Assembly: GCA_016930835.1 (NCBI GenBank)
Contig: JAFGGA010000069.1
Location: forward strand, 1 to 40,316
DNA length: 40,316 bases
DNA from: Deltaproteobacteria bacterium
Lineage (GTDB): Bacteria; Desulfobacterota; DSM-4660; Desulfatiglandales; HGW-15
Reading direction: 5' to 3'
Position 1 is the first letter of the stretch; each line of letters starts with the position of its first letter. The notes beneath the pieces were generated by a model, which saw only the letters and a list, made by a program, of their open reading frames with translations, had not been told where the DNA came from and ran no database searches. The position numbers and the translations under genes are program-made. Below, piece after piece: positions 1 through 40,316 of the stretch.

Positions 1-608
1 CTAAAGCGTGATATGATCTCAAATATCCTGTTTCTCAAGGGCCATCTTAGATGGTATTCGCAATAGGGTGCTCCTTTAAAATAGCAGCAGGTTTCCTGAA
101 AATGCAGTGGCTCACCACCCCAGATGAGAGGAAGAAAAGTATATAAGCTCCGGTCCAATAAACAAAAATCGTTGGTAAGAGCCATGTGTCGATTCCAATG
201 TAATCTAATGATGGCTTCATTTCTCTTACACCTAACAAGTTCTATGGTTTTATTTCTGTTCCATTTATCATTCAATTTTTGCAGGTTTTTCAGGGCATTT
301 TTCAAGGACCAGAGTCCCTTTATAATGATCTCCTGAGCATATCCCAAAGACGTCCTTTCCACTGCATGTTTAACGATTTTGCACACCACCGTTTCATCCT
401 TAAGAATGAGGCGGCATCTTTCATAAATCTTAGCGGCTACCGAACAGGATATCCAGTTATTGGGGTCGGTCAAAAAGCCTTCGGGATCAGGGAGCCTGTC
501 GATCTCAGGATCAAGATCGGCAAAGAGTCCGCGATATTCACCATGGGTTTTCTCTTTTATATAATCAATAAATATTTTCGAGTTGATACAACTAACTTCT
601 TTTTCCAT
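1..608 (-). CDS. Sensory/signal-transduction protein, N-terminal part (3' end beyond window)
   Basis: An uninterrupted reading frame runs on the minus strand from an ATG at 608 to the window edge, giving 202 codons with no stop, so the C-terminal part is missing. TTAAGG lies about 9 nt before the ATG. The visible part is soluble, with no membrane segment. Near its end it carries CCYFKGAPYCEYHLRW, which resembles the closing strand of the ligand-binding domains (V4R/heme-NO-like fold) found at the N-terminus of deltaproteobacterial histidine kinases, cyclases and GGDEF proteins. An NRNKTIE segment and a WGGEP segment are also typical of these domains in my recollection. The output domain lies outside the window, so the enzymatic class cannot be told. 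It is divergent from the HDOD gene. The frame is convincing; the family call is moderate. Confidence 0.6.
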   Translation of the reverse strand, partial: MEKEVSCINSKIFIDYIKEKTHGEYRGLFADLDPEIDRLPDPEGFLTDPNNWISCSVAAKIYERCRLILKDETVVCKIVKHAVERTSLGYAQEIIIKGLWSLKNALKNLQKLNDKWNRNKTIELVRCKRNEAIIRLHWNRHMALTNDFCLLDRSLYTFLPLIWGGEPLHFQETCCYFKGAPYCEYHLRWPLRNRIFEIISRF

Positions 609-959
609 TTGAGATAACCTTAATAAGATTTTCGAATCTCATCATGACTAAAAAAGCCGTCATTATCAAAAAAAATGCCGGTGAATGCCCTAATAGAAGA
701 AAAGAAATATCTTTTATGATCATCTATTATCAAGATTTAGACATTCTTATTGTCGGTCTCTTAAAACGAATTCAGGCCGGCAATATCAACCTTCCATGCC
801 ATAATTTAGTCCGAAAGACCACACCGTGGTATAATATTTGCTTAATCAATATTCCGTATAATCTTGTTTAAAAATGAATGGTTTTCTTGCTGACCATCAT
901 AAACATTCCGTGGAAATACCAAAACGGAAAAAGCAGATGAACGAGGAGGTTCTCCAATA
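609..959. other. Divergent intergenic region between sensor and HDOD gene
   Basis: This 351-bp AT-rich spacer must hold the promoters of both divergent genes. A 75-codon frame at 644-871 has no ribosome site and no recognisable protein character, so I do not call it. The only clear signal is the strong ribosome site GAGGAGG just before the HDOD start. I see no repeat, RNA gene or convincing operator. Confidence 0.4.
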
Positions 960-1832
960 ATGCTTGCTCCCATTGAAATCGATGGTGATAACTTTCTTCG
1001 CCAACACTGTACACTTCCCGCTCTACCTGAAGTCGTATATAGAATTCAGAACATGATGCATAATGAAAATATCGATCTGGATGAAGTTTCGGAACTTGTC
1101 AGTAGTGATCCTTCGCTAGTTGCCCAGGCCCTTAAGGTCGTCAACTCCGCATATTACGGGATCCCGAGAGAGATCATCAAGGTGAGGGTCGCCATTGCCC
1201 TTTTAGGGCTTAATGAGATCTATCGAATGATCCTGGCCCTCTCGGTTATCAATACCCTCGCTGTAGGGGAAAAAAAAGAACTCAGCAAATTTTGGTATCA
1301 CTCCTATTATATGGCCCTCTGCACAAAATATCTGGCAAAAAAATATGAACCCCTTCTATCCTTTGAAGAATTATGGTCGGGATCAATACTTCATGATATC
1401 GGTAAATTGGTTTATCTAAAATTTTTCCCGGAACATTTCAAGGCATTGACCATATTCTGTGAAGAACACGGTGTATTGTTTTCAGAGGCCGAAAACCACT
1501 TGCGATTACCATCAAGCGCTTACATGGGAAGCCTGTTGTGTGAACATTGGAGACTCCCCAATCAGGTAAAACTGGCCTGCGCGTCTCACGGTTTGGAGGA
1601 TTTGGCCAAAAATAATGGACACACGGTTGTCGAGAGCTTCATTCGGGTTATTTGTTTGGGAAACCTGCTTACGATCCTTTCCACCGAGGAATTGAATAAC
1701 CACACCAAACACGAAATCGCCGATAAAACAAAAAAGATCTTGAATTGCTCGGAAGAACATTTTTTAGCGATAATGGGAGATGTTTATGAACTGAAAACGG
1801 AAGTCGAAGGCTTTATAACAAATTTTGATTAG
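960..1832 (+). CDS. HDOD domain signalling protein
   Basis: A 290-residue protein that is essentially one HDOD domain, a degenerate HD-phosphohydrolase fold used in bacterial signalling. Visible hallmarks are LPALPEVVYRI near residue 20, DPSLVAQALKVVNSAYYG near residue 50 (the helix that sits against the metal-site remnant) and SILHDIGKL near residue 140, where an HD pair is retained. No receiver, GGDEF or membrane segment is fused to it, so it probably works through a protein partner. The start is supported by GAGGAGG about 8 nt upstream of the ATG. It lies upstream of a sigma-54 response regulator on the same strand, separated by 324 bp, so a functional link is possible but not shown. HDOD proteins are linked to stress, motility and cell-cycle signalling; the specific role here is unknown. 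Confidence 0.85.
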   Translation: MLAPIEIDGDNFLRQHCTLPALPEVVYRIQNMMHNENIDLDEVSELVSSDPSLVAQALKVVNSAYYGIPREIIKVRVAIALLGLNEIYRMILALSVINTLAVGEKKELSKFWYHSYYMALCTKYLAKKYEPLLSFEELWSGSILHDIGKLVYLKFFPEHFKALTIFCEEHGVLFSEAENHLRLPSSAYMGSLLCEHWRLPNQVKLACASHGLEDLAKNNGHTVVESFIRVICLGNLLTILSTEELNNHTKHEIADKTKKILNCSEEHFLAIMGDVYELKTEVEGFITNFD

Positions 1833-2156
1833 ATTTCAACAGAAAACTTGACCTGAAAAATCCGTTATCCGTAATAGATCTATTGCATGCCAATCTAAAA
1901 TGAAACCCTATCGTTATTTTAATCTGCCTGAAAATATCTTAATCTGTATATAAATCATATCAAAAGAGTTCTTGACGTTTTTAATTTTGTATGTTCATAT
2001 CTGTTTCTAGTCTGATCGAAGCATCTTTTTTCGTATTATTGGAAATGTCCAACTCGTATTCATGAGCATTTGAGTTGTATCCATGACGCTCAGATAGAGT
2101 CGATAAGTTTCGAATGGTCAATTGATAATCCGATTATTAGGATATGAGGTTTCATC
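1833..2156. other. Intergenic region with possible promoter, upstream of sigma-54 regulator
   Basis: A 324-bp AT-rich spacer. TTGACC at about 1852 followed 18 bp later by TAATAG is a possible sigma-70 promoter, and a second TTGACG lies near 1972 without a good -10 partner. A small inverted repeat TTGGA/TCCAA sits near 2039-2052. I see no GG-N10-GC sigma-54 element. Nothing here looks protein-coding. Confidence 0.3.
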
Positions 2157-3512
2157 ATGGATGAGATAGAAACTGTTCTGGTTATTGACGATGAAAACGG
2201 TGTCCGTGAATCATTTAAAATGGTTCTTAAATCGCAGTACAACGTGCTGCTTGCCGAGACAGGACAAAAAGGGATTGAAGTTTTTAAAGATAATGCTGTA
2301 GATCTGATTCTTCTTGATATTCTTCTTCCGGATATGAACGGTATTGATCTGCTCGAAAGACTCAAAGGGATGGAACCGAATGTTGAAATCATTATGGTCA
2401 GTGCCGTTAAGGAGATCCCTATGGCTGTAAAGGCAATGAAGCTGGGTGCCTATGATTACATTACGAAGCCGTTCGTGGTGGAAGATATCAAAAATGTGGT
2501 CAGCCGAGCGATTGAAAAACACAGTCTGATCAAAGAGGTAACCTACCTTAAGGATGAATTATTGCGATATCATCCATCTAAAAAGATCATTGGTGAAACA
2601 AAGGAAATGAAAGACATCTTTGAACTCATCAATAACATAGCGGATAGTGACGGTTCCGTCCTCATTCAGGGCGAGAGCGGGACCGGGAAAGAACTGGTTG
2701 CAAGAGCCATTCACAGTCAGGGTCCCAGGAGAGACAAGCCTTTTGTGGTCATCAACTGTGCAGCCATTCCTGAAACCTTAATGGAAAGTGAATTGTTCGG
2801 ACATACCAAAGGGGCTTTTACAGGGGCTTCCCGTAGTAAAGTCGGCAAACTCGAGATCGCCGATAGAGGTGTTGCATTCCTTGATGACGTCGATACATTG
2901 GATATCAATATGCAGGCCAAACTTCTCAGAGTTATTCAGGAAAAAGAGTTTGAGCGTTTGGGAAGCACCAAGATCATCAGGGTAGACGTTCGATTCATAG
3001 CCGCTTCAAACAAAAACCTCAAAAAATTAGTGCAGAAGGAACATTTTCGTGAAGACTTATATTACAGACTCAATGTCTTTCCTGTTGACGTACCACCGTT
3101 GAGAAAAAGAAAAGAAGATATTCCCTTATTATTAGATTATTGTCTGAAACTCCAATCGCAGAAAACGGGCAAACCCTTGAAGCAATTTTCCAAAAATGCC
3201 ATGTACATATTAACCAACCAGTATGATTGGCCGGGCAATGTCAGGGAGCTTCAAAATCTGGTTGAGAGACTCAGCACCATAGTAAAAGATCCCATAATCC
3301 GGGTAGAGGATATCTCTTTTTTTTCTCATGGCAAACAGGACATTGTCGATCTACCTTTGAAGGAAGCCGTGAGTGCATTCGAAAAGCAATATATTCACGA
3401 GGTTCTGAAAAAAACCCACGGGAACAGGACCCGAGCCGCCAGGCTATTGGGAGTTCATCGAAATACCCTCCAAAATAAATTATATGGACCTTCTCAGCCG
3501 GAACAGGCTTGA
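2157..3512 (+). CDS. Sigma-54-dependent two-component response regulator (NtrC family)
   Basis: A 451-residue regulator with the complete NtrC layout. The receiver domain (about 1-120) has the acidic pair D11-D12, phospho-acceptor D54 in LLDILLPD, and the conserved TKPF lysine. The AAA+ domain (about 140-370) has Walker A GESGTGKE, the sigma-54 contact loop GAFTGA, and a Walker B strand reading AFLDDVD rather than the usual LFLDEI. The C-terminal Fis-type helix-turn-helix contains GNRTRAARLLGVHRNTL. It should therefore open sigma-54 promoters once phosphorylated. No cognate kinase is adjacent; the PAS/GAF kinase at 34.6 kb is too far away to pair with confidence. TGAGG lies about 8 nt before the ATG. 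A degenerate dispersed repeat begins shortly after its stop codon. Confidence 0.93.
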   Translation: MDEIETVLVIDDENGVRESFKMVLKSQYNVLLAETGQKGIEVFKDNAVDLILLDILLPDMNGIDLLERLKGMEPNVEIIMVSAVKEIPMAVKAMKLGAYDYITKPFVVEDIKNVVSRAIEKHSLIKEVTYLKDELLRYHPSKKIIGETKEMKDIFELINNIADSDGSVLIQGESGTGKELVARAIHSQGPRRDKPFVVINCAAIPETLMESELFGHTKGAFTGASRSKVGKLEIADRGVAFLDDVDTLDINMQAKLLRVIQEKEFERLGSTKIIRVDVRFIAASNKNLKKLVQKEHFREDLYYRLNVFPVDVPPLRKRKEDIPLLLDYCLKLQSQKTGKPLKQFSKNAMYILTNQYDWPGNVRELQNLVERLSTIVKDPIIRVEDISFFSHGKQDIVDLPLKEAVSAFEKQYIHEVLKKTHGNRTRAARLLGVHRNTLQNKLYGPSQPEQA

Positions 3513-3533
3513 CCGCATCCTGATACCTTTCAT

Positions 3534-3606
3534 TCGCCATCATACTTGTCTAAAAATGATTTTGGGGCACGGTGATCTCTTTTCAGGTCCACATCCCGAA
3601 AGCCGA
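3534..3606. repeat. Degenerate copy of dispersed repeat found at 21.56-21.81 kb
   Basis: The stretch from CATACTTGTC through CGGTGATCTCTTTTCAGG to GAAAGCCGA aligns with 21573-21637, which has the same order of blocks: CTTGTC, a short A-run/T-run hairpin, GGCACGG(G/T)GATCT, TTTTCA, CACA, AAAGCCGA. The central hairpin is perfect in the 21-kb copy and eroded here. It lies between the sigma-54 regulator and the M24 peptidase; an 85-codon frame across it is an artefact of the repeat. Confidence 0.55.
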
Positions 3607-3783
3607 ATGATGTTTATTCTTGACACCAATGATGTGAAATCGAAATTCTTCATCTTGCCCACCTTGGATGAACCCCTACCATTTTATCTTGCAACATCCC
3701 TCAAATTGATGATATCAAAAACCGGAAAAACATTGAGATGAAATCCACAACCATTACTGATTGAAAAGGATAACCGAAAAACC

Positions 3784-4980
3784 ATGCCTGAGGACTTCAA
3801 GGTTCCTTCCAATGAAATCACGGGTCGTACCCAAAGACTCCAAAAAAAGATGCGTGTAAATAATATGGATGGTCTTTTGATCGTCCAGCGTGTAGACCTA
3901 TTTTACTTTTCAGGAACGGCCCAAAATGGTGCTTTATACATTCCAATGGACGGTGATCCCGTCCTTTTTGTCCTTAAATACATGCCGCGCGCAATCGTGG
4001 AATCCCCCCTTCAAAATATTATTGAAATCAAATCCATGAAAGAAATACCCGGATTGATGGTCGATCATTTCGGGCTGCTTCCAGAAAAATTAGGTCTTGA
4101 ATTTGATGTCCTGCCGGTTAAAGACTTTCATTTCTATCAGTCGTTCATGGGGGTTCGGGATTATATGGACGGTTCGCGCTTGATAATGGAAACCCGCATG
4201 ATCAAATCTGACTGGGAGATTGACCAGATGGACAAAAGTGCTGAACTGGGACAAAAGACATTTGAGTATATGTGTTCAGCCATTCGTTCGGGAATTACGG
4301 AAATGGAATTTTCAGGAATGTGTGAGACTTTTGCCCGAAAGATGGGGCATGGGGCGGGACTCAGGATTCGAAACTTTCAAACCGAAGGGTATGCATGGCA
4401 TATTTTAAGCGGAAAAAACGGCGGGATTGTAGGCCTCTTGGATGCGCCCGCAAGCGGGATGGGAACATCACCAGCCTTCCCCTGTGGAGCAGGAAGCAAA
4501 CGCTTTTGCGAGCATGAACCCATCATGATCGATTTCGGTACTGTTTTGAACGGATATCATATTGATGAAACGCGTATGTTCGCTATCGGTTCCATGCCGG
4601 ATAAAGCCATGAAGGCGTGTGATGCATCCATTGCAATACACGATATGGTGCTTGAAAACGCCAAACCAGGTGTTACTCTTGGTGAGCTTTTTCAGCTGGC
4701 CGTCTTGAAGGCAGACGCTTTGGGTTATGCTGAGCAGTTTCTCGGCCCAACTGGATATAAAGTAACCTTTGTGGGACATGGAATCGGTCTTGAATTGGTG
4801 GAATATCCCTTCATAGCAAAAAACCGGGATATGCCACTGGAACCTGGAATGACCTTTGCGTTGGAACCGAAAATGGTCTTTGAAGATGAATTTGCAGCCG
4901 GTATAGAGAGCGTTTTCCAGGTTACAGAGACTGGACACCGCTTGATCAGCAAAGTTCCTGTGAAGGTATTTATCTGTTAG
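3784..4980 (+). CDS. M24 family metallopeptidase (Xaa-Pro aminopeptidase-like)
   Basis: A 398-residue pita-bread-fold peptidase. The N-terminal creatinase-like domain (about 15-145) contains MDGLLIVQRVDLFYFSG. The catalytic M24 domain (about 155-395) keeps all five expected metal ligands: two Asp in IMIDFGTVLNGYHIDETR, His in FVGHGIGLE, Glu in ALEPKM and Glu in GIESVF. It probably removes N-terminal residues preceding proline from peptides in the cytoplasm; no signal peptide is seen. The protein is a little longer than minimal methionine aminopeptidases and has the two-domain layout of PepP/PepQ relatives. pdxA follows almost immediately. The exact substrate (Xaa-Pro aminopeptidase, prolidase or creatinase-like) cannot be set from sequence. 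Confidence 0.88.
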   Translation: MPEDFKVPSNEITGRTQRLQKKMRVNNMDGLLIVQRVDLFYFSGTAQNGALYIPMDGDPVLFVLKYMPRAIVESPLQNIIEIKSMKEIPGLMVDHFGLLPEKLGLEFDVLPVKDFHFYQSFMGVRDYMDGSRLIMETRMIKSDWEIDQMDKSAELGQKTFEYMCSAIRSGITEMEFSGMCETFARKMGHGAGLRIRNFQTEGYAWHILSGKNGGIVGLLDAPASGMGTSPAFPCGAGSKRFCEHEPIMIDFGTVLNGYHIDETRMFAIGSMPDKAMKACDASIAIHDMVLENAKPGVTLGELFQLAVLKADALGYAEQFLGPTGYKVTFVGHGIGLELVEYPFIAKNRDMPLEPGMTFALEPKMVFEDEFAAGIESVFQVTETGHRLISKVPVKVFIC

Positions 4981-5069
4981 TGTATTTCTGGATGGGCATC
5001 TGCCAGCATGTTAAAAAATCATTGATATCATCGAATCAGGTTATCTATTTTTTGTTCAAGGAGAAAAGA

Positions 5070-6074
5070 TTGAAAGAGCGACCTTTCATCGGTATCACCA
5101 TGGGTGATCCATCGGGCATAGGACCTGAAATCATCATCAAGGCATTATCGGATCCGGGTCTTTATGACCTGTGCAAACCCCTTGTCATAGGAGATCCAGG
5201 GGCGTTCACCGATCCTTTGATCAATCCGACAATGCTCCCCATCAATGCTATCACCAAATCGACCGATGCCGAAGGGTCTTCCCGATCCATTGATCTGATA
5301 GCCGTTTCACGGCTTCAAGAAGCCGCATTCCGTCCCGGACATCCCAGCCCGGAAACCGGCAGGAGCATGGTGAAAAGCATCATCACGGCTGTTCGAATGG
5401 CGATGGATAAAGAGATTGCCGCTATGGTGACAGGCCCGATCCGTAAAGACCTGATGCACCAGGCAGGCTATCACTATGAAGGACACACCCAGTTCATCGC
5501 CCACCTGACCGACACGGATGATTATGTGATGCTGTTGGCGGGAGACCGATTGCGAGTCGCCTTAGTGACCATACACTGCGCTTTAAAAGACGTATCGGGT
5601 TTATTGAGCCGGGAAAACGTACTCAAAACCATTAGAATCACGGCTGGATCCCTTCGACAGGATTTCAGAATCGGGGTTCCCCGTCTCGCCGTATCGGCCT
5701 TAAACCCCCATGCAAGCGAAGCAGGGCTATTCGGCGATGAGGAAGAAATGATCATTACTCCAGCCATTGAAGAAGCGAAAAAGCAAGGACTGAACGTTGA
5801 AGGCCCCTTCCCTGCGGACACCTTGTTTTATAAAGCGGCCTCTGGCCAATTCGATGCCGTTGTGGCCATGTACCATGACCAAGGTTTGATCCCTCTGAAG
5901 CTTCTCCATTTCTCGGATGCCGTGAATACGACACTTGGGCTTCCCATTATCAGGACTTCAGTAGATCACGGGACAGCCTACGATATCGCAGGGAGAGGAA
6001 TCGCCGATCCATCCAGTCTGAAGGCAGCTATCCGGATGGCAGTGCGTATGGCCAAAAATAGGGGCATAGATTAA
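5070..6074 (+). CDS. pdxA: 4-hydroxythreonine-4-phosphate dehydrogenase PdxA
   Basis: A 334-residue protein with the PdxA fold. It oxidises 4-phosphohydroxy-L-threonine in the DXP-dependent pyridoxal phosphate pathway. Visible signatures are GITMGDPSGIGPE at the N-terminus, the metal-binding histidines in YEGHTQFIAHLT and in AMYHDQGLIPLK, and the C-terminal TSVDHGTAYDIAG. I place the start at TTG 5070 because AAGGAG sits 6 nt upstream; the frame is open back to a GTG at 4980, but that stretch has no PdxA-like sequence. It lies directly after the M24 peptidase gene. Members of the PdxA2 group that act on other hydroxy-acid phosphates look similar, so pathway assignment rests on family identity only. 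Confidence 0.92.
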   Translation: MKERPFIGITMGDPSGIGPEIIIKALSDPGLYDLCKPLVIGDPGAFTDPLINPTMLPINAITKSTDAEGSSRSIDLIAVSRLQEAAFRPGHPSPETGRSMVKSIITAVRMAMDKEIAAMVTGPIRKDLMHQAGYHYEGHTQFIAHLTDTDDYVMLLAGDRLRVALVTIHCALKDVSGLLSRENVLKTIRITAGSLRQDFRIGVPRLAVSALNPHASEAGLFGDEEEMIITPAIEEAKKQGLNVEGPFPADTLFYKAASGQFDAVVAMYHDQGLIPLKLLHFSDAVNTTLGLPIIRTSVDHGTAYDIAGRGIADPSSLKAAIRMAVRMAKNRGID

Positions 6075-6083
6075 AAGACGCCA

Positions 6084-6175
6084 GGCTCGGGGCACAAGGC
6101 GCTAGGTTTTTATAAGGATTTCTGGGTCCCTAATAAGCCTTTCCCCATGTGCCTTGAGCCTTGCTTCATGAGCCT
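6084..6175. repeat. Heptamer-phased degenerate repeats between pdxA and uvrA
   Basis: Two short arrays with 7-bp periodicity: GGCTCGG GGCACAA GGCGCTA at 6084-6104, and TGTGCCT TGAGCCT TGCTTCA TGAGCCT at 6148-6175. The second reads as a relative of the first on the other strand. They belong to the dispersed heptamer pattern seen at several other intergenic sites of this window. Confidence 0.5.
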
Positions 6176-6249
6176 CATTCACGACAGAACGGGATTGATA
6201 TAACTATTTTAATACAACACAAAGGATAAGAATATCCAAAAAAAAACAT

Positions 6250-9063
6250 ATGTCCACTGATTACATCAAAATACGCGGGGCAAGAGTACACAATCTTAAA
6301 AACATCTCAATGGATATACCCCGAAATAAAATCGTGGTCATTACCGGCCTATCTGGTTCTGGAAAGTCATCGCTTGCATTTGATACGATCTACGCCGAAG
6401 GGCAGAGACGATATGTGGAATCTCTTTCGGCTTACGCCCGTCAATTCCTCGAACAAATGGACAAACCCGACGTGGACTCCATCGAGGGGCTTTCACCTGC
6501 CATCTCCATCGAACAAAAGACCACCAGCCGAAACCCCCGGTCCACTGTTGGAACCGTGACGGAGATCTATGATTATCTCAGGCTTCTCTTCGCTCGAATC
6601 GGCCATCCCCATTGCCCGGAATGCGGACGGGAAATCGCCCCCCAGACCACTCAGCGGATTGTAGATCAGATCATGGGGAAAAAACCTGGAACCTATATAC
6701 AGATATTGGCGCCCATGGTGGAGGACCGAAAAGGTGAGCATGCGGACCTTCTTCACCGGCTTCGGAGAGATGGTTTCACGAGGATCAAGGTCGATGGGGA
6801 AGTCAAGCTGTTGGACGAGGCAATTTCTCTGGATAAAAACAAAAAACACTCCATTCGCTTGGTGGTGGATCGTCTGGTGATCAAAAATGATATCAAACGA
6901 CGTTTAACCGATTCGATTGAATTGACCCTTAATATCTCCGATGGACAGGTTATCGTGGAGGACATGGGAGAGGGAGAGATCTTTTTCAGTCAGAAGGCTG
7001 CGTGCGAAAAATGTGGAATCAGTATCCCGGAATTGAATCCCCAGATGTTTTCATTCAATAATCCCCAGGGAGCATGCCCGGAGTGTACGGGTCTGGGGTT
7101 TAAACAATATTTTGACGCGGATCTCATCATACCGGATCATCGGCTCTCCATAACGGAAGGCGCCATTGCCCCATGGGCCAAACGGCATTCGGTTTATTAC
7201 CAGCAGCTGCTCGATGCATTATGTCAACACTATCATTTTGACATCTATACACCCTATAAGGATCTGCCGAAAGAGATCCGAGACCTGTTTCTATATGGTT
7301 CCGGCCAAGAGGAGATCCATTTCTATTTTGAACAGGATGATCGCAGACATTATTATAACCGTCCATTCGAGGGAATTATTCCCAACCTGCAAAGAAGATA
7401 TGCCGAGACCACATCATCCGTTATACGTGAAGAACTGGAAAAATACATGAGTGTTATGGAATGCCCTTCATGCAAGGGATTGCGGCTAAAACCCATCAGC
7501 TGCGCCGTAACCATTCAGGGTAAATCCATCAGTGACATGACATCCCTCTCTCTCGAAAAAGCCTATGCGTTTTTTCAGAACCTAGCCCTACCTTCCAGGG
7601 AAGAAAATATCGCCAGGCGTATCCTGAAAGAACTGAAAGAACGATTGGGCTTTCTCACCAATGTAGGACTGTCCTATCTTTCTCTAGACAGGACATCTGC
7701 AACCCTTTCCGGAGGGGAGGGTCAGAGAATCCGGTTGGCAACCCAAATAAGTTCCGGGCTGGCGGGAGTGCTTTATGTTCTGGATGAACCGAGCATCGGG
7801 CTGCACCAAAAAGACAACCTGCTCCTCTTGCAAAATATCAGACGCCTCAAAGGTTTGGGGAATACCGTTTTGATCGTAGAGCATGATGCGGAGACCATCA
7901 TGTCTTCCGACCATATCATTGATATGGGGCCTGGAGCGGGTGTAAACGGGGGGCAGATTGTTTTCAGCGGCACCCCCGGCGCACTGCTTGAGAGTGATAC
8001 ATCATTGACCGGTCAATATCTTTCGGGAAAACAAAAGATTGACACCCCGTCCTCCCGGCGAAAGGGAAACGGGAAACAGCTCATCATTCAAGGGGCCGGA
8101 CAGAATAATCTCAAAGACATCCAGGTAACCATCCCCCTCGGGACCTTTACTTGCATCACGGGCGTATCCGGTTCCGGTAAGAGCAGTCTAATCAATGAGA
8201 CCCTTTATCCTGCCTTGGCACAAAAGCTCTATCGGTCCAAGGCCAAGGTGGGGAAGGTGGAATCCATAAAAGGGACCCAATATATTGATAAGATCATCAA
8301 TATCGATCAAAGTCCCATTGGAAGGACGCCCCGTTCCAATCCGGCCACTTATACGGGTGTCTTTACCCATATCCGGGAGTTGTTTGCCATGCTTCCCGAA
8401 TCTAAAATGAGAGGATATAAGCCTGGACGATTCAGCTTTAACGTAAGAGGAGGAAGATGCGAGACATGCAATGGTGACGGACTCATCAAGATCGAGATGC
8501 ATTTCCTTCCGGATGTACATATAACTTGCGATGCTTGTAATGGGAAACGCTTTAACCGGGACACACTGGAGGTCAAATACAAGGGATATAATATTTCCGA
8601 TGTCCTGGATATGACCATTAATCAGGCTCATTCTTTCTTTGAAAATCTACCCAACATTAAAAATAAATTGAAAACACTTGTGGATGTAGGTCTGGGATAC
8701 ATTACCTTGGGTCAACCTGCTACAACCCTTTCAGGTGGCGAGGCCCAGCGGGTCAAACTATCCCGTGAACTCAGCAAACGCAACACAGGTCGAACCCTGT
8801 ACCTTTTAGATGAGCCCACCACGGGCCTTCACTTTCATGACATAAAAAAGCTCTTGGAGGTCCTTACATATTTGGTAAGCATGGATAACACGGTCATCGT
8901 CATAGAGCATAATTTGGATGTGATAAAGACCGCCGATTATATTATTGATCTGGGTCCGGAGGGTGGCGATAGAGGCGGATATCTGATCGGCCGGGGAACA
9001 CCCGAAGAGATCACACGGATTTCGGAATCTTACACAGGGATGTTTTTAAAAAAAGTGTTGTAA
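6250..9063 (+). CDS. uvrA: Excinuclease ABC subunit A
   Basis: A 937-residue UvrA of normal length. As a dimer it loads UvrB on damaged DNA in nucleotide excision repair. Two ABC ATPase modules are present: Walker [10 protein letters not shown] at about 33 and GVSGSGKSS in the second half; signatures [12 protein letters not shown] (a Gly where Ala is usual) and [12 protein letters not shown]; and aspartates in [10 protein letters not shown] and [10 protein letters not shown]. Zinc-module cysteines are visible in [13 protein letters not shown] with CPECTG, CPSCKG, and CETCNGDG paired with CDACNGKR. No strong ribosome site precedes the ATG, though AAAGGA lies further upstream. The gene appears monocistronic between repeat-filled spacers; no SOS box was recognised upstream. 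Confidence 0.98.
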
Positions 9064-9390
9064 TGCGTCTTTGATCTAAAATATCGTCAAAGAGTTCGCG
9101 AAGGTTAGGCATGGATAGAGGTTTACGGTTAAGGGTTCACGGTTTACGGAAAAAGGTAGGTTTTTAAGATATTACGACATGATACAGCATACCTTGCGCC
9201 CTACAGCTTACACTTCTGGTATTATATGGCCTCGAAAGATTGGGCCTACCCGGGGAATCGCTGTATTTTAACGGCAGATCCGAATCCCTCTCCCCCCTGC
9301 GCCATGCGCCTTACGCCATGCGCCAAACCACTGTGATTCATTCTTATTGGAAATGCCTTAAACCAAAACCATTCCATTAATAAGGATCTA
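9064..9390. repeat. Intergenic region with two heptamer arrays (9120-9156 and 9299-9329)
   Basis: The 327-bp spacer between the convergent uvrA and rex genes holds two arrays with exact 7-bp phasing. The first reads GGTTTAC GGTTAAG GGTTCAC GGTTTAC GGAAAAA. The second reads GCGCCAT GCGCCTT ACGCCAT GCGCCAA. No gene and no clear intrinsic terminator is visible between them. Confidence 0.65.
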
Positions 9391-10029
9391 TCACACTTCC
9401 TTGCTCAGACGATAAGCCAATTGATCCAGGGTGACGGAAAAATCCACATTTTGCACAAGACAGCAATCCGGCCTTCTGATATGGATAGGTGAAAAATTGA
9501 GAATCGCCTTAATGCCGGCATCAAAAAACATATCGGCCACTACCTGGGCCTGCAACGGGGAAGTGGTAATCACACCTATCTCTATCCCCAGATCTTGAGC
9601 CATTGGCTTGATCTTGCGGATGGGCTGGATGGTCAAACCTATTGGAAGTCTTTGGCCTATCTTTTTCGGGTCTGAATCAAAGGCCGCCACAAACTTATAA
9701 CCCCGTTTGAAAAAATTCTTATGCTGCAACAGTGCCATGCCCATATCATCGAGACCGGCTATCCCCAATTTCCATTCACGATCTGAGGCCAGGATCTTTT
9801 TGATCTCGAAAATCAGGTCATGGATATTATACCCCACTCCCCGAACGCCAAATCCTCCAAAATAGGATAAGTCCTTGCGTACCTGTGCCGGATTAACCTT
9901 GCACATCTCGGCCAATCTATCGGAAGAGATCACATGCACTCCCAGCTTTATCAGATCTTCAAGGGGCCTGAGATACAATGCTACCCTTTCAATGGTTGCA
10001 TCAGGGATTTTTTGATCTTTGATCACCAA
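9391..10029 (-). CDS. rex: Rex-family redox-sensing repressor with altered NAD-binding loop
   Basis: A 212-residue Rex-type repressor. The N-terminal winged helix keeps VNPAQVRKDLSYFG and GVRGVGY, the DNA-contact and hinge signatures. The C-terminal Rossmann domain should bind NADH/NAD+ and set DNA affinity. However, the dinucleotide loop, normally GxGNLG, reads G92-L-D94-D95-M-G97 here, so the second glycine is replaced by Asp and the Asn by Asp. The second Rex in this window (37540-38181) has the canonical G-I-G-N-L-G. The start is TTG at 10029 or the adjacent GTG at 10026; GTGAGG upstream fits the GTG slightly better. A Rex-like operator lies 30 bp upstream, suggesting autoregulation. It sits downstream of the ATP synthase F0 genes, separated by a terminator. 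Reduced or changed NADH response is inference. Confidence 0.9.
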   Translation of the reverse strand: MVIKDQKIPDATIERVALYLRPLEDLIKLGVHVISSDRLAEMCKVNPAQVRKDLSYFGGFGVRGVGYNIHDLIFEIKKILASDREWKLGIAGLDDMGMALLQHKNFFKRGYKFVAAFDSDPKKIGQRLPIGLTIQPIRKIKPMAQDLGIEIGVITTSPLQAQVVADMFFDAGIKAILNFSPIHIRRPDCCLVQNVDFSVTLDQLAYRLSKEV

Positions 10030-10058
10030 CCGGCCTCACTCTCAAAAGGATCACTTTA

Positions 10059-10076
10059 TTGTGAAATATTGCACAT
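10059..10076. promoter_or_regulatory. Putative Rex operator upstream of rex
   Basis: The 18-mer TTGTGAAATATTGCACAT is an imperfect palindrome (7 of 9 positions pair) and resembles the published Rex consensus TTGTGAAA-N-TTCACAA type sites. It lies 30-47 bp upstream of the rex start, where a repressor could block its own promoter. Binding is inferred. Confidence 0.55.
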
Positions 10077-10086
10077 GTATAACGCG

Positions 10087-10117
10087 AAAAAAGGGCCTAT
10101 TTCTTCAATAGGCCCTT
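10087..10117 (-). terminator. Intrinsic terminator after atpE
   Basis: A perfect 11-bp stem AAGGGCCTATT/AATAGGCCCTT (10091-10101 and 10107-10117) with a 5-nt loop. On the minus strand it ends in a run of six T, which fits termination of the atp transcript. A T-run also follows on the plus strand, so it may work in both directions. Confidence 0.85.
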
Positions 10118-10136
10118 CATTTTTTTTAAAAAATCA

Positions 10137-10493
10137 TTATCCCCCCATGATTTGTTCAAGTCCGGGGATCTTGAAGACCATGATAAAACAGATAACCAGG
10201 GCATAGATACAAAGGGACTCAATAAGCGCCAAACCGATAATCATATTGGTCTGGATCTTACCGCTCGCCTCGGGGTTCCTGGCAATACCGGAGAGCGCCG
10301 CATTAATGGCATTACCCATGGCCAAACCCGTACCTAGGGCGGCAATACCAATACCGAAACCACAGGCAATGGCTATTGCGAAAAAGATCCACATCCCTGT
10401 TGATGTGGCAGATCCATCCGCGGCCAGTGCCATTGAGGCCATCCCCAAAATCATCACCATTGTCAAAACACTGATCAAACCTTTCTTCGACAT
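10137..10493 (-). CDS. atpE: ATP synthase F0 subunit c, with signal peptide
   Basis: A 118-residue precursor of the proteolipid ring subunit. The start at 10493 is chosen because AAGGAGGT sits 4-5 nt upstream; longer frames upstream lack support. Residues 1-27 look like a signal peptide ending ...MASMALA|AD, leaving about 91 residues that form the two-helix hairpin, with RNPEA in the polar loop and the ion-binding Glu in [13 protein letters not shown] of helix 2. Compared with sodium-type rings, the Ser after Glu and a downstream Tyr are present, but the helix-1 Gln position is Met and the following Thr is Leu, so proton coupling is more likely. It is the last gene of the atpZ-I-B-E cluster and is followed by a strong terminator. 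Confidence 0.93.
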
Positions 10494-10588
10494 ACTTACC
10501 TCCTTTTTTGACGTTTTGCCTTCTTCCTCAATATTTATTTTAATGATGAGCACGAAATCTCAAAACTCTCCGATATCCAGCACCCCGC

Positions 10589-11296
10589 CTAATGCGCCTC
10601 TTCCATTGCCCCTGCAAAATAGACAATAGAAAGCAGGGTAAATACGATCGCCTGAATAAGGCTGACCAGTATGCCCAAAAACAAAATAGGCAGTGGGACC
10701 AGTGCGAACCCTGCTAAAGCAAAAAGGATCCCCAGGACCTTTTCCTTGCCGAAAATATTGCCGAAAAGCCGGATACTTAAGGACATCACACGAGCAAAAT
10801 GCCCGATCAACTCGATAATCAGCATCAGGGGGGCCAAGGCCCAAACAGGACCGAGAAAATGTTTCACATACTTAATGCCATGAAATTTGATGCCGATCAC
10901 GTGGGTCAATACAAAAGTACACAGGGCCATTGATAGGGTCGTGTTGATATTGGCGGTTGGAGAAAAGAACCCGGGTACCAGACCCAATAGATTAGAGACG
11001 AAGATATAAAGAAAAATCGTGGCGATAAATGGAAAAAACGCCCGTCCTTCAGGCCCGGTGACGTCCACCATAAAATCCTCCAGACCACCGATAATCAACT
11101 CCAGAAGATTCTGTCCTTTCCCGGGCACCATTTTGATACCCCTGACGAGCAAGCCGGCGCCGATGATCAAAAAGACCATCACTAACCATGAATGCAGCAC
11201 ATGAGTAAAAGTAGTGCCGTGACCCGGATATGTTGAAAAAAGTTCAAACCCCAATGCTCCGAATATCTCATTCAAGTAATAATAATGATGTTCCAT
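10589..11296 (-). CDS. atpB: ATP synthase F0 subunit a
   Basis: A 235-residue integral membrane protein that provides the half-channels and the stator arginine of F0. The essential Arg is seen in SLSIRLFGNIFG, and the last helices contain LIQAIVFTLLSIVYF. Several hydrophobic segments alternate with short loops, as expected for 5-6 helices. It begins 3 bp after the atpI stop and precedes atpE by 95 bp on the same strand. The F1 genes are not in this window, consistent with the split atp operons of many deltaproteobacteria. Confidence 0.95.
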   Translation of the reverse strand: MEHHYYYLNEIFGALGFELFSTYPGHGTTFTHVLHSWLVMVFLIIGAGLLVRGIKMVPGKGQNLLELIIGGLEDFMVDVTGPEGRAFFPFIATIFLYIFVSNLLGLVPGFFSPTANINTTLSMALCTFVLTHVIGIKFHGIKYVKHFLGPVWALAPLMLIIELIGHFARVMSLSIRLFGNIFGKEKVLGILFALAGFALVPLPILFLGILVSLIQAIVFTLLSIVYFAGAMEEAH

Positions 11297-11299
11297 AGA

Positions 11300-11692
11300 T
11301 TAAGAAACTCCCCCAATCCTTGATTTCCATGCATTGCTGATACCATAGCTTACAATACTCAACACAACGGTTGAAAGACCGATGGTCAGGCCGATGGGAT
11401 CGATCAGCCCGCGAGTGATCAAGATAAAGATGATTGCCCCTAATAAAAGCAAACGAATAAATGACTCGATGATGATCAGAAATTTATTAATCTTTATCAT
11501 TCCGTCCGATGGAAAGGACCTTTTGACGGTGGATTGGAAAAAGCCGAAATTGGCGATAATGATGAAACCCCCTAAAATAATTCCCAAGGTCATGGTATGC
11601 CCTAAGAAAAAATAACCGGCAGAGGATAAAATCAATAGAACGGTCCAATTCAGTCTTTTTATGCTCTCGTATGTTCGGTCCCAGTCATCCAT
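11300..11692 (-). CDS. atpI: ATP synthase-associated protein AtpI
   Basis: A 130-residue membrane protein with four predicted hydrophobic segments (about 18-36, 38-55, 72-92 and 98-118). Family members help assemble the c-ring or transport ions for it. The call rests on size, topology and position: 8 bp after atpZ and 3 bp before atpB. Sequence conservation in this family is low, so position carries much of the weight. Confidence 0.8.
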   Translation of the reverse strand: MDDWDRTYESIKRLNWTVLLILSSAGYFFLGHTMTLGIILGGFIIIANFGFFQSTVKRSFPSDGMIKINKFLIIIESFIRLLLLGAIIFILITRGLIDPIGLTIGLSTVVLSIVSYGISNAWKSRIGGVS

Positions 11693-11700
11693 TGGTAGAT

Positions 11701-11916
11701 CTATTCCTGAATCCTTTTAACCATCCGATACAGATTTCTGAAAGCGGCCACGATGCCGAAGCCCAAGAAGACAAAAAACAGCCACGGTTCAGTATGAAAA
11801 TGTCTGTCCGCATAATAGCCGATTATGGCCCCCAGTGCGATGGAAACAGCCATGACCAGGCCGACCGTGCTGAGATGGCCCAAGGTCCTGAAGGCCTTTT
11901 TGGTATCATTATCCAT
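11701..11916 (-). CDS. atpZ: AtpZ/AtpI-type small membrane protein
   Basis: A 71-residue protein with two hydrophobic helices separated by GYYADRHFHTEPW, the typical AtpZ hairpin with a GxxxD turn. AtpZ and AtpI proteins together are implicated in ion handling and c-ring assembly. I use the ATG at 11916; a GTG at 11934 is in frame but neither has a strong ribosome site. It is the first gene of the F0 cluster. Confidence 0.8.
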   Translation of the reverse strand: MDNDTKKAFRTLGHLSTVGLVMAVSIALGAIIGYYADRHFHTEPWLFFVFLGFGIVAAFRNLYRMVKRIQE

Positions 11917-11934
11917 TGGTTTGTGTTTATCCAC

Positions 11935-12118
11935 AAACTAAAGTTTCTGGATTCACGCTATCAGCCGACAGCGTTAGTGGGCAGCCAGCCAAAGATTTTA
12001 AGACCGGTTCGGTGCTGATAGCTGAACGCTGACCACCGAAGGCTCCATTCGGAATATACTAGTTCCGTATGGACAATATTGAAGGTTGCGCTTTTCTATC
12101 ACATAATTTTCTTCAAAG
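11935..12118. repeat. Intergenic spacer with heptamer repeat and inverted partner
   Basis: GCTGATA GCTGAAC GCTGACC at 12014-12034 is a three-unit 7-bp array. The segment CTATCAGCCGACAGCG near 11959-11974 is its approximate complement, so the two can pair as a long imperfect hairpin. It lies between hemL and atpZ, both on the minus strand. Confidence 0.5.
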
Positions 12119-13414
12119 TCAATACACTTTTCCCTTTAGTGAACGAAAGCTTTCCCTGGCACTTTCAATGGTTTTTTGTATTACCTCTTCATCATGAGCA
12201 ATGGAAATAAACGATGCCTCAAATGCCGAAGGGGCCAGATATATGCCCCGATTCAGCATCTCGGCGTAATATGCCCGAAACATCCCTGTATGACTCTTTT
12301 TGGCCGAGGCAAAATCCGTAACCGCTTTGTCAGTAAAGAACATCGACCCCATGGTGCCCACACGGTTGACCACAACCTTCAGGCCGCTGGATCGGGCCGC
12401 GTCCTCCAGGCCGGAGAACAAGGCCCTCCCCCTTTTTTCCAATTCCGGATAAATCATTCCTTTTTGAAGGATCTTCAATGTAGCCAGCCCGGCGGCCATG
12501 GCCAGAGGATTACCCGACAGGGTGCCTGCCTGATAGATATCCCCGTCCGGCGCAACTCTCTCCATAATGTCCTTTCTCCCGCCGTAAGCCCCCACCGGCA
12601 ATCCACCGCCGATGATCTTCCCAAGGCACGTGAGGTCGGGCATGATCCCAAAAAGCTCCTGCGCACCACCCGCACTCACCCGGAAACCCGTGATGACCTC
12701 ATCAAATATAAGTAAGGAACCATAATCCTTTGTTATTCTTCTCAACATGGACAAAAATTCCGTATTCGGCAGAACCACGCCCATATTCCCGGGTATGGGC
12801 TCCACGATCACGGCGGCTGTTTGGGATCCATATTGCTCAAAGGCACGACGCACTTCATCCATATTATTGAAGGATAATGATAGGGTCTTTTGGGCAAGAT
12901 CTTTTGGAACGCCTGGACTGCCGGGTATGCCCAGCGTGGCCACCCCGGAGCCGGCCGACACCAACAAGCTGTCGGCATGTCCATGATAACAGCCCTCGAA
13001 CTTGATGATCATCTCCCGACCCGTATAACCCCTTGCCAACCGAACGGCGCTCATGGCGGCCTCCGTGCCCGAATTGACCATGCGGACCATTTCCATGGAC
13101 GGGACCATATCGATGATCAATTCGGCAAGTTCCACCTCCAGTGCGGTGGGCGCCCCATAACTGGTGCCGTTTTTGATTTGGTCTCCAATGGCCTGGACCA
13201 CATCCGGATGAGAATGGCCCAGGATCATCGGCCCCCACGAACCCACATAATCCACATATTGATTACCGTCCGCATCCCATAGAAAACAGCCCTCCGCTCT
13301 TGCTATAAATGGCGGATCCATGCCGACGGCCTTCCCGGCTCGTACCGGGCTGTTCACACCGCCCGGGATGATCTTTCTGGCCCTTTGAAATAGGATTTCA
13401 GATTTTGTTCCCAT
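12119..13414 (-). CDS. hemL: Glutamate-1-semialdehyde 2,1-aminomutase
   Basis: A 431-residue PLP enzyme of fold type I that converts glutamate-1-semialdehyde to 5-aminolevulinate, the first committed tetrapyrrole precursor in the C5 pathway. Visible marks are PGGVNSPVRA near the N-terminus, NSGTEAAMSAVRLAR, the HGHAD loop, IFDEVITGFR for cofactor binding, and the PLP lysine in CLGKIIGGG. Length is normal. It is followed upstream on the same strand by the siroheme decarboxylase-like gene, which fits a tetrapyrrole context. No strong ribosome site is seen before the ATG. Confidence 0.97.
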   Translation of the reverse strand: MGTKSEILFQRARKIIPGGVNSPVRAGKAVGMDPPFIARAEGCFLWDADGNQYVDYVGSWGPMILGHSHPDVVQAIGDQIKNGTSYGAPTALEVELAELIIDMVPSMEMVRMVNSGTEAAMSAVRLARGYTGREMIIKFEGCYHGHADSLLVSAGSGVATLGIPGSPGVPKDLAQKTLSLSFNNMDEVRRAFEQYGSQTAAVIVEPIPGNMGVVLPNTEFLSMLRRITKDYGSLLIFDEVITGFRVSAGGAQELFGIMPDLTCLGKIIGGGLPVGAYGGRKDIMERVAPDGDIYQAGTLSGNPLAMAAGLATLKILQKGMIYPELEKRGRALFSGLEDAARSSGLKVVVNRVGTMGSMFFTDKAVTDFASAKKSHTGMFRAYYAEMLNRGIYLAPSAFEASFISIAHDEEVIQKTIESARESFRSLKGKVY

Positions 13415-13470
13415 GCTTATGCCCTATAGGAGATATATTAAATTCATGGGCTTGATTGCCCCAACCGACT

Positions 13471-13540
13471 GATACTGGATGCTGGATACTCGATGCTGGA
13501 TACCCTGAGCTCTGAACCTTAAACCCTGAACCGTATACCG
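13471..13540. repeat. Ten in-phase heptamers between hemL and ahbB
   Basis: The whole stretch divides into ten consecutive 7-mers: four of the form GATRCTS, then a transition, then units of the form TRWACCN (TGAACCT, TAAACCC, TGAACCG, TATACCG). Phase is kept across the change of unit, which is the clearest example of the heptamer pattern in this window. A minus-strand frame through it is a by-product. Confidence 0.75.
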
Positions 13541-13545
13541 TAACA

Positions 13546-14010
13546 TCAAAAATACTCCATGCTTGTCTTTTTAAACTCCTTCTCACTGAAAAGAAGCACA
13601 TATTCCTCAATACCGGTCGCTTCAGCCATGCGCCGGGCGATTTCATAACACTCATCGTGCCGGTCACCGTGTATCATAGTGAAAAGGTTGTATTTCCAAT
13701 CCCCTTGGGGCCTTCGATGATAACAATGGGTAACCTCATTGAATCCAGCCATCGCCTTTCCCACCTCATCGATTTGATCATCCGGGACGATCCAGGCCAC
13801 CATGGCATTGGAGTTAAACCCGGCTTCCTGATGCCTCAAGGTGGCCCCGAATCGTCTGATCACACCCTTCCCTATCAGGGCGTTTACCCGATCGATAAAT
13901 TCATCCTCTTGGATCCCGATTTCATCCGCCATCATGGCAAAGGGTCTAGGATCAAGGGGTAAATCCTTTTGAATAAGGCTGATAATCTTCTTGTCTGTTT
14001 CATCGATCAT
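13546..14010 (-). CDS. ahbB: Siroheme decarboxylase subunit, AhbB-like (Lrp/AsnC family)
   Basis: A 154-residue protein with an Lrp/AsnC-type winged helix (residues about 1-60) followed by a ferredoxin-like domain. The motif THCYHRRPQGDWKYNLFTMIHG and the C-terminal KEFKKTSMEYF are characteristic of the AhbA/AhbB siroheme decarboxylase, which converts siroheme to 12,18-didecarboxysiroheme in the alternative heme pathway of sulfate reducers and archaea. The active enzyme is a heterodimer; an ahbA partner is not in the window. The neighbouring hemL supports the tetrapyrrole role. An Lrp-type transcription factor is the main alternative, but the histidine-rich motif favours the enzyme. AhbB rather than AhbA is a judgement from the C-terminus. 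Confidence 0.8.
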   Translation of the reverse strand: MIDETDKKIISLIQKDLPLDPRPFAMMADEIGIQEDEFIDRVNALIGKGVIRRFGATLRHQEAGFNSNAMVAWIVPDDQIDEVGKAMAGFNEVTHCYHRRPQGDWKYNLFTMIHGDRHDECYEIARRMAEATGIEEYVLLFSEKEFKKTSMEYF

Positions 14011-14571
14011 GGATATTGTATTTTAAAAAAATTTTATCTTTATATCTATCCGCCCCGATGCAGAATGAATACTGGCAGCGATCAACAATCAGCTGTTGCG
14101 AGCCCATTAATCTAGATTCCGATTTCGCAAGATTAAGAAAATCAAGAGGTTGGACGTAGACATACATTTAGTATGTCGCACTACTAACCTCACAGATTGG
14201 CACAGAGACTGCGGAAAAGGGCCGTTTCTGGACGGATAACCGTTGGACATATCCAATGCTAAACAGCTTGTCAAGAGAAAGGAGAACTTGAAATATCTCC
14301 TGCATACATCTAGAATCTTTTCAGCCTTCAGGCTGACATGACACTGCCCCCTCTCCCCTTGCGGCCGATCATTTCCCATAAATCATCTGCCGGATACAAG
14401 GGGTCGACTTTTTTGACCAGGTATCTTACGATGCATCGATATTGAAAAAGTTAATGAATTCAGCAAGTTCATTTCCCCTCCCTTGACGGGAGGGGATAAA
14501 AGGGAGGGTGGCCAGGTAACGGGGGATCCCAAGATAAATACGAGTTTAGGGGTAGATAGGAAACTAATCCC
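14011..14571. other. 561-bp intergenic region with two inverted repeats
   Basis: No gene is supported here. An imperfect hairpin occupies 14146-14191: arms GAGGTTGGACGTAGACATAC and its near-complement ending CTACTAACCTC around an ATTTA loop. A GC-rich hairpin CCCCTCCC-TTGAC-GGGAGGGG occupies 14475-14495, immediately followed by a further GGGAGGG. The rest is low-information sequence between divergent genes. Confidence 0.55.
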
Positions 14572-14946
14572 ATGTACGGATACCAAAAAATCATAGAGCA
14601 GAAAATTAAGGAAGCAGCGGAAAAAGGCGAATTCGACAATCTCCCAGGCAAAGGCAAGCCCCTGGACCTGGAAGACGAAAGCCGGATCCCTGAAGATCTT
14701 CGCCTGGCCTATAAAGTATTAAAAAACGCCAATTGCCTTCCGCCCGAGATCGAACTACGGAAAGAGATCAGACAGATGGAAGACATGCTCGAAAACATCC
14801 CGGATGAAAAGGAAAAATATCGCCACATCAAAAAGATCAACCTCAAGATCATGAAGCTCAACATGATGGGCCACAAATCCCCCCTTTTCGAAGAAAAACA
14901 GATCTATTACGGGAAGATTTTAGATCGGATTACAGAAAAAAAATAA
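14572..14946 (+). CDS. DUF1992 / DnaJC28-like conserved domain protein
   Basis: A 124-residue charged, helical protein. The N-terminal block with FDNLPGKGKPLDLED followed by LAYKVLKNANCLPPEIELRKEI is the hallmark of DUF1992, the conserved domain shared with DnaJ homolog subfamily C member 28 and Escherichia coli YhdN. The bacterial function is not established. The protein has no signal peptide or membrane segment and ends in a lysine-rich helix. It is a single-gene unit followed by a terminator. Confidence 0.88.
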   Translation: MYGYQKIIEQKIKEAAEKGEFDNLPGKGKPLDLEDESRIPEDLRLAYKVLKNANCLPPEIELRKEIRQMEDMLENIPDEKEKYRHIKKINLKIMKLNMMGHKSPLFEEKQIYYGKILDRITEKK

Positions 14947-14975
14947 TACCATAGACGACCTCGTCTTATATCTGA

Positions 14976-15008
14976 CCGCGGACCTACACAGACGGCCGCG
15001 GGCTTTTT
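14976..15008 (+). terminator. Probable terminator after DUF1992 gene
   Basis: CCGCGG at 14976-14981 pairs with CCGCGG at 14996-15001, followed by GGCTTTTTG. A second palindrome CTGCCGAcTCGGCAG (15012-15026) follows and may serve the convergent pyrD transcript. Confidence 0.6.
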
Positions 15009-15083
15009 GACCTGCCGACTCGGCAGAACAAAAGGCGCCATCGCTTCGCGGGGACAGACGGGCTATTCCGAAACTTGCTTCTT

Positions 15084-16013
15084 TTACCTGCACTCCAGCA
15101 ACAGAGATCCGATGATCTCATTAATATCCTCAATACCTTGTTCATCGCAATATTCCCGAAGGCCGCTGATGATATCCACGGTGGCGGTTGGATTCACGAA
15201 ATTGGCGGTTCCCACCTGTACGGCCCGGGCCCCGGCAATGAGGAATTCAAGGGCATCCCGGCAATCCATGATCCCTCCCATGCCGATGACCGGAATCTTT
15301 ACGGTCCGTACCACTTGATGCACCATGTAAAGGGCCACCGGACGAATGGCCGGTCCGGATAATCCCCCTGATATGTTGGCCAGCTTGGGTATACGTTTGT
15401 CGATATCAACGGCCATGCCGGTGAGGGTGTTAATCAGCGAAACCGCATGGGCCCCTGCATCCTCCACGGCCCGGGCAATCAGCCGGATATCCGTCACATT
15501 GGGTGATAGTTTGACGATGACCGGTTTGTCAGTATTTTGGACCACCTTTTCCGTCACCTTTGCCGAGACTTGGGGATCCGTTCCAAAGGCCATTCCCCCT
15601 TCCGCCACGTTGGGGCAAGAGATATTGACTTCAACAGCGGATATACCATCCACGCCTTTGAGGGCATTGGCCAGTTCCCCGTATTCATCCACGCTATGCC
15701 CGTAGATATTGACAATGACGTGCGTATCTAGATTTTTTAACCTCGGCAGTTTATCTCTGAGAAACACCTCTAGACCGATATTGGCCAAGCCAATGGCGTT
15801 CAGCATGCCGCACGGGGTTTCAACGATCCTTGGCGGGGGATTCCCTTGTCTGGGGCTAAGGGAGATACCCTTTACAATAAACGCTCCCAGAAGATTAAGG
15901 TCCAAGAGCGGTTCAAATTCCAAGCCATAACCAAAGGTTCCGGATGCCGCGATCACGGGATTTTTCAATCCCAAAGGGCCGATTTTGACACGAAGATCGG
16001 ATATATGATTCAT
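15084..16013 (-). CDS. pyrD: Dihydroorotate dehydrogenase (class 1B catalytic subunit)
   Basis: A 309-residue FMN enzyme that oxidises dihydroorotate to orotate in pyrimidine synthesis. The catalytic cysteine is in [10 protein letters not shown], typical of class 1 enzymes, and FMN/substrate residues occur in ASGTFGYG near the N-terminus, [16 protein letters not shown] and GMGGI. I start at the ATG at 16013 because its ATGA overlaps the pyrK stop by 4 bp, indicating translational coupling; 17 further in-frame codons upstream lie inside pyrK. Pairing with pyrK shows the NAD-linked class 1B heterotetramer. Confidence 0.97.
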
Positions 16014-16807
16014 GGCTGGTTCCAATCGATCTGATGGCTGAAAAAAACAGGACCGTCTTTGCATACATATTGATAGGTCTGTGTTTCATGTGAACCGGAC
16101 CTGACAACGCAGCCCTGACAGGCACCCATACCACAGGCCATGACCGCCTCGATCGAAACCTGACAAGGAATGTGATGTTCCAGGGCCATTTCAGCGACTC
16201 GCTTGAGCATGGGTTTGGGTCCGCACGAAAAAAGGGATAGAGATGATGGATGCCATGTATGTTTCTCTAGAGATGTAGCCAAAAGTTCAGTTACTAATCC
16301 GCCATGGCCGTGGGTCCCATCGTCTGTTGATATGGAATATTGGATCTTGAAATCACCCATCACATCCACGGGGATAATCTCATTTGAAGAGCCGAAACCC
16401 ATCATGATTTGCGTATTTGTTGTATGAATAGTCTGTGCCAGGAAAAATAACGGCGCCACCCCTATCCCGCCGGCTACGAGCAATGGGACTTGTTCATCAT
16501 CGGGTAGTCCAAAACCTCGGCCCAACGGGCCCAGAACGGATAACCCCTCTCCTGCCCTTTTTTCTTGCAGCAAGGCAGTACCTTTGCCCACGACTTTGTA
16601 AAGGATGAGGACAAGATCCTGATCTCGCGTACCGCTAATGGAGAAGGGTCTTCTCAAAAGGGGATCCGGACCTTTACCGATACGAAGCATGACGAATTGT
16701 CCTGGGATGGCATGCGCCGCGATCTCCTGAGATCGTATCCCCAAGAGAAAGGTCTTTAACGCGACATTTTTATTGAAGATGATCTCTGTTTTTTGTTCAA
16801 ACATCAT
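16010..16807 (-). CDS. pyrK: Dihydroorotate dehydrogenase electron transfer subunit
   Basis: A 265-residue FAD/[2Fe-2S] protein that passes electrons from PyrD to NAD+. FAD-binding RRPFSI and the [10 protein letters not shown] nucleotide motif are visible. The cluster cysteines are in [12 protein letters not shown] and the following [10 protein letters not shown] use the ATG at 16807, giving the usual short N-terminus before the ferredoxin-reductase fold; the frame is open to a TTG at 16852, and neither start has a clear ribosome site. It overlaps pyrD by 4 bp. Confidence 0.95.
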
Positions 16808-17159
16808 ATTTTCAGGAAAATTCTGTCTCAATTCATTAAATGGATGCTTCAACGACTTTGTAATCTTCGCAAAATAATTCTGGATGCCGGATGCAGGGAA
16901 AAACCAGTAAAACCTTTCACTCGGGAGCGTTGGGCCTGTCCTCCTTAGTAACTCTGCCGCAGAGGATAAACGGCCACCCTACTCCACCCCCTCACCTAAC
17001 CTCTCCCCCTCGAGGGGGAGAGGAATTTTAGATTGGAAAATTTTTATGGTTATGGGAGAAGGATTTCAAGTGTAAGCTTAGCAACCGGAAGTCAATCGAT
17101 CTTTGAGGGACAGATAAAAAACCGCTGACCCCTGATTGCCGACAGCCCGGCCGCCCGTA
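16808..17159. repeat. Intergenic region with 24-bp palindrome and heptamer array
   Basis: A perfect 24-bp palindrome with arms CCTCTCCCCCTC/GAGGGGGAGAGG lies at 17000-17023, preceded by CCCCTCACCTAA. A 7-bp-phased array CGCTGAC CCCTGAT TGCCGAC AGCCCGG lies at 17123-17150. A GGATGCCGGATGC fragment of the same heptamer type occurs near 16882. No gene is visible. Confidence 0.6.
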
Positions 17160-18494
17160 TCAAAACCACCTCGACACAAAGGCCAGCTGGACCCTTGCGT
17201 AACGAGGGATCTCGTCGCCGTCATACTCACCTTTCTTTTGGGACATCTGACCTGTCAAATCCAATTGTATCCACTTTGAGCCGATGCTGAACCCCCCGGT
17301 ATAAATGATCCCTTCATCGCTCTCGCTCATGTTTTGCATGAGCCCGCCCCTGAGGGACAACCAACTAAAGGGATGCAGGTTGAATCCGCCGCCGATGAAC
17401 CGGGAGTTATAATTGGGGATAAAGGTCTCATTTTCCGTGACGTCCAAGTCAAGGGCGAGTGTAACCTTATCACCCAAAAGATCATAGGCCATACCGGCTC
17501 GAACCTGTGGGTCCACTTCCAGTTCACCGCCACTGGCCGTCTCGAATGCGGGGGTATTGAGGTTCTTGCCCACAATGCCCAGGGCCAGTCCGGAAACGGC
17601 GTCGGGCTTAAAAAGAAGACCCGCGTCAAACCCAAAGGCCGTGTCTTCGTGTTTGTTATTGTCCAAAGAATCCGATAGCTCATCCGACTCCGTATCAATA
17701 TCGATCCTCTGTTCATAGGTGTACCCCGGCATGACCTTGAATGATGCACCCACATCCAGGCTTCCAAATCCGGTTTTAAAGCGATGCCCATACGCAATGG
17801 GGATCTCCGCGTAGGCCAGGCCGGTGAGCTGCAAATAGGTCAACCCATTATTGATGGCGTATTCGAAAGAACGGGCCTCGTATTCGTCGAGGCCGACATC
17901 CGGAATAATGGTGGTGCCGGATACATCATATTCAACATAATAGGTCGTACCAGCCATTTCGACAGGCAGGATGATATCCAGCCTTTCCGGATCAATCACG
18001 GCGTAGGCTGACCCTTCAGACACACCATAAACACCCACTCCCACATTCTTTATCTGCGCCCCAAAAGCGGCGTTGGGCATCAACTGAATTCCGTTTCTCT
18101 TGGCCAATGCCTGGAGTTCGGTCTGAATGGTTTCAAGGTCATCGAGGATATCTTGGATAGTCGATAAAGAAGGCGGGTTAAGGGGATCTGAGACCCCGCT
18201 TTCAAACATGCCGATGGTCTCGTCCACATCAATGGACGCCAATCGATCCAGGTGGTCCACCACATCGATCTCCCGGATACCGAAACCGCCGGACAGGGAA
18301 AATTCGGCTCCATATCTGCGCTCCGCCAGCAGTGCCGGATTATAATATGGCGCGTAGCTTCCTTTTGATGCGGCGACACCGGCCCCACCAATGGATGATG
18401 CCTCAAATCCCAATGGTTGAAATTCCATGGCCCATGCATGAGAAGCCGAAAACACAACAGTGTTAATTAAAACCAACCAAAAATATTTTTTCAT
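17160..18494 (-). CDS. Outer-membrane beta-barrel protein, TraF-like (TraF_2) family
   Basis: A 444-residue exported protein. The start at 18494 is set by AGGAGGAG upstream. Residues 1-22 form a signal peptide ending SHAWA. The mature N-terminus carries GFEASSIGGAGVAASKG and YNPALLAERR, the pattern of the TraF_2 group of outer-membrane proteins, annotated after a conjugative transfer protein but widespread on chromosomes. The rest alternates short amphipathic strands and glycine-rich turns and ends in an aromatic residue (Phe), as required for barrel insertion. A helical insert of about 60 residues follows the first strands (residues 80-140). Function is unknown; no conjugation genes are nearby. 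Confidence 0.78.
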   Translation of the reverse strand: MKKYFWLVLINTVVFSASHAWAMEFQPLGFEASSIGGAGVAASKGSYAPYYNPALLAERRYGAEFSLSGGFGIREIDVVDHLDRLASIDVDETIGMFESGVSDPLNPPSLSTIQDILDDLETIQTELQALAKRNGIQLMPNAAFGAQIKNVGVGVYGVSEGSAYAVIDPERLDIILPVEMAGTTYYVEYDVSGTTIIPDVGLDEYEARSFEYAINNGLTYLQLTGLAYAEIPIAYGHRFKTGFGSLDVGASFKVMPGYTYEQRIDIDTESDELSDSLDNNKHEDTAFGFDAGLLFKPDAVSGLALGIVGKNLNTPAFETASGGELEVDPQVRAGMAYDLLGDKVTLALDLDVTENETFIPNYNSRFIGGGFNLHPFSWLSLRGGLMQNMSESDEGIIYTGGFSIGSKWIQLDLTGQMSQKKGEYDGDEIPRYARVQLAFVSRWF

Positions 18495-18580
18495 AACCTT
18501 TCTCCTCCTGACAAAGTTCAATGTTCTATGGTCCGAACACCCTTTTTATTATTGTTCTGGCGATTAAATATCCTAAGGCC

Positions 18581-18644
18581 GTCGTTCCAGCTAAAGCCGA
18601 AATCCAGGGAAATGCTGGATGCCGGATCAAGTCCGGCATGACGA
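18581..18644. repeat. REP-like hairpin repeat
   Basis: The sequence GTCGTTCC...AAAGCCGAAATCCAGG followed by GGATGCCGGATCAAGTCCGGCATGACG-type sequence contains a perfect 7-bp stem TGCCGGA/TCCGGCA with loop TCAAG (18620-18638). Related pieces occur at 34222-34262 (CGTCATTCCGGGGAAAGCCGG) and 37110-37160, so this is a dispersed extragenic palindrome. Confidence 0.6.
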
Positions 18645-18706
18645 TGAGGATTTGTTTAATTGCCGGGTTAATAATAGGGTCCTGATAATAGTTAACTATA
18701 AAATTT

Positions 18707-19741
18707 CTACCTTTTATCTCCACGCAAAATTAATGCCAATTTTTCAAGGTCATTGCTCTTACCCAAGGCGATTAGGGTGTCACCGGCGTTGATATGGGTC
18801 TCGGATGAAGGATTAAATCGCATTTCACCGTTATCTCTTCGGATCGCCACAATGATCACATCCATCTCCTTACGTATGCCGGAATCGATCAGGGTCAGGC
18901 CATTGAGTCTCGATTTTTCACCCACCAACAATTCTCCCATTTCCAAACCCATGTCCCGATTATGAACGGTGAACTCTAAAAAGTCCGTAACAGCCGGTTT
19001 GATGATGGACTGTGCCATTTTATGCCCGCCGATGAGATAAGGCATGGCAACCTTATTGGCCCCGGCCCTCAAGAGCTTTTTCTCCGTATGTTCCCCGTCT
19101 GCCCGGGCCAGGATAAACAAATTGGGCTTTAATACTCGCGCCGTCATAGTAATAAATAGGTTGTCCGCGTCCGAGGCCACCACTGATATGAGTCCCTTGG
19201 CTCTTTCTATGCCCGCTTCCAATAAGATATCTTCACCCGTGGCATCATCATTGATAAAGGGGATCCCATCACTTTCAAGACCTTGTTTCATATCCGGCGC
19301 ATTATCAATGACCACCATGGGGATCTTATCGGCCATCAATTCTTTACAGATAATTTTTCCGATCCGGCCATAACCGCAAATAATATAATGATCTTTTAAT
19401 GACTGTATCTTTTTACCCAATTTTCTCCTCCCAAAAATCGATCTTACCTGAAAATCCACCATAACCTGAGCAGTCATGCCCAGGATGTAGGCGATTATGC
19501 CCATGCCGGTGAATATGATAAATATGGTGAAGATTCGACCCGCTTCCGAAACATTGCCCACCTCACGATAGCCAACGGTGGTAATGGTGATCACGGTCAT
19601 ATAGATGGAATCTAAAAAACTCCATCGCTCAATAATCATATACCCAATAGTACCGATAAAGAGGACGATGAGCAGGATAAAGATCCCCTTAAGAATCTTT
19701 GCTGAACTTTGGGCGGTATCATGGCTATCGAATCGTATCAT
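18707..19741 (-). CDS. Potassium channel family protein with RCK (TrkA-N/TrkA-C) domains
   Basis: A 344-residue two-helix potassium channel fused to a cytoplasmic gating module. Membrane helix 1 spans about 16-38; the pore loop has the filter ITTVGYREV, where the usual GYG Gly is Arg as in many prokaryotic relatives; helix 2 spans about 70-92. The RCK domain has the Rossmann motif HYIICGYGRIGKII, followed by VVIDNAPD for ligand binding, and a C-terminal TrkA-C domain ends near NAGDTLIALGK. It probably conducts potassium under nucleotide or ion control. It follows the DUF3426 gene on the same strand with a 72-bp gap. Confidence 0.88.
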   Translation of the reverse strand: MIRFDSHDTAQSSAKILKGIFILLIVLFIGTIGYMIIERWSFLDSIYMTVITITTVGYREVGNVSEAGRIFTIFIIFTGMGIIAYILGMTAQVMVDFQVRSIFGRRKLGKKIQSLKDHYIICGYGRIGKIICKELMADKIPMVVIDNAPDMKQGLESDGIPFINDDATGEDILLEAGIERAKGLISVVASDADNLFITMTARVLKPNLFILARADGEHTEKKLLRAGANKVAMPYLIGGHKMAQSIIKPAVTDFLEFTVHNRDMGLEMGELLVGEKSRLNGLTLIDSGIRKEMDVIIVAIRRDNGEMRFNPSSETHINAGDTLIALGKSNDLEKLALILRGDKR

Positions 19742-19813
19742 GCAGGCACCGGGAAAAGAAAGGGAATCACGAGCCCTTCTGAATGGGTCTTATGATAGGT
19801 ATCAAGAAAGGTT

Positions 19814-20869
19814 CTATTTATTAACCGGCGAAGAACTAACGGCTTCAACAATAAACTCACTGACATTTTGAGGTAGGTTGTCAAAAATGATCATAAAAGG
19901 TATGGATGCCCCGGGCTTCACATCGGTATTAATATTTCCTTTTCCTGCGCGGTTCCTTAAACCTTTGTCAATATCGTCCATGGCCATTTGGGCCAACTCA
20001 TTGTCGCTATAATAATTCCCCGCATAGGCGAGTTTGTGTCTGATGGGTTCTCCTTTATCATCCAATATCACGCCCTTTACAAGAATATAACCTCTACTCT
20101 GGCTATTTTCATTGGTCACAATGCCCTTGATGATAAAAAGCTTACCCACCACAGGCGAGTCGATAAATTGACCATCCACATCTCTAAAATTGATCCTCCG
20201 GACATCCGTATCAACAACCATCTGCTGTGTTTCCGGTTTCAAGAAAGTTAAGGAATCGGGAATGTATTGCGGTGCAAAAAAATAGATAGCCGCCGCTCCA
20301 CCAATAAGGATCAAAACAATAATGAACAAAAGCAAAAAGAACTTTAATACCCCTCCTTTTTTCTTTCGGGCTGCGGGTAAGGATGGCTCGGCTAATTCTT
20401 CATCTATATCTTCTTCGGAGGCTTTTTCAAACAATTCCCTTGTAGAATAGGTTTCTTCTTCGGCCTGTTCCGTATCAGACCCTTCGGCTGAACCGGCCTG
20501 ATCTTGTTGTGGTGTAACATCCTCTATGGCATCATTCTCCAATGCCTCTTCAAAAGCCCTATCAAAATCTTCAAGATCTTCCAATTTTTCGTCATCGGAC
20601 TCTTTGAATGCCGGCGGAGAATCCAGGGCAACCGTCTCTTCGAGGTCTTCATGGAATTGGCCCTCGGCCGATTCCCTCTCAGGTCCATCCGTTTTTTCTT
20701 CCAAAACAGGCTCTTCCGCGATCACCGGTTCATCCAAAGGTTCCGGTGTTGGCGGATAGACCATAAAGACTTTACGACAATTGGCGCATCGCACCTTTGA
20801 TCCTCCGGCTTTTATCATTTTTGCATCGATATTGAATTCGGAGTGGCAATTTTCACATGTGATGATCAT
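19814..20869 (-). CDS. MJ0042-type zinc-ribbon protein with DUF3426 domain
   Basis: A 351-residue protein with three parts: an N-terminal zinc ribbon (CENC near 5-8 and CANC near 28-31), a long Glu/Asp/Ser-rich disordered region (about 40-165), and one transmembrane helix (about 175-200, after ARKKKGG) followed by a DUF3426-type extracytoplasmic domain with GKLFIIKGIVTNENSQSRGYI and PGASIPFMIIFDNLP. Such proteins are common and functionally uncharacterised in deltaproteobacteria. AGGAGG 6 nt before the ATG supports the start. It begins 18 bp after hpt, so the two are likely co-transcribed. Confidence 0.85.
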   Translation of the reverse strand: MIITCENCHSEFNIDAKMIKAGGSKVRCANCRKVFMVYPPTPEPLDEPVIAEEPVLEEKTDGPERESAEGQFHEDLEETVALDSPPAFKESDDEKLEDLEDFDRAFEEALENDAIEDVTPQQDQAGSAEGSDTEQAEEETYSTRELFEKASEEDIDEELAEPSLPAARKKKGGVLKFFLLLFIIVLILIGGAAAIYFFAPQYIPDSLTFLKPETQQMVVDTDVRRINFRDVDGQFIDSPVVGKLFIIKGIVTNENSQSRGYILVKGVILDDKGEPIRHKLAYAGNYYSDNELAQMAMDDIDKGLRNRAGKGNINTDVKPGASIPFMIIFDNLPQNVSEFIVEAVSSSPVNK

Positions 20870-20887
20870 GAAAACCTCCTGACTAAA

Positions 20888-21409
20888 TCATCTAGGATCT
20901 TTTAACACACAAATATCCGGCAAATACCTATACTGCTCATTAAAATCAAGACCGTAACCCACGAGAAAACCCTCATCGACCTGAAATCCGCAATAATCAA
21001 TGCAAACGGTCTTTTCACGGCGTTCTAATTTGTCGATCAAGGCACATAGTTTAATAGACGCCGGTTCTTCTTTTTTTAAAAACTGCATGATATGAGTAAA
21101 AGTCAAACCGGAATCCACGATATCTTCAACTAAGAGAACATGTTTTCCTTGGATGGGAATTTCTATACCCTTGGTGAGTTGAACTGATCCGCGGGATGAT
21201 GTCCCATTTCCGTAACTTGCCGCTCTGATAAAATCGATCTTAAGGGGGATGGTCATTTCACGAATCAAGTCCGTAAAAAAAAAGACCGCACCGTTTAATA
21301 TCCCCACCAGAAGAGGCTCATGATCCATATAGTCTGATGAAATTTGACCGGCAAGTTCTTTGACCTTTGAAAGAATAGTGTCTCGGGGTATCAATATCTC
21401 TAATTCCAA
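20888..21409 (-). CDS. hpt: Hypoxanthine phosphoribosyltransferase
   Basis: A 173-residue purine salvage enzyme converting hypoxanthine or guanine plus PRPP to IMP or GMP. The PRPP motif VEDIVDSGLT is intact, the flexible-loop segment SYGNGTSSRG and the base-binding VGYGLDFNEQYR are present. The start codon is TTG at 21409, with TGAGG about 8 nt upstream. It heads a minus-strand unit followed by the zinc-ribbon DUF3426 gene. Confidence 0.95.
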   Translation of the reverse strand: MELEILIPRDTILSKVKELAGQISSDYMDHEPLLVGILNGAVFFFTDLIREMTIPLKIDFIRAASYGNGTSSRGSVQLTKGIEIPIQGKHVLLVEDIVDSGLTFTHIMQFLKKEEPASIKLCALIDKLERREKTVCIDYCGFQVDEGFLVGYGLDFNEQYRYLPDICVLKDPR

Positions 21410-21572
21410 AACCAGACCTCAGGAGGATACTTACTGATATCCTGTCGGAAGTATTGTGATTTTCTTTACGATTTAACATGGTAACATAGTGGATTTGCAA
21501 AGAAATGTCAATCATATAAAAGGTCCGGCTGGTCCGTATTGTTTCTCATCCAAAAATATTCATGACTCTCAT

Positions 21573-21814
21573 GCTTGTCCGAAAACGATTTTCGGCGGCA
21601 CGGGGATCTTTTTTCAAGTTCACACCTAAAAGCCGACATGGCCTTTTACCCGCCCCCATCGCTGCGACCGATGGAATTGAGGACAGGCACAAAGGGCAAA
21701 CGGCGCTTGAGCAACCATGCTCTGTGGGGCTGCCCGGGATGTGTGCAATATTTCGGTGCCGCCCCATGACCTCCTGACAAATGGTGTGAACTTGAAAAGA
21801 GATCCCCGTGCCCC
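21573..21814. mobile_element. MITE-like element with inverted terminal repeats
   Basis: The left arm contains a perfect hairpin CCGAAAA-CGA-TTTTCGG (21580-21596) and then GGCACGGGGATCT and TTTTCAAGTTCACAC up to about 21628. The right arm at 21784-21813 is its inverse, GTGTGAACTTGAAAAGAG then ATCCCCGTGCC, with one mismatch over about 29 bp. The arms enclose about 155 bp without a credible gene. A degenerate copy of the left arm is found at 3534-3606. The structure suggests a non-autonomous transposable element or its remnant; target-site duplications were not established. Confidence 0.5.
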
Positions 21815-21898
21815 ATTCCTAGATCGATAAAAAGGGAAACCTGAAATGAAACCTGTCATGGACGTTATGGAAAAACAGTCACTTAAACAACAAAGGGC

Positions 21899-22363
21899 TC
21901 AAATCGAATCTATTTTTGATGTCAATGAATGACTATCCATGAACGGCAGGCCCTGCCCTTTTCGATATGCCAAGGCCATACACGAGGCGATGAGGGTTCC
22001 ATTCTGGTCGGTTACTTTGATATCATAGGTAGCCGTTTTTTTGGAACAATGAATCTCTTTGGATTCGGCCCGGAGGATCGCATTTTTGTCAGGGGATTGG
22101 TGATAGGTCACGGAAACGTTAAGCGCAACCGCGACAGTACCATGAGAATTGCATGAAACCTGAAACGCCTCGTCAATAAGCGAAAAAATGGCCCCCCCAT
22201 GGGTCATATTGAAAATATTATCCATATCATTTTGGGGCCCCATCTCCACAACAGCATGACCAGGAGCCAGAGAAACCAGTTTGATGCCCAATTTACGCGC
22301 ATAACCCTCGTTTTCCACTCTGGTCCGAATAGCCTCGATGATAGCAATATCCTTCGAATCCAT
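21899..22363 (-). CDS. PaaI-family hotdog thioesterase
   Basis: A 154-residue single hotdog-fold domain. The helix motif THGGAIFSLIDEAFQVSCNSHG contains the HGG and the acidic catalytic residue expected for the PaaI/YbgC-like thioesterases, and ALNVSVTYHQSP is the usual next strand. It probably hydrolyses an acyl-CoA, possibly aromatic or phenylacetyl-type, but the substrate cannot be deduced. AGGTG lies 5 nt before the ATG. It is divergent from the RiPP locus and is not obviously part of it. Confidence 0.85.
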   Translation of the reverse strand: MDSKDIAIIEAIRTRVENEGYARKLGIKLVSLAPGHAVVEMGPQNDMDNIFNMTHGGAIFSLIDEAFQVSCNSHGTVAVALNVSVTYHQSPDKNAILRAESKEIHCSKKTATYDIKVTDQNGTLIASCMALAYRKGQGLPFMDSHSLTSKIDSI

Positions 22364-22678
22364 AAAACACCTGATAGATAAAAATGCTCTTGATGATGAT
22401 TTTTTACCAAAGAAACATCATGGAATCAATACTCATCCATCCTTTTTCCCAACCATAGGTCCAAACAGTCCTTTTCAAAAACAACGACTGCGGTTACAAT
22501 GGCTCCTGATCGGTGAGCCCGTTAAAAAACGAAGCTATCATCCGGCGATACATCTGAAAAATCAAACGGCTCAAATATCGACAGGTGATGGGTTGAATCC
22601 AGTAATATTGGTTCCCCCGCGCCTTCAAAGAAGGCTGTTTTTCAATAATCCAATTATTATGCCAACTGAGGACTGAGA
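22364..22678. other. Divergent intergenic region upstream of the RiPP plus-strand genes
   Basis: This 315-bp spacer separates the thioesterase from the S26/nucleotidyltransferase gene and should contain the promoter of the plus-strand half of the RiPP locus. CCTTC-AAA-GAAGG followed by CTGTTTTTC (22621-22641) is a small terminator-like hairpin just upstream of that gene. A long plus-strand frame crosses the region but has no family resemblance. No repeat array is seen. Confidence 0.35.
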
Positions 22679-24226
22679 TTGATTCAAGCGCAAGACTACT
22701 TTACATTGCGTTTTAACGGTTATTCCATGTATCCCACCCTAAAACCGGGGGACAGGCTGGTTGCCCGACGCGTACCACCGGATGCCTTGGAATACGGGGA
22801 CATTGTCATCGCCCATGTGTCTACGGATAAGCTCACCGCCCACCGTCTGGTGGCTATAAGACCGAACGGCGAGGGCTTTCTCAAAGGAGATTCCATGCTT
22901 ACCCCGGATCCTGCCCCGGTGAACCTTTCCTCTATTTTAGGCCGTGTTGATGCGGTCATTAGAAAAAATCAGCTCATTCATATTTCTAGAGGACCGAGGG
23001 CGCGATTCAAAAAAATCCATGCATGGCTCAGTCTAAATTGCCTCACCACGGGCTCTTTAAAACTTGGATTGAAAACCGTGTTTCAAAAATATCTTCCCGA
23101 TGATCCATCCGTAAATGCACAAAGGGAGATGCACCTTATAGTATCGATTATCAATGAACAGGCTTTAAGGGCATCCATTGAGCCCGAATGGGAAAAACTT
23201 TACGATCTGGCCCTTCGAGAAGGTGTGGCAGGACTTCTTTATTACTATATAAAGGGATCGAATGCTCCCGATGCCTTTTTAGATCGTCTGGAGATGTGCT
23301 ACCGGCAGACCGCGGCCTCTAACCTGATCCATATCAAGGCACTGGAAGCGTTGGAAGAAGTCTTAAGCAATGAAAAGTTAGACATTATGCTCCTCAAAGG
23401 CGCCTCCCTCCTGGATATTTTCTATCCGGGCCTCGGCATGCGACCCATGGATGACGTCGATATCTTGGTACGACCCAAGGATTTTGATAGATTGGTGAAT
23501 ACCCTTTCTTCTCAAGGCTATGAAAGAAATGCCCGCATCCCTCATGTGGTTCACAAAGCCGCCTTAACCTTGGACATTCACACCCATGCCCTCAATATCG
23601 ACAGGATCACCAGCCGGGAGGGGCTGTTCCCGAAAGGTATGGAGCCTATATGGAGAGAATCACTCCACTGGAAAGAAGGTTTTTACCGAATCAGGCGGCC
23701 CTGTGATATGGACAATGTATTCCTCCTCTCGCAACACCTTTTGAAACACTCTTTTTCCAAGTTTATCTGGCTCGTGGATATTCGGCAAATCGTAAAAGAC
23801 CGCGACAACATGTTTTGGGAAAAACTTATCGAACGAATGGAATATCTCGAACAGAAAAAGCCTTTTCATTACATAGTGTTTCTGCTTGAATATCTCTTTC
23901 ACCTGGATCGACCCCCAGCCTCAGGACTGAGTGTTCAACCCTCGGATTTCTCCAGATTGGAAAAGGGTATGTTAAAAGCGAAGTTGAAAGGGGAGTCCCT
24001 CAATCGTATAGGCCCCCTGCTTCTGCTCTTTTATATCTCTGGATTAAAAGGACGTCTATCGTTTTTACGGGAGACGGTCTTTCCGAAAGAGGAGATCCTG
24101 GAACAGGAATTCTCCAGATTCTCAAACCACAAAAAGTGGGCTTTTTATCCAAACCGAGTTGTTCATATGATCATCTTATCTCTTAGGCATATTTTGTATT
24201 TTTTACGCGCCTTTATTGAATCGTGA
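22679..24226 (+). CDS. S26-peptidase-like domain fused to a NTP_transf_5 nucleotidyltransferase
   Basis: A 515-residue two-domain protein. Residues about 8-95 resemble the S24/S26 signal-peptidase core: Ser16 in NGYSMYPTLKPGD, then His55 in LTAHRLV and LKGDS at 68-72, a Ser-His arrangement as in SipW/ER-type enzymes, without any membrane anchor. Residues about 145-500 match the uncharacterised nucleotidyltransferase family (PF14907-like): LLKGASLL at 238-245 and RPMDDVDILV at 255-264, where two Asp should bind metal. Such proteins are recurrent companions of lasso and other RRE-dependent RiPP clusters. The start is TTG with GAGG 7 nt upstream. It begins the plus-strand block followed by the ABC exporter. 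Leader cleavage or nucleotidyl tailoring of the peptide is inference. Confidence 0.8.
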   Translation: MIQAQDYFTLRFNGYSMYPTLKPGDRLVARRVPPDALEYGDIVIAHVSTDKLTAHRLVAIRPNGEGFLKGDSMLTPDPAPVNLSSILGRVDAVIRKNQLIHISRGPRARFKKIHAWLSLNCLTTGSLKLGLKTVFQKYLPDDPSVNAQREMHLIVSIINEQALRASIEPEWEKLYDLALREGVAGLLYYYIKGSNAPDAFLDRLEMCYRQTAASNLIHIKALEALEEVLSNEKLDIMLLKGASLLDIFYPGLGMRPMDDVDILVRPKDFDRLVNTLSSQGYERNARIPHVVHKAALTLDIHTHALNIDRITSREGLFPKGMEPIWRESLHWKEGFYRIRRPCDMDNVFLLSQHLLKHSFSKFIWLVDIRQIVKDRDNMFWEKLIERMEYLEQKKPFHYIVFLLEYLFHLDRPPASGLSVQPSDFSRLEKGMLKAKLKGESLNRIGPLLLLFYISGLKGRLSFLRETVFPKEEILEQEFSRFSNHKKWAFYPNRVVHMIILSLRHILYFLRAFIES

Positions 24227-24244
24227 TCAATATGGGATAATACA

Positions 24245-25930
24245 ATGACCGCGACCATTCATCTGTTCAAGAGGATCTTAAAAGACGGGAAGGCGTATAT
24301 CCCTATTTTTTCTTTTCTCGGTGGTATCGGACTTCTATTGATCCCCGTTGAATTCTATGCCCTGCTCCTCTCCAGAAAGCTCATTGACAGAGGTTTTTTG
24401 CTTCAAAATTGGGATGCCATAAAGGATATCCTGTTTCTCTTGATGATTCTCTTTTTGGTTCGGACCATCATCCATTATGGCGCCATGGTTTTATCAACAA
24501 AGGTCCAATTACGGATCAATCAGACCTTCCAGAACAGGCTTTTCTCATACATTCTCTATTTACCATTGCGTTTCTTCATTAAAGAGCCTACCGGTCAACT
24601 CATGTCCCGCATCCTGGATGATGCAAACCGTTTTTCAAACATCTTGAGTATGATTTTCGGACCCGCAATCATCGATCCCATCAAGCTGGTTGCCCTATTG
24701 AGCTTCTTGATCTACATCAATGGACGCCTCTGTGTTGTCATGATCCTATCAACGCTTCTCTCCCTCTGGATCATCGACCGGGTGGGGAAAAAACTAAGGG
24801 CGATCTCAAAGAAAATCCAGCAAAAAAACGCCGGTATCTATGCCTATGTGGAACAGATTTTCTCCAACATCGAATTGGTCAAATCCAAGGCCGCTGAAAA
24901 ACAAACCCAGCATCATTTTAACCGCTTAATCGACGAAATGATCGATCTATCCATGGATGCGTTAAAGGTCACATTATACGCACAGCCGGCGCTGCAGGTG
25001 CTGAAATATTTTACCTTGGGAGGGGTCTTTATCTATGGAAGCTGGATGATATCGGATCAAATCATCACCATCGGGACCATGACCATCTTTCTCGGAGGAA
25101 CGTACCTCTTCTTCAATACACTCAATTCCCTTGCAAATAATTATGGATCCCTTCGGGAAAGCCTTGCCCGCATGGAGATTCTCTATGAGATCATGGACAG
25201 TCAACCGGAAAACGCTTCCCCCTCGACGGTCATCAAACCTCTGACCAACCTCGCTAACATTGAATTCAGAGATGTCCATTTTGCCTATGAGCCGTCCCAT
25301 CCGGTATTAAGGGGCGTATCCTTTTTGGTCCGACAGGGCGAGGTCCTCGGCATTACGGGTCAAAGCGGAAGCGGAAAAACAACCCTTGTGCGACTCCTTT
25401 TACGGTTTTACAGGCCGGATTCAGGCACTATACACCTTGCCGGTCAAAGCCTCGAACAGATTGAATTGCCGAGTCTGAGACATTCCGTGGGTATCGCTTT
25501 TCAGGAGAATCTGATGCTGAATAACACCATCAGGGAAAATATCGCCTACGGAGACGAAGACCTATCCCTGGATTCGATTATTCAAGCGGCTAATACCGCC
25601 CGCGCCCATAGCTTTATTGAGAGGCTTCCCCATCAATATGAAAGCCTGGTGGGTGAGAGGGGAACAAGCCTATCCGGAGGTGAAAGGCAGCGTCTGGCCA
25701 TTGCTCGCGCCATTATTACGAATCCTGAGATCCTTATACTCGATGAAGCCACATCTTTCCTCGAAGTTGAACAGGAAGAGGTCATCCTGAAGGGCATTAA
25801 AAAAATACGTCGGAACAAAATAACCATCATTATTTCTCACCGTTTATCCGCGATGGAAATGGCGGACTGCATCCTGACATTGGATAATGGTCGGGTCCTT
25901 GATATACGAACCCCAGGGAATCGGCTTTAA
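24245..25930 (+). CDS. ABC exporter, fused membrane and ATPase domains
   Basis: A 561-residue half-transporter of the MsbA/peptide-exporter type. The membrane domain (about 15-310) has six hydrophobic segments; the ATPase has Walker A GQSGSGKTT, signature LSGGERQRLAIARA, and Walker B LILDEATSFLE followed by the switch His in ISHRLS. In the D-loop position the usual SALD reads SFLE. No C39 peptidase domain precedes the membrane domain, so if it exports the Cys-rich peptides their leader must be removed by another protein. It lies 18 bp after the peptidase-like/nucleotidyltransferase gene. Substrate assignment rests on position. Confidence 0.9.
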   Translation: MTATIHLFKRILKDGKAYIPIFSFLGGIGLLLIPVEFYALLLSRKLIDRGFLLQNWDAIKDILFLLMILFLVRTIIHYGAMVLSTKVQLRINQTFQNRLFSYILYLPLRFFIKEPTGQLMSRILDDANRFSNILSMIFGPAIIDPIKLVALLSFLIYINGRLCVVMILSTLLSLWIIDRVGKKLRAISKKIQQKNAGIYAYVEQIFSNIELVKSKAAEKQTQHHFNRLIDEMIDLSMDALKVTLYAQPALQVLKYFTLGGVFIYGSWMISDQIITIGTMTIFLGGTYLFFNTLNSLANNYGSLRESLARMEILYEIMDSQPENASPSTVIKPLTNLANIEFRDVHFAYEPSHPVLRGVSFLVRQGEVLGITGQSGSGKTTLVRLLLRFYRPDSGTIHLAGQSLEQIELPSLRHSVGIAFQENLMLNNTIRENIAYGDEDLSLDSIIQAANTARAHSFIERLPHQYESLVGERGTSLSGGERQRLAIARAIITNPEILILDEATSFLEVEQEEVILKGIKKIRRNKITIIISHRLSAMEMADCILTLDNGRVLDIRTPGNRL

Positions 25931-26003
25931 TGCAGGCTAGATGGAGATTTTATAATTGCCTGGCTTGTGGGGATTATGGCTGCTAATAAGGCTCAAGACA
26001 TAT

Positions 26004-26038
26004 GGGGCAAGGCGCATGGCGCAAACAAGGCACATGGC
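26004..26038. repeat. Heptamer array in the ABC exporter-methyltransferase spacer
   Basis: GGGGCAA GGCGCAT GGCGCAA ACAAGGC ACATGGC is in 7-bp phase. Further pieces (GGGCCATGCGCCTTC near 26105) follow. The 275-bp spacer between the two plus-strand genes shows no gene. Confidence 0.55.
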
Positions 26039-26205
26039 TCTTCAAAAATGAAGACTTTGTCACAGTTTAGCCTTTTGAAAATGATGAGATGCAAGGCCTG
26101 GGCCGTGGGCCATGCGCCTTCTTAATACGGCCTCAAAAAGATGGGCTTTCACGCAAGCCTTAAGATTTCTCGTATCCAAACAGGTTTTTAAGGAGAATGC
26201 CAATC

Positions 26206-27156
26206 ATGTCATTGGTGGTTTCTCATCTTAAAATGCTTTCAGACCATAGACGGCTCGAATCGTACCGTCAAGCGATCTTTCAAACCGTGAAAAAGGGAGA
26301 TGTGGTCGCTGATATAGGGACGGGAACCGGCGTATTGGCTGTTTTTGCTGTTCAGGCCGGAGCCAAAAAGGTTTATGCCGTTGAAATAAGCCCCATCATA
26401 GATGTCGCGAAAAAAACAGCAAAAGAAAATGGATGCTTCGATTCCATTGAATTTATACAAAAAGAATCAAAAAATGTGGATTTTGCCGAACCCATCAACC
26501 TGATCGTCACGGAGACCATTGGCGCCCTGGGGATCGATGAACGGATAGTGGATATCTTATCCGACGTGAGGAAACGATTTCTGGATGAACGGGGTCGAAT
26601 CATCCCCGCATCCCTGTCCCTCTTGGCCGCTCCCGTTTCCTTCACGGAGGGGCATCCTTTTCGATTTTTGGATAGATCTTTCCATGGGATACAAACGCAA
26701 AACCTCAAACGACTGGCCGTGAACAATATCTATGGCCTGAAAACGGATTCTCTGGATCAGACTCGACTGGTATCCAAACCGACCAAAATCTTTGAAGCCC
26801 ATTTTTACTCATGCGAACCCATTCGATTTCCATTGCATATGGATGGGTCATTTGAGATTTTTGATGAGAGTATCCTTGATGGCATAATGGTATTTCCTGA
26901 GATAGGACTCACGGATGAGATCACCTTGTCGCTTTGGGAGGAAGATCACTTTTTACCCACACATTGGGACGTCTCTTTTTTCCCAATGTCAGAAGAAATC
27001 ATGACCCATAGGAATGATATCGTAAGTTTCAGGCTGACCTTTACCGAAAAAAACGGTCTCATCTGGCAGGTCGGAGTGGAAGGAGAAAAACAAAAAAAGG
27101 TCCTGACCCAACTCTCCACCTTCGGACTCCCGTCGCTACGGCATTTGATGCCTTAG
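26206..27156 (+). CDS. PRMT-like SAM-dependent methyltransferase
   Basis: A 316-residue class I methyltransferase. Motif I VVADIGTGTGVLAVFA lies at about 33-48, and the N-terminal MLSDHRRLESYRQAI matches the entry helix of arginine methyltransferases. The segment TETIGALGIDER (about 102-113) occupies the position of the PRMT double-Glu loop, with only a partial match, so arginine may not be the target. AAGGAG sits 10 nt before the ATG at 26206; an ATG at 26197 is only 1 nt from it and less likely. The gene converges on the RiPP precursor gene and their coding ends overlap by 4 bp. Peptide methylation is inferred from context; protein or small-molecule targets are possible. Confidence 0.8.
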   Translation: MSLVVSHLKMLSDHRRLESYRQAIFQTVKKGDVVADIGTGTGVLAVFAVQAGAKKVYAVEISPIIDVAKKTAKENGCFDSIEFIQKESKNVDFAEPINLIVTETIGALGIDERIVDILSDVRKRFLDERGRIIPASLSLLAAPVSFTEGHPFRFLDRSFHGIQTQNLKRLAVNNIYGLKTDSLDQTRLVSKPTKIFEAHFYSCEPIRFPLHMDGSFEIFDESILDGIMVFPEIGLTDEITLSLWEEDHFLPTHWDVSFFPMSEEIMTHRNDIVSFRLTFTEKNGLIWQVGVEGEKQKKVLTQLSTFGLPSLRHLMP

Positions 27157-27419
27157 CCGGCTCCTGGCCCTCCTCTACAAACCATTGCGGTAAAAGGTCC
27201 GCCGCCGGTCCTGCAGACGACAGGCCTATCCGGATTCCCCCCCGGACAGCCAAGCGTTGGTGCAGGCCCACCTGGACAGGTTCCCGCCCTGAACGGACCG
27301 CCTCCCGGACAATCGGAAAAAATACTGCCGACAACACAGGAGAGTCCCATGGCCTGTTCAAACACACCGCCTATTTCTTTGATGGTTGGGGGCTCATATT
27401 TTTTTCTTTTTTTCGACAT
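27153..27419 (-). CDS. Cys-rich RiPP precursor peptide A2
   Basis: An 88-residue peptide, downstream member of a tandem pair. The leader (1-27) has Y8-x2-P11-x-I13-x3-G17-x5-A23-x-G25, the pattern by which lasso-type leaders bind PqqD-like RRE domains, with Ala where lasso leaders have Thr. The core (about 26-88) holds cysteines at 28, 37, 48, 58, 69 and 81, spaced 9, 11, 10, 11 and 12 residues, within Gly/Pro-rich units: CPGG occurs three times and a CRGG ends the series. Leader identity with A1 is nearly complete while the core diverges, as expected for a precursor family. It has no signal peptide. The gene ends 4 bp inside the convergent methyltransferase gene. The modification and cleavage site are inferred, not visible. 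Confidence 0.82.
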   Translation of the reverse strand: MSKKRKKYEPPTIKEIGGVFEQAMGLSCVVGSIFSDCPGGGPFRAGTCPGGPAPTLGCPGGNPDRPVVCRTGGGPFTAMVCRGGPGAG

Positions 27420-27465
27420 ATCCCGATCTTATTTCTGATTGTGTCCATCCACCAGTCTCTCCTTG

Positions 27466-27711
27466 TCAGGCTGTCGTGGAAAAGGTCCCGCCACCGGCCT
27501 GGCAGACAGTGGCCACATCCGTCCGTCCTCCGGGGCAACCTTGACTTGGAGCCGGTCCGCCCGGACAGGTCCGACCGAAACCGGGACCGCCGGAGCAGTC
27601 CGAGAATACGGTTCCCACCGCGCATGACAACCCCATGGCCTGTTCAAACACGCCCCCGATTTCTTTGATAAAAGGCGGATGATACTCCTTTCTCTTTTCT
27701 TTATCAGGCAT
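27466..27711 (-). CDS. Cys-rich RiPP precursor peptide A1
   Basis: An 81-residue peptide, paralogous to A2. The leader has Y10-x2-P13-x-I15-x3-G19-x5-A25-x-G27 and shares the run IKEIGGVFEQAMGLSC with A2. Core cysteines are at 30, 39, 49, 59 and 70, spaced 9, 10, 10 and 11 residues, with two CPGG units; compared with A2 the sixth cysteine segment is replaced by a short Ser/Thr tail TFSTTA, a possible target for the neighbouring kinase-like protein. The start overlaps the end of the HPr-kinase-like gene by 8 bp and AGGTG lies just before it, so the peptide is translationally coupled to the biosynthetic operon. A2 begins 46 bp after its stop. Confidence 0.82.
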   Translation of the reverse strand: MPDKEKRKEYHPPFIKEIGGVFEQAMGLSCAVGTVFSDCSGGPGFGRTCPGGPAPSQGCPGGRTDVATVCQAGGGTFSTTA

Positions 27712-28762
27712 GATTCACCTCGCTTTCACGGTTGAGTATGGCACTATCCCATAAATCCCGCCTCTTTGAAAATTGCAGTCTGTACGCGGGTAAACACCCC
27801 ACCATGTCTTTGGTGATATAGAAGCCCTTTTCGGCTGTTTCTCTATCCATGAATTTATAAAAGTGAATCATATGCCTTAAAATGCAATCCATCAATTCAT
27901 TTTTTTTTACCGGTAGAGTCTTGTTTTGATCGGCCTTTTCCAATATAAAAACCTTTTGAAGCTGGATCTTTGCCGGGTCTCCATCTTTGCCGGGCCGATC
28001 GAACTGCCGAAAAGGTGAATCATAGACAAATACGGCGCCCATTTCTCTTTTTAGAATCACCCCATCATCTGACAAACAAATATCCGGACCGATTAACCGG
28101 GTAATGGTTGATTTACCCGCACCCGAAACGCCCAAAAACAAATAACCATGACCGTCCTTTTGAAGGGCGCTGCCATGAAGCAACAAGCCGTGATTGTAAA
28201 TCAGCAGATGGGAGAGGATAAACATGATACCGTTAAGTATCCCGGACCAAATCATGCTTTGGCCCAGATCGAAAATCTTCATCATCCACTGAACCAGTGG
28301 AAAACGTTTGAATGTCTCTCCTATAAAAAGAAAGGCCGTTCTGGTTCCTGTATCAAAAAAAAAGAGGTCCATCCCGATCCGGGCATATGTTAGCCTTTGC
28401 CCATCAATCATCTGACGAATATGCCGGACTACCTCGGATTCGGGGTCCAGATACTGCATGAGCCTGAGAGACAGATCGATACGATCAGGCTGATCATCCC
28501 GTGGATATCGGCCATGGACCTCTGAAAAAAAATTTCTGAAGCGGTCAATCTCGATCATTTCCCAGGGATGTTTATAGATATATGGGAACGGAATAATCCT
28601 GATATTACAGGTGGCTTCACCGGAAGCGGCGTGATAATCTCCAAGAAACCTCTTCACGAGATGTAATAGATAACCATTACTTGATTCCGTGGTGAGACGA
28701 ATCGTCTCTCCCCCTATTTGGAGATCCCAATCTAGATCTGGAGTGTTTTTCCGTTCAGACAT
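27704..28762 (-). CDS. HPr-kinase-like ATPase of RiPP locus
   Basis: A 352-residue protein related to the C-terminal catalytic domain of HprK. The HGSAL segment (196-200), Walker A GVSGAGKST (211-219) and LSDDGV after it match the HprK pattern; the N-terminal 190 residues are unlike HprK and resemble the variable part of HprK-related proteins in peptide clusters. In Paenibacillus lasso clusters such kinases phosphorylate the peptide C-terminus; here the substrate is inferred. I start at the ATG at 28762, which overlaps the end of the preceding radical SAM gene by 8 bp; a longer frame begins at 28819 inside that gene. It overlaps precursor A1 by 8 bp. Confidence 0.8.
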   Translation of the reverse strand: MSERKNTPDLDWDLQIGGETIRLTTESSNGYLLHLVKRFLGDYHAASGEATCNIRIIPFPYIYKHPWEMIEIDRFRNFFSEVHGRYPRDDQPDRIDLSLRLMQYLDPESEVVRHIRQMIDGQRLTYARIGMDLFFFDTGTRTAFLFIGETFKRFPLVQWMMKIFDLGQSMIWSGILNGIMFILSHLLIYNHGLLLHGSALQKDGHGYLFLGVSGAGKSTITRLIGPDICLSDDGVILKREMGAVFVYDSPFRQFDRPGKDGDPAKIQLQKVFILEKADQNKTLPVKKNELMDCILRHMIHFYKFMDRETAEKGFYITKDMVGCLPAYRLQFSKRRDLWDSAILNRESEVNHA

Positions 28763-29831
28763 AACCTTGTTTTTGTCCCGCGTAGACCATATAACATGAA
28801 AAAGGATCCCACCCGTCAATACCCTTTCCTAAATTATAAGGTACGGCGGGACAGCCACCCCGACATACGGAGATGAAAGAACACCCTAGGCACTCTTCAA
28901 ACGAATTCATTCGCTTTGAGTAACGTTCTCGAAATCGTTCAAACCCCTTTGAGTGAAGCCAGATGGATTGAAAGGGCGCTTCCCGGACATTCCCCACCTG
29001 ATAATCCCAAAGCCTATCGCATGGAATCACCCCGCCTTCCGGTCGGATAGCGCACTCGGAGACGCTTCCGCCGCAACTGGTAATCCAATTGGCCTCATGA
29101 ACAGACTCCCCCTTTGGTTCCGAATGAGAAATACGTTCCATGAGATCGAAGGTCTCAAGCATGTTGCCACCCACTAAGCCGGCATGGTCCCTGCGTAAAT
29201 CCTTTAGGCAATGCTCAACATCCTTTTCATCTTCAAAGTCAAGACGAAGCTCATCGAAATGGGCTATGGCCCCCCCTTGAGGAGAAAGGGGGGAAAAGGA
29301 AATACGGGATACGCCGATCCTTTTCGCAAGATTGACCATGTGAGGAAGAAAATTTTGATTTATTTTGTGTACCACCACATTAAAGGATAATGGGATGCCC
29401 GATTCCATGAACTGAACCACGCCCTCCATCATCTTCTTAAAAGAGCCTTGCCCCCTCATCCTGTCATGGGTTCGCTCATCAGGTCCGTCCAAAGAAACCT
29501 GTACATTATCCACACGGTTGGAATCGGCAAGCAAGTTTATCGCGGATCGATTGATGATCGTTCCGTTGGTATTGATGGAGATTCTAAAATGGTACTGAAA
29601 AATCCGCTTTAGAATCTCATCCAGATCGGATCGGAGAAATGGTTCCCCTCCTGAAATCACCAGGTTGAAGACCTTGATCCGGGCGAGTTCGTCGATAAGC
29701 CTTTTCCATTCTACCAGGTTCAGGTCCCCGGGATGGTTCTTGGTTGTAGAAACCGCGCAATAGATACAAATGAGGTTGCACCTGTTGGTGACATTGAGTG
29801 TGACCTTCTGAGGGGCTGAAGGGATCTTCAT
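28755..29831 (-). CDS. Radical SAM/SPASM protein 2 of RiPP locus
   Basis: A 358-residue radical SAM enzyme. The 4Fe-4S/SAM cysteines are C18-x3-C22-x2-C25 in RCNLICIYC; ISGGEPFL is the SAM-binding GGE motif. The C-terminal third has a SPASM-type set: CGGSVSEC, PCDRL, then CLGC, CRGGCP and a last Cys, enough for auxiliary clusters. SPASM enzymes commonly install thioether, C-C or related crosslinks in peptides, and a Cys-rich target is next door. The gene overlaps radical SAM 1 by 4 bp (ATGA) and the HPr-kinase-like gene by 8 bp, so it belongs to a tightly coupled operon. The chemistry is inference. Confidence 0.88.
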   Translation of the reverse strand: MKIPSAPQKVTLNVTNRCNLICIYCAVSTTKNHPGDLNLVEWKRLIDELARIKVFNLVISGGEPFLRSDLDEILKRIFQYHFRISINTNGTIINRSAINLLADSNRVDNVQVSLDGPDERTHDRMRGQGSFKKMMEGVVQFMESGIPLSFNVVVHKINQNFLPHMVNLAKRIGVSRISFSPLSPQGGAIAHFDELRLDFEDEKDVEHCLKDLRRDHAGLVGGNMLETFDLMERISHSEPKGESVHEANWITSCGGSVSECAIRPEGGVIPCDRLWDYQVGNVREAPFQSIWLHSKGFERFRERYSKRMNSFEECLGCSFISVCRGGCPAVPYNLGKGIDGWDPFSCYMVYAGQKQGYV

Positions 29832-30967
29832 GAACGTCGGTCCCTGTTGATCAGAGCGATCTCATCATCCAGCAAAATCCTCGATTCAGGGAAGAGACCC
29901 ATTTGAAAAACTTCTTCGCACATTCCATAGGGAGCCGTCAGCGGCAGCCCTTTCCCCAAAAGATCCGCCCGGCAAAATCCCAGGCAATGATATCTGAAAA
30001 GACATCGACCGCAAATCCCTTGCAGCTCAAAAGGGATCTTGTCACGGATCTCTTTAAATATTTCTCCTTCCCGCCATATGAGCACGATGCTCTGTTCTTT
30101 AACGTTCCCGAGGATAAGATCTTTATTCCTCCTTCCAATGCCGCATATGGAGACATCCCCGTTGGAAAGAATGCCGCAGATATTATGGATCTTGCAGGTA
30201 CAAAGGCCATATAGAGCGAATTCGTTTATGCCCTTTAATGCAGGAGGAAGATACAGATCAATATGCATGCCCGAATATTTCGTGGGGAATTCTTCCTCCA
30301 CTCTTTTTTCCAAGGCCATGAGTTCATCATTGGCAAGGCCTCGGCAAGACATATTTTGCAAATCCGTTGGTCCCAGCAGGGCGACGGGATTGATTTCGAA
30401 CGACCGCACACCCAAATCGGAGATCAATCGCATCGTATTCTCGAGGTCACCGGCATTTGCCTTTTGTAAACAGAAGATGACCTGCGGATATATTCCATGT
30501 TCCATGAGCATTTTGATCGCAGCAACGGTTTTTTGAAAGCTCCCTTTTACACCCCTGATCTTTTCATGAACCAGAGGTCTACTCCCATCGAGACTGGTGC
30601 AAAATTGATGGATATTATAGGTCAAAAGACGTGGGATCATATCCTTTGTGAGAAGGGTTCCATTGGTTTCAAAAGTCATCGAAAGCCCGTGTTGATGAAA
30701 CATATCGAGATATTCAAAAAGCTGAGGATTCAAAAAAGGCTCACCACCGGTGATTTTTATGTGGTTTAACCCCAGCGGGATTGCATCCATTACAACCCGC
30801 TCCATGGCCTCGACCGATATATTATCCTGATTACGGGCTTGATAAGTCGCTTCATCGGCGGTGTAGTCCGGACCGATCCAACAATGGTTGCAACGAAGAT
30901 TGCAAGACTCCGTCGGATAAAAATAGATGGATCGTAAAGGAAAATCCAAGTCCCTATTTGGTGTCAT
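29828..30967 (-). CDS. Radical SAM/SPASM protein 1 of RiPP locus
   Basis: A 379-residue radical SAM protein. C22-x3-C26-x2-C29 in SCNLRCNHC binds the SAM cluster and KITGGEPFLNP is the GGE motif. The C-terminal part (about 255-350) has CTCKIHNICG, VSICG, CGRCLFRYHC and GFCRAD, a SPASM/twitch-like cysteine set. I start at ATG 30967 (AAAGAGG 10 nt upstream), 25 bp after the second PqqD-like gene; the frame extends to 31018 inside that gene. It differs clearly from radical SAM 2, so the two probably have separate jobs on the same peptides, or one serves as a partner. Confidence 0.87.
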   Translation of the reverse strand: MTPNRDLDFPLRSIYFYPTESCNLRCNHCWIGPDYTADEATYQARNQDNISVEAMERVVMDAIPLGLNHIKITGGEPFLNPQLFEYLDMFHQHGLSMTFETNGTLLTKDMIPRLLTYNIHQFCTSLDGSRPLVHEKIRGVKGSFQKTVAAIKMLMEHGIYPQVIFCLQKANAGDLENTMRLISDLGVRSFEINPVALLGPTDLQNMSCRGLANDELMALEKRVEEEFPTKYSGMHIDLYLPPALKGINEFALYGLCTCKIHNICGILSNGDVSICGIGRRNKDLILGNVKEQSIVLIWREGEIFKEIRDKIPFELQGICGRCLFRYHCLGFCRADLLGKGLPLTAPYGMCEEVFQMGLFPESRILLDDEIALINRDRRS

Positions 30968-30992
30968 GAAACAAAAACCTCTTTGGGTAGAA

Positions 30993-31268
30993 TCATGCAG
31001 ACATAAATCCAAAATCATGCAAGCCTTTTAAAAACATATCGCAATCTTCCGTGATCTTTTCCCTCGACTGATCCGAATATTCCGAGCACAACCTGCCTAC
31101 AAGTTGATCCTTGGTAATGGGTCTTGCGCATAAACGCCAAACCTCAACGCCCGTATCATTCAAATAACAAATCCGGCCGGTACCCGGGTCGAAAAGGAAC
31201 GCCCCGTCGTCTTCTTCCCTCAGCACGATATCCTTTTTTATGATGATCTCTTTGTCCTCATTGAACAT
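30993..31268 (-). CDS. PqqD-like RRE protein 2
   Basis: A 91-residue PqqD-family protein. The fold signature is a beta-strand with GAFLFDPGTGRICYLNDTGVEVWRLC followed by a helical half ending DCDMFLKGLHDFGF, matching the leader-binding RiPP recognition element. I start at ATG 31268, which overlaps the end of the first PqqD-like gene by 11 bp; the longer frame to 31343 runs inside it. In related RiPP systems this protein holds the leader peptide and delivers it to the modifying enzyme. The leader motif in the precursors here fits that function. Confidence 0.82.
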   Translation of the reverse strand: MFNEDKEIIIKKDIVLREEDDGAFLFDPGTGRICYLNDTGVEVWRLCARPITKDQLVGRLCSEYSDQSREKITEDCDMFLKGLHDFGFMSA

Positions 31269-31536
31269 ATATCCAGCCCCTTTCCAAAAGGTTTGCCAGG
31301 AATCGGGTGATATCCTTTTCGATGCGTTCTTCAGGTTGTTCAAATATCTGAGCCGTCATCCGGATGATTTCTCCCAATTCTCTCTGCCCGTCCATTAATC
31401 TCAACAGTTCTACCCCGGTTGAATTGATTTCGCAAGAAACACGCGTATCCAGATCAAAGATAACGCCGCCGTCTTCAAACCCGGTGAAGAGGATATGATC
31501 TTTCAAAAAAAATCTATGGGTTCGATGAACACACAA
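31258..31536 (-). CDS. PqqD-like RRE protein 1
   Basis: A 92-residue PqqD-family protein with GGVIFDLDTRVSCEINSTG, LLRLMDGQRELGEI and DITRFLANLLERGW, the strand-helix plan of RRE proteins. The start codon is TTG at 31536, with AAGGA about 10 nt upstream. It follows the B12-radical SAM gene by 13 bp and overlaps PqqD-like 2. Sequence divergence between the two PqqD-like proteins suggests they do not simply duplicate each other; each may serve one radical SAM enzyme. Confidence 0.8.
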   Translation of the reverse strand: MCVHRTHRFFLKDHILFTGFEDGGVIFDLDTRVSCEINSTGVELLRLMDGQRELGEIIRMTAQIFEQPEERIEKDITRFLANLLERGWIYVQ

Positions 31537-31549
31537 TCCGGTCAGATCC

Positions 31550-32941
31550 TTACGAATGGAAATTCACACGTTCCCGGTTTGAAGCCAGATATTGATTCAA
31601 TTTCTTGTAGGTACTCAACAGATCCGTTGCTTTATCATATGCCGCGACGATCTCTGATGATGAAAAATTCTCCAGACAACTGACCGGCTCTGACGTCCAC
31701 CTTCTCCAACGGCTCCAGTCATAAGAAAAAATCCGGATGCCGTATTTTCCGGGATCATAAAAAAATTCCGTTCCCGGATACGGGACGAAAATAAAGGCAT
31801 AACCGCTTTTCAGTAAACCCTTTTCCAGAAAGGACTTGAATTGTCCATAGGTATGATCGGCCTCATGGGCATCATCGCCCGGGTGCCCGATAAGCCAGTA
31901 ACCAGTGAGCCAAATATTATTCCGCATCAGCTTCTCGCAACCGCTATGGACACTTTCAAAGCTGAGACTTTTGTTCATCTCTCTCAGCACCTTTTGCGAA
32001 AAGCTTTCAATCCCCACGCAAGTACGGCTGATGCCGGTCTGACGCATGGTATCTATTCCCTCATCGGTCACGGTATCGATGCGGGTCGTAATATAGAAAT
32101 CAGTGGGTAATCGAATATCGTTTTCTCTTATGCTTTGGAAGAACTGAAAGAATTTTTTCGAATGCATGCCCAACATGCTCTCTTCCAAACCGGTAAATTG
32201 GGTCTGGTAAGATTTTTGCAGCATCTCCATCTCTTGAATGACCTTCTCTATGCGGTAGGGCCTGGGCTTGCCCCAAAACTTCTCTTCAATACAGTATTTA
32301 CAATGATAAGCGCAACCTCGATGCAATATCCCGTGAATGTAGGACATCTTTACGAAATCCGCGGGAAGCAATCCAAAATCAACCGGTGGTATTTCGGCCA
32401 GCGAACCATGGATTTCATCTTCATTTCTTCGTATCTTTCCATTTTCTCCAATCGTTATTCCCTTTACAGCTTGGTAATCTCTTTTTTCATAGATCGCCCG
32501 CAAAAGGTTTAACATCACCCATTCACCCTCACCCCTGACCACGATGTCCAATCCAGGGGCCGTTTGAATGCTTTCAACATCACAAAAAGTGGCATGAGAT
32601 CCCCCCATGACCGTTATGATACGTGCATCGATCTCCTTGCACATTTTGATGATATCCACACAATTATGGAAATCTTTAGTATAACAATTGCTTACACCGA
32701 TGACCATCGGATCGACCGATCTGATGGTATCTATTAAGATATGATACACCTCCATCTGATCGATATTGCCTTTGATAAACCCGGATTCATCAACCGGATA
32801 ATCCTTTTTGAAATAAAAACCCAAAGGCAAAACAGTGGTGGGAAATCCTCGTCGATTCAGAAAGGTGGCGATTTCCATAATCCCGCGTGGAAAAATAAAT
32901 AATTCCCCCGGGGGTGATATCAGCAGGCATCTCTTTTTCAT
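31550..32941 (-). CDS. B12-binding radical SAM protein of RiPP locus
   Basis: A 463-residue protein with an N-terminal cobalamin-binding Rossmann domain (about 1-150, with VMGGSHATF) and a radical SAM domain with C210-x3-C214-x2-C217 in RGCAYHCKYC. Later motifs LTGYWLIGHPGD and PYPGTEF are typical of B12-dependent radical SAM methyltransferases and relatives. In RiPP systems such enzymes methylate unreactive carbons or build rings. It is the first gene of the tightly packed block, 13 bp before the PqqD-like pair. Target and reaction are inferred; no peptide-specific feature is visible in it. Confidence 0.85.
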   Translation of the reverse strand: MKKRCLLISPPGELFIFPRGIMEIATFLNRRGFPTTVLPLGFYFKKDYPVDESGFIKGNIDQMEVYHILIDTIRSVDPMVIGVSNCYTKDFHNCVDIIKMCKEIDARIITVMGGSHATFCDVESIQTAPGLDIVVRGEGEWVMLNLLRAIYEKRDYQAVKGITIGENGKIRRNEDEIHGSLAEIPPVDFGLLPADFVKMSYIHGILHRGCAYHCKYCIEEKFWGKPRPYRIEKVIQEMEMLQKSYQTQFTGLEESMLGMHSKKFFQFFQSIRENDIRLPTDFYITTRIDTVTDEGIDTMRQTGISRTCVGIESFSQKVLREMNKSLSFESVHSGCEKLMRNNIWLTGYWLIGHPGDDAHEADHTYGQFKSFLEKGLLKSGYAFIFVPYPGTEFFYDPGKYGIRIFSYDWSRWRRWTSEPVSCLENFSSSEIVAAYDKATDLLSTYKKLNQYLASNRERVNFHS

Positions 32942-33104
32942 TCAGGAAGACCTATGACTGATTGATTGAATGGACAAAATCATAGCACTAATGGATTGAT
33001 ATTGAAAGCAGGTTCAGAGGGTCATCCGGAAAATTTCTTGAGCCCTGCTCCATGAATCCGCAGGGCATTTTGGGTTGAGAACCTGGAGGTCTCAGGACCC
33101 ATTT
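32942..33104. other. Short spacer between GalT-like and B12-radical SAM genes
   Basis: This 163-bp spacer contains an inverted repeat GAGA-CCT/AGG-CTC near 33077-33094 without a T-run. It may hold the promoter of the RiPP operon, so the GalT-like gene could be separate. I see no clear -35/-10 pair. Confidence 0.3.
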
Positions 33105-34127
33105 CTAAAAATAAGGCCGCAGATACGAACACATATCCTCCGGTGAGATCATGCAGAACACCTCACCATGGAGTTTTTCATAATAATTGACATCCCCCGT
33201 ATCCAGTGGGGGAAATACGGATCGGGGCATGATTCGCGCCGTTGTCCAGAGTCCTTGTTGGGGTTGAAAATAGATAAAAAGGGCCATGTTCAAACTGGTG
33301 AAATGAAGGGCGGATAGGCCCCTTAAAATGCAACACAACCCTTGGGAAAAGGATTCGAAATATGTTTCCGTATGATCCAAAATGCTCTCCTGCCTTTCAA
33401 AGACCACCACGATCTCTCCGGTCATATTCCGGGGCGCAAATGGTGCCAAGAAGCTCACATCTCCAAAACGGCCTATGAACCGCTCTCCTGTTTTCTCCTC
33501 TTCATGAACATATCGCTCCCAGAACACCTGGCCGGAGGATCTTAGATACGCGGCAGAGCAGGTGGCCATCAAGTCCATGAACTGGGTAGGGCGATGTGAT
33601 GCAACCGGTTGAAGATGGGGGTGAATCAAACCTCCCCCTGAAGGCGGCATATAATTCCAATTGATAGAGCCGTATCGAAGCCCTGGATCCAGTCCCCTGA
33701 GCCTTTGTATATAAGCGAAAGAGGCCGTTAGGCCATCCAACAGGATTTGTTCCGTGAATTCCGCCATGGGAACAAAATGCCTTATCGTCAAACGCGCCAC
33801 GGCACTATGCGGTTGATATGGAAATAGATTGGGGACGACAACCACTTCCCCGTATGTGATCCTACCGTTTTCGGCGATGGTTGATAGAAATTTCGGGGTC
33901 CGCCGCTCAACCATATCAGGACAAAATGGACATGGATTTTTTAATGATTGTGCTATCGCTTGCTCAAGGTCTTTCGGCGCCTTGAGGCGAAACCCATGTG
34001 GAAGGATCCACCCGATTTGTTGTGTCAAAGGATCCGTTCTTCGTTCAATAAGAACCCTTTTCTCCTTAAAATCCTCCATAGGATTTAGAAATACAGCCTC
34101 TTTAGTCTCTTTGATCAACTGAAACAT
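33105..34127 (-). CDS. GalT/HIT-superfamily nucleotidyltransferase-like protein
   Basis: A 340-residue protein of the galactose-1-phosphate uridylyltransferase branch of the HIT superfamily. The catalytic pattern reads H169-P-H171-L-Q173 where GalT has H-P-H-G-Q; a metal-type pair C66-x2-C69 in NPCPFCPD is also present. Length matches GalT, but overall resemblance is modest, so ADP-glucose or other nucleotide phosphorylases are possible. The start is supported by AAGGA 6 nt upstream. It lies upstream of the RiPP operon on the same strand, 163 bp away, and could be an independent gene or a tailoring enzyme. Confidence 0.75.
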   Translation of the reverse strand: MFQLIKETKEAVFLNPMEDFKEKRVLIERRTDPLTQQIGWILPHGFRLKAPKDLEQAIAQSLKNPCPFCPDMVERRTPKFLSTIAENGRITYGEVVVVPNLFPYQPHSAVARLTIRHFVPMAEFTEQILLDGLTASFAYIQRLRGLDPGLRYGSINWNYMPPSGGGLIHPHLQPVASHRPTQFMDLMATCSAAYLRSSGQVFWERYVHEEEKTGERFIGRFGDVSFLAPFAPRNMTGEIVVVFERQESILDHTETYFESFSQGLCCILRGLSALHFTSLNMALFIYFQPQQGLWTTARIMPRSVFPPLDTGDVNYYEKLHGEVFCMISPEDMCSYLRPYF

Positions 34128-34628
34128 CTCCGGTCCTTTCCATTGGAACTTGATACAATAGCGCTGGATGAAAAGCGATTCGGTTTTCGTGAATATAAGA
34201 TATCAACCGTCTCATCATTGTCCACACCCTCGTCATTCCGGGGAAAGCCGGAGTCCAGAGGCCTTTCAGCACGACGAACCGTAAATACTATTATGAGACG
34301 ATTAGTCATCTCCGTTAGTCTGAAAACTTATCCAATTGTAAATGATTTTGTCTAGTTTTTTGTAGTTGATGAAATCCACAAAACGATTCTCTGAGCGTGA
34401 AATGTTAAAATGGAAAAATGGCCGGGATTTTTTGGACTTCTTTCAGATCATTACCTTTCGCGGAAACATAATGATAGATACGGTAAGGATTGTCGATTGG
34501 ATGAATCTTACGTGGAGGTGCTTCAACAATACCCTTGGACAGGACATATCCGTCCAACCTCTTGACCTCCCCCTGAGTGCCTTACGCAGCAAAATCAAAA
34601 AAGACGGCCTTCCCACGTTGTAGTTTCA
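34128..34628. repeat. Intergenic region with REP-like repeat (34222-34262)
   Basis: CGTCATTCCGGGGAAAGCCGGAGTCCAG near 34230-34258 is a version of the extragenic palindrome at 18581-18644, and the region also should hold the promoter for the minus-strand GalT-like gene. One plus-strand frame is listed separately as a doubtful CDS. The remainder is AT-rich with no other feature. Confidence 0.5.
34366..34623 (+). CDS. Doubtful small ORF, 85 codons
   Basis: The frame reads like a soluble protein with balanced composition (for example FSEREMLKWKNG and IDTVRIVDWMNL) and ends 5 bp before the end of the convergent histidine kinase gene. It has no clear ribosome site and no family I recognise. It could be a real small gene, a decayed fragment of a larger one, or chance. 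Confidence 0.25.
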   Translation: MMKSTKRFSEREMLKWKNGRDFLDFFQIITFRGNIMIDTVRIVDWMNLTWRCFNNTLGQDISVQPLDLPLSALRSKIKKDGLPTL

Positions 34629-36983
34629 TCAACACGATTTTGATTCAGATGGAAAAAACAATGTAAACTTGGTCCCGCCGGACGCATAACAATCATCCTC
34701 TTTTTTACAAAAAGCACACGATTGAATATTTCCCGGACACTCATAAGTTTTATCCACTAGATAGCGACAACGTGATGATTCCATCTCTATTATAAAATGG
34801 TAACGCTCTGAAAATATCTTCATGCGGAGTAAATCCGCTCCCTTTCCGCCGGCCCCGAAATCAAAGGGCCGTTTTGTGGAATAATCCATTGTATCTTGGG
34901 TAGAAAAAAAACCTTCAAAGATCCGATCCTGATTTTCTTCGATAATACCTACACCGAAATCACGGATCTCTATCTGGGTCCCTCCGCCCACCCCATGCAC
35001 GGAAACGCGTATTTTTCCTCCATCGGGTGTGTTTTCAACGGCATTTTTTATGATTCCATCAATGATTTTATTAAACACTTCATTGGGAATACATATGGAG
35101 GGGGCTGCTTCAAAATGCGTTTCAATCTGTAACCGGCGATGGGAAAATTGTGGTTTTAATGCATCAATCCTTTCTTTCACGTGATCATCGGGTTGGATTT
35201 CCGACATCTCGGATTCTTTGGGGCCGAAATATTCCTCGATCCGGTCTCGAATCCTCTGAATAATAGGCTCTTCCCCGACCTCACTGGCTGTGAGGGCCTC
35301 CAGCTCATCCGTACATTGCTCCAATAATTTAGATAAAAGATGGTATGCCTGGTAATCCTTGTTCTGCATGATATCTTCTACCTCATATTGAATCTCCAAA
35401 ATACGATCCAGATTCCTTTTGGCCCGGTCAAATGTCGAAGCCAAACCTTCATTTTTATGACGGAATGTCATCTTCTTCTTCAGGATATCCAAGGAGGCAA
35501 GGAGTATGGAAACAGGTGTTTTCAATTCATGGGAAAGATGGTTAATAGCCCTGTCTTTTGAGCGGTTCAGGCCTGAGACCTCTTGGTAGGCCTTCTTTAT
35601 TTCTTCCGAATACCTTGCACTTTCAATGGAAAGGGCCACGGTGCCCGCGATCGTGCTGAGCAGCTCAGCATCGGTTTGATCAAACGCCCCCTTTTTTTTA
35701 TTTAGAGCCGATAAAACACCGATTATGTGTTCACGACTCCTTAAGGGAACCATGATCAAGTCCTTGGTTTTCATATTCATTTGTTCATCAATCACCGGAT
35801 AAAAATCGGGGTCTTTAGATGTATCCGGTAGGATAATCGGCTCTCCGGTTCGTATGACCTTACCTGAAATGCCTTTACTTGCGGGAAATCGAATATTTTT
35901 CGCGTGTTTTTGGGCTGTGGAGTCATCATAAGCGGCACCTTGGAAATAAAGCTCATCCCTTTCTTTATCGTGCAGTATGACCAAGGCTCCGCCTGTATTT
36001 AAGAGATTCTTCACCTCATTACTGATATAGTCCAAGAGATCCTCGAGAATCGGATATGCGGGAAGGGCTAGGCTGATCCGAAGCATGGCATCATTATTCC
36101 GGGCCATTCGCTTCTCCTCGGTGATGTCCCTTAGGATAACCAACTCACCACTGTGCCCTTTTTCACCTCTTTCCTCATAAAGCGTCACACCCATCATGAT
36201 ATCCAGGACACGACCATCCTTGGTAAGTCTCTGTGTTTCGACACTTGCAACTCTCTCTTTTTTTAACCTTTCAATCCCCTCCGCCGTTTCTTTTTGATAG
36301 TCTTCCGGCACGTAGGGTATGTGTTTCCCTCTAAGCTCTTCAAACGTCCACCCAAAAACCCGCGTAAAGGCCGGATTTAAATAAACCACCCGGCCGTCGA
36401 TGGTATAGACCACCATAGGGTATGGAATAAAATCCAGCATATTTTGAGCACGTGCCTCAGCCAGACGACTGGCCTCACGTTCTTTTCTCAGTCTTTCTTC
36501 GGACTCCTTCAGGGCCTTCATCACCCTATGTCTCTCGGTTACATCCCGGGCAATCCCTCTAAAACCACGTTTTTTCCCTTCGCTATCTAATATCAGATGC
36601 GCCGACAGTTCAATTACCCTGGTTTGGCCGCTTTTATCAATAACCTCCCATGTGATATCTGTAAACCCTTGATGGGTGACCCAGACCTTGGTGAATGCCC
36701 CATAGGCCATACGCGCATGGGCCTTGTCCATGAATTTACTGAAATTGGCTCCTAAGATATCTTCAGCGGGGTATCCGAACACCTTGCAGAGTGCGATGTT
36801 AAAATATACAAAATTCCCATAAATATCGGTTTCATAAACACCATCATTAATATTTTCGATAAAATCCCGATATCGTTCCTCCGAAAGCGCGGTGCAAAAA
36901 GGTTGTCTCTCTTTTTCGCTTATTTTCGAAACGGTTTCGTTTTTATGATCTGAAGCGTCTTTATTTTTCTGTTGATTTTTCAT
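34629..36983 (-). CDS. PAS-PAS-GAF sensor histidine kinase with Cys-rich C-terminal insertion
   Basis: A 784-residue cytoplasmic kinase without membrane segments. Order: PAS 1 (about 35-155, with NINDGVYETD), a short coil, PAS 2 (about 180-290, with YLNPAFTRVFG), GAF (about 310-470, with PASKGISGKVI), HisKA with phospho-His in INHLSHELKTPV (about 500) and HATPase with N-box IIKNAVENTPDGG and G-box RDFGVGI. Between the last G-box region and the final strand is an insert with five cysteines spaced C-x8-C-x6-C-x2-C-x5-C, which may bind a metal or report redox state. I use ATG 36983; a TTG at 36995 is possible. No response regulator is adjacent. Confidence 0.88.
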   Translation of the reverse strand: MKNQQKNKDASDHKNETVSKISEKERQPFCTALSEERYRDFIENINDGVYETDIYGNFVYFNIALCKVFGYPAEDILGANFSKFMDKAHARMAYGAFTKVWVTHQGFTDITWEVIDKSGQTRVIELSAHLILDSEGKKRGFRGIARDVTERHRVMKALKESEERLRKEREASRLAEARAQNMLDFIPYPMVVYTIDGRVVYLNPAFTRVFGWTFEELRGKHIPYVPEDYQKETAEGIERLKKERVASVETQRLTKDGRVLDIMMGVTLYEERGEKGHSGELVILRDITEEKRMARNNDAMLRISLALPAYPILEDLLDYISNEVKNLLNTGGALVILHDKERDELYFQGAAYDDSTAQKHAKNIRFPASKGISGKVIRTGEPIILPDTSKDPDFYPVIDEQMNMKTKDLIMVPLRSREHIIGVLSALNKKKGAFDQTDAELLSTIAGTVALSIESARYSEEIKKAYQEVSGLNRSKDRAINHLSHELKTPVSILLASLDILKKKMTFRHKNEGLASTFDRAKRNLDRILEIQYEVEDIMQNKDYQAYHLLSKLLEQCTDELEALTASEVGEEPIIQRIRDRIEEYFGPKESEMSEIQPDDHVKERIDALKPQFSHRRLQIETHFEAAPSICIPNEVFNKIIDGIIKNAVENTPDGGKIRVSVHGVGGGTQIEIRDFGVGIIEENQDRIFEGFFSTQDTMDYSTKRPFDFGAGGKGADLLRMKIFSERYHFIIEMESSRCRYLVDKTYECPGNIQSCAFCKKEDDCYASGGTKFTLFFPSESKSC

Positions 36984-37539
36984 GATCAATTTCAAAAAAA
37001 ATGTTTGTTAAAAAACGCCCTTAACGCTTGCTGGAGAATGAGAAAGGAGACGTTCTGCATTATTTTTTCGGCCGGAGTTGAACATCCCTGGGTCCGACGT
37101 TGATAATCTCGTAAGAAGTCGTCACCCGACCCCGCATCAAGTGGGGGATAAACCGCGGCCGGGGGTCAAGATCTCATGGGACTATTTGAAATACCTTGAT
37201 TCTGGTCTCCACCTGTCTGCATGTGGGCACTCACAGCCAGGCTGGAATGACAAAAACAGGTGTTTTCAGACTTTTTTGACAAGACCATCAACCTTTAAAC
37301 CTCAAACCCTGAATCTTGAACCACTCTCTTTAGATTCATGGTACACACTTTATATATAAAAAAGGATAAAATCAAAATTATTTTCATTACAATTTATTTG
37401 TTTTTTTAGATCCATATGCTATGTTCCCATTACTTATTGCTCATCCAGAAATGCCCCGGGGGATATATGGATGGAGACGGCTTAACAATTGTCGATCATT
37501 TGAAGTTGTAGAATATTAGGATTAAAAATACCACAAGCC
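36984..37539. repeat. Intergenic region with REP-like hairpin and heptamer array
   Basis: CCCCGCATCAAGTGGGGG near 37119-37136 is a hairpin with the ATCAAGT loop of the REP-like family. At 37284-37325 six in-phase heptamers run ACCATCA ACCTTTA AACCTCA AACCCTG AATCTTG AACCACT. The last 150 bp before rex are AT-rich and probably contain its promoter; ACAATTGT at about 37484 is a small palindrome, but no convincing Rex operator is present. No gene is supported. Confidence 0.55.
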
Positions 37540-38181
37540 ATGCACAAAAAACAGAAAATACCTAAGGCAACCATAACAAGGCTCTCAATCTATTGCCGGC
37601 AACTTGAACTTCTTGAATTCGACGGTTATCGGATGGTCTCCTCGGAAAAGCTTGCCTGGTTGTGCCAGGTGAATGCGGCCCAGGTCAGAAAAGACCTTGG
37701 ATATTTTGGAGAATTCGGCGTTCGAGGAGTCGGCTATGATGTTAGAGATCTCCAAATCGAAATTAAAAAAATACTCGCCGTGAATCGCGGATGGAACATG
37801 GGGCTTGTAGGGATCGGAAATCTGGGCACGGCATTACTGAAACATCAAAATTTTCCAGATAGGGGTTTCCGTTTTGTAGCGGCTTTTGATTCGGATCCCG
37901 AAAAAATCGGGAAGAACCTTTCTTCAGGATTTATTGTCAGGGATATAAAGGAGTTAAAAAAAACAACCCAGGAGCTGAATATCGGTATCGGCGTGATTGC
38001 CACCCCCGCTTCAGGTGCCCAGGAAGTAACCAACAATCTCGTTGATGCGAATATATGTGCCATCCTGAATTTTTCCCCCTTGCAGATAAGCGCTCCGGAT
38101 AATTGTGTCGTCGAACATATCGATTTTACCATTAAGCTCGATGTTCTGACCTATAAACTGAAATACGAAATAGGACTCTGA
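37540..38181 (+). CDS. rex: Redox-sensing transcriptional repressor Rex
   Basis: A 213-residue Rex with all canonical parts: winged helix with VNAAQVRKDLGYFG and GVRGVGY, Rossmann loop G91-I-G93-N-L-G96 for NAD(H), AFDSDPEKIG after the second strand, and the swapped C-terminal helix. When NADH/NAD+ is low it represses fermentative and energy genes. It shares layout and about half its residues with the variant Rex at 9391-10029. rnhA follows 65 bp downstream. No clear ribosome site precedes the ATG. Confidence 0.95.
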   Translation: MHKKQKIPKATITRLSIYCRQLELLEFDGYRMVSSEKLAWLCQVNAAQVRKDLGYFGEFGVRGVGYDVRDLQIEIKKILAVNRGWNMGLVGIGNLGTALLKHQNFPDRGFRFVAAFDSDPEKIGKNLSSGFIVRDIKELKKTTQELNIGIGVIATPASGAQEVTNNLVDANICAILNFSPLQISAPDNCVVEHIDFTIKLDVLTYKLKYEIGL

Positions 38182-38246
38182 AGCGGTTGACTCAAGGAAG
38201 TGGACATGAGACCTGAATAGATTCAGCCGTAGAAAGGCAAGGGCCT

Positions 38247-38699
38247 ATGAAAAGAGAAAATGGAAATTGGGTGGAGATATTCACGGACGGCGCCTGCAGC
38301 GGTAATCCCGGTCCCGGCGGATATGGGGCTATTTTAAAATATAAGCAAAAAACAAAAGAGGTATTCGGATGTGAACGGACAACAACCAATAACCGTATGG
38401 AGTTGACTGCTATCATCCAGGCGCTGAAACAACTCAAAAGACCTTGTACAATAAAAATCACGACGGATTCAACCTACGTGATAAATGGGATAACCAAATG
38501 GATACATGGTTGGATGAAGCGCAATTGGATCAATTCTGAAAAAAAACCCGTCCTCAACAAAGACCTATGGTTGGAACTCTACAAATTGACCCTACCCCAT
38601 CAAATAGAATGGAAATGGGTCAGGGGCCACCAAGGCCATAAAGAGAATGAACGTTGTGATGAGTTGGCGAGAAACGCCATTAAGAGATGCACGAAATAA
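38247..38699 (+). CDS. rnhA: Ribonuclease HI
   Basis: A 150-residue RNase HI that cleaves RNA in RNA:DNA hybrids. The four catalytic acids are visible: Asp in [14 protein letters not shown], Glu in NNRMELTA, Asp in TTDSTYV and Asp in NERCDELA; the basic handle [11 protein letters not shown] and active-site His in [10 protein letters not shown] are also present. Length is normal. It follows rex on the same strand. Confidence 0.97.
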
Positions 38700-38700
38700 A

Positions 38701-38721
38701 ATCCAGCATCCAGCATCTAGC
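38701..38721. repeat. Three-unit heptamer repeat after rnhA
   Basis: ATCCAGC ATCCAGC ATCTAGC, exact 7-bp phase, placed directly after the rnhA stop codon. It is the complement of the GGATGCT-type unit seen at 13471. Confidence 0.6.
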
Positions 38722-38754
38722 CCCCAGATCAAAATCAGTTCAAATATTAAATAC

Positions 38755-38782
38755 TTGACGAATTGCACAAATTATGTAATAT
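38755..38782 (+). promoter_or_regulatory. Sigma-70-type promoter for the acidic zinc-ribbon gene
   Basis: TTGACG (38755-38760), 16-bp spacer, TAATAT (38777-38782). It lies about 80 bp before the start codon, leaving an AT-rich 5' leader. Confidence 0.55.
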
Positions 38783-38862
38783 ATATAGAAATATATTCAA
38801 AATTAGCAAAACCAATTTCATATTTCTCATAACTTTATACAAACTATAAAGGGGGTGAAATA

Positions 38863-39846
38863 ATGAGATGTCCTAAGTGCGGCTATGTCAGTTTCGACTA
38901 TAATCAGACATGCCCTAGATGCAACAAAGATATTTCCGCCGAAGTGGGAAAGTTGGGGCTTACATCTTTTAAGCCTGAACCCCCTTCCCTACTGGGTGCG
39001 CTGACCGGAGAGGCCAATGAATCCCATGTGGATCTCGATCTGCGCGCTTCATCGAAATTTACGGGAACAGATGAAATGGAAGATGGTTTGAGCGGTTCTC
39101 AAGTCCTTGAAATGCCGGATGTTAAAATAGGAGAAGAGGAGTCGATCGATCTTTCCGAGGGTGAAGAATCGCTGGATAATGATCTGAATGCGGATCTTGG
39201 AGATTCAAGGGCATTTGATGACGATACCATTGATTTTGATGAGCCCATTCCCACTGAATCCGCACAGGATGATACCATGGACCTGGATCTTGACATTGAG
39301 GAAGAGCCTCGGGCAGATTCATCCGCTGATGAAGAACCCCTTACAGAAGAGTTTAACGAGGAAGATGTATTAGACCTCGAATTGGATGATTCCATCAAAA
39401 AAACACCTGATCTGAATCAACCTGTTTCACCACCGACACAGCAAGCCGACAGCCTGGAGCTTGAACTTGATGCCATCTCACTTGACGAGGACGAGATGGC
39501 CAAACTTGAGGTTAATGAGGAATTACCGGAAAAGACTGAGCCGGACCCAGATGACGAAATAGCCTTAGTGGAAGGCGCGGGTGCAGGCCTCGGTGAGAGT
39601 GCCATGATCGAGTTGAACCTGGATGATTTAAAGATAGATAAGACCGGCCAGCTTGAGATCAAAGATAAGGCTCAATTCTCTGAAGGTTTGAAAAAACTCA
39701 CGGCAAAAAAAGGGGAAGCAAAAGGTAAAAAATCCAAAGAACATATGGATATCAACCTAAAAATTGATGATGATGACCTCAATCTCGACCTTGAAAAATT
39801 GGATTTGGAAATAGATATTGAAAAGCCGGAAAATAAAGTATTATAA
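38863..39846 (+). CDS. Acidic protein with N-terminal zinc ribbon
   Basis: A 327-residue protein. The first 27 residues form a zinc ribbon (CPKC at 3-6, CPRC at 17-20). The rest is strongly acidic and rich in Asp, Glu, Leu and Ser, with repeated DLDL/LELD motifs, no membrane segment and only a basic patch (KKLTAKKGEAKGKKSK, about 280) before the end. It resembles the N-terminal half of the DUF3426 protein at 19814-20869 but lacks the membrane helix and extracytoplasmic domain. GGGGGTG about 6 nt before the ATG supports the start. Function unknown. Confidence 0.75.
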   Translation: MRCPKCGYVSFDYNQTCPRCNKDISAEVGKLGLTSFKPEPPSLLGALTGEANESHVDLDLRASSKFTGTDEMEDGLSGSQVLEMPDVKIGEEESIDLSEGEESLDNDLNADLGDSRAFDDDTIDFDEPIPTESAQDDTMDLDLDIEEEPRADSSADEEPLTEEFNEEDVLDLELDDSIKKTPDLNQPVSPPTQQADSLELELDAISLDEDEMAKLEVNEELPEKTEPDPDDEIALVEGAGAGLGESAMIELNLDDLKIDKTGQLEIKDKAQFSEGLKKLTAKKGEAKGKKSKEHMDINLKIDDDDLNLDLEKLDLEIDIEKPENKVL

Positions 39847-39861
39847 GGCATTATTTTAGGC

Positions 39862-39890
39862 TTGACCTGTATCTTTTGAAAGGTTATAAC
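39862..39890 (+). promoter_or_regulatory. Promoter of tRNA-Phe
   Basis: TTGACC (39862-39867), exactly 17 bp, TATAAC (39885-39890). The tRNA begins 13 bp after the -10 element, a typical distance for a stable RNA gene. Confidence 0.8.
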
Positions 39891-39903
39891 GCATTTCAAA
39901 CAT

Positions 39904-39976
39904 GCCGAGATAGCTCAGCCGGTAGAGCAGGGGACTGAAAATCCCCGTGTCCCCAGTTCAATTCTGGGTCTCGGCA
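39904..39976 (+). tRNA. tRNA-Phe (GAA)
   Basis: A 73-nt cloverleaf. Acceptor GCCGAGA pairs with TCTCGGC; the D-arm contains GCTC...GAGC; the anticodon stem GGGGA/TCCCC holds loop CTGAAAA with anticodon GAA at 39937-39939; the T-arm has CCCAG-TTCAATT-CTGGG. The discriminator is A and CCA is not encoded (ACTT follows). Confidence 0.97.
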
Positions 39977-39997
39977 CTTTAAAAGATCAATATTTTA

Positions 39998-40033
39998 AGA
40001 GGGTTAGGTGGCCACGCCTAATCCTCTTTTTTT
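39998..40033 (+). terminator. Intrinsic terminator after tRNA-Phe
   Basis: Stem AGAGGGTTAGG/CCTAATCCTCT (one G-T wobble) with an 8-nt loop, followed by seven T. A strong Rho-independent terminator 22 bp after the tRNA. Confidence 0.88.
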
Positions 40034-40316
40034 GTGTCGTGTCTTTGGTATGTGGATTGGTATGTGACTTTGTCCGGTGAAATAAATTTTGCGACAAAAT
40101 GAAATAGGAATGCGACAAAAAATGGCCAAAAATCAACTTTTGAAAAAGAGCGCAGAAAACCTGTTCGATTTGGGACCCCAATTCGACAGGTTAATTTAAG
40201 CTTATTTTAATGCGTTTTTTTAAAAATACTCATTAATTTCCGGTTAAGTATTTGCATATGAGGTAAAAAAAAGTTAAAAAACAGTATTGACGATGTCATT
40301 TTTTTCTTGACATTTC
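40034..40316. other. AT-rich tail with short direct repeats; no gene
   Basis: GGTATGTG occurs twice 12 bp apart (40047 and 40059), GCGACAAAA occurs twice 21 bp apart (40091 and 40112), and an imperfect inverted repeat CTGTTCGATTTGGG/CCCCAATTCGACAG lies at about 40161-40190. The last bases contain TTGAC twice (a possible promoter running off the edge). The layout resembles DNA next to a tRNA used as an integration site, but no integrase or duplicated tRNA end is visible. Confidence 0.35.

Follow-up and report, generated by a model that had tools for sequence, protein, structure and literature searches.

Tandem precursors built of C-x-x-G modules lie in a radical SAM/SPASM cassette related to SCM

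The window, by which we mean the whole 40,316-nucleotide stretch analysed, carries on its minus strand an operon whose last genes are two small tandem ORFs, A1 and A2, labelled in order of transcription (Table 1). The ORFs from a pair of PqqD-like RREs through A1 overlap by 4-86 bp, and the A1 start sits within the 3' end of the kinase ORF. The gene 163 bases upstream of the B12-radical SAM gene (33105-34127, minus strand) contains HPHLQ, a motif that recalls GalT/HIT-type proteins, and it gave no Pfam match and no significant NCBIfam match. On the plus strand, the S26B-like/NTP_transf_5 fusion is a candidate leader protease and tailoring enzyme, no C39 peptidase match was found in the ABC exporter, and the place of the PRMT-like methyltransferase in the pathway is uncertain. 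Genes that by sequence appearance encode Rex-like redox-sensing repressors flank the region (9391-10029, minus strand; 37540-38181, plus strand).

Table 1 Features of the precursor locus and its neighbourhood in the window
Feature	Position	Strand	Remarks
S26B-like (Ser-His) signal-peptidase domain fused to NTP_transf_5 nucleotidyltransferase	22679..24226	+	convergent with the operon
ABC exporter, permease and ATPase	24245..25930	+	no C39 peptidase match
PRMT-like methyltransferase	26197..27156	+	convergent with the precursors
Precursor A2	27153..27419	-	88 aa; leader as in A1; 6 C-x-x-G modules
A1 stop TGA and degraded module remnant QGETGG	27448..27468	-	gap-free alignment with A2
Precursor A1	27466..27711	-	81 aa; Y-x-P-P leader, frozen block IKEIGGVFEQAMGLS, 5 C-x-x-G modules
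HprK/PEPCK-fold P-loop kinase, ScmC-like	27704..28819	-	32 bits, cut-off 125; likely start near 28762
ScmE-like radical SAM/SPASM maturase	28755..29831	-	219 bits, cut-off 400
ScmF-like radical SAM/SPASM maturase	29828..31018	-	270 bits, cut-off 400
PqqD-like RRE, ScmD-like	30993..31343	-	35.5 bits, cut-off 100; first ATG at 31268
Second PqqD-like RRE	31258..31536	-	overlaps the ScmD-like RRE
B12-binding-domain radical SAM protein, candidate C-methyltransferase	31550..32941	-	not seen in the G004 cassette

A1 and A2 have basic leaders with Y-x-P-P and share a 16-residue block, IKEIGGVFEQAMGLSC, that is identical between them. Seven of the 16 codons of this block differ between the two genes, all seven synonymously and none nonsynonymously. 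In the core, 19 codon differences are synonymous and 21 nonsynonymous, none of which replaces a shared Cys. This pattern of codon substitution is strong sequence-level evidence for translation of both ORFs and for constraint on leader and Cys residues. The two tandem ORFs with a near-identical leader, as reported in a preliminary description, are both real, with the leader under strong purifying selection, and the codon data speak against the refuting case named there, frames that are not translated. The Cys spacings read from the minus strand, 9/10/10/11 in A1 (five Cys) and 9/11/10/11/12 in A2 (six), agree with the 9-12 residues first described, as does the Ser/Thr-ending tail of A1, STTA. 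The module itself had been given as C-P-G-G or C-x-G-G; Gly-bearing Cys units are indeed present, but the true invariant is the broader C-x-x-G, with Gly at +3 for 11/11 Cys of the pair. An AlphaFold2 model of the precursor is disordered (pLDDT 43, pTM 0.13), which fits expectation for an enzyme substrate, and on these values a folded repeat protein was rejected.

A2 does have one module more than A1, as the preliminary description held, but the difference is not a clean absence. The TGA stop of A1 aligns without gaps with the TGT codon of the sixth Cys of A2, and the degraded QGETGG beyond it stands opposite RGGPGA in A2. The simplest account of these aligned sequences would be a nonsense change at the Cys codon, or its reverse; both directions are compatible with the five modules of the ortholog in a genome of the same family, G004. 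The position of the TGA opposite a Cys codon, in a genome that encodes SelB scoring over its cut-off, raises the question of a selenocysteine that would give A1 a sixth seleno-module. This reading was dropped as extremely improbable, since no SECIS-like hairpin was found downstream of the TGA (z = 0.38), the residue at +3 after it is Glu instead of Gly, and the homologs offered no support: an in-frame CxxG occurs within 40 codons past the stop in only 4/74 precursors, whose stop codons are mixed.

The A1/A2 pair was used to search the phylum and recovered G004, the one relative of the same family found to have the cassette, together with more distant genomes. G004 carries two such cassettes on one contig with three precursors, and no B12-radical SAM protein was seen in the G004 cassette; the cassette with CxxG precursors is also present in G110, G073 and G053. 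CxxG is kept throughout the alignment of the first nine precursors, and the resulting nine-row profile finds matches at E <= 0.01, a part of them weak, in 24 of the phylum's 395 genomes. When an ScmF-like alignment was scanned over 84,980 GTDB species, at least 532 relatives were detected, and most of the best 80 loci, which we examined, contain the cassette and CxxG precursors. Going by the titles of their records, these 80 loci include representatives of Deltaproteobacteria/Desulfobacterales, Omnitrophota, Delongbacteria, Fermentibacteria, Chloroflexi, Nitrospirae, Aminicenantes, Bacteroidetes, Verrucomicrobia/Lentisphaerae, WOR-3, Saganbacteria, Riflebacteria, Margulisbacteria and archaea, the last exemplified by a four-module precursor on a Methanoregulaceae contig (L092). 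Home-made profiles applied to 83 loci, many of them incomplete, found HprK-like proteins in 63, ABC exporters in 47 and an S26-like domain in 46. The Ser and His of the S26-like domain are invariant across 50 aligned sequences. A corresponding count for the B12-radical SAM protein was discarded, because its home-made profile picks up any radical SAM domain.

Among 451 Cys residues in 76 precursors, Gly stands at +3 in 423, at +4 only in 16 and at neither position in 12; as the precursors were mostly picked for CxxG content and homologs are non-independent, the numbers convey a strong pattern without being exact probabilities. Two precursors added by hand, L076 and L118, have a C-x-x-x-G variant, the latter beside an ScmE that scores over its cut-off. 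A less circular set comprised 82 small ORFs near SPASM genes, picked by YxxP and at least four Cys only. Their CxxG fraction is sharply bimodal (37 ORFs at 1.0 and 22 at 0), the low group being mostly spurious frames. In the 55 ORFs with a fraction of at least 0.5, Gly occupies +3 for 90% of Cys, compared with 6-50% at other offsets; in the high-CxxG ORFs 58% of Cys have Ala or Pro at +6, and the following Cys lies mostly at +10 or +11. CxxG-dominated ORFs with at least four Cys cluster near SPASM genes (53 near and 4 far, against 389 and 515 for other ORFs; p = 1.7e-14), and all four of the distant ones are themselves precursor-like. The conservation of leader and Cys spacing anticipated for homologs was borne out: 61 of 63 ORFs chosen by CxxG alone carry [YW]xxP in the leader, against 6.6 in shuffles, and 88% of the Cys spacings over 74 precursors are 9-12. 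A W/Y/LxxP leader motif has been published for PqqD-type RREs (PMC12710340). The leader/core junction reads A-x-[AG] in 41/74 precursors against 21.9 in shuffles, an excess overstated by the relatedness of the sequences. Across loci this junction showed no association with the presence of an S26 gene, and it was kept as a peptidase site only as a lead.

The modular core seen in A1 and A2 recurs across the aligned homologs, with 3-9 modules per precursor plus one of 20 (n=74). Precursors with near-identical leaders have unlike module counts (8 and 7, 5 and 6, 9 and 7), and module number differs in 23 of the 27 listed pairs, which are non-independent, whose leaders are at least 60% alike. Other precursors that are closely related have equal counts, as do L069 and L131 with 9 and 9 at a core identity of 0.72. 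DNA identity is 44% for modules of the same precursor and 41% for those of different loci; of 1007 within-precursor module pairs just 2 reach 80%, so that recent tandem duplication was rejected as almost absent from module DNA. Because identity within precursors scarcely exceeds that between loci, the modules are old and individually diverged, though their number varies. The proposal that precursors evolve by adding or losing modules is upheld as far as the count varies, from 3 to 20, and loses ground in that recent copying is not seen in the DNA and that the window pair seems to differ by a nonsense change, or its reverse, and not by a deleted unit. The longest array, 20 C-x-x-G modules in a single ORF, is found in Delongbacteria (L051:3026-3736, plus strand).

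The nearest named system to the window is the SCM cassette (SynChlorMet; NCBIfam TIGR04248-TIGR04252, which stand for ScmA, C, D, E and F). Both contain two distinct SPASM maturases, a PqqD, an HprK-like ScmC and an adjacent small Cys precursor, so the window has the SCM gene architecture, and the best NCBIfam match of its kinase, of each SPASM protein and of one PqqD is an SCM model. The window falls below all five curated cut-offs (ScmA at 9.8 bits against 35; Table 1 for the others), all of which a control locus, L043, passes. An extra PqqD, the B12-radical SAM protein and tandem precursors go beyond SCM. Since it fails the SCM cut-offs, we file the window cassette as a divergent relative of SCM and not as a member. 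The ScmA of L043 has six CxxG modules, so that SCM shares this design: a chain of CxxG units that recurs across bacteria and archaea and of which SCM is the sole named, and a narrow, branch. Used by itself, TIGR04252 (ScmA) detects the precursors poorly, as 1 of 61 relatives exceeds its cut-off and control genomes give weak matches, and Pfam and NCBIfam named no precursor save 5 of 26, weakly, as ScmA. We know of no product or enzyme activity for SCM-like cassettes, and a literature search on SynChlorMet, GeoRSP and CxxG with radical SAM, whose coverage mostly excludes subscription papers, found nothing relevant.

The structural model of the kinase (pLDDT 87.5) matches PEPCK/HprK folds with Z about 14, and H215, the Walker-A GKST and DD251-252 are conserved among 30 homologs; by predicted fold and active-site residues the product qualifies as an HprK/PEPCK P-loop kinase. 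Compared with solved structures, the profile of the ScmF-like family (SPASM_F) is nearest to SkfB, followed by PqqE and other SPASM enzymes. The PapB model scores 87.4 bits against SPASM_E and 62.1 against SPASM_F, far short of its cut-off of 340.

Sactipeptides have a thioether from Cys sulfur to a C-alpha, and ranthipeptides one to C-beta or C-gamma, made by PapB/CteB-type maturases. Ranthipeptides (freyrasin, SCIFF) and sactipeptides (SkfA, ruminococcin C) resemble the window in that SPASM radical SAM enzymes act on Cys precursors. The window differs from them in its CxxG every ~10 residues, paired maturases, discrete PqqD and HprK-like kinase, and its CxxG unit is without the fixed Asp/Thr acceptor of known ranthipeptides. 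Lasso peptide and HPr-rel-A gene sets share with the window a YxxP leader, a discrete PqqD and a kinase, whereas two SPASM maturases and a Cys-module core set the window apart; no asparagine-synthetase-like cyclase was present among the scanned cassette proteins, and the locus does not classify as a lasso peptide system. The TVGG-repeat radical SAM RiPP TvgA likewise has a tandem repeated core and radical SAM modification, but its motif is Cys-free and its maturase partners and chemistry are others (PMC9062424).

A conserved leader, a variable core and adjacent modifying enzymes with an RRE qualify the locus, at the level of sequence, as a RiPP locus. We consider that A1 and A2 are probably paralogs that serve as RiPP precursors in an SCM-like pathway of radical SAM enzymes, which installs a thioether per C-x-x-G unit and ends in tailoring and export. 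The PqqD-like RREs would bind the constant leader through Y-x-x-P and pass the disordered core to both radical SAM/SPASM maturases, which would act repeatedly on C-x-x-G units ~10 residues apart. The most likely outcome in each unit would be a thioether on the Cys, of sactionine or ranthipeptide type, with the Gly at +3 as a possible acceptor. Further tailoring may be performed by the HprK-like kinase, with the peptide as its presumed substrate, and, in this strain, by the B12-radical SAM protein and perhaps also by a methyltransferase. For leader removal the strongest candidate is the S26-like Ser-His peptidase, and export would fall to the ABC exporter; we infer the order of these steps. This pathway reading is based on the best matches to ScmE, ScmF, ScmD and ScmC, the overlapping genes and the coding constraint, on the recurrence of the cassette with CxxG precursors, the prevalence of Gly at +3, the closeness of CxxG ORFs to SPASM genes and the YxxP leader, and on the proximity of SPASM_F to SkfB, the disordered precursor model, the kinase fold and the invariant S26 Ser/His. 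Its thioether/Gly part draws on glycine being a known sactionine acceptor and on the six repeated Cys-Asp rings of freyrasin (PMC8326336). The presence of the S26 domain in only part of the loci and the junction motif unassociated with it count against the reading. That each module is one modification unit, as first suggested, is plausible from sequence in view of the near-invariant Gly at +3. A more specific and bolder version, in which the paired SPASM enzymes move along the chain and close a thioether ring on the Gly alpha-carbon of every C-x-x-G, so forming strings of 3-20 rings that are a RiPP class of their own in many bacterial phyla and in archaea, strikes us as possible and rather doubtful.

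Two further points weigh against our reading: the role of the Gly at +3 could be in a turn or in recognition by the enzymes and not in accepting a bond, and the two SPASM enzymes may do non-thioether chemistry. In one rival account, also a radical-SAM RiPP, CxxG would be the recognition unit and the change another one, such as Gly C-alpha chemistry, C-C or ether cross-links, Cys oxidation, epimerisation or methylation. The SPASM family is catalytically versatile, mycofactocin, heme and PqqE maturase models also score with the ScmE- and ScmF-like proteins, and cyclopropylglycine arises from TVGG repeats without any Cys (PMC9062424). Sulfur chemistry is nonetheless favoured by a near-invariant Cys every ~10 residues and by SPASM_F lying nearest to SkfB among solved structures, and we regard the non-thioether account as unlikely, if deserving of consideration. 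A cofactor or a metal- or redox-binding peptide, in place of a secreted signal or antimicrobial, would suit the wide bacterial and archaeal spread, which resembles that of cofactor-type systems, and the Cys-rich core, whose Cys may then stay free or bind metal. That core and its module number vary widely, unlike a fixed cofactor, and ABC exporters are common at the loci, so this account seems improbable. That the ORFs go untranslated, or encode small, folded, Cys-rich repeat proteins with no connection to the maturases, is highly improbable given the codon-level constraint on A1/A2, the conserved linkage to maturases, the PqqD-type leader and the disordered model.

The best reading of the wider set is a widespread, largely unnamed radical-SAM RiPP class. 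With one rule, a YxxP leader followed by C-x-x-G every ~10 residues, the precursors of this group can be located readily and its chemistry can be put directly to the test; the obscure SCM cassette is also linked with a much larger group from uncultured bacteria and archaea. Should every unit become a ring, module number would be a natural test of SPASM maturase processivity and the repeats a scaffold for multi-ring peptides. Natural fusions among the loci (L063:11449-12768, plus strand, and others) join PqqD to an ScmE-like maturase, HprK to S26 and S26 to NTP_transf_5, which supports one common pathway. A precursor-like ORF at L056:11975-12637 (plus strand) has seven CxxG modules followed by a long Cys-free tail rich in Ser, Gly, Lys and Pro. 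SCM-like cassettes lie side by side in L039 (G004:C129:1-19500), where a below-cut-off relative of LynF/TruF/PatF-like prenyltransferases (11486-12355) hints at further RiPP tailoring and an Rce1-like CAAX protease gene lies at 1958-2602; its right flank encodes a relative of the protein at window positions 38863-39846, suggesting synteny with the window.
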